The notes under the pieces were generated by a model. The model searched no databases, had not been told where the DNA came from, and saw only the letters and a list, made by a program, of their open reading frames with translations. From an uncultured Erysipelotrichaceae bacterium (GTDB taxonomy: Bacteria > Bacillota_I > Bacilli_A > Erysipelotrichales > Erysipelotrichaceae), in the NCBI GenBank assembly GCA_944326825.1, contig CALVFL010000034.1, forward strand, positions 1-45,664: a stretch of DNA of 45,664 bases. The letters are read 5' to 3'. The position numbers and the translations under genes were made by a program. Shown here in pieces: positions 1 through 45,664 of the stretch (the first letter of the stretch is position 1; each line of letters opens with the position of its first letter).

Positions 1-49
1 AAAGACAAAATTACCAATCATGAATGCCATGATCAATCAGAAACAATAT

Positions 50-81
50 GAAAAAATAATGAGCTACAAATTGTAGCTCAT
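50..81 (-). terminator. Rho-independent terminator after the ABC half-transporter
   Basis: A perfect inverted repeat with 11-nt arms (59-69 and 71-81) is followed, on the minus strand, by a T-rich tract (plus strand aaaaaataat at 51-60). It lies about 105 nt past the stop codon of the minus-strand ABC gene and probably ends that transcript. On the plus strand the following sequence is only moderately T-rich. Bases 1-50 and 82-185 show no gene that I can support. Confidence 0.7.
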
Positions 82-185
82 TAATATTTTCTCACCATAT
101 TTTAATGCAAACCTCTAAAGACAGGTAGTATTATCGTCTATTATTTAATCATATCATTGTGATAGGGTTGTGAAATAATGAATAA

Positions 186-1952
186 TTATGTCAATTCGGT
201 CAGATCAAAGTTTAAACGTTCTTCTTTAGAAGAGAACTGCAGGTTATATAAATGGCTGTAAACACCGTTTTTAGCCATCAGGGCATCATGATTGCCTTCT
301 TCGGCGATCTCGCCGTTTTGAATGACTAAGATGTTGTCGGCATTTTTGATCGTCGTTAAACGATGAGCCACAACGATCGTCGTTCGGCCATGACACAAGC
401 GGTCTAAAGCTTTCTGGATGAGTATCTCGGTGGTATTGTCTAAAGCACTGGTGGCTTCATCCAGAATAAGGATCGGCGGATTTTTCAAAAAGACTCTGGC
501 GATCGACAGGCGCTGTTTTTGACCGCCGGAAAGCTTGACGCCTCTTTCGCCGATCTCGGTATCAAAGCCATCAGGAAGCGACATGACATAATCATAGATA
601 TTGGCACTCTTGGCTGCTTCGATGACTTCATCATAAGTGGCATCCAGCCGGCCATAGAGGATGTTCTCATAGATCGTGCCCCCGAATAAGAAAACATCCT
701 GCTGCACGATGCCGATATTTTCTCTAAGTGAAGCATAGGTCAGATCATTGATATTGACACCGTCAATCAAGATCTCGCCTTTTGATACATGGTAGAAATT
801 AGGCAAAAGATGACAGATCGTCGTCTTGCCGCCGCCGGATGAGCCGACCAAAGCCAAAGTCTTGCCCTTTTCAACTTTAAAGCTGATATCATTTAAGATC
901 ATCCGTTTTTGATCATAGCCAAAGGACACATGGCGAAACTCGATCTCGCCTTCAACCTTTTTAATATCGATGGCACCTGCCTTTTCTTCTTCGCTCTTTT
1001 CATCGATCACTTCTAAAAAGCGGATAAAGCCGGTTACGCCGTTTTGATATTGCTCGGTAAACTGGATGAGTGTGGTTAAAGGATTTACAAAAATATTTAC
1101 TGAAACGATAAAGGCTGAATAATCACCAAAAGTGATGTCGCCTCTATATAGAAAGATCCCGCCGGAGATAAGGACGATGACATTAAAGACATCGGTGATA
1201 AAACCGGTCGAAGCATAAAACTGGCCCATGGCTTTATAGGCTTTGGAGCGGGCTTTGACAAATTCTTTATCGCCCACTTCAAACTTTTCTTCTTCTTTTA
1301 AAGAATTGTTGAAAGCTTTAGTCACCCGAATACCCGACACACTGCTCTCTAAAGCGGCATTGATCTTGGCGATGCTTTTGCGGGACTCTAAGAAAGCGAT
1401 CCGCATCTTCTTTCTTAAAAACAGGGCTGCCATCAATAAAAACGGTACACAGATAAAAATGATCAAAGTCAAAGCAAGATCAATCGTCGAAAGATAAAGA
1501 AAAGAACCGATGATCATCATGCCGCTCATAAAAAGATTCTCCGGGCCATGATGGGCCAATTCCGATATTTCCGCCAGATCGTTTGTCATCCTTGACATGA
1601 TCTTGCCGGTTTCATGATCGTCAAAAAAGGAAAAAGGGAGTTGCTGGAGCTTTTTGAACATATCTTTGCGCATATCGCTTTGCATATAGACACCGACCAT
1701 GTGGCCATAATACTGAACGAAATACTTCAAAAGCATCCTTATGAAATACAAGACGAAAAGTCCGCCGCCAAAAAAGATGATCAGATTAAGTTTCTGATTG
1801 GGAATATAATCATTGAGCATATTTCTGGTGACGATAGGATATAAAAGACCGATCAGCGAAACAAAAAACGAAGCCAGCATATCCAAGCTGAATAATTTTA
1901 AATGCGGCTTATAGTAGGCAATAAATCTTCTTAACAAACCTTCTTTTTCCAT
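186..1952 (-). CDS. ABC transporter, fused permease and ATP-binding half-transporter
   Basis: This 588-aa protein has the usual exporter half-transporter layout. An N-terminal membrane domain with about six helices (residues about 20-310) precedes a nucleotide-binding domain (about 335-580). The ATPase shows a Walker A of the form GSSGGGKTT, the signature LSGGQKQR, Walker B ILILDEATSALD and a switch histidine in VAHRL. It probably acts as a homodimeric exporter, since no partner half-transporter lies beside it; the substrate (lipid, drug or peptide) cannot be read from sequence. No SD precedes the ATG. A TAAAAT box lies 7 nt upstream, so the message may be nearly leaderless. It lies downstream of typA, separated by a structured intergenic stretch and a strong terminator. 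Confidence 0.9.
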   Translation of the reverse strand: MEKEGLLRRFIAYYKPHLKLFSLDMLASFFVSLIGLLYPIVTRNMLNDYIPNQKLNLIIFFGGGLFVLYFIRMLLKYFVQYYGHMVGVYMQSDMRKDMFKKLQQLPFSFFDDHETGKIMSRMTNDLAEISELAHHGPENLFMSGMMIIGSFLYLSTIDLALTLIIFICVPFLLMAALFLRKKMRIAFLESRKSIAKINAALESSVSGIRVTKAFNNSLKEEEKFEVGDKEFVKARSKAYKAMGQFYASTGFITDVFNVIVLISGGIFLYRGDITFGDYSAFIVSVNIFVNPLTTLIQFTEQYQNGVTGFIRFLEVIDEKSEEEKAGAIDIKKVEGEIEFRHVSFGYDQKRMILNDISFKVEKGKTLALVGSSGGGKTTICHLLPNFYHVSKGEILIDGVNINDLTYASLRENIGIVQQDVFLFGGTIYENILYGRLDATYDEVIEAAKSANIYDYVMSLPDGFDTEIGERGVKLSGGQKQRLSIARVFLKNPPILILDEATSALDNTTEILIQKALDRLCHGRTTIVVAHRLTTIKNADNILVIQNGEIAEEGNHDALMAKNGVYSHLYNLQFSSKEERLNFDLTELT

Positions 1953-1959
1953 AAGCCAT

Positions 1960-1965
1960 ATTTTA
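1960..1965 (-). promoter_or_regulatory. Possible -10 box for the ABC half-transporter, 7 nt before ATG
   Basis: TAAAAT read on the minus strand lies 7 nt before the ATG at 1952, with no SD between. The -35 region would fall inside the terminator stem at 1983-2005 and is a poor match, so this is a weak assignment. Confidence 0.35.
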
Positions 1966-1970
1966 ACGCA

Positions 1971-2005
1971 TTTTAATAAAAAAATCTAAGGCCTGGCCTT
2001 AGATT
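1971..2005 (-). terminator. Strong Rho-independent terminator downstream of typA
   Basis: Eleven-base-pair perfect arms (1983-1993 and 1995-2005) are followed on the minus strand by seven T residues and more A/T. This would end transcription coming from typA and the structured stretch between, insulating the ABC gene. Confidence 0.85.
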
Positions 2006-2140
2006 GAAAGGGAATCGTCTTTTTTAACCTCCTTTGCAGATCTGGAAGTACTTAATTATTAGTGAGGGGCAAAGAGATCAGATCTGAACATTATTGATTC
2101 GCCTTCACTATATTATTGACAAGCACTTCTCGTTTTCCTC
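2006..2140 (-). ncRNA. Candidate structured RNA between typA and the ABC gene
   Basis: Read on the minus strand, this interval has nested complementary segments. GAAGTGCTT pairs with AAGTACTTC (9 bp with one G-U). Inside it, AGTGA plus GGC pairs with GCC plus TCACT. An inner CAGATCTGATCT segment can form a small hairpin. A competing pairing is CTCTTTGC with GCAAAGGAG, and CAGATCTG occurs twice. The stretch ends in the strong terminator at 1971-2005. It could be a small RNA, a 3' UTR element of typA or an unrecognised riboregulator. I recognise no known family: no SRP Alu/S-domain, tmRNA or T-box motif is visible, and 6S RNA could not be excluded. Confidence 0.35.
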
Positions 2141-2148
2141 AAAAAAAG

Positions 2149-3978
2149 TTAAATTTCTTCACTTTTATTTACTTCTCTTAGATGACGGCGGCGATCTAAG
2201 TTTGTCAGATACTTCTTGCGCAAACGGATCGCATCCGGTGTTATCTCTACCAATTCATCTTCATTGATGAATTCCAAAGCCTCTTCCAAAGACATGATCT
2301 TAGGCGGAACGAGTTTCATCGCTTCATCGTTGCCGCTTGATCTTACGGCCGACATCTTTTTATTTTTGATCGGATTTACTTCCATATCCATATTCTTGGA
2401 AGCCATGCCGATGATCATGCCCTCATAGACTTCTGTCTGCGGAGAGATAAAGAGCTGGCCTCTTTCCTGGATATTCCAAAGAGCGTAAGTCATCGCTTTG
2501 CCGCTGTCACAAGAGATCAGAACACCATTTTGTCTTTTAGGGATCTCGCCACGGAATTCTTCATAATCAATGAATTTTCTGACCATTACACCTTCGCCTT
2601 TAGTATCGTTGATAAATTCGCTGCGATAACCTAAAAGACCTCTTGTAGGAACATGATAAATGATCCTGGTATAAGATCCCTCATCTTCGATGTTGATCAT
2701 CTGTCCTTTACGCAGATTTAATTTATTGATGACAGTACCGCTATATTCATTAGGCACTGAAGCGATCACTTCTTCGATCGGTTCTGAAAGACGGCCGTTT
2801 ATCGTCTTTAGGATGACCTCCGGCTTGCTGACAGCCAACTCATAACCTTCTCTTCGCATATTTTCAAGCAGGATCGAAAGATGAAGTTCGCCACGGCCGG
2901 ATACTTTAAAAGTATCAGTAGTATCGGTAGCTTCTACTTTAAGACCGACATTTACTTCCAATTCTTTTTCTAAACGTTCTTTGATGTTGCGGGAAGTTAC
3001 ATATTTGCCGCTTTGACCGGCGAATGGCGAAGAGTTGACCATGAAGTTCATGGAGAGCGTCGGCTCTTCGATCTTGATCGACGGCATTGCTTCAAAGACA
3101 TCCTTATCACAAATAGTATCGCCGATCTCAATATCGCTGATACCGCTGATCAGTACGATGTCACCAGCCTGAGCCTCTTTGATGGCTGTTCTTTTTAAAC
3201 CTTGATAATTATAAAGATTAGCAATCTTGGCATTTTCTTTTTTGCCGTCGTTATTAGAAACAGAGATCATCTCATTATTCTTGATGATACCGCTGTAAAC
3301 TCTCCCAATACCGATACGGCCGATATAGTCATCATAAGCCAATGCTGATACCTGCATCTTTAAAGGTTCATCCAAAAGATCAGGATAATAATCCGTATGT
3401 TTGATGATCGTTTCAAAAAGCGGCACGATATCTTCGTTGGTATCATTCACATCATAGCGGACTACGCCTTCCTTGGCCACACCATACAAGATCGGAAAGT
3501 CTAATTGTTCATCATTGGCATCAAGATCAAGGAACAGATCGTAGACCTCATCGATGACTTCATTGACTCGGGCATCCTTTTTATCGATCTTGTTGATAAG
3601 AAGGATCGGTCTAAGATCAGCCTCTAAAGATTTCTTTAAGACAAAACGGGTCTGCGGCATCGGTCCTTCTGAAGAATCAACCAGTAGGATGACCGTATCG
3701 ACTGTCTTGATGATCCTTTCTACTTCACTTGAAAAATCGGCATGACCTGGTGTATCGACGATATTGATCTTATAGTCTTTATAGTTTACCGAACAGTTTT
3801 TCGAATAGATCGTAATGCCTCTTTCTCTTTCGAGATCATTAGAATCCATAACACATTCCACCATCTCTTCATGTTCGCCAAAGACGTGTGATTGAGCCAA
3901 AAAGGCATCGACTAAAGTACTCTTGCCGGCATCGACATGGGCAATGACGGCGACATTGATAATCTTCCTGAATTCCAT
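2149..3978 (-). CDS. typA: Translational GTPase TypA/BipA
   Basis: This 609-aa protein matches TypA (BipA), a ribosome-associated GTPase involved in ribosome assembly and stress or cold adaptation. The N-terminal GTP-binding domain shows the P-loop AHVDAGKST (residues about 13-21), the G3 box DTPGH and the G4 box NKID. The C-terminal TypA signature is clear: GVLISCDSGKAMTYAL, TEVYEGMIIG and the MSAVRSSGNDEA stretch. The P-loop differs from the usual TypA AHVDHGKTT: Ala replaces His and Ser replaces Thr, as in some EF-G-like GTPases. No SD is present, and a TATAAT box lies 8 nt before the ATG, so the mRNA is probably near-leaderless. It is divergent from tRNA-Leu with a 56-bp spacer. Confidence 0.95.
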   Translation of the reverse strand: MEFRKIINVAVIAHVDAGKSTLVDAFLAQSHVFGEHEEMVECVMDSNDLERERGITIYSKNCSVNYKDYKINIVDTPGHADFSSEVERIIKTVDTVILLVDSSEGPMPQTRFVLKKSLEADLRPILLINKIDKKDARVNEVIDEVYDLFLDLDANDEQLDFPILYGVAKEGVVRYDVNDTNEDIVPLFETIIKHTDYYPDLLDEPLKMQVSALAYDDYIGRIGIGRVYSGIIKNNEMISVSNNDGKKENAKIANLYNYQGLKRTAIKEAQAGDIVLISGISDIEIGDTICDKDVFEAMPSIKIEEPTLSMNFMVNSSPFAGQSGKYVTSRNIKERLEKELEVNVGLKVEATDTTDTFKVSGRGELHLSILLENMRREGYELAVSKPEVILKTINGRLSEPIEEVIASVPNEYSGTVINKLNLRKGQMINIEDEGSYTRIIYHVPTRGLLGYRSEFINDTKGEGVMVRKFIDYEEFRGEIPKRQNGVLISCDSGKAMTYALWNIQERGQLFISPQTEVYEGMIIGMASKNMDMEVNPIKNKKMSAVRSSGNDEAMKLVPPKIMSLEEALEFINEDELVEITPDAIRLRKKYLTNLDRRRHLREVNKSEEI

Positions 3979-3986
3979 ACTTTGCT

Positions 3987-4015
3987 ATTATAATCACATT
4001 GACATTTTGTTGCAA
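3987..4015 (-). promoter_or_regulatory. typA promoter (near-leaderless)
   Basis: On the minus strand, TTGCAA (4015-4010), a 17-nt spacer and TATAAT (3992-3987) form a good sigma-A-type promoter. The expected start is about 2 nt before the ATG at 3978, leaving no room for an SD. It overlaps the divergent tRNA-Leu promoter. Confidence 0.75.
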
Positions 4016-4026
4016 GAATTTATAAT
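3999..4026 (+). promoter_or_regulatory. tRNA-Leu promoter
   Basis: Perfect consensus TTGACA (3999-4004), 16-nt spacer and TATAAT (4021-4026). The predicted start is 1-2 nt before the mature tRNA 5' end at 4035. The hexamers interleave with those of the divergent typA promoter. Confidence 0.85.
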
Positions 4027-4034
4027 AAAAATAT

Positions 4035-4117
4035 GCACCAGTGGCGGAATTGGTAGACGCGCACGCTTGAGGGGCGTGTGAGCAATCGTGCAAGTTCAAA
4101 TCTTGTCTGGTGCACCA
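4035..4117 (+). tRNA. tRNA-Leu (anticodon GAG)
   Basis: A complete 83-nt class II tRNA. The acceptor arms GCACCAG (4035-4041) and CTGGTGC (4107-4113) pair perfectly, followed by discriminator A and an encoded CCA. The anticodon stem encloses the loop TTGAGGG, giving anticodon GAG, which reads CUC/CUU leucine codons. A variable arm (GTGAGCAATCGTGC region) and a T-loop GTTCAAATC are visible. A terminator follows at 4160-4186, so this is a monocistronic tRNA unit. Confidence 0.96.
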
Positions 4118-4159
4118 ATATAGAAAATCCACTTACATACAAATAAGTGAAATACATGT

Positions 4160-4186
4160 AAAAAGCCCGTATTTAAGGGCTTTTTT
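4160..4186 (+). terminator. Terminator after tRNA-Leu
   Basis: Arms AAAAAGCCC (4160-4168) and GGGCTTTTTT (4177-4186) with an 8-nt loop form a classic intrinsic terminator about 43 nt after the tRNA. Between it and ldh (4187-4370) the sequence is AT-rich with no supported gene. Confidence 0.9.
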
Positions 4187-4333
4187 CAATATTAAACATC
4201 TTTGATAAAAACCAGGACAGCATGTTCAAAATATAAATATACGCAAACTTTAGCATATATTTAATTGTTTTTTCTGCATAATAATGGTCCAAACAAATAT
4301 TTTCGGTCAAAATAGTAGTTTATTCTCGCTTAT

Positions 4334-4369
4334 ATTGTTATATTGTAGATGTTAGTGGAGGATAACAAT
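4334..4369 (+). promoter_or_regulatory. Inverted repeat and SD in the ldh 5' region
   Basis: ATTGTTAT (4334-4341) and ATAACAAT (4362-4369) are perfect 8-nt inverted arms flanking the SD GGAGG (4357-4361), just before the ATG at 4371. The TATATT boxes at 4331 and 4339 are candidate -10 elements. The repeat could be an operator or a hairpin that hides the SD. The half-site resembles redox-repressor (Rex-like) TTGTTA half-sites, but the spacing is not that of Rex. Confidence 0.4.
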
Positions 4370-4370
4370 T

Positions 4371-5333
4371 ATGAACAACAAAAGAAAGATCGGGCTGATA
4401 GGTACAGGATTTGTTGGGATGAGTTTTGCCTATACGCTATTATCGCAAACAGATATTGACGAACTTGTCTTAATCGATGTCAATAAAGAAAAGGCCGAAG
4501 GCGAAGCGATGGACTTGGCTCACGGCTTGCCATATGCTCAAAGCAAGATGAAAATCTATGAAGGAAGTTATAAAGATTTAAGGGATGCAACCATTGCCGT
4601 CGTTACAGCGGGGGCAGCTCAAAAAGAAGGACAGACCAGACTTGAGTTAACTGCTATCAATACCAGAATAACAAAAAATATCGCTGAAGAAGTTAAAAAA
4701 AGCGGTTTTAACGGGATAGCTATTATTGCCTCAAATCCTGTCGATCTGATGACTTATGTCTTTAAAGAGGCTTCGGGTCTGCCTTGCATGAAAGTAATCG
4801 GATCTGGCACCCTGTTGGATACAGCGCGACTCAGATACATGCTGTCGAATTATTTCGAAGTCAACGCAGCCAATATCCATGCTTATGTCATGGGTGAACA
4901 TGGCGATCTATCTTTCGTGCCATGGATCCATACCTATGTTAGTTCAAAATCCCTTCTAGAATTGCTGGATGAAAAAGACCGCGATCTTAAAGATCTGTTG
5001 GATATCTATGAAAATGTCCGTGATGCTGCTTATAAGATAATTGCTAAAAAAGGCGCTACATATTATGGTATCGGTTTATCGCTCAACCGTTTGGTATCAG
5101 CCATCCTGCATAACGAAAACTCGATCATGACTGTTTCTGCTTATCAGAATGGCGAATATAGCAAACAAGGTCTATATATTGGCGTTCCATCGGTCATTAA
5201 TAAAGAAGGGGTAAGAGAAATTGTGAAACTGCATCTAAATGAAGTAGATCAATCCAAGTTTGATCGATCCTGCGACAACTTACTTGCTATCATTAATGAT
5301 ACGATCGATCCAATCTTAAAAGAAAACGGCTAG
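4371..5333 (+). CDS. ldh: L-lactate dehydrogenase
   Basis: This 320-aa enzyme reduces pyruvate to L-lactate with NADH, regenerating NAD+ in fermentation. It is of normal family length. The N-terminal Rossmann motif GLIGTGFVG (residues 8-16) is followed by the substrate loop QKEGQTRLEL, the SGTLLDTARLR segment with the carboxylate-binding arginine, and the catalytic His177 in GEHGD. The usual GETR of the mobile loop is GQTR here, a minor change. The start has a good SD, GGAGG, 9 nt upstream. It converges on the phosphodiesterase gene, and the two coding regions overlap by 4 bp within a shared terminator. Malate dehydrogenase is the alternative within the superfamily, but the loop motif with Gln favours lactate. 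Confidence 0.93.
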   Translation: MNNKRKIGLIGTGFVGMSFAYTLLSQTDIDELVLIDVNKEKAEGEAMDLAHGLPYAQSKMKIYEGSYKDLRDATIAVVTAGAAQKEGQTRLELTAINTRITKNIAEEVKKSGFNGIAIIASNPVDLMTYVFKEASGLPCMKVIGSGTLLDTARLRYMLSNYFEVNAANIHAYVMGEHGDLSFVPWIHTYVSSKSLLELLDEKDRDLKDLLDIYENVRDAAYKIIAKKGATYYGIGLSLNRLVSAILHNENSIMTVSAYQNGEYSKQGLYIGVPSVINKEGVREIVKLHLNEVDQSKFDRSCDNLLAIINDTIDPILKENG

Positions 5334-5350
5334 GCCGTTTTCTTATTTTC
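5318..5350. terminator. Bidirectional terminator shared by ldh and the phosphodiesterase gene
   Basis: Eleven-nt perfect arms AAGAAAACGGC (5320-5330) and GCCGTTTTCTT (5334-5344) enclose a 3-nt loop, TAG. That loop is the ldh stop codon, and the opposing gene's stop codon is 5332-5330 on the minus strand. Both flanks are T-rich in their own direction, so one hairpin ends both genes. Confidence 0.85.
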
Positions 5351-6445
5351 ATCCATATAAGTTATTACCGGTATCAGCAGCTCATCGATATGACAGCCGG
5401 CATGGGCACCCTTAAATTTGAAATCAGCAGGTTCCGCATTATAGACAAAATGTTTATTATGTTTGCCTATCGCCATAAAATCACCGATAAAGTCATCTAA
5501 ACGAGGATGATTTTCATGATCTCCCAAAAGATGAGAAGCAAGTACTTCTTCTTTGCTTAAAAGGATGAAGTCATCTTCATAAAGTTCTTTAAACGTTTTA
5601 GCGAACGCTTCTTTTTGACCTTCTTTGACATAAAAGACCGTCGAACGTGGTTCAACACAAGTCGGTCTTAGCAGATAGTCGTTTAAAGGTGTTTCATAGA
5701 CATTGATCTCTTCTTTGATATCCACAAGACCATGATCGGCAACGATTACGACAAGCGTGCCTTTATTAAGATCCTTTAAGCCTTCTGCAAAAGCTTTTTG
5801 GACCCTTTTTAAATAATCGTCACTGAGCTTGTTGTCTACGCCTTCTTTATGCATCAGACTGTCATACTCATCCCAATAGGCATAGATATAACTGTCATCG
5901 CCATAAGAAGCAGCTTTGATCTTGGCTACGAAATCTTCGATGTCTTTGGCTCCGTCTGGACGGAAAGCCGGATAGATCTCATCGGCTTTAAGACCCTTGG
6001 CGATCAGATCATCTTTAGTGGTGCTGACAGGTATCTTTTTATAGACATAATCAGCCCCATAGTCCTTTTTAGAATAATAGCCTTTTCCTAAAAACGGAAC
6101 GATAAAGTCATCGACTTCCTTAAAATACTGGCTCCAGCCGATCCAGCCGTTTTCATTGGGCGAGCGGCCGTTTTGAATAGCCGTCGTGGCAGCTGTTGTC
6201 GTCGTGGGAAAGACGGTGCTTGTCGAAAACAAGAGGTGCTTTTTAAAGAAACCGTCTTGAGGCAATTTGCGCTCGATCAGTTTAGCTCCCATGCCATCAA
6301 CCAGGGCAATGATGATCTGTCTTGGCTTTTTGGTCTTTAAATATTCATCAAAATAGGGATTTGCTGCATAAGAACTCTCTAAACCAAAGTAATTGCGAAT
6401 ACTGGCTACGACATTTAAGATACAGTCGTCATAATTGACAAACAT
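5330..6445 (-). CDS. Alkaline phosphatase-superfamily phosphodiesterase
   Basis: This 371-aa protein resembles the type I phosphodiesterase/nucleotide pyrophosphatase branch of the alkaline phosphatase superfamily. Metal and nucleophile motifs are present: Asp50 in LVDGMG, the nucleophile region FPTTTT (about residues 79-84), then YWDEYDSLMH, VADHG and GAHAG near the C-terminus, supplying the second-shell Asp/His ligands. No signal peptide is seen, so it is probably cytoplasmic, hydrolysing a phosphodiester or nucleotide substrate that I cannot name. It starts 1 nt after the M18 aminopeptidase stop, and its SD-like AAAGGA lies inside the last codons of that gene, so the pair is co-transcribed. 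The stop codon lies in the loop of the shared terminator with ldh. Confidence 0.82.
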   Translation of the reverse strand: MFVNYDDCILNVVASIRNYFGLESSYAANPYFDEYLKTKKPRQIIIALVDGMGAKLIERKLPQDGFFKKHLLFSTSTVFPTTTTAATTAIQNGRSPNENGWIGWSQYFKEVDDFIVPFLGKGYYSKKDYGADYVYKKIPVSTTKDDLIAKGLKADEIYPAFRPDGAKDIEDFVAKIKAASYGDDSYIYAYWDEYDSLMHKEGVDNKLSDDYLKRVQKAFAEGLKDLNKGTLVVIVADHGLVDIKEEINVYETPLNDYLLRPTCVEPRSTVFYVKEGQKEAFAKTFKELYEDDFILLSKEEVLASHLLGDHENHPRLDDFIGDFMAIGKHNKHFVYNAEPADFKFKGAHAGCHIDELLIPVITYMDENKKTA

Positions 6446-6446
6446 A

Positions 6447-7817
6447 CTAATCCATATCCTTTAAGAAGGCTTTATAACCACGGTAGGCTTCGTAAATATC
6501 AACTTTAGAAGCCACTTCATAGCAGGCGTGCATATTCTGTACGGCAATGCCGGCATCGATAACATCCATGTTCATGTTGGCAAGGATATAAGCGATAGTG
6601 CCGCCGCCGCCCTGTTCGACTTTGCCTAATTCGCAAGTCTGATAAGCGACATCATTATCATCCATCACTCTTCTGACCTTGGCGATATATTCAGCATTGG
6701 CATCGTTGCAGCCGCTCTTGCCTCTTGAGCCGGTATATTTCATGAATACCAGGCCTTTGCCAAAGAAAGCTGTATTCTTCATTTCGTTGACACCTGGATA
6801 ATTCGGATCATAAGCGGCGCCGACATCGCTTGAAAGCATTCTGCTGCTGCTTAAAAGTCTTCTGAGTTCAAGTTCGCTGTATTTTCCAGCTTTGGCAAGG
6901 ATCTCGGCGATCGTATTTTCAAAGAATCTTGACTGCATACCGGTATTGCCTTGCGAGCCGACTTCTTCTTTATCGACTAAGATGCAGCAGGCCGTTCTTT
7001 CAGGTGTATCGATATCTAGGATCGCTTTTAAAGAAGTATAGCCGCAGATACGGTCATCATGACCATAACCCATGACCATCGAACGGTCAAGACCTAAATC
7101 TCGGGCAGCACCAGCCGGAACGATGCTTAGTTCAGCGCTGACAAAATCATCTTCTTCGATGTCATATTTCTCTTTGAGCAGTTTTAAAACATTCTTTTTG
7201 ACCGGTTCTTTTTCATCTTCATCATCAAATGACGGGATCGATGCGATCAAGGCGTTCATATCTTCGCCTTCAATAACTTCGCCGGCCGTCTTTTTCATCT
7301 GATCTTTAGCCAGATGGATCAAAAGATCACTGATGCCGATGACTGGATCGCTTGGATCATCGCCGATCTTCACATCGACTTTAGTGCCGTCTTTTTTGCA
7401 TACGACACCATGCAAAGCCATCGGATGAGCGACCCACTGATATTTCTTGACACCGCCGTAATAATGCGTATCCAATAAAACCAAACCATTATCTTCATAT
7501 AAAGGGTGCTGTTTAATATCTACCCGTGGCGAATCGATATGGGCGCCTAAGATATTGATGCCCTTGACGATATCTTCATTTCCGATGACATATAAGCATA
7601 CTCCTTTATCACGGTTTACAAAATAGACCTTATCACCGCTTTTTAAAGTATCGTATTCATCAATACTTTTAAAGCCGGCAGCCTTAGCTAAAGCGACAGC
7701 TTCTAAAGTTGCCTCTCTTTCGGTTTTGGAAGCAGTAAGATAAGTCTTGTAACCTTCGGAAAAGTCCATGACTTCTTTTAAAGCTTCACCCTGATATTTT
7801 TTCCATGCGTTTTCCAT
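6447..7817 (-). CDS. M18 family aminopeptidase
   Basis: This 456-aa metallopeptidase matches family M18 (aspartyl aminopeptidase type, clan MH), which removes N-terminal residues from peptides in the cytoplasm. The first metal ligands lie in GAHIDSPR (His93, Asp95). The central GHDDR motif, the catalytic/ligand glutamates in VDKEEVGSQG and the C-terminal NMHACYEV histidine complete the dinuclear zinc site. The length is typical of the bacterial M18 subgroup. A strong SD (AAGGAGG) precedes the ATG. It is first in an operon with the phosphodiesterase gene and divergent from acyP. Confidence 0.92.
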   Translation of the reverse strand: MENAWKKYQGEALKEVMDFSEGYKTYLTASKTEREATLEAVALAKAAGFKSIDEYDTLKSGDKVYFVNRDKGVCLYVIGNEDIVKGINILGAHIDSPRVDIKQHPLYEDNGLVLLDTHYYGGVKKYQWVAHPMALHGVVCKKDGTKVDVKIGDDPSDPVIGISDLLIHLAKDQMKKTAGEVIEGEDMNALIASIPSFDDEDEKEPVKKNVLKLLKEKYDIEEDDFVSAELSIVPAGAARDLGLDRSMVMGYGHDDRICGYTSLKAILDIDTPERTACCILVDKEEVGSQGNTGMQSRFFENTIAEILAKAGKYSELELRRLLSSSRMLSSDVGAAYDPNYPGVNEMKNTAFFGKGLVFMKYTGSRGKSGCNDANAEYIAKVRRVMDDNDVAYQTCELGKVEQGGGGTIAYILANMNMDVIDAGIAVQNMHACYEVASKVDIYEAYRGYKAFLKDMD

Positions 7818-7841
7818 ATTTATATATCCTCCTTAGAAGAT

Positions 7842-7847
7842 ATTATA
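7842..7847 (-). promoter_or_regulatory. -10 box for the M18 aminopeptidase operon
   Basis: TATAAT on the minus strand lies 24 nt upstream of the ATG at 7817, leaving a short leader with the SD AGGAGG. A -35 match is poor. This is a conventional leader beside a probably leaderless divergent gene (acyP). Confidence 0.55.
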
Positions 7848-7878
7848 CACTTTCCGCTTAAACTTGTAGAGATTATAG

Positions 7879-7884
7879 TACAAT
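7879..7884 (+). promoter_or_regulatory. -10 box of acyP, 6 nt before ATG (leaderless)
   Basis: TACAAT is followed by exactly 6 nt and then the ATG at 7891, with no SD. Transcription would begin at or next to the start codon. Confidence 0.5.
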
Positions 7885-7890
7885 AAAAAT

Positions 7891-8163
7891 ATGGAAAGAT
7901 ACTATCTCATCTTTAAAGGACGTGTTCAAGGTGTCGGTTTTCGTTTTTTCGTCTATATGATGGCCGAGCGCTACCATCTTACCGGCAGCGTCAAAAATCT
8001 TGCAAGCGGCGATGTAGAAGCTTATGTGCAAGGTGAAAAGACAGCGATCGACAACTTTCTTTATGCCCTTTTTCATGAACATAATTATTTTACTTCCATC
8101 GATGACTACTCAATGAAAAAACTGCCTTTAGTTAAAGAAGACAGTTTCAGGATCTTATATTAA
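7891..8163 (+). CDS. acyP: Acylphosphatase
   Basis: This 90-aa protein is a typical small acylphosphatase, hydrolysing acyl phosphates such as acetyl phosphate or carbamoyl phosphate. The signature [11 protein letters not shown] gives the phosphate-binding Arg18, and GSVKNLASG gives the catalytic Asn36. The length is normal. There is no SD: the ATG is 6 nt after a TACAAT box, so the mRNA is probably leaderless. The 3' end overlaps the convergent SPOUT methyltransferase gene by 17 bp. Confidence 0.95.
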
Positions 8164-8869
8164 AGAAATATTCCATGATGATACTGCCGGCGATGGCCAC
8201 ATTCAAGGAATCGATGTTTTCCATGGCGATCTTGAAGATGACATCGCTCAAGGCATATACTTTATCGCTGACCCCGCTTCCTTCGTTGCCAAGGACGATC
8301 AGATATTTATGATCGAAGTGAAGTTCCGCTAATTCTTTGGTATTTTTCTTAAGGCCGGTAGCCAATACCTCGAAGCCTTCTTTTTTATATGAGGCGATCA
8401 GCTCTTCAAGATCACCTCTGACGATATTCAGATCAAATAAAGCACCTTCAGCAGCCTTTAAACACTTGGGATGATAAATATCAGCGGTATCTTTTGATAA
8501 AAGGACGGTATCAAAACCGAATAAGAGCGCTCCTTTTAAGATCATGCCGACATTTTGAGGATCCTTCAGATCATCTAAAACGATAATGCGGTCTTTTTTC
8601 TTTTTAATGCCTTCTCTTCTGATGCCGATCCCGACATATTGCAAAGTGGAACCTTTGGTGATCTTAGTCATGACTTCCTTGCTTACTTCATAGCTGTTTT
8701 CAAAAGCCAGCGGTTTATTTCCAACATAGACGACTTCTTTTAAAAGACCATGTTCATAAGCCTTTAAAAGTGTTTTATCATCAAAGATCAGATAGTTGTC
8801 TTTGCGGTATTTCTTTATATTCAGTTTAGTCCACTCTTTTACCTTGGCATTAGTTAAAGATGTGATCAT
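8147..8869 (-). CDS. SPOUT (TrmH/SpoU) RNA 2'-O-methyltransferase, downstream copy
   Basis: This 240-aa protein belongs to the SpoU/TrmH class of SAM-dependent RNA ribose methyltransferases. An N-terminal substrate-binding part (residues about 1-95) precedes the knotted SPOUT domain. Motif I is [17 protein letters not shown], motif II is [10 protein letters not shown], and motif III is [15 protein letters not shown]. The conserved Asn and Glu are intact, but the usual Arg after NVG is replaced: NVGMILK instead of NxGxIxR. It overlaps the upstream SPOUT gene by 4 bp (ATGA), so it is translationally coupled. The likely target is 23S rRNA or tRNA; the exact nucleotide cannot be told. Confidence 0.85.
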
Positions 8870-9576
8870 TGATACTTCCTCGTTTCTAGGATCGTCACGA
8901 TGACATTCAAGGCGCTGGCGGCATTGAGGGCATTTCTAAAATCACTGGGATATTCAATATAGAGCTCTTCGTTTACGATATTCAATATCTCTTTTTTGAT
9001 GCCTCTTTTCTCGCCGCCGATAATGATCACTTTTTTAGGCGGATAGTCATAGGAAAAGATGTTGTGGGCCTTTTCGCTGCGGGAAAGGGCCAGGATGACC
9101 CGCTCTTTTTTTAACTTCAAAAGATCGCTTTTAAGGTCTTCACTGATAATGACATCCAGGGCATCAAAAGCTCCGGCACTGGATTTTTGGATAGTGGCTT
9201 CCATCGAAGTCAGATCCCGGCTTGGCAAGATGACATGATGATAGCCGAAAGCTCTTAAAGTACGCATGATATAGCCGATATTAAAGGGATCTTCAATGCC
9301 ATCGATCACAAAGACCGTGTCATCTTTAAGAACATCTAAAGATTCATAGCTGCGGTTTTCAACTTCCAAGATCATCCCGCCATGGCTGTTGCCTTTAGCC
9401 AAAGCTTCGATATCTTCTTTTTCACATTTTACAATCTTGACATCAGCTTCTTTAGCCAGTTTTAAGATATATTTAAAATCTTTGGTCCGTTTGTGACGAT
9501 TGACATAGAGCGCATTTATCTTGCGCCTTTTATTTACTAGTGCCGACTTGGCACTGATCGCTCCTTCAAAATACAT
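8866..9576 (-). CDS. SPOUT (TrmH/SpoU, RlmB-like) RNA 2'-O-methyltransferase, upstream copy
   Basis: This 236-aa SpoU-family enzyme has an N-terminal L30e-like region followed by the SPOUT knot. Motif I is DGIEDPFNIGYIMRTLRAFG, including the NxGxxxR pattern. Motif II is IIGGEKRGI. Motif III is diverged, reading NALNAASALNVIV in place of the usual SLNVSVA. It resembles RlmB-type enzymes that methylate 23S rRNA or tRNA ribose, but the target is uncertain. It begins immediately after the TrhP2-like stop codon and overlaps the next SPOUT gene by 4 bp, so two different SPOUT enzymes are produced from one RNA-modification operon. Confidence 0.85.
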   Translation of the reverse strand: MYFEGAISAKSALVNKRRKINALYVNRHKRTKDFKYILKLAKEADVKIVKCEKEDIEALAKGNSHGGMILEVENRSYESLDVLKDDTVFVIDGIEDPFNIGYIMRTLRAFGYHHVILPSRDLTSMEATIQKSSAGAFDALDVIISEDLKSDLLKLKKERVILALSRSEKAHNIFSYDYPPKKVIIIGGEKRGIKKEILNIVNEELYIEYPSDFRNALNAASALNVIVTILETRKYQ

Positions 9577-10782
9577 CTAACGGATCACCTTTCGCATCAT
9601 GTAATGGGTCTTGATTAAAAACGGCACTCTGATCCAAAGCAGTTCCATCGGCTGATTGGCCACTTCAACCAGCTCTTCATCAAGCGTGTACATCTCTTCA
9701 ACTTTAAAACGTTCATTATTCATATCCGGACCAAAGACTTCAATGAGATCGCCTTTGGCAAACTTGTTGCGCACTTCGATCAAAGCCCGGCCGCATTTAA
9801 GATCAAAATCTTTGACGTAAGCCACAAATTCATGGGTCACACCAGCCCCATTGACACCGTATAGATGCTTGCTGTGATCGCAATCGCCACTCAAAAATCC
9901 GTCATCGCTGGGGCGGTTTTCGGCTTTGTCCAGTTCGTTATTATAGTAGGCGATCCGCTCTTTGCTCAGAGTCTGGCCATAAGAGATCTCATCGATCATC
10001 TTGCGGTAAGTCTTGGTTATCTGAGCGATATAATAATCGGACTTCATTCGTCCTTCGATCTTTAAAGAAGCGATATTGGCCTTGATCATCCTTTCGATAT
10101 ATTCGGTCGCTCTTAGATCTTTGGAGGACATTGAAAGCGGACAATCTTCACTTGAGATCAGCTTTTCGCCTTTATAAACATCATACTTCCAGCGGCAGCT
10201 TTGAGCACAGCCGCCTCTGTTGGCATCTCTTAAAGTCATGCGGTTAGAAAGGGTGCAGCGTCCCGAATAATTAGAACACATGCCGCCATGAATAAAGACC
10301 TCTAAAGGCACTTTAACTCTTTTGGCGATGACTTCGATCTCTTTCATCGCCACTTCCCTGGCTAAAACGACCCGATCAGCACCTAAAAAAGCCAGCTCTT
10401 TGACCGCTTCAGAATTAGTCACTGATAATTGGGTGCTGATATGACATTCTAATTTAGGAGCGTATTTTTTAGCGATATGCATCAGTCCTAAAGATTCAAT
10501 GATGATCGCACTTACTCCGATAGCTTCTAAATCTTTTAAATATTCCACGATGCCGAAAAGATCTTCATCATGAAAGACCATATTGACAGTAACATAGATC
10601 TTTTTATGGTATTCACGGGCAAATTCGACCGCTTTTTTTATATCTTCCAGACTGAAATTAGAGGCTCTTGAACGCAATGAATACTTCTTGCCGCCGACAT
10701 ATACCGCATCGGCACCATATCTGATCGCTGTATAAGCTTTCTTCAAATCTTTGGCTGGCGCTAATAATTCGATCTTATTCAT
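9577..10782 (-). CDS. trhP2: U32 family protein, TrhP2-like tRNA hydroxylation factor
   Basis: This 401-aa protein matches the U32 'peptidase' family, specifically the longer member of the TrhP1/TrhP2 (YrrN/YrrO) pair. In B. subtilis that pair is needed for 5-hydroxyuridine formation at tRNA position 34. The N-terminal LLAPAKDLKKAYTAIRYGADAVY motif opens a TIM-barrel-like domain. The cysteine cluster in GGMCSNYSGRC, GGCAQSCRW and SEDCPLS is typical, as is SLKIEGRMKS. A C-terminal beta domain (about 310-401) follows. It overlaps the TrhP1-like gene by 8 bp, supporting a heteromeric or sequential role. Proteolytic activity is historical annotation and not evident here. Confidence 0.85.
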   Translation of the reverse strand: MNKIELLAPAKDLKKAYTAIRYGADAVYVGGKKYSLRSRASNFSLEDIKKAVEFAREYHKKIYVTVNMVFHDEDLFGIVEYLKDLEAIGVSAIIIESLGLMHIAKKYAPKLECHISTQLSVTNSEAVKELAFLGADRVVLAREVAMKEIEVIAKRVKVPLEVFIHGGMCSNYSGRCTLSNRMTLRDANRGGCAQSCRWKYDVYKGEKLISSEDCPLSMSSKDLRATEYIERMIKANIASLKIEGRMKSDYYIAQITKTYRKMIDEISYGQTLSKERIAYYNNELDKAENRPSDDGFLSGDCDHSKHLYGVNGAGVTHEFVAYVKDFDLKCGRALIEVRNKFAKGDLIEVFGPDMNNERFKVEEMYTLDEELVEVANQPMELLWIRVPFLIKTHYMMRKVIR

Positions 10783-11665
10783 AAAACTCCTGCTTGGTTA
10801 TATTGGTCTTTTGATAAAGATAACCTTTATCAAAGACTTTATCTTCAAAATTAAGTTTCAGATTATTGGCTAACAGTTTACTGTTGTTTTCATTGAGCAG
10901 ACTGTAGTCACGCAACACTTTAAACAAGAGATCATCCTCGATAAATAATGAATCGATGATCGCATGATCGATGATCTTGTCTAATAAAGCCGTTTCTTCA
11001 TAAGTATAAAGAATATAGTCGGTATAGATGTCTGTACCATATCTTCCCTCATAGATCGGCATCTTATAATCACGGCTCTTCTCGATGATCCTGACATCTT
11101 CGGCATTGCTGATATCGACACTTCTTCCTAAATGTTCAAAATAATTCTTTAAAAAGTGTCTTTTGGAAGTTGACTGTCTTAAATAGCCGAAAATCTGCAT
11201 ATCCAAGCGATGAGCGGTATTTTTAGCGATAGCAGCGATCTCATCAAGAGTGATCTCTCTTGAGGCCACAACCCTGTCGATCCCGTTATTGAGCAAAAAC
11301 GAAGCATCCAGAGAATTAGTGATCAGTGTGCTGGGATCATAGATCATCTCGCCCTTAAAATCAAGCTCCTTCAAGACCCGGTAAACACCCAGATCGCTGA
11401 AATAGATACCTTTAGGTCTAAGGAACTGCAAAAACTCGATATATTCCTTTAGAAGATGACGGTCATATTCTTCAATGAGCGTATCGATCATGACATACAT
11501 ATCCAGGTTGTAGATGATACATTCCAAAGCCAGTTTCTTAAGCTCATCTAAATCAAAAAGAAAACGATTGGAAAAAAGGTTAGTCCCTAAAATGACTCCT
11601 TTAACTTTATAATCACTGATCTTTTTTAACTGTTCAAACTTTTTAAGTGTAACCAATATTTCCAT
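10775..11665 (-). CDS. trhP1: U32 family protein, TrhP1-like partner
   Basis: This 296-aa protein is a shorter, diverged U32-family member preceding the TrhP2-like gene, as yrrN precedes yrrO in B. subtilis. Visible features include repeated beta-strand-like segments (KGVILGTNLFSNRF, GIYFSDLGVYRV, DRVVASREITLDEI) consistent with a TIM barrel. The cysteine cluster of the longer paralog is absent, as expected for TrhP1. The probable job is tRNA wobble uridine hydroxylation together with TrhP2; this is inferred from order and similarity. No SD precedes the ATG, and a TAGAAT box lies exactly 6 nt upstream. It heads the four-gene RNA-modification operon and is divergent from folT. Confidence 0.75.
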   Translation of the reverse strand: MEILVTLKKFEQLKKISDYKVKGVILGTNLFSNRFLFDLDELKKLALECIIYNLDMYVMIDTLIEEYDRHLLKEYIEFLQFLRPKGIYFSDLGVYRVLKELDFKGEMIYDPSTLITNSLDASFLLNNGIDRVVASREITLDEIAAIAKNTAHRLDMQIFGYLRQSTSKRHFLKNYFEHLGRSVDISNAEDVRIIEKSRDYKMPIYEGRYGTDIYTDYILYTYEETALLDKIIDHAIIDSLFIEDDLLFKVLRDYSLLNENNSKLLANNLKLNFEDKVFDKGYLYQKTNITKQEFYE

Positions 11666-11671
11666 ATAGTA

Positions 11672-11677
11672 ATTCTA
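11672..11677 (-). promoter_or_regulatory. -10 box of the trhP operon, 6 nt before ATG (leaderless)
   Basis: TAGAAT on the minus strand is followed by 6 nt and the ATG at 11665, without an SD. The region back-to-back with folT is only 36 bp, so the two promoters overlap. Confidence 0.45.
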
Positions 11678-11689
11678 ACACATTTATAA

Positions 11690-11695
11690 TATAAT
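11690..11695 (+). promoter_or_regulatory. -10 box of the folT-like gene, 6 nt before ATG (leaderless)
   Basis: Consensus TATAAT, then 6 nt, then the ATG at 11702; no SD. A second overlapping TATAAT is at 11685-11690, which would give a leader of only about 5 nt. Confidence 0.5.
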
Positions 11696-11701
11696 AATCT
11701 C

Positions 11702-12247
11702 ATGAGAGAAACAAAAAAGATCGTCCTGATGGCGTTTTTGATGGCGATACAGATCGTGATCAGTTTTATCTTTCTGCCGGTCGGCGAAAACTTGAAGATC
11801 TACTTCACTTTCATCATCGTCATGATCGCTGCCATCATCTTTAATGGTTATGAAGTTTTGATCTACGCCGTTATTGAAGACAATATCGCTTTTTTCTTAT
11901 ACCCGCAAGGGGCCTATTTTTTCGGCTATACCCTCAGTGCAGTCCTGGGCATTTTGATCTATCATCTTTTTTTGCATGATAAAGTCAATATAAAAAGGAT
12001 CTGTTTAGCCAAGATCCTTGTCAATCTGTTCGTAAATGTTTTATTGGGATCGCTTTGGTCGATGATCCTTTATTCTAAAGGCTATCTTTACTATTTAGTC
12101 TCCTCGCTTGTCAAAAACACTTTGATGCTGCCGCTTGAGATCATCATCTTCATCGTTATCTATAAACTGATTGGCCCGCTATTATATAAAGAGGGTCTGA
12201 TCAAAAAAAGCCAGCTTCTTCAATCGAAGAACGACCAGCCGCAATAG
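11702..12247 (+). CDS. folT: ECF transporter S component, folate (FolT) family-like
   Basis: This 181-aa membrane protein has five or six hydrophobic helices and the pattern of folate-type ECF S components. LKIYFTFIIVMIAAIIFNGY is followed by an acidic helix end and then YPQGAYFFGYTLSAVLGILIYHLF, which fits the FolT-family consensus. S components bind a vitamin and dock with a shared energising module (EcfA/A'/T), not encoded in this window. Folate specificity is inferred from the family pattern and could be another vitamin. No SD; TATAAT lies 6 nt before the ATG. The 3' end overlaps the convergent small membrane protein gene by 28 bp. Confidence 0.7.
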   Translation: MRETKKIVLMAFLMAIQIVISFIFLPVGENLKIYFTFIIVMIAAIIFNGYEVLIYAVIEDNIAFFLYPQGAYFFGYTLSAVLGILIYHLFLHDKVNIKRICLAKILVNLFVNVLLGSLWSMILYSKGYLYYLVSSLVKNTLMLPLEIIIFIVIYKLIGPLLYKEGLIKKSQLLQSKNDQPQ

Positions 12248-12564
12248 ATATAGATCAGATAGACGATATAACCGGTAAGACCCAGATAATCAAAGAAACG
12301 TTTCAGTTCGGGGATCATGATATAACCAAGGTCCCAGACCAAAAAGAAGATAAACACAAAAGAGATGATTACCTTTCTGAGCCAGGTTTCATAACGCCGC
12401 TTTTTAGAGATATTAAGCGAAAGACCAAACCCAAAAAGCAAGACTGCCCGCAAAACAATGATGAGGGCATCGCCAAGTTCGCCGTTTAAAAGCGGATCAA
12501 GCCATCTTAGTCCGACCGCCAGGATCAGGATGATCGCTAAGGGTAAAAAATATTTTCTAAACAT
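12220..12564 (-). CDS. Small membrane protein of unknown function
   Basis: This 114-aa protein is not one I recognise. It has about four hydrophobic segments (residues about 5-22, 32-50, 64-82 and 88-110) and a basic loop, KKRRYETWLRK, in the middle, so it should be an integral membrane protein. No catalytic motif is visible. A TATAAT box with an upstream TG (extended -10) lies 8 nt before the ATG and no SD is present, so this is another candidate near-leaderless message. It is convergent with, and overlaps, the folT-like gene. Confidence 0.65.
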   Translation of the reverse strand: MFRKYFLPLAIILILAVGLRWLDPLLNGELGDALIIVLRAVLLFGFGLSLNISKKRRYETWLRKVIISFVFIFFLVWDLGYIMIPELKRFFDYLGLTGYIVYLIYIYCGWSFFD

Positions 12565-12572
12565 ACTAAGAC

Positions 12573-12578
12573 ATTATA
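12573..12578 (-). promoter_or_regulatory. Extended -10 (TGnTATAAT) 8 nt before the small membrane protein
   Basis: TATAAT on the minus strand is preceded by TG at the extended -10 position and followed, 8 nt later, by the ATG at 12564. There is no SD. Confidence 0.5.
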
Positions 12579-12583
12579 CCATT

Positions 12584-12622
12584 TATTAAAATAAAAGGTA
12601 CAACTTCTTATCAAGTTGTACC
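12584..12622 (-). terminator. Terminator closing the 12.6-12.9 kb transcript
   Basis: Perfect 10-bp arms GGTACAACTT (12597-12606) and AAGTTGTACC (12613-12622) are followed on the minus strand by TTTTATTTTAAT. It would end a transcript coming from the small-ORF interval or the ABC operon. Confidence 0.8.
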
Positions 12623-12783
12623 CTTAATGCACTTACTAAATTAAGATTATATAAACGAGTTAATTTTACTTAGGATAACTCGAGAAAATATCCTCTTTAA
12701 TCTCATCTAGCAATTAAAAATATAATTAAATCATTCTGTAATGATCATTTAGTCTTTTAAGACTAAAGATAAAATATTCTCTT
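12623..12783 (-). other. AT-rich interval with several hairpins downstream of the 15-codon ORF
   Basis: No longer ORF is supported here. On the minus strand there are successive self-complementary stretches: TTTAGTCTT/AAGACTAAA (18-nt palindrome), ATCATT/AATGAT, AGGATA/TATCCT and CGAGTT/AACTCG. Together with the 15-codon ORF and the terminator they look like one structured transcript of about 300 nt. Confidence 0.4.
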
Positions 12784-12831
12784 TTAATTATGAGATCCGA
12801 TAGAGATCTCAGTTTCTAAAGTAGGTTCCAT
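12784..12831 (-). CDS. Candidate 15-codon small ORF with a strong SD
   Basis: On the minus strand, GGGAGG (12846-12841) is followed after 9 nt by ATG and 15 codons ending in TAA, giving MEPTLETEISIGSHN. The SD is as good as those of the large genes nearby. The ORF end overlaps a 7-bp inverted repeat (TGAGATC/GATCTCA, 12791-12811), and a small hairpin (AAGATAG/CTATCTT) sits upstream. It lies 103 nt after the ABC ATPase stop on the same strand. It could be a leader peptide, a secreted or sensed peptide, or a dual-function RNA; nothing identifies it. The ORF is short enough that chance cannot be excluded. Confidence 0.35.
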   Translation of the reverse strand: MEPTLETEISIGSHN

Positions 12832-12934
12832 TTACTTTGACCTCCCAAGATAGCTTACTATCTTTCTACACCTATACTTTAACATGATAAAAGATAAATA
12901 AAAGTCTATTTTTTAAAATTTATTTCAGGTATAA

Positions 12935-13570
12935 TTAAAAGGTAGGGACTTTTAAGTCAATTATCATTTCAGCATAATCATCAAAGAGATCACTATGAGA
13001 AACGACGACGATCGTCATGCCTTTTTGATGCAGTTTTTTAAAGATGTTTAAAACGGAATGGGCATTGATCTTGTCTAGGGAAGCTGTCGGCTCATCCGCC
13101 AGCAAGAGATCCGGTTTTTTAAGCAGGACTTTGCACAAAGCTACCCTTTGCATCTCGCCTCCCGATAATTCATAGATCTTGCTTTCTAAGATGTCTTCGC
13201 TTAAACCGACTTCCAAGAGCGCTTCTTTCATCAAAGCAAGTTTAGTATCTTTTTTCAGCTTTCTGATCTTAAGCAAAAGATCAAGATTCTGATAGACGGT
13301 CATATTTTCAACTAAAGCGAAATTCTGGAAGATGAAAGATACTTTGTCTTTATAAAAAGTGCGGACATCTTTTAAAGGAGCATCATCATAAAGGATCACT
13401 CCCTCATCATACTTTTCCAAATGACCGATCATATTCATAAGAGTCGATTTGCCGCTGCCGCTTTGGCCTTTGATCAAAGTAAAACTTTTATCCCTTATCA
13501 AAAGATCATAATCTTTAAATATGACATGTTTACCGAAAGCTTTATACAGGTGTTTAATTTCGATCTTCAT
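12935..13570 (-). CDS. ABC transporter ATP-binding protein, bacteriocin-export type
   Basis: This 211-aa ATPase has Walker A GQSGSGKST, signature LSGGEMQRVALCK, Walker B LLLADEPTAS and a switch histidine in VVSHSD. It is of the short MacB/LolD-like type that pairs with FtsX-like permeases. The resemblance is to ATPases of the lactococcin 972-type bacteriocin cassettes, judged from size and from the partner permease. It overlaps the permease gene by 17 bp, so the two are coupled. It presumably energises export, immunity or membrane-protein extraction rather than import, as no solute-binding protein is present. Confidence 0.85.
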   Translation of the reverse strand: MKIEIKHLYKAFGKHVIFKDYDLLIRDKSFTLIKGQSGSGKSTLMNMIGHLEKYDEGVILYDDAPLKDVRTFYKDKVSFIFQNFALVENMTVYQNLDLLLKIRKLKKDTKLALMKEALLEVGLSEDILESKIYELSGGEMQRVALCKVLLKKPDLLLADEPTASLDKINAHSVLNIFKKLHQKGMTIVVVSHSDLFDDYAEMIIDLKVPTF

Positions 13571-15587
13571 AGATTTCTCCTTTTGCGACTTTTAAGTGAA
13601 AACGATAATTATTAAGATATACTAAGCATAATTCAAATAGAGCATAGATCACTGCAGCGATGAGTCCGATGATAAGATACTCATCATTCAGAGTGATCTG
13701 ATAGTCTGAAAAGACACTTATAAATAAGAGATCCATCATGATGAAGATCTCGATAAACTTGATCTTAAGATCATAGATGAAACGATGGCCTTCGATCACT
13801 TTGACATAGTATTTCTGATGGTACAGGTTTTCTTCGATCTTTTTTAATTCAAGAGATAATAAAGCATAGCCCAATAAAGTGATGACGATAAAGACAAGAT
13901 CCATTATCGCTTCCTTTAGTTCCATGTTTCTAAAAAGCATGAGTTCATCGTAGATGCTTACAGCCATAAGACTTTGATATAGGCCCTGCTTGCCATAAGC
14001 GTCTTTTAAGATGTGATTGAGATCGTCTTTAGCTTTATAGATGCCCATTGCTGAGATGTTTGACATCTGATCATAAGTATCAGGAAGGATCAGGATCGGC
14101 ACATCGACATAGAGATCGGCATTATAATAATCGTTGCTGGCAAGATCATAAGCGATACATTCATGATCGTAATAGGCGATCTTTACATCGCCATAGTTAT
14201 TCTTAATATCTTTGATGACCGTTTCGCTTTCTTCACTAGAGAGATCGCTGCCCTTTTTAAAATAAAGTGTCGGCTCTTCATCGCATGAGAGATCATTGAC
14301 CTTGGCATAAGTTTCATAACCGATATAATATGAAGCATCAGGTGTTTGACTGACCGGATCATAGATCATATTATAACCGCCGCTCATACGCCAGACTATT
14401 CGCTCATCATTCATGATGTCATTAAAGAGTTTATTCTGATCGATGTTTTCACTCAAATTATAAGATGGCATCAGATTAGCTGAATAGACATCCTTGAAAG
14501 TATCGCTTTTGATCTTGAATTCTCTTTCTTTTAAAAGAAAATCTTTAAGATCAAGGGTCTTATTGACTAAAGATGCAAAGGTAAGCACCACTAATAAGAC
14601 TTTCAATCCTTTAAGCAGATAATAGCTGCCTTGGCCATAGCGTTTCCCCTTCAAGACCTCTAAAGGCGGCAGATGATAGGTAAGAAAATAGAACAGCAGA
14701 TCGATGATCATAACTGCCATAAAACATAAAAGATAAATACCTGAAAAAGGCAACAGTAAAAGCGGGGCAAAGGACAAGACATCTTTGACTAAAAAGAGGC
14801 TTATCAAGATGCCAAGGATCAAAAAAGAGAAACTTGTCAAAACGATAGTCCATCCTTTGATCTTCATATAGATCGTCAAGAAGCGATAGCCCTCCAATTT
14901 CAATTTAGCGATATAATCAGCCTTATTCAAATGATCAAGGGCAAAGATGACGATCATCACTAAGATCAGAAAATACATAGGGTAGTTTTGGTAATTAAAA
15001 AGATATTCTGAAAACTCAAATGAAAAACTAAGACCTGGATCATCATAGTAGATGTCTTCATGAAATTCGATTTTGACACCTATCTTGGCTAACTCGCTTT
15101 TTAAAGAGATCATCTTTTCTTCGTTTATGCCAAGCAGGTTATGATAGCCGTAAAGAGTAAAATCATCCACGATTTCAAAAGATCTTAATGAAATATTGTC
15201 AAGATCAAAAGTGATAAGATCTTTTTGGTTATAGTTATCGATCTTAGCAAAGGAAGAAGGATCCTTAGGAATATTCCTGATCGGCAGTTTCTTGAAATAG
15301 GTATCATCCAAGACTAAAAGATAGATGTCGCTGCTTTCTTGATCGGATGCACTGCTGAAGTCAAACAAAGTCATTTCCACGCCTTCATTTAAGAAAACTT
15401 CTTTCACTTTTTCGATCGTATCGCTACTTAGATCATTAAATTCAAAAGTGGCATAGTATTGGCTCTTGTCATAATCTTTATTAAAAAGATTATAGTAAAC
15501 ATAGCTATCCCATAATGTCAAAGCATTATAAAAAGCCGCAAGTAAAATGGTTATAAACAAAATACCCGTCAGCAGTTTTTGTTTCAT
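13554..15587 (-). CDS. FtsX-like/bacteriocin-associated integral membrane permease
   Basis: This roughly 677-aa membrane protein consists of two similar halves. Each half has a membrane helix, a long extracytoplasmic domain (residues about 30-200 and 370-570) and then about three helices (about 205-310 and 575-670). This matches bacteriocin-associated integral membrane proteins that partner short ABC ATPases. I place the start at the second ATG: SD AAGGAGG is 7 nt before it, whereas the ATG at 15593 is too close to the SD. A TATAAT box upstream suggests its own promoter. It may export or confer immunity to a peptide; no bacteriocin precursor of the usual 90-aa type was found beside it. Confidence 0.75.
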   Translation of the reverse strand: MKQKLLTGILFITILLAAFYNALTLWDSYVYYNLFNKDYDKSQYYATFEFNDLSSDTIEKVKEVFLNEGVEMTLFDFSSASDQESSDIYLLVLDDTYFKKLPIRNIPKDPSSFAKIDNYNQKDLITFDLDNISLRSFEIVDDFTLYGYHNLLGINEEKMISLKSELAKIGVKIEFHEDIYYDDPGLSFSFEFSEYLFNYQNYPMYFLILVMIVIFALDHLNKADYIAKLKLEGYRFLTIYMKIKGWTIVLTSFSFLILGILISLFLVKDVLSFAPLLLLPFSGIYLLCFMAVMIIDLLFYFLTYHLPPLEVLKGKRYGQGSYYLLKGLKVLLVVLTFASLVNKTLDLKDFLLKEREFKIKSDTFKDVYSANLMPSYNLSENIDQNKLFNDIMNDERIVWRMSGGYNMIYDPVSQTPDASYYIGYETYAKVNDLSCDEEPTLYFKKGSDLSSEESETVIKDIKNNYGDVKIAYYDHECIAYDLASNDYYNADLYVDVPILILPDTYDQMSNISAMGIYKAKDDLNHILKDAYGKQGLYQSLMAVSIYDELMLFRNMELKEAIMDLVFIVITLLGYALLSLELKKIEENLYHQKYYVKVIEGHRFIYDLKIKFIEIFIMMDLLFISVFSDYQITLNDEYLIIGLIAAVIYALFELCLVYLNNYRFHLKVAKGEIYEDRN

Positions 15588-15618
15588 AAGCATTCCTCCT
15601 TGCCGCTTTTACATCTTT

Positions 15619-15646
15619 ATTATAGTTGAGAATAGAGATCTTTAAA
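15619..15646 (-). promoter_or_regulatory. Promoter of the bacteriocin-type ABC pair
   Basis: TTTAAA (15646-15641), a 16-nt spacer and TATAAT (15624-15619) lie upstream of the permease, giving a leader of about 25 nt with the SD AAGGAGG. Confidence 0.5.
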
Positions 15647-15664
15647 CGCAATGCATATTAACAT

Positions 15665-16213
15665 CTAGACCATTTCATCATAAAAAGCCTGATAGATGTT
15701 TTTTAATTCGGTAATTTGATCTTCGTCCATCTTGGCTACGCTTGGATCATGGCCGTCAACTGTACCAATGTGTAAGCCCGCTAACTCCCCTTCCTTTAAG
15801 AAGATGACGCAAGGCATATAGATCTTGTCATAGCCTTCTTTATTTAAGGCATCTTTGAAATGATTGAAAAGAGTTTCATAGTCAGCGTTGCCGCTATCTC
15901 TTTCCTCCCTTTTGACATCGACATAATAGATCGAAACATCGCTTCCTTTGGTAACTTCTTCTAGGATCGGACGGGCTTCAAGACAATAAGGACAATCAGT
16001 AAAGCTATAAAACAGGATGACCGTTTCATCTAAATGATCTAGGGATTCCTTTAAGGTAAGTTTATCCCAGATCAGACCTTCATCAGCCCTTACTTCGCTT
16101 TCGCAATCGTCATCGCCAAAATCACAGGCACTCACATCATCTGTGGCAGATGTCTGGTTTTGACAGGCCGTTAAACTTAATGCCATGAGTAAGATCAGAA
16201 ACAGTTTTTTCAT
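15665..16213 (-). CDS. Thioredoxin-like lipoprotein (CPYC)
   Basis: This 182-aa protein begins with a lipoprotein signal peptide (MKKLFLILLMALSLTAC, lipidated Cys17), then an acidic linker with two further cysteines (Cys30, Cys37), and a thioredoxin-fold domain with the motif CPYC (residues 74-77) and a cis-Pro candidate in YMPCVIFL. It resembles bacteriocin transport accessory proteins, which are thioredoxin-like and handle disulfides outside the membrane. It sits between pcrA, 11 nt upstream with its own SD, and the bacteriocin-type ABC pair, so it may help fold or reduce an exported peptide or an exporter ectodomain. The role is inferred from context. Confidence 0.78.
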   Translation of the reverse strand: MKKLFLILLMALSLTACQNQTSATDDVSACDFGDDDCESEVRADEGLIWDKLTLKESLDHLDETVILFYSFTDCPYCLEARPILEEVTKGSDVSIYYVDVKREERDSGNADYETLFNHFKDALNKEGYDKIYMPCVIFLKEGELAGLHIGTVDGHDPSVAKMDEDQITELKNIYQAFYDEMV

Positions 16214-16224
16214 TGTTTGGCTCC

Positions 16225-18357
16225 TTATATTTTTTTAATGCTGGGATGAGTGGAAAGGATCTTTTTAACACCATGCGGATAGGCAAAGGCCACTGTAATG
16301 ATCGCTCCGTCCACGCTGACGACGACTCCTTCCTTAAATATATTATGCACTACCCGATCGCCTTTTTTAAAATTATTTTTGACACTTGCTTCTTTGCGGG
16401 TTTCACTTTTTCTAAATGATGCCTCGTTTTGATATGAAAATGTGCTTTGTTTATGCAGATCTTCATTGAGATGCGTGATATAGTCTTCATCGATCTCTTC
16501 GACAAAACGGGAAGTAGTTTTAGCTTTTGACAAGACAAAACTGAAATCACGGCTGTCTGTCAGATATAAAAGTCTTTTAGCCCTGGTATAAGCTACATAA
16601 GCCAGACGCCGCTCTTCTTCTAAGCCCTTAAGCCCGTCTGCCAGACTCCTTTCGCTAGGGAAAACACTTTCTGACATTCCGATCACAAAGACCGTATCAA
16701 ACTCTAAACCCTTGGAAGAGTGGATCGTCATAAGATTTACGGCATCGCTTATTTCACTGTTGTCTTTATCGATATAAAGTGAAACGTTCTGCAAATACTC
16801 ATCAAGAGTGCTTTCAGGATAAGTCAATTCATAATTCTTAATATCATCGATAAGCGATTTAACGTTTTCAAGTCTTTCGGTCTGATTGTCGTTTAAAAGA
16901 TAGTCACGATAACCGGTATCATTTAAAACGGCCTGCAGGAGTTTTTCCAAACTCTCATCTTTTAAAAGTTCCCGGAAGTGTTCGATCATTTTGATAAATG
17001 CTTCAAAAGTATCCTTGTTTTTGGGATAAAGACCTTCTTTGATAACTTCATACATGGAAAGATCATTTTCTTTGGCAAGGGCAAGGATATTTTCGATTGT
17101 CTTTTGGCCGATGCCTCTTTTGGGAGTATTGATCACTCTGATAAAAGACAAATCATCGCCCAAAGCGATCAGTTTCAAATAAGCTAAGATGTCTTTGATC
17201 TCGGCTCGTTCATAGAACCTGATACCGCCATAGATCACATAAGGAATACCGGTTTCTAAAAGTACCTTTTCAATATTGCGGGATAAGTAGTTGGAACGGT
17301 ACAATATCGCCATGTCTTTATATGCCAGTCCGTCATCATGCAGACGGGTGATATTCTTTTTGACATAGTAGGCTTCGCTTTCTTCACTGTCAAGCGATTT
17401 ATGGATGATCTTGGCGCCTTCAGAAGTAGTGGCAAAAAGATCTTTTTTGACTCTTTGACGGTTGTTTCGGATGACGCTGTTGGCACCGCTTAAAATATTG
17501 CCGGTCGAGCGATAGTTCTGATTCAAAATGATCGTTTCGGTATCTTTGAAATCTTTTTCAAAATTGATGATGATATTGACATCAGCACCCCGCCAGGTAT
17601 AGATGGTCTGATCGGGATCGCCGACGACATAGATGTTGTCATTATATGAGGCCAGGTGTCTGATCAGCCGATACTGCATCTTATCGACATCCTGAAACTC
17701 ATCGACCAAGACATACTGAAAACGTCTTGACCACTTCTCTTTGATGTCGATATATTTTTCAAACAGTCTGACCGTAAAAATGATAAGATCATCAAAATCC
17801 AGACCGTAAACACCAGCTAACCGTTTAGTATAATACTCATAGACCTTGGCCTTTTTTTCTTCCTTCAGATCACCGCTGGCTAAGTCTAAAGCTCTTAAAG
17901 GATCGATAAAGGCATATTTGTTGTTGGCAATATAATCTAGCATACTGCCATAAGAAATATCTTTTTTATCGATGCCGTATTCTTTATAAGCTTCTTTTAA
18001 GATCTGGTTCTGATCGTTTTGATCAACGATCGAAAAATTTCGGGGATAGCCAAAGACAGCGATATCCTCTCTTAAAATCCTTACACAAAGCGAGTGAATA
18101 GTCGAAATCCAGGTATTGGAATTTTCATCACCCAGCATATCGGCTACCCTTGATTTCATCTCTTTGGCAGCTTTATTGGTAAAAGTGATAGCTAAGATGT
18201 GATTTGGGTAAACACCTTTTTGAGCTATCAGATAAGCGATACGCATCGTCAAGACTCTGGTCTTGCCACTGCCGGCACCGGCGATGATCCTGACATGCCT
18301 GCTTTGCGTAAATACCGCTTCTTTTTGTTTGTCATTCAATATATTAAAGTCCAGCAC
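16225..18357 (-). CDS. pcrA: ATP-dependent DNA helicase PcrA/UvrD family
   Basis: This 710-aa superfamily 1A helicase translocates 3' to 5' on single-stranded DNA and acts in replication restart, repair and removal of RecA. Motifs in order: Q-motif LNDKQKEAV, Walker A GAGSGKT (27-33), DEFQD, GDPDQTIYTWRGAD, TIHSSKGLEFD and RRLAYVAYTRAK. The C-terminal KGDRVVHNIFKEGVVV segment matches the Tudor-like RNA polymerase-binding tail of PcrA. The start codon is GTG, supported by the SD GGGAGG 6-7 nt upstream. It is divergent from the rRNA methyltransferase gene and leads into the thioredoxin-like lipoprotein gene. The length is close to that of other PcrA proteins. Confidence 0.93.
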   Translation of the reverse strand: MLDFNILNDKQKEAVFTQSRHVRIIAGAGSGKTRVLTMRIAYLIAQKGVYPNHILAITFTNKAAKEMKSRVADMLGDENSNTWISTIHSLCVRILREDIAVFGYPRNFSIVDQNDQNQILKEAYKEYGIDKKDISYGSMLDYIANNKYAFIDPLRALDLASGDLKEEKKAKVYEYYTKRLAGVYGLDFDDLIIFTVRLFEKYIDIKEKWSRRFQYVLVDEFQDVDKMQYRLIRHLASYNDNIYVVGDPDQTIYTWRGADVNIIINFEKDFKDTETIILNQNYRSTGNILSGANSVIRNNRQRVKKDLFATTSEGAKIIHKSLDSEESEAYYVKKNITRLHDDGLAYKDMAILYRSNYLSRNIEKVLLETGIPYVIYGGIRFYERAEIKDILAYLKLIALGDDLSFIRVINTPKRGIGQKTIENILALAKENDLSMYEVIKEGLYPKNKDTFEAFIKMIEHFRELLKDESLEKLLQAVLNDTGYRDYLLNDNQTERLENVKSLIDDIKNYELTYPESTLDEYLQNVSLYIDKDNSEISDAVNLMTIHSSKGLEFDTVFVIGMSESVFPSERSLADGLKGLEEERRLAYVAYTRAKRLLYLTDSRDFSFVLSKAKTTSRFVEEIDEDYITHLNEDLHKQSTFSYQNEASFRKSETRKEASVKNNFKKGDRVVHNIFKEGVVVSVDGAIITVAFAYPHGVKKILSTHPSIKKI

Positions 18358-18382
18358 GCTTTCCTCCCTAGTCTATTTTATA

Positions 18383-18388
18383 ATTATA
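18383..18388 (-). promoter_or_regulatory. -10 box of pcrA
   Basis: TATAAT on the minus strand lies 25 nt upstream of the GTG start, giving a short leader with the SD GGGAGG. The -35 is not clear. Confidence 0.5.
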
Positions 18389-18416
18389 CAACATCTTTTA
18401 AGAATACTTTAACCCG

Positions 18417-18425
18417 TGTTATAAT
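18417..18425 (+). promoter_or_regulatory. Extended -10 (TGnTATAAT) 6 nt before the methyltransferase ATG (leaderless)
   Basis: TG at 18417-18418 plus TATAAT (18420-18425), then 6 nt, then ATG at 18432. No SD is present. This is the clearest example of the leaderless arrangement seen in several genes of the window. Confidence 0.6.
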
Positions 18426-18431
18426 TTTGAC

Positions 18432-19301
18432 ATGATCACATCCAGCAATTTTAAAGATTATACCCTTTTAGCAGCCGGTGATAAAGAAAAACTGGAATCA
18501 TGGAACGGCGTCATTTTAAGAAGGCCTGATCCGATGGCGATCTGGCCTAAAGATGATTCTGAACTTTTTGAAACTTATGACGGTTATTATCACCGCTCAT
18601 CCAAGGGCGGGGGAAACTGGGAATTCAGAAGAAGACTGAAAGACTATTGGACAGTGGCTTTTGATGATCTCATCTTCAAAGTATCGCCCACCAATTTCAA
18701 ACATACCGGCTTATTTCCTGAGCAAGCTGCCAACTGGGAATTTGTAAAAAAGAAGATCAAAGGCAAAAAAGAGATCAAAGTCTTGAATCTTTTTGCCTAT
18801 ACGGGTGCTGCCACGATGGCTTGTGCAAAAGCAGGAGCTGTTGAAGTGGTTCATGTCGATGCCGCTAAAGGCATGGTTGAATGGGCCAAAGAGAATATGT
18901 ATCTCAATCATTTAGAAGATCATAAGATCCGTTTTATCGTTGATGACTGTCTGAAATTTATCAAACGGGAGAATAGACGAGGTCACAAATATGACGGCAT
19001 CATCATGGACCCTCCTTCTTATGGCCGAGGCCCGGGCGGCGAACTCTTTCGCTTTGAAGATCAGATCAATGAGCTTTTAAAAGAAGCCGTAAAACTTTTA
19101 AGCGACAGACCTTTATTCGTCATCGTCAATTCTTATACGACCGGCTATTCAGCCACCGTTTTAAATAATGTCATGAGCCATCATTTAAAAGACTATCTGA
19201 AAAAAGGTTATATCGAATCTGATGAATTAGGCATTAAGGTCAAAGATAAAGAACTGTATCTGCCTTGCGGTCTAACGACCAGATGGGTGAGTTATGATTA
19301 A
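18432..19301 (+). CDS. Class I SAM-dependent rRNA methyltransferase (RlmI/RlmK-like)
   Basis: This 289-aa enzyme matches the SAM-dependent methyltransferases of the RlmI/RlmL C-terminal type that make m5C or m7G in 23S rRNA. SAM-binding motif I is VLNLFAYTGAATMACAKAGA, followed by the acidic VDAAKGMVEWAKEN, and the catalytic motif IV is MDPPSYGRG. An N-terminal PUA domain, present in RlmI, is missing, so this is a shorter family member with unknown target. It has no SD and a TGnTATAAT box 6 nt upstream. It overlaps the downstream pseudouridine synthase gene by 8 bp, consistent with a shared role in RNA modification. Confidence 0.85.
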   Translation: MITSSNFKDYTLLAAGDKEKLESWNGVILRRPDPMAIWPKDDSELFETYDGYYHRSSKGGGNWEFRRRLKDYWTVAFDDLIFKVSPTNFKHTGLFPEQAANWEFVKKKIKGKKEIKVLNLFAYTGAATMACAKAGAVEVVHVDAAKGMVEWAKENMYLNHLEDHKIRFIVDDCLKFIKRENRRGHKYDGIIMDPPSYGRGPGGELFRFEDQINELLKEAVKLLSDRPLFVIVNSYTTGYSATVLNNVMSHHLKDYLKKGYIESDELGIKVKDKELYLPCGLTTRWVSYD

Positions 19302-20004
19302 GGTCCTTTTTGAAGATAATCACTGTTTAGTGATCGAAAAGCCCTGTAACATCCCTATGCAAAAAGACAGCAGCAACGATGACGATCTTTTATCGATGGC
19401 TAAACGCTATCTCAAAGAAAAATATCATAAACCCGGCGAGGTCTATTTAGGTTTAGTGCATCGTTTGGATAGACCGGTAGGCGGTGTCTGCATCTTTGCC
19501 AAGACATCCAAAGCTGCCATGCGGCTCAGTAAACAGATCAATGATCACACCTTTAAAAAAACTTATCTCGCTATTGCCATGCATGATGGTCTGGCTGCTA
19601 AAGGACATTTTGAAGATCATCTTTTAAAAGATTCTAAGACCAACATGGTCAAAGTAGATCCCAAAGGCAAACTGGCGATCTTGGATTATGAACTGTTAGC
19701 TAAAAAAACTGACAAAAACCTTGTGAAGATCAATTTAAAGACCGGCCGTTCCCATCAGATCAGAGTTCAGTTTTCTTCAAGAGGTCATGCACTTTTTGGC
19801 GATCAGCGTTACAATAAAGAAGTAATACCGCATACTCAAATAGCACTCTGGTCATATTCACTAAGTTTCGTGCATCCGACATTAAAAAATGAGATGACTT
19901 TTCGATCCTTGCCGTTTGACCATCCCTCATTTAAAGACTTTAAGGAGGTACTGCAATGCCTAAACAAAGAAGAGCTATCCGCCGACAATTCATCATCGTA
20001 TTAG
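19294..20004 (+). CDS. RluA-family RNA pseudouridine synthase
   Basis: This 236-aa enzyme isomerises uridine to pseudouridine in rRNA or tRNA. The catalytic-aspartate motif is HRLDRPVGGV, preceded by the VIEKPCNIPM strand and followed by KTYLAIAMHDG and the C-terminal LKTGRSHQIRVQFS motif of the RluA family. No S4 domain is present at the N-terminus, so it is a short RluA-type protein. The target uridine is unknown. Overlapping frames with the methyltransferase upstream (8 bp) and the VanY-like gene downstream (49 bp) show tight coupling in one operon. Confidence 0.9.
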   Translation: MIKVLFEDNHCLVIEKPCNIPMQKDSSNDDDLLSMAKRYLKEKYHKPGEVYLGLVHRLDRPVGGVCIFAKTSKAAMRLSKQINDHTFKKTYLAIAMHDGLAAKGHFEDHLLKDSKTNMVKVDPKGKLAILDYELLAKKTDKNLVKINLKTGRSHQIRVQFSSRGHALFGDQRYNKEVIPHTQIALWSYSLSFVHPTLKNEMTFRSLPFDHPSFKDFKEVLQCLNKEELSADNSSSY

Positions 20005-21014
20005 CGATCGTTCTGATCGGTATCGTATCTGTCTTTAAGATACCCTCTTTTCTGATCTCGAGAAACCTTGGCGATTTAGGCTATGATAAAGAAGCTCAAA
20101 AAGCCATCATCGACAAAAAGATCAGCAAGCTTCTGATCGATAATGATTATTATTCAAAATTACTGAATGACGAAGTCAAGAAAGATACTTTCAAGACAGA
20201 TTATGCAGAACTTTACATCTTCAGGGATTCTTTGTCCGATCTGGAATTCACCCTTTATGACAAGCTTTTAAGCAAAGGCTATGAAGATAAAGAAGTCATT
20301 GAATTATTCAGAAATCTTGAAAATTATGAATTGACCCCGCTTTTAGTCTTTGATAAAGTCGAGATCAAAACTTATATCGATGATTGTCTGACTCATCGTG
20401 ATACCAATTCCCAAGACAACCTCACTTTAAGCAATGATTATCTTCATCCTTATGAAGATTATCAAAAAATAACGGATGTAAAGGCTGATACCTTAGTATC
20501 TTCCAAATTCTATTTAGATAACTACGAACCAGAAAAACTCGTCCCGATCGGCAGCGCTTATGCCAGTGAAGGAGTAGAGATAGACAATATGGCCTATGAA
20601 TCATTTACTAAAATGATCGATGATCTCTCTAAAGACGGTCTGGCTGCTTATGCACTGGAGGGTTATCGCTCCTACGCCAGGCAGGAAGTGATCTATTCGC
20701 AAAACGGGGCAGCTGTCAAAGCCGGCTTCAGTGATATGCAAAGCGGTCTGATGGTAACTCTTACTGATACGGCCACTAATTCTTTGGATGGTTTTAATGA
20801 AACGCCCGAATATAAATGGCTTATGGAAAATGCCCATAAATACGGTTTTATCCTAAGATACCCGGAAGGCAAAGGAACGATAACCAATCAAGAATTTACC
20901 CCTTATATGTTCAGATATGTCGGTGAAGAAACAGCGCAAAAGATCAAAGAGAGCAGACTGACTTTTGATGAATACTATATGCTTTATCTTTATGACTATA
21001 GTGCTCAAGAATAA
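19956..21014 (+). CDS. VanY/D-alanyl-D-alanine carboxypeptidase-like protein lacking the zinc site
   Basis: This 352-aa protein has an N-terminal membrane anchor (residues about 12-30), a poorly recognised central region (about 40-190) and a C-terminal domain clearly related to VanY-type peptidases. Family landmarks are kept: EGYRSYARQEVIYS, the NAHKYGFILRYPEGK stretch and FRYVG. But the SxHxxGxxxD motif reads SDMQSGLMVT, with Met261 for the first zinc His and Thr268 for the zinc Asp. The catalytic Glu and last His of the EPWH motif are Thr315 and Met318 in TPYM. It is therefore probably not a zinc peptidase; it may bind peptidoglycan or regulate wall enzymes. SD AAGGAGG supports the start. 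Confidence 0.8.
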   Translation: MPKQRRAIRRQFIIVLAIVLIGIVSVFKIPSFLISRNLGDLGYDKEAQKAIIDKKISKLLIDNDYYSKLLNDEVKKDTFKTDYAELYIFRDSLSDLEFTLYDKLLSKGYEDKEVIELFRNLENYELTPLLVFDKVEIKTYIDDCLTHRDTNSQDNLTLSNDYLHPYEDYQKITDVKADTLVSSKFYLDNYEPEKLVPIGSAYASEGVEIDNMAYESFTKMIDDLSKDGLAAYALEGYRSYARQEVIYSQNGAAVKAGFSDMQSGLMVTLTDTATNSLDGFNETPEYKWLMENAHKYGFILRYPEGKGTITNQEFTPYMFRYVGEETAQKIKESRLTFDEYYMLYLYDYSAQE

Positions 21015-21033
21015 CATTTAAAAGGGAAAATAT

Positions 21034-21378
21034 ATGGAGATTCAAGAATTATTATTGGATGTGATCGACAATTATTGTAATTATGGTGCATATTTGGTTG
21101 CTGCGTTAGTCATTATTTTTAACATTTTATTTCTTTTGAAAAAGACTAATCTTTATCAGACTCTGCTGGTAAATGCTTCAGGTTTTGGATTAAGCTGCAT
21201 TTTCATTGCTAATAAAGCCAGACTTACCGAATGGGGTACTTATTATATTCCTGATGCAGAGGTATATCAAAACTTTAGGAGTTCACTATTAGATTGGTCT
21301 GTTATGGGATTGACGGTATTTGTATCGATCGTCTGTATCATCGTCTTTCTTTTAGACAAATATAAAAAGAAAGCTTAA
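21034..21378 (+). CDS. Small membrane protein of unknown function
   Basis: I do not recognise this 114-aa protein. It has three hydrophobic segments (about 17-36, 42-60 and 88-108) and a short polar region with several charged residues (KARLTEWGTYY) between the second and third. An SD-like AAAGGG precedes the ATG, and it follows the VanY-like gene by 19 nt, so it is last in the RNA-modification/VanY-like operon. A terminator follows directly. Confidence 0.65.
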   Translation: MEIQELLLDVIDNYCNYGAYLVAALVIIFNILFLLKKTNLYQTLLVNASGFGLSCIFIANKARLTEWGTYYIPDAEVYQNFRSSLLDWSVMGLTVFVSIVCIIVFLLDKYKKKA

Positions 21379-21386
21379 CTCATATC

Positions 21387-21425
21387 AAAAAACATGGTTT
21401 TATAAAATGGACCATGTTTTATTTA
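21387..21425. terminator. Bidirectional terminator between the 21 kb small membrane gene and rlmA
   Basis: Arms AAAACATGGT (21389-21398) and ACCATGTTTT (21411-21420) with flanking A and T runs form a hairpin able to end both the plus-strand operon and the minus-strand rlmA operon, whose stop codon overlaps its edge. Confidence 0.8.
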
Positions 21426-22208
21426 ACTGTTCTTTTTGAAGATTTCGATCCTGAAAGCGATCGTTACTTTTAAATCTGACAAATCATAAAGCCTTTGAAT
21501 ACCCTCTTGAGGACTTTTATGAACATAAGGGGTCATCATAAAAAGATTGCGGATGTCTTCGTTATCTAACTTTATCAGAGCTTCGACTTTTTCTTCGCCG
21601 ATCTTGATAAACCCATCAGCTTTTACCTCTTTTAAAGGATTGAGATAGGCTTTATCATAGACGACTTCTTTTAATTCATACAAGTGGCGCTCATGCGGTC
21701 CGGCTTTAATGAAGATGCCGCCCTCTTTAAGTATGCGGCGATTTTCAGGCATTGATAACGGCGTAAAGATCGAATAGACAAGATCAACACTTTGATCATC
21801 TAAAGGCATATAAAAGAGATTGGCAGCACAATAGGTAACTTTATCCGTTTGTTTGGCTGCTCTTTTTAAAGCGTGTTTAGACATGTCAAAACCATAGACC
21901 TCAGCATTCAAGGCATCAGCTATGGCATTGGTATAATAACCTTCCCCACACCCTTCATCAACGACGATCTTAGGATCATAAGCTTTGATAAGTTCTATCA
22001 TCTTCTCTTTTAAAGGATGATAGAAGTCTTTTTTAAAGAATTCAAAGCGGGCTTTCACCATGTCTTTATCATCGCCGGTCTTTTTTTGAGTATGCACCAA
22101 AAGATTGACATAACCTTCTTTGGCAATATCAAAACTATGGCCGTTTGGACAACGATAAGACTTATCTTCTTTATAAAGCGGTTTTTGACAATTAGGACAA
22201 AGCAGCAT
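21423..22208 (-). CDS. rlmA: 23S rRNA (guanine-N1-)-methyltransferase RlmA family
   Basis: This 261-aa enzyme matches RlmA-type methyltransferases that form m1G in helix 35 of 23S rRNA. The N-terminal zinc ribbon has Cys4, Cys7, Cys20 and His24 (CPNCQK and CPNGHSFD), followed by the typical EGYVNLL. The Rossmann-fold SAM motif is VVDEGCGEGYYTNAIA, and the later YSIFTP motif is family-typical. Whether it modifies G745 (RlmAI) or G748 (RlmAII) is not clear. It is last in a minus-strand gene string beginning near 26076. Confidence 0.88.
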   Translation of the reverse strand: MLLCPNCQKPLYKEDKSYRCPNGHSFDIAKEGYVNLLVHTQKKTGDDKDMVKARFEFFKKDFYHPLKEKMIELIKAYDPKIVVDEGCGEGYYTNAIADALNAEVYGFDMSKHALKRAAKQTDKVTYCAANLFYMPLDDQSVDLVYSIFTPLSMPENRRILKEGGIFIKAGPHERHLYELKEVVYDKAYLNPLKEVKADGFIKIGEEKVEALIKLDNEDIRNLFMMTPYVHKSPQEGIQRLYDLSDLKVTIAFRIEIFKKNS

Positions 22209-22209
22209 A

Positions 22210-23064
22210 TCAGTCTTTCTTGAATTTTTTAAGGATCAGCTCTTTTTTAGCTTCCATATCTTTCTTGCCTAGATCATAAAGGATTCTTAAATTAGGTTTA
22301 TCACCAGTCAAACGCTTCACATCTACATGTTTTGAAGGATAGACATAAACGGCTTTATCAGCTTCTTCCAGTTCTTTGATAAGATCGATCTGTTTTTGAT
22401 AATTCAGATGACGCACGGCATAATCCTTGGCAATACTGGGATATTTAGGATAAGTCATCTTCATAAGTGCCTTAGTAAAAGCCGGAGCCGGTTTGCGGAC
22501 ATAATCTTTCGGTTTCGTCGTAATAATTAAATGCAGATCATTTTGATCATTAACCGCTTCTTCGATCGGGATCATCTTGGTGATGCCGCCGTCTAAATAT
22601 TTATGCCCCTCTACCTCGACGATCTTGCCGATGATCGGCAAAGTGCAGGAACCTTTTAATTTAAGCAGCTTATCATCCATCTCTTTTAAATTGAGATAGA
22701 TTGTTTTGCCAAGTTCCAGATCATAAACCCCGATCTTGGCATCGGTCTTAGAATTGATGGCTTTAGAAATATCATAGTGTTTAATGACTGGCAGGATATG
22801 TTCAAACAGATAGTCATAGCCGACATAATGACCTTCTCTTAAAAGCGGTCTTAAGCCGATCAGTTCTTTATCAGCGATATGATTGGTCGAAAGATCATAA
22901 AGATAATCGATATTGTCGCTAAGGTACGAACAAAGATGGACAGCACCGGTAGATATACCATAAGCACTGTCAAAATGAACGTTATTTTCAATAAGCCAAG
23001 CTAAACAGCCGGCTGTGTATGCTCCCCGCATACCGCCGCCTTCAAGTACCAATGCAGTTTTCAT
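22210..23064 (-). CDS. Patatin-like phospholipase family protein
   Basis: This 284-aa protein has the patatin fold with all key motifs. The oxyanion loop is EGGGMRGAYTAG near the N-terminus, the nucleophile elbow is GISTG (Ser in GxSxG), and the catalytic Asp lies in DGGI. It is probably a cytoplasmic serine acyl hydrolase acting on phospholipid or another ester; no signal peptide is seen. SD AAAGGGG precedes the start. Its position 1 nt upstream of rlmA and downstream of cls suggests a shared transcript and perhaps lipid turnover. Confidence 0.88.
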   Translation of the reverse strand: MKTALVLEGGGMRGAYTAGCLAWLIENNVHFDSAYGISTGAVHLCSYLSDNIDYLYDLSTNHIADKELIGLRPLLREGHYVGYDYLFEHILPVIKHYDISKAINSKTDAKIGVYDLELGKTIYLNLKEMDDKLLKLKGSCTLPIIGKIVEVEGHKYLDGGITKMIPIEEAVNDQNDLHLIITTKPKDYVRKPAPAFTKALMKMTYPKYPSIAKDYAVRHLNYQKQIDLIKELEEADKAVYVYPSKHVDVKRLTGDKPNLRILYDLGKKDMEAKKELILKKFKKD

Positions 23065-23073
23065 AATTCCCCT

Positions 23074-23337
23074 TTACTTATGTTTAAAACTATAATATTC
23101 TTCATCTTTTAAAGTGTCGATCTTTAGGTCGTCATTGTTGTATTCCCAAAAACTGACCTCTTTAAAAAGTTCTTTGAATTCATCTTCCTTTAAGTAATAA
23201 CGGCTGTCAGCATTAAAAACTAAGATGCCTTTAGAATGCTTCATAAAAAGTGTTTTGGCATCATTGATCAAAATGCCTCCAGAGCAGAGATAATCCAAAC
23301 TTAAAGTGATGTCATCGTATCTTTTCACATCCCCCAT
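23074..23337 (-). CDS. Hypothetical protein coupled to cardiolipin synthase
   Basis: This 87-aa protein is not one I recognise. It is soluble in appearance, rich in Asp, Lys and aromatic residues, with no membrane segment. Its ATG overlaps the cls stop (TAATG), indicating translational coupling, and it precedes the patatin-like gene. There is no separate strong SD. Because it keeps an open frame tightly between two real genes, I judge it likely real. Confidence 0.6.
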   Translation of the reverse strand: MGDVKRYDDITLSLDYLCSGGILINDAKTLFMKHSKGILVFNADSRYYLKEDEFKELFKEVSFWEYNNDDLKIDTLKDEEYYSFKHK

Positions 23338-24875
23338 TATAACAAAGGTGCAAAAACATTCAAGATTGATCTTAATACCAGGACGATGACATTAACCTTT
23401 TCAACATCTTTTTTAGTGACCTGTTTAGAAACCTTTAAAGTATTCAGATAATCTTCTTTCATCTTTAAGACTTCCGTACTGTTGGCTACCAAAACCCCGC
23501 ATTCATAGTTTAAATAATAAGAGCGGTAATCCATGTTGAAGGTACCCTCTAAAGCGATCTTGTCATCCATTACCACCAGTTTAGAATGTAAGAAACCCGG
23601 CGTGTACTCATAGATCTTGACCCCTGCTTCCAATAAAGGTTTGTAATGTGATCTTGTGACCATAAAAACCGTCTTTTTATCAGGAATATGTGGAACAGTA
23701 ATGATGACTTCCACTCCTGACTTGGCCGCTATCCTTAAGGCATTGACCATATCATAATCCAAGATCAGATAAGGCGTATGGATGTAGATATACTTTTTGG
23801 CGTTGTTGATCATGGAAAGATGAGTGGTGCGGCCCAGATCTTCATCATCAGTCGGTGAATCAGAAAAAGGCAAGACCAAAGTCTTATTGGGTTTAAAGGC
23901 ATACTCGTATTTAAAATCCAGATATTTAAGCTCTTCACCCTTCTTAACGCTGGCATTATAAAACTGGATATACATGATCGTAAAGTTCCAGACGGCCTCC
24001 CCTTCTAAAAGGATGCCGGTATCTTTCCAATGTCCAAAGCGTACCACTTTATTGATATATTCATCAGCCAGATTATAGCCGCCGGTAAAGGCATAACGAT
24101 TGTCGATGACGATCATTTTGCGATGGGAGCGGATATTGGTTCTTGATAAAAGCGACAGATACACCGATACCGGAGAAAAAGCTACTACATGAATGCCGAC
24201 TTCTTTTAAGCGTTTTTCAAAGTCTTCTGGCAGACAAGTGATCGAACCGCCGTCATCATAAGTGAAATAGATCTCGACTCCTCTTTCTAAAGCTTCACAT
24301 AACGCTTTAAAGAACCTTTCGAACATATAGCCTTCTTTAACGATAAAGAATTCGATAAAGATAAACTTTTCGGCTTTAGCGATATAATGCAGAAGATCTT
24401 CAAAAAACTCTTCCCCGATCTTATAATATTTAACTTCGGTATTATTGTAATAAGGGAAGTTGCCGTTATTTTTGATATAGTCAAAGATCCGGACCGTATC
24501 ATAATCGGTGATCTCGATCTGCTTATCGTCAAAAAAACCTTTGGTCTTGCTTAACTCGGCAATGATCTTGCCTCTTAACTTCTTAGGCACCTTTCTTTCC
24601 GCAAACAAGAGATAGATGATCCCGCCCGCTAAAGGTAAACCTAAGATAATGATGATCCAGGCCAGCTTATAGGAAGTATTGGAAAAGCGGTTTACTACCT
24701 TGATGACTAAAGCGATGCTTAAAAAGTATAAGAAGTATTTGAAATGATCGTTGGCAATGCCGAAATGAGTAACAAAAGACAACACGATGATAAGCTGGAT
24801 AAGAACGATCGATCCGACAACAAAGATACGGGTATTTAAAAACTTTATTATCTGATCTAAAAAACTTCTTAACAT
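23337..24875 (-). CDS. cls: Cardiolipin synthase, phospholipase D type
   Basis: This 512-aa membrane enzyme condenses two phosphatidylglycerol molecules to cardiolipin and glycerol. Two N-terminal helices plus a third (residues about 12-90, the PLDc_N region) anchor it. Two HKD motifs form the active site: HRKMIVIDNRYAFTGGYN and HSKLVVMDDKIALEGTFN. The length fits the family. Its start overlaps the PHP phosphatase stop by 7 bp, so it is internal to a compact operon. Confidence 0.93.
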   Translation of the reverse strand: MLRSFLDQIIKFLNTRIFVVGSIVLIQLIIVLSFVTHFGIANDHFKYFLYFLSIALVIKVVNRFSNTSYKLAWIIIILGLPLAGGIIYLLFAERKVPKKLRGKIIAELSKTKGFFDDKQIEITDYDTVRIFDYIKNNGNFPYYNNTEVKYYKIGEEFFEDLLHYIAKAEKFIFIEFFIVKEGYMFERFFKALCEALERGVEIYFTYDDGGSITCLPEDFEKRLKEVGIHVVAFSPVSVYLSLLSRTNIRSHRKMIVIDNRYAFTGGYNLADEYINKVVRFGHWKDTGILLEGEAVWNFTIMYIQFYNASVKKGEELKYLDFKYEYAFKPNKTLVLPFSDSPTDDEDLGRTTHLSMINNAKKYIYIHTPYLILDYDMVNALRIAAKSGVEVIITVPHIPDKKTVFMVTRSHYKPLLEAGVKIYEYTPGFLHSKLVVMDDKIALEGTFNMDYRSYYLNYECGVLVANSTEVLKMKEDYLNTLKVSKQVTKKDVEKVNVIVLVLRSILNVFAPLL

Positions 24876-25651
24876 ATCTTAAAATCCTCTAAAGTTATAA
24901 ATCGGGTCGGGTTTTCTTTCTCAAAAGTACGAATATCATTTTCAAAATGCAGCAGTTTTTCCGGATAGTGGGCATCAGCTCCAAAGATAAAACGGCAGCC
25001 GCAGTCTTTGGCGATCTTTAAGATCTTGCCGTTGGGATAACTGTAAGTAAGTTCACCGCTGATATAGCCCTTGCCTCTTTCCAAACCGTTTAAATTGATC
25101 TCGATGACCGTATTTGTCTTAGCGGCTTCTTTAAAGATCGCTTCAAACATCCTTAAAAGATCATCATCATATTCATTTACGCTTAATAAAACATAGTCAG
25201 GATGACACAATACTTTAAAAAGTCCGGTATGCATCGCTTTGATGCATAAACGTTCATAATCTTTATAATCTTCTTTTCTGAAATCGGAAAAGAAACGGGC
25301 TCTGCCTTCTAGTGTTGAATCATGCTGGCCAAGAATGAGATAATCGACTTCTTTTTTGATCTCAAAATAATAATCATGATATTCTTCAAAGTATTCACTT
25401 TCAAAACCATAATAGATGTCGATCAGATCTTTATACTTTTCCTTGAGTCTTTTCATGGCCGCATAGTATTCTAAACGCTCATCATAACTCATCCGCATCC
25501 TGCCGCCGTTATGGTTAGGATAGGGGATATGGTCGCTGAAACCTAAAGTCTTAAAACCGGCAGCAATAGCTGCTTTGATATATTCTTCATCTAAGCCTCT
25601 GGCATGATGACAGCGATATGTATGTGTGTGATAATTAAAATTCTGTTTCAT
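24869..25651 (-). CDS. PHP-domain phosphatase, histidinol-phosphatase (HisJ) family
   Basis: This protein of about 260 aa belongs to the PHP metal-dependent phosphoesterases. Metal-binding motifs are NYHTHTYRCHHA near the N-terminus, FSDHIPYP, YGFESEYFEEY, LGQHDS, CHPD and the C-terminal FGADAHYPE. The family hydrolyses L-histidinol phosphate in histidine synthesis, but no other his genes are near, so another phosphate ester is possible. I place the start at the second ATG, which gives a 4-bp ATGA overlap with the upstream GNAT gene; the first ATG (25660) would add three residues. Confidence 0.82.
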   Translation of the reverse strand: MKQNFNYHTHTYRCHHARGLDEEYIKAAIAAGFKTLGFSDHIPYPNHNGGRMRMSYDERLEYYAAMKRLKEKYKDLIDIYYGFESEYFEEYHDYYFEIKKEVDYLILGQHDSTLEGRARFFSDFRKEDYKDYERLCIKAMHTGLFKVLCHPDYVLLSVNEYDDDLLRMFEAIFKEAAKTNTVIEINLNGLERGKGYISGELTYSYPNGKILKIAKDCGCRFIFGADAHYPEKLLHFENDIRTFEKENPTRFITLEDFKIC

Positions 25652-26076
25652 AATACCCATTTATAAATCAATTTCTCTTTTTCTTTCCTCTTATACAGAT
25701 CATGTCCCTTTGGAACACGGACTTTTTCTATAAAACTTGCGTTTAGTCTTTGAATCGTCTTGAGCGAAGCGAGGTTATCAGGATCAGTAGTGATGATCAG
25801 TTCTTTCATGCCGAATTCTTCTTTGGCAATCTTTCCTAAAAGCAGACAGGCTTTATAGGCATAGCGGTGGCCTCGGCAAAAATAGTAGATATGATAACCG
25901 ATATGACCATAATAATACATGTAGTCATTCATCGTCAAACGCAGATCGATATTTCCGACTTTAAAGCGGTACTTTTTTAAAACGATCGCATAAGAAACAC
26001 TGGCCACATGATCTAAAGTGTCTTTTTCGCTATATCGGGCAGTTTCTTTTAAAATAACTTCATCTTCTTTAAACAT
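25648..26076 (-). CDS. GNAT-family N-acetyltransferase
   Basis: This 142-aa protein fits the GNAT fold. Residues about 60-115 carry the acetyl-CoA-binding region with GHRYAYKACLLLGKIA in place of a stricter Q/RxxGxG/A, followed by LIITTDPDNLASLKTIQRLNASFIEK, a typical RimJ/L-like strand-turn with Asn and the C-terminal splay. The substrate is unknown. It is first in the minus-strand operon with the PHP phosphatase, cls and others. A TATAAT box lies 17 nt upstream; no clear SD. Confidence 0.75.
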   Translation of the reverse strand: MFKEDEVILKETARYSEKDTLDHVASVSYAIVLKKYRFKVGNIDLRLTMNDYMYYYGHIGYHIYYFCRGHRYAYKACLLLGKIAKEEFGMKELIITTDPDNLASLKTIQRLNASFIEKVRVPKGHDLYKRKEKEKLIYKWVL

Positions 26077-26100
26077 CTTTAGCTTCGTTATTCATTATAC

Positions 26101-26128
26101 TAAAAAAGAGCTCTTAATTTAAGAGCTC
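26101..26128 (-). terminator. Terminator of the 26-28 kb ABC exporter operon
   Basis: A near-perfect 21-nt palindrome (26108-26128) followed on the minus strand by TTTTTTAG. The first arm forms the last codons of the permease gene (ELLN and stop), so terminator and coding end overlap. Confidence 0.88.
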
Positions 26129-27658
26129 GGCACCGCTGACAATACCTTTGGAAAGATAGATAAAGATCAAAGCGATGATGATATTTACAAATGAAGAGAT
26201 AAAAGAGAAAAGATAAGGGGTATAAAGGACAGCAGTAAAGACTAATCCTAAAGCGACACTTGGAATCAAAGCGATGATGACGATAAGCATCTTGATAAAC
26301 TGGGAGGCGACCTGATTTTGACCTTTGTTTAGGATGCGCAAAGACCAGATATTTGAAGAAATAAACAGTAAGGCATAGCCGAAAAGTTCAAAGATAGCCG
26401 CTATAAAATCTAAAGGTGTCGGACCTAAAACGATACCCAGTGTCATCATTAAAACGATGATGATTGAAACTTTCAAGATGCTTGGCCAAAGCAAAGCCCA
26501 AAGCTTTCTTAAAGGCGTATCGGGAATAAGATAGATATAGTGGTGCGATAATTCATCGTTATAGTTGGAACTTAGCGTTATCACATAGAGAATGATCGCC
26601 ACATAACGGGAATAAAAAGCATAATCATAATCTGAGAAATAGGATATGGCAAGATACAACAGGATCAGCATGACCTCTGTCTTAGTGATGAAAGAATTGG
26701 TCTTGCGCATATCGAGCATCAGTCTTGAAGCGATAGCTCCTGCGCCTTTTTTAAAACTGACATTTTTGACGCTTCTCACTTTTAAGCCCTGATAAAGATT
26801 AGAGTTGTTCTTGCTTCGCTCTTTTAAAGCATCAAAGTATCTAGCATCATCACAGATTACTTCCGGATCGATCGATCTTGTATTCATAGTCAATATCGTC
26901 AAGACAAAAGCCAAAACGATCATTCCTCCTAAGGCAAGCAGCCCTAAAAGATATTCACCATTATGGAAGTTTAAAATGACGAACTTGCTCCAGCCGATGA
27001 CTGGCATCAAAGAAAAGACTTTTGAGTCCATGAAACTGTTGATGATGGCATCGATCTTGAGATCACGGTTTATATAATAGTGATAGGCAAAGATCAAAAG
27101 AATAAAGACTACAAGAGTACCAACGATAAGCCGGCGGTAAAGATTTCTTTTAGGATCATCCATAAAACGGACATAAAGAAAATCGGTAAAGACCAGAATG
27201 ATAAAATAAGCTGACATGCTGGTAATAAACAAGATCAGATAATCAAGAGGACTTACATCAAAGAAGGCGCCTAAAAGGACAGTGATATAAAGATAATTCA
27301 TCAGACAAAGTGCCAGAGTCGCTCCACAGCTGCCGATGATCCCGTACAACAGGATCTGTTTTAAGCTGAATGGTCCGCATAACAGCAGGTTGGCATCGAC
27401 ATTTGTAAATAAAGCCGTCCTCTTTTGAAACATGATCGCTAAGATCATGATCGTCATCACAAAAAGATAAGTCAAAAGAAAAGCTGAAAAAGGTCCTTTT
27501 TCACTCTCGGGCATCTTTAAAAAGAAACTGTAAAAGATTAAAAGCCCCAGCATCACAATAATGGCCAAAGTAGTAAAGATGGCACTTAAAGGCCGGGAAT
27601 AGATCTTTCTGATCATGGCCTTAAAACGCAAAGAAGCCAGATAAACCAAACTATTCAT
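26114..27658 (-). CDS. ABC exporter permease (ABC-2-like, large)
   Basis: This 514-aa protein has about twelve hydrophobic segments and no ATPase domain, fitting the large 'putative ABC exporter' permeases found beside CcmA-type ATPases in Bacillota. The first helices lie at about 29-50 and 63-82 and the last at about 485-505. A central cytoplasmic stretch (about 270-315) is rich in Lys, Arg and Asp. It overlaps the ATPase gene by 8 bp and clearly forms a transporter with it. The cargo is unknown. Confidence 0.8.
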   Translation of the reverse strand: MNSLVYLASLRFKAMIRKIYSRPLSAIFTTLAIIVMLGLLIFYSFFLKMPESEKGPFSAFLLTYLFVMTIMILAIMFQKRTALFTNVDANLLLCGPFSLKQILLYGIIGSCGATLALCLMNYLYITVLLGAFFDVSPLDYLILFITSMSAYFIILVFTDFLYVRFMDDPKRNLYRRLIVGTLVVFILLIFAYHYYINRDLKIDAIINSFMDSKVFSLMPVIGWSKFVILNFHNGEYLLGLLALGGMIVLAFVLTILTMNTRSIDPEVICDDARYFDALKERSKNNSNLYQGLKVRSVKNVSFKKGAGAIASRLMLDMRKTNSFITKTEVMLILLYLAISYFSDYDYAFYSRYVAIILYVITLSSNYNDELSHHYIYLIPDTPLRKLWALLWPSILKVSIIIVLMMTLGIVLGPTPLDFIAAIFELFGYALLFISSNIWSLRILNKGQNQVASQFIKMLIVIIALIPSVALGLVFTAVLYTPYLFSFISSFVNIIIALIFIYLSKGIVSGAELLN

Positions 27659-28349
27659 TTTCGCTACCTTCGGTTATTTCAAAGAAACGCTCTTTTAGTG
27701 TTTCGCTGCCCAATTCATCTTTAACGACTTTAGCTTCGATCTTGCCCTTATTCATGATATAGGCAACATCATAAAGATCATTCATCATATCGATGATATG
27801 GGTACTAAGCAGGATAGCTGTACCGTTTTCTTTCAGTCTTTTAAGAAGTGTCAAAGTATTTTCAATCGCTTTAGGATCAAGACCGATCATCGGTTCATCA
27901 ACCAATAAAGAATCCGGCTTGCTGATAAGCGCCAATAACATCGATACCTTCTGTTTCATCCCCTTAGAGAGCTCTTTGGCTGTAGCGTTGATCTTATCCT
28001 TTAATTCCAGAAGTTCGATCAGTTTTTCAATATGTTCATCTTCTTTGACATCATAAGCCCTTTTAATGAAACTGATGTGTTCGCCAACAGTTAAGTTATC
28101 ATAAAGGTTAGGAACTTCAGCGATATAGCCGAAACGTTTTTTAGCCATCAGCGAATGGTTGTCATAACCGTCGATCAATATCTCGCCTTCATATTTCAAA
28201 AGCGAGCAGATACTTTTGATCGTGGTGGACTTCCCTGCCCCGTTTGGCCCAAGCAGGACCGTTATCTTGCCGTTTTGTGCCTCAAAAGAAGCGTTGTTTA
28301 CAGCAATGAGATTGCCGTATTTTTTAGTAAGACCTTTAACTTCAATCAT
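27651..28349 (-). CDS. ABC transporter ATP-binding protein (CcmA/Ecs-like)
   Basis: This 232-aa ATPase has Walker A GPNGAGKST, signature LSKGMKQKVSM, Walker B SLLVDEPMIGLD and the switch histidine in LSTHI. The Q-loop region IAEVPNLYDNLTVGEH is of the ABC-2 exporter type, similar to EcsA or YhaQ-like ATPases. It pairs with the 514-aa permease immediately downstream. An SD-like AGAAGGG lies slightly far (about 12 nt) from the ATG. The substrate is unknown. Confidence 0.88.
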   Translation of the reverse strand: MIEVKGLTKKYGNLIAVNNASFEAQNGKITVLLGPNGAGKSTTIKSICSLLKYEGEILIDGYDNHSLMAKKRFGYIAEVPNLYDNLTVGEHISFIKRAYDVKEDEHIEKLIELLELKDKINATAKELSKGMKQKVSMLLALISKPDSLLVDEPMIGLDPKAIENTLTLLKRLKENGTAILLSTHIIDMMNDLYDVAYIMNKGKIEAKVVKDELGSETLKERFFEITEGSENE

Positions 28350-28403
28350 TTTTCATACATCCCTTCTATCAATGATTCAATTATATATATCAAGATGCAA
28401 GCC

Positions 28404-28431
28404 TTAAATAAAAGATGCCTGAGCACCTTTT
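28404..28431 (-). terminator. Terminator after the thioredoxin-like lipoprotein at 28.4 kb
   Basis: Arms AAAAGATGC (28410-28418) and GCACCTTTT (28423-28431) pair with one G-U and are followed on the minus strand by ATTT. The U-tract is modest. It overlaps the stop codon of the lipoprotein gene. Confidence 0.6.
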
Positions 28432-28966
28432 ATTCAGCCGGCTTAAATCTTTCCATAATCGATGAATAGGTGTTGACGATCGTTTCGCTGTCACCTTCTG
28501 GCAAAGCGATGATCGAATCAGCTACCTTGCCGTTGACAAAAGTCATGACTTGCGGGGTGTAGATCGTTTTATTGCCCTCTTCATCTTCTCTTAAAACATC
28601 TTTGAATGTTTCGATAAATTCATCGACATGCTCGCTTAAAGGATCATAAGGGTTATAACAATCCATGTAGTAAACTGTCACATCGTTATTGGCAGCTGCT
28701 TCTTCGATATATTTAACAGCATCCTGACAATTATGACAACCGCTGTAACCGATATAGAAAATACCGCTGCCGCCTTCGTTATACACTCTCAACAGTTCAG
28801 TAGGCGTGATCGATTTGAAGTGATGATTCAAGCTGTTCATACCGTCATACACACTCATATCGACATCCGTAGCTTCAATATCGATGTAGTTGATCTCTTC
28901 TTCGCTACAGCCGACCATTCCCACGGCCATAAAGATCAATAAAATACTCAATAAGATCTTTTTCAT
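28430..28966 (-). CDS. Thioredoxin-like lipoprotein (CHNC)
   Basis: This 178-aa protein has a lipoprotein signal peptide (MKKILLSILLIFMAVGMVGC, lipidated Cys20), a linker, and a thioredoxin-fold domain with CHNC at residues 77-80 and a probable cis-Pro in YTPQVMTFV. It is the second such lipoprotein in the window; the two share layout but are diverged. It likely works as an extracytoplasmic thiol-disulfide protein. Its ATG overlaps the stop of the PfkB kinase by 4 bp (ATGA), an unexpected pairing of sugar kinase and redox lipoprotein whose meaning is unclear. Confidence 0.78.
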   Translation of the reverse strand: MKKILLSILLIFMAVGMVGCSEEEINYIDIEATDVDMSVYDGMNSLNHHFKSITPTELLRVYNEGGSGIFYIGYSGCHNCQDAVKYIEEAAANNDVTVYYMDCYNPYDPLSEHVDEFIETFKDVLREDEEGNKTIYTPQVMTFVNGKVADSIIALPEGDSETIVNTYSSIMERFKPAE

Positions 28967-29907
28967 AAGTTTATCGTCTTCCTTTCAATCTTTACTAATT
29001 TATAACATTCTTCAATTTCATTTCTTGTTGCTAGACCGCTTTTGAATTCGGTAGCTGCGCCAGCCGCACAAGCATAACGGAAAGCTTCAAATTCATCAGC
29101 TCCTCGTTGCAGATCAAAGACATAAGCAGCGACCATCGCATCATCGGCACCAGTCGTTGAAACGATATTGCCTTTGATATGATCGGAATGGAAAGCTCCG
29201 CTTTCACATACCAGCAAGGCACCATCCAAACCAAGCGACAATAAGACATTTTTAGCGCCAGCTTCGACCAACGCCGCTCCGGCTTTGACCAGATCATCTT
29301 CGCTATGAATTGTAATATCACAAAGTTCTTCCATATCTTCCATGTTCGGTCTTATCAGCAAAGGTTTTAATTTAAGACATTCTCTGATCAAAGTATAGTT
29401 GGTATCTAGTATTATCTTGACCCCTCTTGAAGAAAGATCGGATAGGATAGTTACCATCTTTTCAAAGAGTTCTTCCTGCACATTGCCGCTAAGGACAAAG
29501 ATATCGCCATTATCGATCCTTTCGATCCTTTTTTTAAACTTCTCAAACTCATTATCCGAGATCTTGGGACCATGAGCATTCAGATCCATCTCCTTGTTTA
29601 GACCATTGTCACCCTTATAAGATAATTTGATATTGATCCTGGTATTGCCTTCGATCTGAGTAAACAAAGGCATGATGTAAGTATATTCTTTCAAATAACT
29701 CAAATAATATTCTCTGGTAAAACCGCCTAAAAAACCGATCGTCACCGAAGGGATCATCAAATTGTTCAAAACGATCGAAACATTCACCCCTTTACCGCCT
29801 GCGGCGTACTTTTCCGAATCTAAACGGTTGATCTCGCCCAGTTTAAATTCATTTTCGATCTTTAGGTAATAATCCAAAGAAGGATTGACCGTACATGTAT
29901 AAATCAT
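28963..29907 (-). CDS. PfkB-family sugar kinase, 1-phosphofructokinase type
   Basis: This 314-aa kinase resembles 1-phosphofructokinase/tagatose-6-phosphate kinase, which phosphorylates fructose-1-phosphate or a related sugar phosphate with ATP. The N-terminal MIYTCTVNPSLDYYL and the AAGGKGVNVSIVL motif are typical. In the C-terminal PfkB signature the anion hole, usually GAGD, reads GADD (253-256): catalytic Asp256 is kept but the preceding Gly is Asp255. I choose the ATG giving MIYTCTV, six residues inside the longer frame, because it fits the family start and lies 6 nt after TATAAT. No PTS or regulator gene is adjacent, so the substrate is uncertain. Confidence 0.85.
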   Translation of the reverse strand: MIYTCTVNPSLDYYLKIENEFKLGEINRLDSEKYAAGGKGVNVSIVLNNLMIPSVTIGFLGGFTREYYLSYLKEYTYIMPLFTQIEGNTRINIKLSYKGDNGLNKEMDLNAHGPKISDNEFEKFKKRIERIDNGDIFVLSGNVQEELFEKMVTILSDLSSRGVKIILDTNYTLIRECLKLKPLLIRPNMEDMEELCDITIHSEDDLVKAGAALVEAGAKNVLLSLGLDGALLVCESGAFHSDHIKGNIVSTTGADDAMVAAYVFDLQRGADEFEAFRYACAAGAATEFKSGLATRNEIEECYKLVKIERKTINL

Positions 29908-29913
29908 AGATTC

Positions 29914-29922
29914 ATTATAGCA
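29914..29922 (-). promoter_or_regulatory. Extended -10 (TGnTATAAT) 6 nt before the PfkB ATG (leaderless)
   Basis: On the minus strand TGCTATAAT is followed by GAATCT and the ATG at 29907. No SD exists. This also settles the start, since an upstream ATG in the same frame would lie outside the transcript. Confidence 0.6.
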
Positions 29923-29978
29923 CACTTTTAAGCCATAAAAGTTTAATTAAGATCAAATATAAAGCTTGTCTAGGTAAA

Positions 29979-30006
29979 GAAAAAGCACCATCATGTGATA
30001 GTGCTT
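29979..30006 (-). terminator. Terminator after the XRE-family membrane regulator
   Basis: Ten-bp arms AGCACCATCA (29984-29993) and TGATAGTGCT (29996-30005) with a 2-nt tip and a T run (minus strand) form an intrinsic terminator just after the stop codon at 30013. Confidence 0.85.
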
Positions 30007-30012
30007 CATCAT

Positions 30013-30522
30013 CTAACTTTCAGCTCTTCTTTTCTTGAAATCGATTATGACTAAGATGATCCCGCCTATAAGCAAGGCAGCGCCTACGATCGTCGGAAAC
30101 ATCAAGAAGTAACTAACGGCATTTGATTGAGTATTCATGAGAGAATCATCACCAAACATCGAAAAGTTGTTTGTGAATGATCCAAACATGCCATCAGCCA
30201 CAAACCTGAAAAGCAAGCACACCGCTCCAATAAAGATCAAATAATAACCGACCTTTTGCCAGTGTCTTTTGACGACTTTGCCGCCATACTCCATAGCTTC
30301 CACGATCTGATTATCGTTTTTGATCTCCTCTTCGCTCAAGATCTCATCGATCGAACATTCAAAGAGTTTGGAGAGTTCTTTTAGATTGTTGGCATCCGGC
30401 AAGACGACATCATTCTCCCATTTAGAGATCGTCTGTCTTGATGCATACAGACGATTTGCCAGTTCTTCCTGCGACAAGCCTTTTTTATTTCTTAAGGCTG
30501 CGATCTTTTTTCCGATCTTCAT
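30013..30522 (-). CDS. XRE-family transcriptional regulator with C-terminal membrane segments
   Basis: This 169-aa protein starts with a helix-turn-helix of the Cro/C1 type (residues about 6-60: LRNKKGLSQEELANRL, SRQTISKWEND). A linker leads to two hydrophobic segments (about 92-112 and 135-161) and a basic tail. The helix pair suggests a membrane-tethered DNA-binding protein. Targets are unknown; autoregulation is possible. A strong SD (AGGAGG) precedes the ATG. It is a single-gene unit with its own terminator. Confidence 0.88.
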   Translation of the reverse strand: MKIGKKIAALRNKKGLSQEELANRLYASRQTISKWENDVVLPDANNLKELSKLFECSIDEILSEEEIKNDNQIVEAMEYGGKVVKRHWQKVGYYLIFIGAVCLLFRFVADGMFGSFTNNFSMFGDDSLMNTQSNAVSYFLMFPTIVGAALLIGGIILVIIDFKKRRAES

Positions 30523-30584
30523 ACATTTATCCTCCTGATCATATTGTATAAGAAGAGATCAGATGTTTACTATATACAGTTATT

Positions 30585-30613
30585 TAAAAACTGCCACCAT
30601 TTGTTTACATGGC
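30585..30613 (-). terminator. Weak terminator after pheT
   Basis: On the minus strand GCCAT pairs with GTGGC around a 9-10-nt loop and is followed by five T residues. The stem is short, so termination may be partial. Confidence 0.45.
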
Positions 30614-33013
30614 CTAATTTCTTAAATTAGCCCCGTATTTTTCGCTCAGATCGTTTAAGATCTTATCATGGATCGGCATGATGTCTTCGATCTTTAAAGT
30701 ATGATCTTTTGACTCATAGACGATATTGATGGTTATTGACTTATAACCTTCTTTAATATTGGCCCCATGATAAATATCGAATACCTTAGCTTCCTTGACT
30801 AACTGATTGCCGCTTTTTTTGATCTGACGCAAAAGATCTTCAGCCTTTATATCATCTTTGATGACTAATGAAATATCTCTGGATACACTTGGGAATCGGT
30901 TAAGTTCAACAGCTTTGATCTTGGCTCCTTTAGTGCCTTCTAAAAGCGAAAGATCCATTTCACAATATGAGCAGTCACTGACTTTATATTTTTGAGCATA
31001 GCGGGGATGAACTTTACCCAGGATTGCCAAAGGACGCTTGTTCATCATGATCACACAGGATTGATAAGGATGGAAATGCGTAGTATCAAGCGTATTTTCT
31101 TCAACAGTCAAACGGCCTTTTTCATAACCAAGTTTGCTCAACAAAGTCATCACTAAGCCCTTGATCACATAGAAACTGTTTTTAACTTCATTCTTTAAAA
31201 CTTTGGATTCACTCAGATTACCGCTTAAAAGGATGGCGAGATGTTCTTTATGGACATTGTCTTTGGCATAAAGCGATGATATTTCAAACAGATTGACATT
31301 GGTGTTGTAGTGAGCTTCATTATAAGCCAGAGTTTCCATGAGCGAATTCATTAAAGAATTGCGGATGTATTTGCGCTCTTCGCTAAGCGGCAGGGCTAAA
31401 GCGATCGCTTCTCCGACTTTAAACGGCATCTCGATATAATCTTTATTCACAAGTGTATAAGTGCAGGTTTCATTCAAACCGGCATTAGAGAGATAATCTC
31501 TAATTACCCTTCTTCTTGTCTGGGTGTCGTTAAGCTTGCCGATCGTTGAAGGCATGATCGGTAAAGTAGAACTCAGATCATCATAACCGGTCAAACGGAC
31601 TACTTCTTCATCGATGTCTTCTCTGATCTTGATGTCGCTGCTGCGGTAACTCGGTATCGTAGCGATGACCTCATCACCCTTGATCTCCGGCTTGAAATCT
31701 AATCTTCGCAAAACATCAAAAAGGTCCTGCGTCGTAAACTTTTTACCGATAAGGGCGCTCAAATGTTCAGCTGTTTCGCTTACCTGATAAGGTTCATAAT
31801 TTACTTTGCCGCATTCAACTGTCTTTTCAAAACCATCCGCATCAGCTAATTCTTTTAAGAGCTGGCAAGCACGATCCATGGCTTTGTGCTGGGCCAAAGG
31901 ATCAAGCCCCTTGGCATAGCGCATGGCCGCTTCTGTCTGCAAGCCAAGACGATTGGCGCTGCGGCGGATCCTGGCATGATCGAATAGAGCACATTCGATG
32001 ATGATGCCCTGAGTATCATCTAAGATCTTGGTATTCTCGCCGCCCATGATACCGCCGATACCGATCGGTTCATGGTTGCTAGTGATCATGACATCGCCTT
32101 TTTCGATCTGGTAAGTGATGCCATCCAAAGCTTCATATTCACCCTCATAATCATCAACGACCGTTATCTCATGGTACGGATTGGTCCTTAGATCATAGAA
32201 ATGCATTGGCTGTCCTGTTTCCAACATGACATAGTTAGAAATATCAATGACATTGTTTATAGACTTGATGCCATTGGCGATAAGGTGTTCTCTTAGCCAT
32301 TTAGGTGAAGGTTTGATGACTACTTTATTGACGATCTTGGCTAAAAAATGCGGACAGTTTTCACTTAGCGAAGCCAGCTTAAAATCGGTAGTTTCACCGA
32401 TGTCGCTTGCTCCTTTGAAATCCGGCAGATGACATGGCCGATCAAGGATCGCTGCAAATTCTTTAGCCATCGCAAACATGCTTAAACAATCCGGGCGATT
32501 GGCATAGATACTGACATCAAGAATCACATCTTTATAACCCAGTTTTTCCAAAACATCTTCTTCACCGATCGCAAATTCATCACCCAATTCTTCAATGCCG
32601 TCTAAAGATGGTGAATTTTCAGGGAGCAGTTCTTTTTTGACCCCTAACTCCAGCAGTGAACAGAGCATGCCGTTAGAAGCCTCGCCACGGATCACACTGG
32701 CATTTATCGTGCCACCTGGGAGTTTGGCGCCCACTTTAGCCACGATGACTTTCAGGCCTTCACGGCAATTAGGAGCACCGCACACGATGTCTAATATCTC
32801 ATCTTTAATATCGACTTTCGTAACTTTTAAATGATCAGAATCCGGATGCGGATGACATTCGATAACTTTACCAACCACCAGATCAGTGCCTTCGCCAAGA
32901 TATTCGACACCTTCGATCTCAAAGCCGGCATCAGTAGCCTTCTTTATAATATCTTCAACGCTCAGATCTTTAATATCTATAAAATCACCAAGCCATTTTA
33001 AACTTAATTTCAT
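30614..33013 (-). CDS. pheT: Phenylalanine-tRNA ligase beta subunit
   Basis: This 799-aa subunit of the heterotetrameric PheRS has the full bacterial layout. An EMAP/tRNA-binding domain lies at about 40-150 (VVGKVIECHPHPDSDHLKV), B3/B4 editing domain at about 210-390 (HFYDLRT, GGIMGGENT), B5 at about 400-475, the catalytic-like core, and the C-terminal anticodon-binding FDX-ACB domain at about 705-799 (FPSVSRDISLVI). It follows pheS by 10 nt with an SD (AGGAGG), so both subunits are made together. Expression should be controlled by the T-box upstream of pheS. Confidence 0.96.
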   Translation of the reverse strand: MKLSLKWLGDFIDIKDLSVEDIIKKATDAGFEIEGVEYLGEGTDLVVGKVIECHPHPDSDHLKVTKVDIKDEILDIVCGAPNCREGLKVIVAKVGAKLPGGTINASVIRGEASNGMLCSLLELGVKKELLPENSPSLDGIEELGDEFAIGEEDVLEKLGYKDVILDVSIYANRPDCLSMFAMAKEFAAILDRPCHLPDFKGASDIGETTDFKLASLSENCPHFLAKIVNKVVIKPSPKWLREHLIANGIKSINNVIDISNYVMLETGQPMHFYDLRTNPYHEITVVDDYEGEYEALDGITYQIEKGDVMITSNHEPIGIGGIMGGENTKILDDTQGIIIECALFDHARIRRSANRLGLQTEAAMRYAKGLDPLAQHKAMDRACQLLKELADADGFEKTVECGKVNYEPYQVSETAEHLSALIGKKFTTQDLFDVLRRLDFKPEIKGDEVIATIPSYRSSDIKIREDIDEEVVRLTGYDDLSSTLPIMPSTIGKLNDTQTRRRVIRDYLSNAGLNETCTYTLVNKDYIEMPFKVGEAIALALPLSEERKYIRNSLMNSLMETLAYNEAHYNTNVNLFEISSLYAKDNVHKEHLAILLSGNLSESKVLKNEVKNSFYVIKGLVMTLLSKLGYEKGRLTVEENTLDTTHFHPYQSCVIMMNKRPLAILGKVHPRYAQKYKVSDCSYCEMDLSLLEGTKGAKIKAVELNRFPSVSRDISLVIKDDIKAEDLLRQIKKSGNQLVKEAKVFDIYHGANIKEGYKSITINIVYESKDHTLKIEDIMPIHDKILNDLSEKYGANLRN

Positions 33014-33023
33014 ACCTTACCTC

Positions 33024-34058
33024 CTAGTCAAAACGTTTGAATCCTTCAAGGAAACGTTTGTCATTGGCATAAAGATCACGAATGTCTTTGATGCCGTATT
33101 TAAGCATGGCGATCCTCTCAAGACCTACGCCAAAAGCGAAACCGGAGTATTTCTTGGAATCGATGCCGGCCATTTCCAAAACATTGGGATGGACCATGCC
33201 GCTGCCTAAGATCTCGATCCAGCCGGTACCCTTACAGACCGGACAGCCCTTGCCATGACAGTTGTGGCAGCTCATATCGACTTCCACACTTGGTTCAGTG
33301 AACGGGAAGTATGATGGTCTGAAACGGATCTTTTGACCCTCGCCAAACAGCGAAGCGATCATGAACTCTAAAGTTCCCTTTAAGTCAGCCAAGGTAATAT
33401 TTTCGCCGACGACCAGACCTTCGCTTTGCATGAATTGATGGGAGTGGGTCGCATCATCATTATCACGGCGGTAAACTTTGCCCGGACAGATCAGTTTGAT
33501 CGGCATTTGACCGTGAGCTTCTTCCAAGACTCGCATCTGAATAGCGGTCGTGTGCGTTCTGAGCAATGTCGTCGGATCGATGTAGAATGAATCCTGCATA
33601 TCCCTAGCCGGATGACCTTTAGGAGTATTGGCTCTTTCAAAATTATAGTAGTCAAGCTCAACTTCCGGGCCCTCTGCCACCATATAGCCAAGACCGACAA
33701 AACAGTCTTCGATCGCCTGAGTAACCAAAGTCAGCGGATGCAAAGTACCAAGACTTGGCGTATAAGCATCAAGTGTGATATCGATCTTCTCGTTTTCCAG
33801 TTTCGCATTGAGAAGTTCATCTTCAAGCTCAGCCTTTCTTTTCTCTAACCTGTCGGTAACTTCCTTTTTTAATTCATTTACTTTTTGACCAAAGCCCGGT
33901 TTTTCTTCTTTAGGCAGATCTTTCATGATTGCCATTAAACCCTGGATCTTGCCCTTTTTAGAAAGATACAGGACTCTGCATTCTTCTAATTCATTAAGAT
34001 CTTGACAATGATCGATCTTTGCCAAAGCCTCATTTTTTAAGTTAGTAATATCTTCCAT
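33024..34058 (-). CDS. pheS: Phenylalanine-tRNA ligase alpha subunit
   Basis: This 344-aa catalytic subunit charges tRNA-Phe. An N-terminal coiled coil (about 1-90) precedes the class II aaRS core. Motif 2 includes [19 protein letters not shown], and motif 3 is [15 protein letters not shown] zinc-ribbon-like segment [17 protein letters not shown] is inserted near residue 280, as seen in some Bacillota PheS. The true start is the ATG at 34058 with SD AGGAGG; the longer open frame upstream runs into the T-box terminator. It is first in the pheST operon. Confidence 0.96.
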
Positions 34059-34072
34059 TTTTCCTCCTAAAT

Positions 34073-34288
34073 AAAAAACCGCAACTATTAAGGAACGAAA
34101 TAGTCGCGGTACCATCCTTATTCACTTATAAAAGTGCACTTGCTTAGCTGTAACGGGCTGACCCGAGAAGTATTAGTTCTGCCAAAGAAAGTGAATTCAT
34201 TAAATTCCTTCAAGATCCCTTGCACCAAACGGATCCTCGCTTTTGATCTCCTTTAATTACTGGTCTTTCTTATAAAGCTTACCTACTA
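34073..34288 (-). promoter_or_regulatory. T-box riboswitch controlling pheST
   Basis: The conserved T-box TGGTACCGCG lies at 34114-34105 on the minus strand, in the typical AAGGATGGTACCGCG context. The terminator stem (34099-34109 with 34079-34089) is followed by six T residues (34078-34073); it competes with the antiterminator that uncharged tRNA stabilises through the T-box. Stem I follows the start. The TTC in GAATTCAC (34195-34193) is a plausible specifier codon for phenylalanine. When tRNA-Phe is uncharged, pheST would be read through. Confidence 0.93.
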
Positions 34289-34318
34289 ATTATAGTATGT
34301 TCCAAGCAAGATTGGCAA
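34289..34318 (-). promoter_or_regulatory. Promoter of the pheST T-box operon
   Basis: TTGCCA (34318-34313), an 18-nt spacer and TATAAT (34294-34289) on the minus strand. The predicted start is near 34282, giving a leader of about 225 nt that contains the T-box. Confidence 0.8.
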
Positions 34319-34332
34319 GGGGTTAGATCTTT

Positions 34333-36318
34333 TTAGTTTCTTTGCGTGACGATCTTATAGTAGGTATGTGAAGTGATGAAATAGATCAGACAATAGATCA
34401 AAGCGAAAACGATCGTCGAGATGATAAAGGTATAGACAAACATCGCCTGACCGCTTGAACTAAGGGACACGATGACAAGATCGATCAAATGATAAGCAGC
34501 GATAAGATGAATGACTGCCAGCAAAAGCGGGGCAAAAAAGACCATTAAGATCTGGGAATTGATCGTCTTATGGATTTCTTTGTCGCTAAGACCGACTTTA
34601 TGCATGATCTTAAAACGATCGGCATCTTCATAGCCTTCGCTGATCTGCTTATAATAGATGATCAAGACGATCGCCATCATAAAGACGATGCCTAAAAATG
34701 AACCCAAGAATAAGAAACCGCTGTAAAAGCCGATCAGATCATCATAGGCTTTCGATCTTAACTCATAGCCGATGCCAAGATCTTTAAACTCGTAAGAGAG
34801 ATCTTCGATAGCTTTTGCAAAAGCCTCTTGGTAATGACCTTCCTCTGTTTCATCGACATCAAGACCATAATAGGTTTCAATGCGGGATGAATTAAGCCCG
34901 TAAGCTCTTTTTTGAACATCGAATAGTTTTTCAAAACCTTCATCATCAGCGATGACTGTAAGCTGGGCAGTAACGACATTGACAGTTGAGGGGATCTGAT
35001 CGATCATGCCTTCTTTGATCTCTTTGACATCAGCACTGTAATCAGCGATCACAAGTTTATCTGAATCAAATCCGACATTATTGTCATAGACAAGCACTTC
35101 GCCTTCGGCAAGTTTATAGTCAGTATTCAAAAGTTCATTGTAGTTATCTAAAGTGAGCGCTTGAATGACTAAGGGATCACTAGCGTAATAATCATCATCC
35201 ATGATGATGGTATCACCCTCTCTTCGGACCACGAAATCAAGATAATCAACACAATAATAATCCTTTAAAGGGATATCATATTCATCAAATGTCGCCAGCA
35301 TCTCTTTATCAAAGACACTTGTATCATAGCCATAGTGGATCGAAAGAGAATATTCGTTAGGATAAAGATGTTTTAAAGTATCGTTTATCGAAAACCACAG
35401 CGAAGTAGTTGAAGATACCATCACCAGAATCATCGTCGATAAGATGCAGATGCTGGCTAGACCCACAGCATTCTTTTTCATCCGGTAGAAAAGATTGGAG
35501 ATGGTAATAAAGTGGTTGGTCTTGTAATAAAAGCGTTTGTTGTTTTTAAGAAGTTTCAAAAAAGCGATCGATCCGCTTACAAAGAGCAGATAAGTACCAA
35601 TGATGACTAAAAAGACAGCCGGGAAAAAGAACATGATCGCTTCAGGCACGTTGCTGACCTTTTGGGCAATATAGTAGCCTGCCGCCAGTGTAACTAAGCC
35701 TAAAACAGCAGCGAGCCATTTAGCTTTCGGTTCCTTTTCGCCAACGCTTTTTTCTTTAAGCAGTTCTAAAGGCTTGCTTTTGTGGATCGCTAAAGCACTA
35801 TAGATAAAAAGCAAGGTATAAATAAAAAGGAAGACTATAAAGGTAAAAGTAACGGCATCAAAAGAGAACAATTCGCCAAACGGCAGATCATCGCCGACAA
35901 GATTGGTCAGAGTCAAAAAGGCGATCTTTTCAAAAATGAAACCCAGGACTAGACCGATAAATAAAGATGTAAGAAAACAGATCAGATTTTCATAAAAGAC
36001 GATCTTGATGATATGTTTTTTCTCAAGGCCCAAAACATTGTAAAGACCTAGTTCACTGCGTCTTCTTTTGATCGCAAAACTGTTGGTGTAAAAGAGAAAT
36101 ATCACCGAAAACAAGACGATCACATAACGGCCGATTTCTAAAAACGGCAGGATATAATTGCCATGATAAGAATTTAAAAGGCTTTCGTTGGCTGATAAAG
36201 AAGCCACGATATACATCATGCCGATGATTCCGGCATTAGATAAGATGAAAGGAAAATAGATCTGATGGTTCTTGCGCAGATTATCAAAGGCAAACTTCAC
36301 ACAAAAAGATGTTTTCAT
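34333..36318 (-). CDS. BceB-type ABC permease (peptide sensing and detoxification)
   Basis: This 661-aa permease has ten predicted helices with one large extracellular domain (about 310-525) between helices 7 and 8, the hallmark of BceB-type permeases. These confer resistance to bacitracin or other cell-wall peptides and also act as sensors for the paired histidine kinase. The N-terminus (FDNLRKNHQIYFPFILSN) and the C-terminal FtsX-like helices fit. The antibiotic specificity cannot be read. The start codon lies 1 nt after the ATPase stop, with SD AAAGGAG inside the last ATPase codons. Confidence 0.9.
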   Translation of the reverse strand: MKTSFCVKFAFDNLRKNHQIYFPFILSNAGIIGMMYIVASLSANESLLNSYHGNYILPFLEIGRYVIVLFSVIFLFYTNSFAIKRRRSELGLYNVLGLEKKHIIKIVFYENLICFLTSLFIGLVLGFIFEKIAFLTLTNLVGDDLPFGELFSFDAVTFTFIVFLFIYTLLFIYSALAIHKSKPLELLKEKSVGEKEPKAKWLAAVLGLVTLAAGYYIAQKVSNVPEAIMFFFPAVFLVIIGTYLLFVSGSIAFLKLLKNNKRFYYKTNHFITISNLFYRMKKNAVGLASICILSTMILVMVSSTTSLWFSINDTLKHLYPNEYSLSIHYGYDTSVFDKEMLATFDEYDIPLKDYYCVDYLDFVVRREGDTIIMDDDYYASDPLVIQALTLDNYNELLNTDYKLAEGEVLVYDNNVGFDSDKLVIADYSADVKEIKEGMIDQIPSTVNVVTAQLTVIADDEGFEKLFDVQKRAYGLNSSRIETYYGLDVDETEEGHYQEAFAKAIEDLSYEFKDLGIGYELRSKAYDDLIGFYSGFLFLGSFLGIVFMMAIVLIIYYKQISEGYEDADRFKIMHKVGLSDKEIHKTINSQILMVFFAPLLLAVIHLIAAYHLIDLVIVSLSSSGQAMFVYTFIISTIVFALIYCLIYFITSHTYYKIVTQRN

Positions 36319-36319
36319 A

Positions 36320-37078
36320 CTAGTCAGCTCCTTTGGTAAGCATCGTCAAAGTATCCGAGATCTTGGCAAACATCTTTTCATTGGAATCATCCGCTTTATA
36401 GATCTGATGAAAGATCTTGCCGTCTTTGATAAACAATACTCTTGAAGCATAGGAAGCAGCCTTGGTAGAGTGAGTGACCATCAGGATCGTTTGATTGTTC
36501 TTGTTGATGAGATCAAAGACATTCAAAAGTTCATCGCTTGACTTTGAATCAAGAGCGCCTGTCGGCTCATCGGCTAAAATGATCCTTGGATGATTTATCA
36601 AAGCTCTGGCTACGGCTACCCTTTGTCTTTGTCCGCCCGAGATCTCAAAGGGGTACTTGTGAAGCAAGGAAGTGATGCCAAGTTCAGCAGCTACTTTTTT
36701 AAGTCTTTTCTCCATCTCTTCGATACTCTTTTGGCTTAGCACCAAAGGCAAAAGGATATTGTCACGGTTAGAAAAGGTATCGAGCAGATTGAATTCCTGA
36801 AAGACAAATCCTAAATGATCTCTTCTGAATTCCGTCAGCTCTTTTTCTTTGATCTTGCTGATGTCATGTGAATCTAGTAAGACTTTGCCCGATGTAGCCG
36901 TATCAATGCCGGAAAGAATGTTTAAAAGCGTCGTCTTGCCGCTGCCGCTTTCACCCATGATCGCTACGAACTCACCCTCTTCAATGGTAAAGTTGATGCC
37001 GTTTAAAGCACTGGTAGTGTTTTGAGAAAAACGGCTGGTATATACTTTTTTCAAATCATTAACTTCTAATATCTTCAT
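36320..37078 (-). CDS. BceA-type ABC transporter ATP-binding protein
   Basis: This 252-aa ATPase has Walker A GESGSGKTT, Q-loop FQEFNLLDTFSNRDNI, signature ISGGQRQRVAVA, Walker B RIILADEPTGALD and the switch histidine MVTHS. It energises the BceB-type permease. The preceding 97-bp gap from the histidine kinase contains a hairpin with the motif TTACA-N4-TGTAA, so this is the response-regulated promoter. Normal length. Confidence 0.94.
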   Translation of the reverse strand: MKILEVNDLKKVYTSRFSQNTTSALNGINFTIEEGEFVAIMGESGSGKTTLLNILSGIDTATSGKVLLDSHDISKIKEKELTEFRRDHLGFVFQEFNLLDTFSNRDNILLPLVLSQKSIEEMEKRLKKVAAELGITSLLHKYPFEISGGQRQRVAVARALINHPRIILADEPTGALDSKSSDELLNVFDLINKNNQTILMVTHSTKAASYASRVLFIKDGKIFHQIYKADDSNEKMFAKISDTLTMLTKGAD

Positions 37079-37152
37079 ACTTTTTTCTCCTTACACTAAC
37101 ATCCTAACAAAACCCTCTTTGTCTAACCATCGATTAGGATTACAATTTCAAA

Positions 37153-37180
37153 AGTAACCTTACACTTTTGTAAGGTTACT
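37153..37180 (-). promoter_or_regulatory. BceR-type operator within a hairpin at the kinase stop codon
   Basis: An 11-bp inverted repeat (AGTAACCTTAC at 37153-37163; GTAAGGTTACT at 37170-37180) contains TTACA-N4-TGTAA at 37160-37173. That equals the TNACA-N4-TGTAA consensus described for BceR-like response regulators. It lies 82 nt upstream of the bceA-type ATG and overlaps the kinase stop codon (TAA, 37178-37176). A weak T run follows on the minus strand, so the same repeat may also act as a partial terminator between the sensor and transporter genes. Confidence 0.65.
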
Positions 37181-38147
37181 CAATAATCGTCTTTTTATCG
37201 CTGATATCGATATAAACTTTAGTCATTTTTCCATATTCCGACTCAATAAAGATATCACTGCCAAGCTCTTTTAAGATCTTCTTGGCTAGATATAGACCGA
37301 TGCCGGAAGCTCTTTTATCTTTCCGGCCCTGATGACCGCTGAAGCCTTTTTCAAATACCCGGGGCAGATCTTCTTTCATGATGCCGATGCCGCTGTCTTC
37401 TACCACAAGATAATGATCTTTTTTATAGATTTTAATGCCGCCGGTTTTAGTATATTTCAAAGCGTTGGATACGACCTGCGACAAGACGAAAGCGAACCAT
37501 TTTTCATCACTCACAAAAATATGATCGATCTTTTGATAATCGACAGCTAACTTTTTGCTTATGAAAATCACAGCATATTCTTTGATGACTTCTTTGATCA
37601 CTTTATCTAAGTCGATCTTTTCAAAGACGAAATCAGTACTCTCGGAATTGATCCTTAAATAACCTAAGACCATATTGACATACTGTTCGATCTTGATCAG
37701 CTCGCTTTTAAGTTCGATATCGCCTCTCTCATCAGCCAAAAGTGCCATGGCAGCGATCGGAGTCTTGATCTGATGGACCCAAAGAGTATAATAATCGATC
37801 ATATCTTTCTCTTTTCTTTCAAAAAGAGCGTCCTTATCTTTTAAGATCTTCTCAAGTCGATCAATGATCTTTTGATATTCTTTGTCATATCTTTCTTTAA
37901 AATGCGTCATCTGACCATAGGGGATATTGTCATAATAGACAGCCAGTTCTCTTCTTTTATAAAGATACTTATAAAGGTCATAGCTTAGAAAAGCTAAAAT
38001 AATGATCAAAAGAGAAATATCGATATAGGCTACGATCTCAAAGACTCTAAGATACAAAAGTAAAATACCGTTTATGAATAAAACGACCGTAAAGATGAGC
38101 AGCAGATATAATAAACGGTCTTTGAGATAATCTTTAAAATATTTCAT
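37176..38147 (-). CDS. BceS-type intramembrane-sensing histidine kinase
   Basis: This 323-aa kinase has two N-terminal membrane helices (about 13-33 and 41-57) with almost no loop between them, the mark of intramembrane-sensing BceS-like kinases that detect their transporter rather than a ligand. The phosphorylated His125 lies in LWVHQIKTPIAAM. ATP-binding boxes follow: N-box VVSNALKYT, G1 VEDSGIGI, G2 RASGIGLYLAK. It overlaps the response regulator stop by 1 bp (TGATG). Confidence 0.92.
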   Translation of the reverse strand: MKYFKDYLKDRLLYLLLIFTVVLFINGILLLYLRVFEIVAYIDISLLIIILAFLSYDLYKYLYKRRELAVYYDNIPYGQMTHFKERYDKEYQKIIDRLEKILKDKDALFERKEKDMIDYYTLWVHQIKTPIAAMALLADERGDIELKSELIKIEQYVNMVLGYLRINSESTDFVFEKIDLDKVIKEVIKEYAVIFISKKLAVDYQKIDHIFVSDEKWFAFVLSQVVSNALKYTKTGGIKIYKKDHYLVVEDSGIGIMKEDLPRVFEKGFSGHQGRKDKRASGIGLYLAKKILKELGSDIFIESEYGKMTKVYIDISDKKTIIE

Positions 38148-38821
38148 CAGTCTATGATATAGCCTTGTCCTTTCTTGGTCTTGATGACATCATAAGCTTT
38201 GATGCTTTCGAGTTTTTTGCGGATCCTTGTCATATTGACGCTCAAGGTGTTGTCATCGACATAGTAATCGCTCTCCCACAGCTTTTGCATCAGCTGTTCT
38301 CTTGAAACGATGCGCCCGTGATTATCAAATAAGACGATCATGATCTTGAGTTCATTCTTAGTAAGTTCGACCTTTTGATCATTGTAGTATAAAAGCGAAG
38401 CGCCGACATCTAAGATCAGACCTTTGTATTCCTTCAGATCGCTGTTTACTTTATAGTCATACGATCTTCTAAGCAAGGCTAAGATCTTAGCGATCAGGAC
38501 ATCAACATTAAACGGTTTTACCACAAAGTCATCTGCTCCCATATTCATAGCCATGACGATGTTGAGATTATCACTCATCGAAGAGATGAAGATGATCGGC
38601 ACTTTTGAGATCTTGCGGATGTCTTCGCACCACTTGTAGCCGTTATAGTAAGGCAAAGAAATATCGATAAGCACCAAAGCAGGATCGCAAGCGATAAATT
38701 CTTCGATAATATTTTTAAAATCGTCAGCGATGATCCCTTCAAGATCCCAGTTGCCAAGCTGTCTTTTTAAAGTCGAGGCGATGACTTCATCATCCTCGAT
38801 GATCATAACTTTGTATTTCAT
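38147..38821 (-). CDS. BceR-type response regulator (OmpR family)
   Basis: This 224-aa regulator has a receiver domain (1-120) with acidic pair Glu9/Asp10, phosphoacceptor Asp53 in LVLIDISLP, a Ser/Thr-type switch position, and Lys in VVKPFN. The C-terminal winged helix (about 130-224) of OmpR type contains LTKNELKIMIVL and the VNMTRIRKKLE recognition segment. It should bind the TTACA-N4-TGTAA site upstream of the ATPase gene. It overlaps the flavoprotein gene's stop by 4 bp, so that unrelated gene is transcribed with it. Confidence 0.93.
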   Translation of the reverse strand: MKYKVMIIEDDEVIASTLKRQLGNWDLEGIIADDFKNIIEEFIACDPALVLIDISLPYYNGYKWCEDIRKISKVPIIFISSMSDNLNIVMAMNMGADDFVVKPFNVDVLIAKILALLRRSYDYKVNSDLKEYKGLILDVGASLLYYNDQKVELTKNELKIMIVLFDNHGRIVSREQLMQKLWESDYYVDDNTLSVNMTRIRKKLESIKAYDVIKTKKGQGYIID

Positions 38822-40203
38822 CGCTTATTCATTATATCAGCTACGATCAGTCCGTTGGCAGCCGCCTGCGAGAGCGATCTTGTAAAACCGGCTCCATCCC
38901 CTAAAGCGTAGATCTCATCAGTACCTTCGATCATAAAATCATGGCAAGATGGTCTTGAACTGTAGTATTTACACTCTACACCATATAAAAGCGTATCGTA
39001 ATTGGCTGTGCCAGGAGCCACTTTATCTAAGGCATCCAAGGTTTCAATGATATTGTCGAGCTGTCTTTTGGGCATACAAAGCGATAAGTCGCCAGGTACA
39101 GCATTTAAAGTCGGCCGGGTACTCGAAGCCGCCAGTCTTTTAGTATCCGTTCTTTTGCCCGCTTTAAGATCGCCTAATCTTTGAACGATAACACTGCCGC
39201 CGCTGATCTGATTGGCCATGTGAGCTACACTGCGGGCATATTCGATCGGTTCATCAAATGGTTCGGTAAAATTGGTTGTCGAAAGCAAGGCAAAGTTGGA
39301 ATTTTGCGATTTGCGTTCTTCTTCTTTATAAGCGTGGCCGTTGACGGTTAAAACACCATGGGTATTCTCGGTAACGACATAGCCCCTCTCATTAAAACAG
39401 AACATCCTGACCTGATCATGATACTGTTTGGTAAAGTATTTGATCTTCGGTTCATAGATTTTTTTGGAAAAATGAGCCCAGACTTGCCAAGGCAATTCGA
39501 CTCTTACCCCGATATCGACCTGATTGTTTTTTAAAGGGACGCCGTTTTTCTCACACCACTCCTTAAAACTGCGTGAACCGGCTCTGCCTAAGGCAAAGGC
39601 AATCTTTCTTCCTGATGTTTCATAAGTCTTTTGATCATGAATGAAAGTGATCTTATGGCTTTGTTTATCTACATCAATGACATTGCATAATGTTTCGATC
39701 TGAATCTTGTCTTTAAGATCTTCAATCAGATTGACCATCGTCTTAAAGTTGGCATCTGTCCCTAAATGTTTTACTCTGGCCTGCTGCATGTGCAGATCAT
39801 GGCGTAAACACATCGTCTTTAATTCATCATCCGGTTCATAGACGTCTTTGCAGGCTCCAAAACCAACTAAGATATCATCGGCTTCTTTGATATATTTTAA
39901 GACGAGATCATGTTCTAAAAGATCAGGCAGCCAGCCGCCGTATTCTAAAGAGATGATGTATTTGCCATCACTGAAGGCTCCAGCGCCAGCCAGACCTTCC
40001 ATGATCGCACAGGGGTCACATTTAACACAGCTTCTGCTTTTACCCATGACGATCGGACACTTGCGCTCTTTAATATCCCTACCCTTCTCCAAAAGAAGTA
40101 TCTTTAAAGACGGATCATTTTGATATAAACGGTAAGCACACATCAGTCCGCCGATCCCGCCGCCGATGATGACTGCATCGTATTCCTTTTCGATCTTAAA
40201 CAT
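38818..40203 (-). CDS. FAD-dependent dehydrogenase, COG2509-like
   Basis: This 461-aa flavoprotein has the N-terminal dinucleotide-binding motif VIIGGGIGGLMCA, then a cysteine-containing segment CPIVMGKSRSCVKCDPC, GLAGAGAFSDGK, and the C-terminal FAD motif YALGDGAGFTRSLSQAAANG. It matches the uncharacterised FAD-dependent dehydrogenases common in Firmicutes; substrate unknown. I start it at the ATG giving MFKIEKEY, with SD AAGGAG 10 nt upstream. The longer frame would run 20 bp into the CBS gene. Confidence 0.85.
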   Translation of the reverse strand: MFKIEKEYDAVIIGGGIGGLMCAYRLYQNDPSLKILLLEKGRDIKERKCPIVMGKSRSCVKCDPCAIMEGLAGAGAFSDGKYIISLEYGGWLPDLLEHDLVLKYIKEADDILVGFGACKDVYEPDDELKTMCLRHDLHMQQARVKHLGTDANFKTMVNLIEDLKDKIQIETLCNVIDVDKQSHKITFIHDQKTYETSGRKIAFALGRAGSRSFKEWCEKNGVPLKNNQVDIGVRVELPWQVWAHFSKKIYEPKIKYFTKQYHDQVRMFCFNERGYVVTENTHGVLTVNGHAYKEEERKSQNSNFALLSTTNFTEPFDEPIEYARSVAHMANQISGGSVIVQRLGDLKAGKRTDTKRLAASSTRPTLNAVPGDLSLCMPKRQLDNIIETLDALDKVAPGTANYDTLLYGVECKYYSSRPSCHDFMIEGTDEIYALGDGAGFTRSLSQAAANGLIVADIMNKR

Positions 40204-40204
40204 A

Positions 40205-40633
40205 TCAAACTTTCTCCTTTGCATCTAATTTTTGGCATTCATTATAGAAATAATCGATGACGCTTCTTCTGGTGATGATGCCCATAAAGATGTTGCGGTC
40301 ATCAACGACCGGCACAAAATTCTGAGCCAGGATCAAATGGACCAGATCGTCGATCTGAGCGTCGATCCTCACTGGCGGATATTTTGTCGTATCAACGATA
40401 TTCATAAGATCAATATCTTCTAAATCTTTAATATTGAAATAATTGTGATCGATGATCTCCCATAGGAAATCACCTTCCGACGCTGTTCCTAAATAGGTGC
40501 CGTCTTTTTTAGAAACGACCGGAATAGCCGTATATCCAGTCACTCTGATCTTCTCTAGACCCTGTCTTACACTATATGAATCATATAAAAAGTCCAAACG
40601 ATTTTTAGGTATCAAAAAAAATAAAATATTCAA
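40205..40633 (-). CDS. CBS-domain protein
   Basis: This 142-aa protein carries a tandem CBS pair (about 15-70 and 80-135), with typical segments VVSKKDGTYLGTASEGDFLW and VVDDRNIFMGIITRRSVIDYF. Such pairs bind adenosine nucleotides. The N-terminus MNILFFLIPKN matches small stand-alone CBS proteins of Bacillota, supporting the TTG start at 40633, 7 nt after SD GAGGTG. It is co-transcribed with the flavoprotein; what it regulates is unknown. Confidence 0.85.
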   Translation of the reverse strand: MNILFFLIPKNRLDFLYDSYSVRQGLEKIRVTGYTAIPVVSKKDGTYLGTASEGDFLWEIIDHNYFNIKDLEDIDLMNIVDTTKYPPVRIDAQIDDLVHLILAQNFVPVVDDRNIFMGIITRRSVIDYFYNECQKLDAKEKV

Positions 40634-40649
40634 AAAATTTCACCTCAGT

Positions 40650-40655
40650 ATTATA
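40650..40655 (-). promoter_or_regulatory. -10 box of the CBS-flavoprotein-BceRS operon
   Basis: TATAAT on the minus strand, 16 nt upstream of the TTG start, with the SD GAGGTG in between. No clear -35. Confidence 0.5.
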
Positions 40656-40784
40656 ATAACATTTAAGATTTTTTAAATAAACCATTCTCTTTGGATTACT
40701 ACATTTATCGCTATACTTAACAATAACTATAATTATGTCAATAGATAAAATAATAAAAAATTTTCATATTTCAGTTATATTTCA

Positions 40785-40813
40785 TTGTAAAAATAGTTTT
40801 ATAAGCATAAAAT
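40785..40813 (+). promoter_or_regulatory. Promoter of the BlaI-type repressor gene
   Basis: TTGTAA (40785-40790), a 17-nt spacer and TAAAAT (40808-40813) precede the ATG at 40842, with a good SD (AGGAGG, 40826-40831). Confidence 0.55.
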
Positions 40814-40841
40814 ATTCGTATGAAGAGGAGGATTTAAACTA

Positions 40842-41222
40842 ATGAAAAAGATCTCACGGTCAGAATACATTATTATGGATGAGCTTTGGAAGGATCCGAC
40901 TCCCCGAAACCGGCATGATATAGCTTTGATGATCTCACAACTTGACAATCACGAGCCATGGGGCTTGCCGACCATTTCCACTTTCATTTCCCGTTTGTGC
41001 GCTAAAGGGGTCTTAACTTACAAAAAGATCGATCGGATGTATTGTTACTACCCGAAAGTAAGCCGCAAAGATTACGAACAGAATATCATCAATCAGCATT
41101 TGAAAGATGATTACGAGATCGATTTTGAAGACCTGATCTTAAAATATACGGGCAATGTCAATCATCCGGAATTAAAAGAAGAGATTCGCAGTTTCTTAGA
41201 AAGCATCGCTTCCAACAATTAA
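40842..41222 (+). CDS. BlaI/MecI-family transcriptional repressor
   Basis: This 126-aa protein has the winged-helix fold of BlaI/MecI repressors: ISRSEYIIMDELWKD, then TISTFISRLCAKGVLTYKKIDRMYCYYP, the typical recognition helix and wing. A C-terminal dimerisation helix region (about 75-126) follows. BlaI-type repressors are usually cleaved by a partner BlaR1/MecR1 protease; none lies in this window. It is alone on the plus strand between two minus-strand operons, so its target is unknown. No TACA-N4-TGTA operator is obvious in front of it. Confidence 0.82.
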   Translation: MKKISRSEYIIMDELWKDPTPRNRHDIALMISQLDNHEPWGLPTISTFISRLCAKGVLTYKKIDRMYCYYPKVSRKDYEQNIINQHLKDDYEIDFEDLILKYTGNVNHPELKEEIRSFLESIASNN

Positions 41223-41257
41223 AAGGGCACGGTCATAATTAACCATACCGCATACTT

Positions 41258-41288
41258 AAAAAGGATATGAGCAATTCATATCCTTTTT
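41258..41288. terminator. Bidirectional terminator between the BlaI-type gene and nrdD
   Basis: Thirteen-nt perfect arms AAAAAGGATATGA (41258-41270) and TCATATCCTTTTT (41276-41288) with a 5-nt loop serve both convergent genes. Confidence 0.9.
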
Positions 41289-41295
41289 ATATCGT

Positions 41296-43683
41296 TTAAT
41301 GATTGAGCAGGTTTTCTACTTCATTGATGCCGCTGGCCTTGATGACATTTTCACCCTTGTCAATGACTAATGTCGGAGCAGCCATGACATCATACTTATC
41401 TACCAGATCTAAATGATCGTTGGACAATACTTTTTCAAAGCTGATGCCTTTTTCTTTTAAGATCTTTTCAGCCAGTGAACAGTTCGGACAAGTCGTCGTC
41501 GTAAACAACATTACCTTATCATTGTCTTCAAAAGTCAACTGAAGATCAGAAACGAGTTCTTCTTTGTTTTCTTCGTCTTTTTTCAAAAAGGCTTCTTTGG
41601 CTTTTAAGACTGAATGACCCATGTCGTATTCCTTGCGGTCTTCAAATTCTTTAGCCTTGCCATCATTCCAGTTTTGGACCGGACGGTAATAACCGGTGAT
41701 CCTTGACCAGACTTCCGTCTTTTTATGACAGATCGGACATTCATAAACTTCACCATTGATATAGCCGTGATCTTTACAGATCGAATAAGTAGGTGAAATG
41801 GTGTAGTATGGCAAACGGTAGTTGTCGGCGATCTTTCTGACTAAAGTAGCAGCTGCTTTCCAGTCAGGCAGTTTCTCGCCAAGGAAAGTATGGAAGACCG
41901 TGCCCGAAGTATAAAGAGTCTGAAGTTCATCCTGAACGTCAAGAGCTTTAAACACATCATCAGTATAACCGACCGGCAAATGTGATGAATTGGTGTAGTA
42001 AGGCGTATCATCATTTTCGGAAGCTGTGATGATGTCAGGATATTTGGCCTTATCGTGTTTAGCTAAACGGTAAGCTGTCGATTCAGCCGGAGTAGCTTCC
42101 AGGTTATAGAGATCATGATATTCTTCCTGATAGATGACTAAACGTTCACGCATGTGATTCAAGACTTCCTTGGCAAAGGCTTGGGCATCTTCATGAGTCA
42201 GATCATCTTTTAACCAGTCGGCATTCAAACAGGCTTCGTTCATGCCGACTAAGCCGATCGTTGAGAAGTGATTGTTGAAGGTGCCAAGATAACGTTTGGT
42301 ATATGGATATAGACCGTTATCTAAAAGCTTAGTAACGACTTCACGCTTTACGTGCAAAGATCTCGCACTGATGTCCATGATATGATCTAAGCGTTTATAG
42401 AAGTCCTCTTTGTCTTTAGCCAAATAAGCGATACGAGGCAAGTTGACAGTAACAACACCGATCGAACCTGTTGATTCGCCGCTGCCGAAATAACCGCCTG
42501 ATTTCTTTCTAAGTTCTCTTAGATCAAGACGCAAACGGCAGCACATCGAACGAATGTCGCTTGGCTTCATATCAGAATTGACGTAGTTAGAGAAATACGG
42601 AGTGCCGTATTTAGCAGTCAGATCAAATAATAATTTGTTGTTTTCAGATTCGGACCAGTCAAAATCCTTGGTGATCGAATAAGTCGGGATTGGATATTGG
42701 AAACCACGGCCGTTCGCATCCCCATCTAACATGACTTCAATGAAGGCACGATTGACCATGTCCATCTCTTTTTTACAGTCCTTGTATTTGAAATCCATCG
42801 GTTTGCCGCCGACAATGCAATACTGCTCGGCCAGATCTTCAGGTACAGTCCAGTCAAGCGTGATATTGGAGAATGGTGCCTGCGTACCCCAGCGGGATGG
42901 CGTATTTACACCATAGACGAAAGACTCGATACAATGTTTAACGGTATTGAAATCCAGATTATCAACTTTGACAAACGGAGCTAGATAAGTGTCAAATGAC
43001 GAGAAAGCCTGTGCGCCAGCCCACTCATTTTGCATGATGCCCAAGAAATTGACCATCTGGTTGCATAATGAACTTAAATGTTTAGCCGGTTTAGAGGTGA
43101 TCTTGCCGTCAACGCCGCCTAAGCCCTCTAAAATAAGCTGTTTTAAAGACCAGCCGGCACAATATCCTGTCAACATGGAAAGATCGTGCAGATGGATATC
43201 GCCGTCACGATGAGCCTTGGCGATCTCTTCATCATAGATCTCTGATAACCAGTAGTTGGCAGTGATAGCCCCAGAGTTGCTCAAGATCAAGCCGCCGACA
43301 GAATAAGTAACGGTCGAATTCTCTTTGACTCGCCAGTCGGAAACATTGACATACGAATCAACGAGATCCTTATAGTTAAGCATCGTTGATTTTACATTTC
43401 TGATCTTTTCTCTTTGTTTGCGGTATAAGATGTAGGCTTTGGCTACATCGGCATAACCGGCTTTGGATAAAATATCTTCAACGCTGTCCTGAATGTCCTC
43501 AACCTGAATGAGATCGTTTTTGATCTTGTTTTCAAAATCAGAAGTAACATTTAGGGCCAGCATGTCGATCACACTTGGATGGGTATTCTTCTCACAAGCT
43601 TTAAAAGCTTTGGAAATGGCATCAGATATTTTCTTGATGTCAAATTCTACGATCTTGCCATCACGTTTAACTACTTTGTACAT
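41296..43683 (-). CDS. nrdD: Anaerobic ribonucleoside-triphosphate reductase with C-terminal redoxin domain
   Basis: This 795-aa class III reductase makes deoxyribonucleotides without oxygen using a glycyl radical. Residues about 1-95 form an ATP-cone (VVKRDGKIVEFDIKKI) for allosteric control. The core carries the NrdD motifs, and the glycyl-radical Gly664 lies in SRITGYYRPVQNW, preceded by a zinc-site segment with CPIC. Unlike most NrdD, a further domain follows (about 715-795): a glutaredoxin/NrdH-like fold with CPNC at 732-735 and cis-Pro in MAAPTLVI. This fits the NrdD subgroup that takes electrons from a redoxin rather than formate. It starts 11 nt after the activase gene, with a strong SD. 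Confidence 0.93.
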   Translation of the reverse strand: MYKVVKRDGKIVEFDIKKISDAISKAFKACEKNTHPSVIDMLALNVTSDFENKIKNDLIQVEDIQDSVEDILSKAGYADVAKAYILYRKQREKIRNVKSTMLNYKDLVDSYVNVSDWRVKENSTVTYSVGGLILSNSGAITANYWLSEIYDEEIAKAHRDGDIHLHDLSMLTGYCAGWSLKQLILEGLGGVDGKITSKPAKHLSSLCNQMVNFLGIMQNEWAGAQAFSSFDTYLAPFVKVDNLDFNTVKHCIESFVYGVNTPSRWGTQAPFSNITLDWTVPEDLAEQYCIVGGKPMDFKYKDCKKEMDMVNRAFIEVMLDGDANGRGFQYPIPTYSITKDFDWSESENNKLLFDLTAKYGTPYFSNYVNSDMKPSDIRSMCCRLRLDLRELRKKSGGYFGSGESTGSIGVVTVNLPRIAYLAKDKEDFYKRLDHIMDISARSLHVKREVVTKLLDNGLYPYTKRYLGTFNNHFSTIGLVGMNEACLNADWLKDDLTHEDAQAFAKEVLNHMRERLVIYQEEYHDLYNLEATPAESTAYRLAKHDKAKYPDIITASENDDTPYYTNSSHLPVGYTDDVFKALDVQDELQTLYTSGTVFHTFLGEKLPDWKAAATLVRKIADNYRLPYYTISPTYSICKDHGYINGEVYECPICHKKTEVWSRITGYYRPVQNWNDGKAKEFEDRKEYDMGHSVLKAKEAFLKKDEENKEELVSDLQLTFEDNDKVMLFTTTTCPNCSLAEKILKEKGISFEKVLSNDHLDLVDKYDVMAAPTLVIDKGENVIKASGINEVENLLNH

Positions 43684-43694
43684 ACTTTTCCTCC

Positions 43695-44837
43695 CTATTC
43701 TATTCCTCTTAACTCAACATGTTCGATGTAGTTGGTCAATGATTCTCTAAATTGTTCAAGAGTCGCTTTATCATGAGCGTGCAGACCCTTTTTGATCACA
43801 TTCTCACTATCAACATAGGATTGCAAGAAATAACGCTTGGCGCCCTTCAGCCACTCGCCGATCTTTTGCATATCATCTAAAGTGTGAAACTCTTTAACGA
43901 TCGTCGTTCTAAATTCATAATCGACCTTACTTTCTTTAAGCAGTTCTACACTCTTTTCAACAGCACTGAGATCAAAGCCGTTGACGTCGATCGTCATCGC
44001 ATATTTATCCTTGCTGTTTTTAATGTCCATCGCTACATAATCGATCAGACCTTCATCGATCAGCTCTTTTAGTTTTTCATATTGCGAGCCATTGGTATCG
44101 ACCTTGATCGAGAGTCCCAGTTTCTTTACTTGGATGATGAAGTCTTTCAGACCCTTCTGCAGTAGCGGTTCCCCACCGCTGATACAAACACCATCAAGAA
44201 TATTCTTTCTTTCGTTTAAAAAACTAAAGATGTCATCAAGCGGTATCTCGTTTTCATTTTCATCAAGGAAGACCAGATCACGGTTATGACAAAATGGACA
44301 TTTAAAATTGCAGCCGCCGGTAAACAGCGTCGTCGCCATCTTGGTAGGATAGTCAAGAAGCGAGAGCTTTTGAATACCGAAGAAATGCAGATCATGAGGT
44401 TTTTCATCCAAAGTCAGATCTTTAGCATTCTTAATGATCTTAGGCAGTCCTTTTTGAAGCACTGCAAGCTCTTCATCGTTTAGATCTTTTAAGAGATACT
44501 CCCACCAGCGCTGTCTGACGATATAGATCTCAGGCATGAGATTGCTGGCTTCATCAGTCAGATATAACTCTTTTTGTCTTTTGTCGCTCAAAGAAACTAT
44601 CGCCTTGACATAACCCTTATCGATAAGATGCTGGATCGATTTGGTGATCGTACCTTTGTCAAAGTTGCCAAGATTGGCCAGATCATTCATCGAGATCCCT
44701 TCTCTTTCATTGATCAGAGTCAAGATAAGTATATTGCCATAGCCTAGATCATACTTGGCCAGTAGACGGTCAAAATATTTCTGTGACGATCGGTAAATGA
44801 TCGAAGAATCTAAAGATAAATTACGTGACTGACTCAT
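43695..44837 (-). CDS. nrdG: MarR-type winged helix fused to the NrdG activase (radical SAM)
   Basis: This 380-aa protein is a fusion. Residues about 1-140 form a MarR-family domain: helices around YGNILILTLI, ISMNDLANLGNFDKGTITK as helix-turn-helix, and a wing with SDKRQKELYLT. After a linker, residues about 152-380 match the NrdG2 radical SAM activase: FGIQKLSLLDYPTKM, then the iron-sulfur motif CNFKCPFC (Cys176, Cys180, Cys183) and SGGEPLL. The activase generates the glycyl radical on NrdD. The single frame has no interruption, and codons run straight across the junction. SD GAGGT precedes the ATG. An inverted repeat overlaps its promoter, suggesting autoregulation. Confidence 0.9.
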   Translation of the reverse strand: MSQSRNLSLDSSIIYRSSQKYFDRLLAKYDLGYGNILILTLINEREGISMNDLANLGNFDKGTITKSIQHLIDKGYVKAIVSLSDKRQKELYLTDEASNLMPEIYIVRQRWWEYLLKDLNDEELAVLQKGLPKIIKNAKDLTLDEKPHDLHFFGIQKLSLLDYPTKMATTLFTGGCNFKCPFCHNRDLVFLDENENEIPLDDIFSFLNERKNILDGVCISGGEPLLQKGLKDFIIQVKKLGLSIKVDTNGSQYEKLKELIDEGLIDYVAMDIKNSKDKYAMTIDVNGFDLSAVEKSVELLKESKVDYEFRTTIVKEFHTLDDMQKIGEWLKGAKRYFLQSYVDSENVIKKGLHAHDKATLEQFRESLTNYIEHVELRGIE

Positions 44838-44855
44838 TTTCTACCTCGCTCACCC

Positions 44856-44887
44856 ATTATAACACTAATAATGGTTGAATGTTCAAC
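44856..44887 (-). promoter_or_regulatory. nrd promoter with a MarR-type operator candidate
   Basis: On the minus strand TTGAAC (44886-44881) and TATAAT (44861-44856) form a promoter with a 19-nt spacer. The inverted repeat GTTGAA-N2-TTCAAC (44874-44887) covers the -35. Its shape resembles MarR-family operators, and the first product has a MarR-type domain, so it may repress its own operon. Confidence 0.55.
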
Positions 44888-44904
44888 TAATTTTATATAA
44901 TTTT

Positions 44905-44940
44905 TAACGACATTAAAATAACCCTTATAATAAAGGGTTT
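44905..44940 (-). terminator. Second, weaker terminator after 5S rRNA
   Basis: Arms AACCCTT (44920-44926) and AAGGGTT (44933-44939) are followed by ATTTTAAT on the minus strand. It lies just past the main terminator, a possible backup that insulates the nrd promoter from rRNA transcription. Confidence 0.5.
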
Positions 44941-44959
44941 AGGCATAAAAATAAATATT

Positions 44960-44984
44960 AAAAAAGCCATCCCTCAGGACAGCT
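44960..44984 (-). terminator. Terminator of the rRNA operon
   Basis: AGCTGTCC pairs with GGATGGCT (8 bp with two G-U) around loop TGAG, followed by six T residues on the minus strand, five nt after the 5S 3' end. Confidence 0.85.
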
Positions 44985-44988
44985 TGTC

Positions 44989-45100
44989 TGATCCGGCGGC
45001 GTGCTTGATTCACATTTCTGCTATGCTTGCCGATGAAGTGCTTAACTTCCGGGTTCGAGATGGGACCGGGTGTGACCACTTCTCTATAGTCACCGGATCA
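44989..45100 (-). rRNA. rrf: 5S ribosomal RNA
   Basis: A complete 5S gene of about 112 nt. The ends TGATCCGG and CCGGATCA pair to form helix I. The conserved segments GTGGTCACACCCGGTCCCAT, CGAACCCGGAAG and TTAAGCACTTC are present. It is followed by a terminator and preceded by the 23S gene in the normal 23S-5S order. Confidence 0.95.
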
Positions 45101-45186
45101 TAAGAGAGATTAATTCTCTCAAAACCGAATAGCACATCTTTAAGATATCTTATGTTTTCTATATATGTGTTTTTAAATATATCTTA
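45101..45186 (-). other. 23S-5S internal transcribed spacer
   Basis: An AT-rich spacer of about 86 nt. It contains a small hairpin (GAGAGA/TCTCTC, 45104-45120) near the 5S 5' end that may serve RNA processing. No tRNA lies in it. Confidence 0.7.

Positions 45187-45664
<478 letters not shown>

Follow-up and report, generated by a model that had tools for sequence, protein, structure and literature searches.

A MarR-type domain fused to the NrdG2 activase, and a predicted operator before ribonucleotide-reductase genes in one bacterial order

Introduction

Ribonucleotide reductase (RNR) sets the supply of DNA precursors. In most bacteria the regulator of RNR transcription is taken to be NrdR, which is described as controlling several RNR operons from sites lying over promoters (PMC9110341), the binding sites being paired NrdR boxes (PMC12051234).

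Other described proteins share individual traits with the locus reported here. BirA has a winged helix and, like NrdG, modifies a protein substrate. Both BirA and PutA are described as bifunctional enzyme-repressors (PMC6978683). The MarR protein MexR is reported to use a GTTGA half-site, with half-sites 5 bp apart (PMC9892617), and ArnR and SufR are presented as Fe-S winged-helix regulators (PMC12343034). Enzyme-repressors and Fe-S winged-helix regulators are already known; the combination of a MarR domain with an NrdG activase appears to be new. A sequence-only reading of this DNA had known of no described example of such a fusion, and we found no description of one in the listed titles and abstract starts of the open-access literature, a scope outside which most subscription journals fall.

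Results

The fusion gene and its protein

The window, that is, the whole stretch of 45,664 nucleotides that was analysed, contains the fusion gene and the nrdD gene behind it.

43695..44837, minus strand: MarR-NrdG2 fusion gene, 380 aa, a single open frame with both halves above curated cut-offs
44430..44804, minus strand: MarR domain, aa 12-136, both dimerisation ends included (PDB matches 3s2w/3bpx, AlphaFold2 helices)
44640..44660, minus strand: recognition-helix motif DKGTITK, aa 60-66 (invariance in the alignment; residue 64 tracks operator base +/-2.5)
43815..44381, minus strand: NrdG2 radical SAM activase domain, aa 153-341, with CxxxCxxC at 176/180/183 (TIGR02495)
41296..43683, minus strand: nrdD, 795 aa, the next gene after the fusion, with ATP-cone, NRDD and a C-terminal glutaredoxin-like domain

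The sequence-only reading had seen here one uninterrupted frame joining an N-terminal MarR-type winged helix to an NrdG2 activase with Cys176, Cys180 and Cys183, and each part of that description is borne out. The frame runs from ATG to stop with zero internal stops. When the full protein was compared with domain databases, a check that the same reading had proposed, both halves scored above the cut-offs: MarR (PF01047) at 33.7 bits (cut-off 24.6) and Radical_SAM at 70.5 bits (cut-off 29.5) in Pfam, and NrdG2 (TIGR02495) at 218.4 bits (cut-off 131.15) over residues 153-341 in NCBIfam. The amino-terminal half matches PDB sequences over the full MarR fold, 3s2w at residues 12-136 (1.6e-13) and 3bpx at residues 12-135, and is a complete winged-helix domain that includes the dimerisation helices at both ends. 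The C-terminal half is an NrdG2 activase by its TIGR02495 score, its CxxxCxxC motif, the three cysteines of which are invariant in an alignment of 40 sequences, and the adjacent nrdD; its predicted role is to activate anaerobic RNR. No methionine occurs between residues 101 and 167 of the protein sequence, so that there is no obvious ATG from which a free activase could be made.

An AlphaFold2 model computed from the 40-sequence alignment has a mean pLDDT of 88.5 and a pTM of 0.62, and both folds are present, the MarR helices spanning residues 7-25, 95-115 and 121-145. In Foldseek comparisons, the model matches the MarR chain 3bpx_B with a TM-score by target of 0.90 and the PFL-activating enzyme 8fo0 with one of 0.78. 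Residues D60, K61, G62, T63, K66, D85 and R87, which belong to the recognition helix and the wing, are invariant in the 40 sequences. They are nearly so in a wider sequence set, where L226, L100, L102, L106, L107 and L110 are among the exceptions.

The window NrdD scores 633 bits with Pfam NRDD, 82 bits with ATP-cone and 1141 bits with PRK08270. Its gene follows the fusion on the same strand after a gap of 11 bp, for which reason the two presumably form one operon. A glutaredoxin/thioredoxin-like domain with a CPNC motif occupies about residues 719-793 at the C-terminus of NrdD and could serve as an internal reductant. Genes for 5S rRNA (44991-45097) and 23S rRNA (45184-45664) lie immediately upstream of the operon on the same strand and bound the promoter region. 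Terminator-like hairpins are seen at 44985-44964 and 44939-44920, between the rRNA genes and the fusion, and a winged-helix gene of the penicillinase-repressor (BlaI/MecI) type at 40842-41222 on the plus strand is convergent with nrdD.

Spread of the fusion

In a search of 5.8 billion proteins that scored 8000 clusters, both domains are present in all 120 clusters listed, 17 of which are near copies of the window protein; the public names of listed members, where given, are those of an activating protein only. The sequence-only reading had asked which genomes have this architecture, and among 244 genomes drawn from the order, 119 do, with 7 having a stand-alone NrdG2 only. The corresponding figures for the family are 62 and 7 of 145 genomes. 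A class-wide draw of 296 genomes gave 18 with the fusion, all from families f1, f2 and f21, and 62 with a stand-alone NrdG2 only; genomes without a match at E 1e-30 were counted as having neither. In genus g32, some genomes contain the fusion together with a stand-alone NrdG2. Since the architecture recurs across clusters, family and order genomes, a frameshift or misassembly fusing two genes, the chance of which we put as negligible, is ruled out as its origin.

In a quick tree, 61 of 63 fusion rows fall in one group (SH-aLRT 89); L229 and L230 lie outside it on a branch of length 3.7. The fusion copies of family f21 (L219-L221) nest beside the window's genus in this tree and keep the operator described below at one mismatch; their position suggests that they arose by horizontal transfer. 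The divergent fusions L227-L232, at 32-38% identity, lack the GTTGA-type operator and may use another site. Beduini massiliensis GM1 (L003) is a named-strain carrier, and in it two tandem palindromes stand ahead of the fusion gene, upstream of 5001.

A predicted operator in the fusion promoter

The region 44850-44890, named as the promoter in the sequence-only reading, does contain a conserved palindrome of the MarR type.

44874..44887, no strand: predicted operator, palindrome GTTGAA-CA-TTCAAC (GTTGAACATTCAAC), one mismatch to GTTGRAANTYCAAC
44856..44885, minus strand: promoter-like hexamers TGAACA-18-TATAAT, the second preceded by TG and the first (-35) falling within the predicted operator

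The hexamers agree with the consensus at 10 of 12 positions and are a consensus match only, as 4 such sites occur in 43690-45000 against 3.3 in shuffled sequences.

The pattern GTTGRAANTYCAAC was read by eye from the window and L001-L020, 20 of these 21 loci having the site. It was then sought, at up to two mismatches, in the 250 bp upstream of each fusion or stand-alone NrdG2 gene, after removal of three duplicates, of the fusion locus L088, which has no upstream sequence, and of a stand-alone locus whose upstream was short. The site precedes 53 of 62 distinct fusion genes and 2 of 59 stand-alone NrdG2 genes, and is found in 2.6% of shuffled upstreams. In the first set, the counts are 46 of 48 distinct fusion upstreams, 21 of them exact, against the same 2 of 59 (Fisher 3e-25), and the site starts 24-67 bp ahead of the start codon in the 46. 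Among the 27 fusion upstreams that are independent of the derivation of the pattern, 26 have the site. A further 14 distinct fusions (counted without L217 and L225, which duplicate earlier loci) gave 7 with the site, the misses being L218 and the divergent L227-L232, and 18 fusion loci fetched later, partly from the same genomes, gave 14. Within the limits of the search, the fusions without a site are L020, L087, L218 and L227-L232, together with those of G191, G219, G222 and G125 among the 18. In none of the 59 stand-alone NrdG2 genes tested was an in-frame MarR half detected.

The sites vary in a dyad-symmetric manner. At +/-2.5 from the centre, 47 of 57 distinct sites are symmetric against 27.7 expected, G:C pairs being exchanged for A:T pairs, and the total symmetry of the 57 sites exceeds that of all 2000 column shuffles, a comparison uncorrected for relatedness.

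Sites at other ribonucleotide-reductase genes

An exact-site scan of the 244 genomes listed at least 44 matches away from the fusion in fusion-bearing genomes, and all 44 were fetched. For 19 of them, an RNR gene follows after 27-93 bp; the other 25 are not at RNR genes. In the fusion-less genomes, 2 of 37 exact sites analysed (from 66 listed) are upstream of RNR genes, and both belong to genus g32, many other members of which have the fusion. Many matches in both kinds of genome fall in coding regions. The 19 trans sites precede a second nrdD in 16 cases (L158 and L187, the two that were checked, being of the PRK09263 type), nrdD in two (L165 and L175) and a class I nrdA in one (L180, 1418 bits). 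RNR genes at the scanned sites were recognised by three queries only, namely the fusion and two nrdD types; it was the ATP-cone that brought the L180 nrdA to light, and RNR genes without one could thus be missed on both sides of the comparison. The genomes of L165 (G222) and L175 (G219) encode a stand-alone NrdG2 in addition to the fusion, and in them the operator stands ahead of nrdD and is absent from the fusion's own promoter. At L165, the one of the two that was checked, the stand-alone NrdG2 adjoins the nrdD with the trans site.

The comparison was also made starting from the genes. In 47 chosen genomes (28 with the fusion, 19 without), there are 88 ATP-cone genes; the 28 behind a fusion (27 directly, that of G150 about 1.6 kb on) were set aside and the remaining 60 retrieved. 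Allowing up to one mismatch to GTTGRNNNNYCAAC, a site is upstream of 14 of 32 genes in fusion genomes against 2 of 28 in fusion-less genomes (Fisher 0.0014). By gene, this is 11 of 20 nrdD and 3 of 12 nrdA with the fusion, against 2 of 24, 0 of 3 and 0 of 1 without it. The looser count, at up to two mismatches to GTTGRAANTYCAAC, gives a weaker contrast of 16 of 32 against 5 of 28. The label nrdDB in this test denotes the best score among three queries; other nrdD types, with scores of no more than 199-227 bits, account for L306, L310, L313 and, among the 24 fusion-less rows, for 13. The two-mismatch match at L296 was rejected as an instance of this operator because it is a palindrome of the GTTGCA type.

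A second nrdD occurs in four genomes of the window's genus (G144, G130, G109 and G226), and in each it is preceded by the site at 0-2 mismatches; the fusion was detected in three of the four and not found in G226. Upstream of nrdA, the site is present in G045, G084 and G223 (1-2 mismatches) and not in G130 (3) or G523 (5). The window's own genome, G000, has no convincing second target: its other one-mismatch sites are at control level, and the candidate before its nrdA (L287) is only the AT-rich GTTAAAAATTAAAC, which we do not find convincing.

Residue 64 and the operator base

At 55 loci, residue 64 of the recognition helix could be set against the operator base at +/-2.5. Isoleucine accompanies A:T at 15 loci, a mixed pair at 1 and G:C at 1; the corresponding counts are 8, 6 and 2 for valine and 0, 6 and 16 for threonine. 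The trans RNR sites of the Thr-type genomes are G:C in 14 of 14, including G219 and G222, which have no site at the fusion's own promoter; these 14 genomes are not independent, since all are in one genus, g32. Two f2 genomes, G151 and G156, break the rule: their residue 64 is isoleucine, yet the fusion's own site is G:C and the trans sites are mixed. Part of the relation is due to common descent. As the cis and the trans sites agree with residue 64, the sequences point to the fusion as the reader of the palindrome in both settings.

A rival reading assigns the palindrome to another regulator and takes the fused MarR half for a remnant or a tag for dimerisation. In its favour, other MarR proteins, MexR among them, also have half-sites of GTTGA, a different gene of the Crp/Fnr type is found at nrdDB in some genomes, and in G194, G251 and G226 the site is ahead of nrdD where the fusion was not found, perhaps through incompleteness of these genomes. 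Against this reading, which we judge highly improbable, stand the conservation of the recognition helix and wing, the occurrence of the site with the fusion and not with NrdG2, and the tracking of residue 64 by the operator base in cis and in trans.

The operator, its symmetry and the residue-64 match would also suit a fusion in which the two halves are not coupled. In such a plain autorepressor, the MarR half would hold the levels of fusion and NrdD constant by mass action, with the state of the activase irrelevant or with a small ligand in the MarR pocket as the signal. This leaves unexplained both the retention of the fusion across families f1, f2 and f21 and the trans sites before other RNR genes, and we think it unlikely.

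NrdR and other possible regulators in the order

The sequence-only reading had set the fusion against RNR operons under separate repressors such as NrdR, and the genomes sharpen that contrast. NrdR (TIGR00244) is above its cut-off in 0 of 145 family genomes and is found at E 1e-8 in 0 of 244 order genomes, a search for which the control was positive in 9 of 14 known genomes. No NrdR gene was found in the genome of the window. In the family genomes there are 25 matches below the cut-off, at 19.8-31.3 bits, of which 24 lie in frames of 716-873 aa and that of G069 in a frame of 278 aa; these are taken as RNR ATP-cones, and a present but missed NrdR was rejected. The fusion-less genomes of the order lack a detectable NrdR too, and loss of NrdR therefore does not go hand in hand with the fusion. 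The fusion is not NrdR itself, as it does not have the Zn-ribbon and ATP-cone that make up TIGR00244: no ATP-cone is among its 18 Pfam families, and NrdR is absent among the matches listed (25 of 85 NCBIfam).

At loci L342-L345, which come from three genomes where no fusion was found (G048, G017 and G050) and one that has it (G120), a divergent gene of the Crp/Fnr type faces a second nrdD operon that includes a short NrdG-like gene, and a related palindrome, GTTGCA-N2-TGCAAC, lies in between, as a near-match in G050. The gene may encode a different RNR regulator. As the palindrome that separates it from the operon is not that of the fusion, NrdR may have been replaced in more than one way within the order.

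Discussion

Given a one-frame fusion spread through one order, a conserved site at its promoter, trans RNR sites in relatives and no NrdR found, we consider it probable that the fusion binds the palindrome in its own promoter, likely repressing its operon and, in relatives, other RNR genes. It likely controls the RNR genes that it serves because a matching palindrome stands both in its own promoter and before RNR genes in relatives. To judge from its sequence, the fusion is a candidate trigger enzyme of the BirA and PutA type, in that enzyme and DNA-binding domain are in one protein and a predicted operator precedes genes of its own pathway. A wider proposal seems to us evenly balanced: that a radical-SAM activase is the master RNR regulator of an order without NrdR, acting through the palindrome before its own operon, a second class III RNR and, in certain species, the aerobic class I RNR, with transcription coupled to its catalytic or cluster state.

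In mechanistic terms, a MarR-like dimer of the fusion would bind GTTGR-N4-YCAAC and, once bound, would block the -35 region and repress the operon, the fusion thus taking the place of NrdR as repressor of RNR genes. The signal is the least certain step. For it we tentatively put forward a BirA-like scheme, to which we would give somewhat less than an even chance, chosen because NrdG, like BirA, acts on a protein substrate and then lets go of it. As long as NrdD has yet to be activated, the activase half of the fusion would be engaged with it; when NrdD carries the glycyl radical, free activase would build up and repress. The supply of reductase would thereby be matched to what the activase can serve. 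Activated NrdD is reported to turn over without NrdG (PMC11226230), so the activase need not stay bound. In the NrdD of Prevotella copri, the glycyl radical is reported to form even with dATP present (PMC11226230), which makes dATP feedback through NrdD activation unlikely.

The main rival to the BirA-like signal is that of the sequence-only reading, in which the fusion represses RNR genes and reports redox state, loss of the oxygen-labile [4Fe-4S] cluster, or the SAM state, altering its binding to DNA. Thiol sensing is known for some MarR proteins. In the fusion, the only cysteines are C176, C180, C183 and C218, all in the activase half; with none in residues 1-150, thiol sensing by the MarR half is ruled out, leaving the activase half as the only route for a redox signal. 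This arrangement of cysteines fits the redox reading, as do the existence of Fe-S winged-helix regulators such as ArnR (PMC12343034) and the O2-dependent class I nrdA that some relatives have under the same site, which suits an oxygen signal. It is weakened by the expectation that a cluster in the activase serves catalysis and by the AlphaFold2 model, where residues 144-147 form a low-confidence linker hinge and the arrangement of the domains is not confident. None of the analyses places it ahead of control by substrate or by titration. We regard the redox signal as possible, if doubtful, and retain the BirA-like scheme as our working proposal.

An order without detected NrdR has a candidate replacement made from the RNR activase itself. 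If this is true, a glycyl-radical activase doubles as a repressor, offering a clean test of how an oxygen-sensitive radical enzyme is matched to demand. The reading can be tested directly by way of the residue-64 relation, the predicted operator of 14 bp and the named-strain carriers.

Comparison with known systems

Like NrdR, the fusion is predicted to control several RNR operons from promoter sites, its own included. It differs from NrdR, a protein of Zn-ribbon and ATP-cone, in having no detected sequence relation to it, a single palindrome in place of a box pair, and a DNA-binding domain that is joined to an enzyme.

The nearest stand-alone counterparts are the NrdG2 proteins of TIGR02495, which share the activase domain and, at L165, have nrdD alongside. 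Unlike the fusion, the 59 tested have no detected MarR half in frame, and 57 of the 59 lack the site. The relation to MexR and other MarR repressors is seen in the full MarR fold and in the GTTGA half-sites of the predicted operator; here, in contrast to MexR, the predicted half-sites are 4 bp apart, the C-terminal helix continues as a radical SAM domain, and the MarR half has no cysteine.

ArnR and SufR, like the fusion as predicted, combine a winged helix and an Fe-S cluster in one protein. Their cluster is in a regulator, whereas that of the fusion belongs to a predicted radical SAM enzyme. Finally, the fusion resembles the trigger enzymes BirA and PutA in that one polypeptide is both an enzyme and the predicted repressor of the pathway it serves, and differs from them in its MarR domain, its radical SAM activase and the RNR pathway in which it acts.
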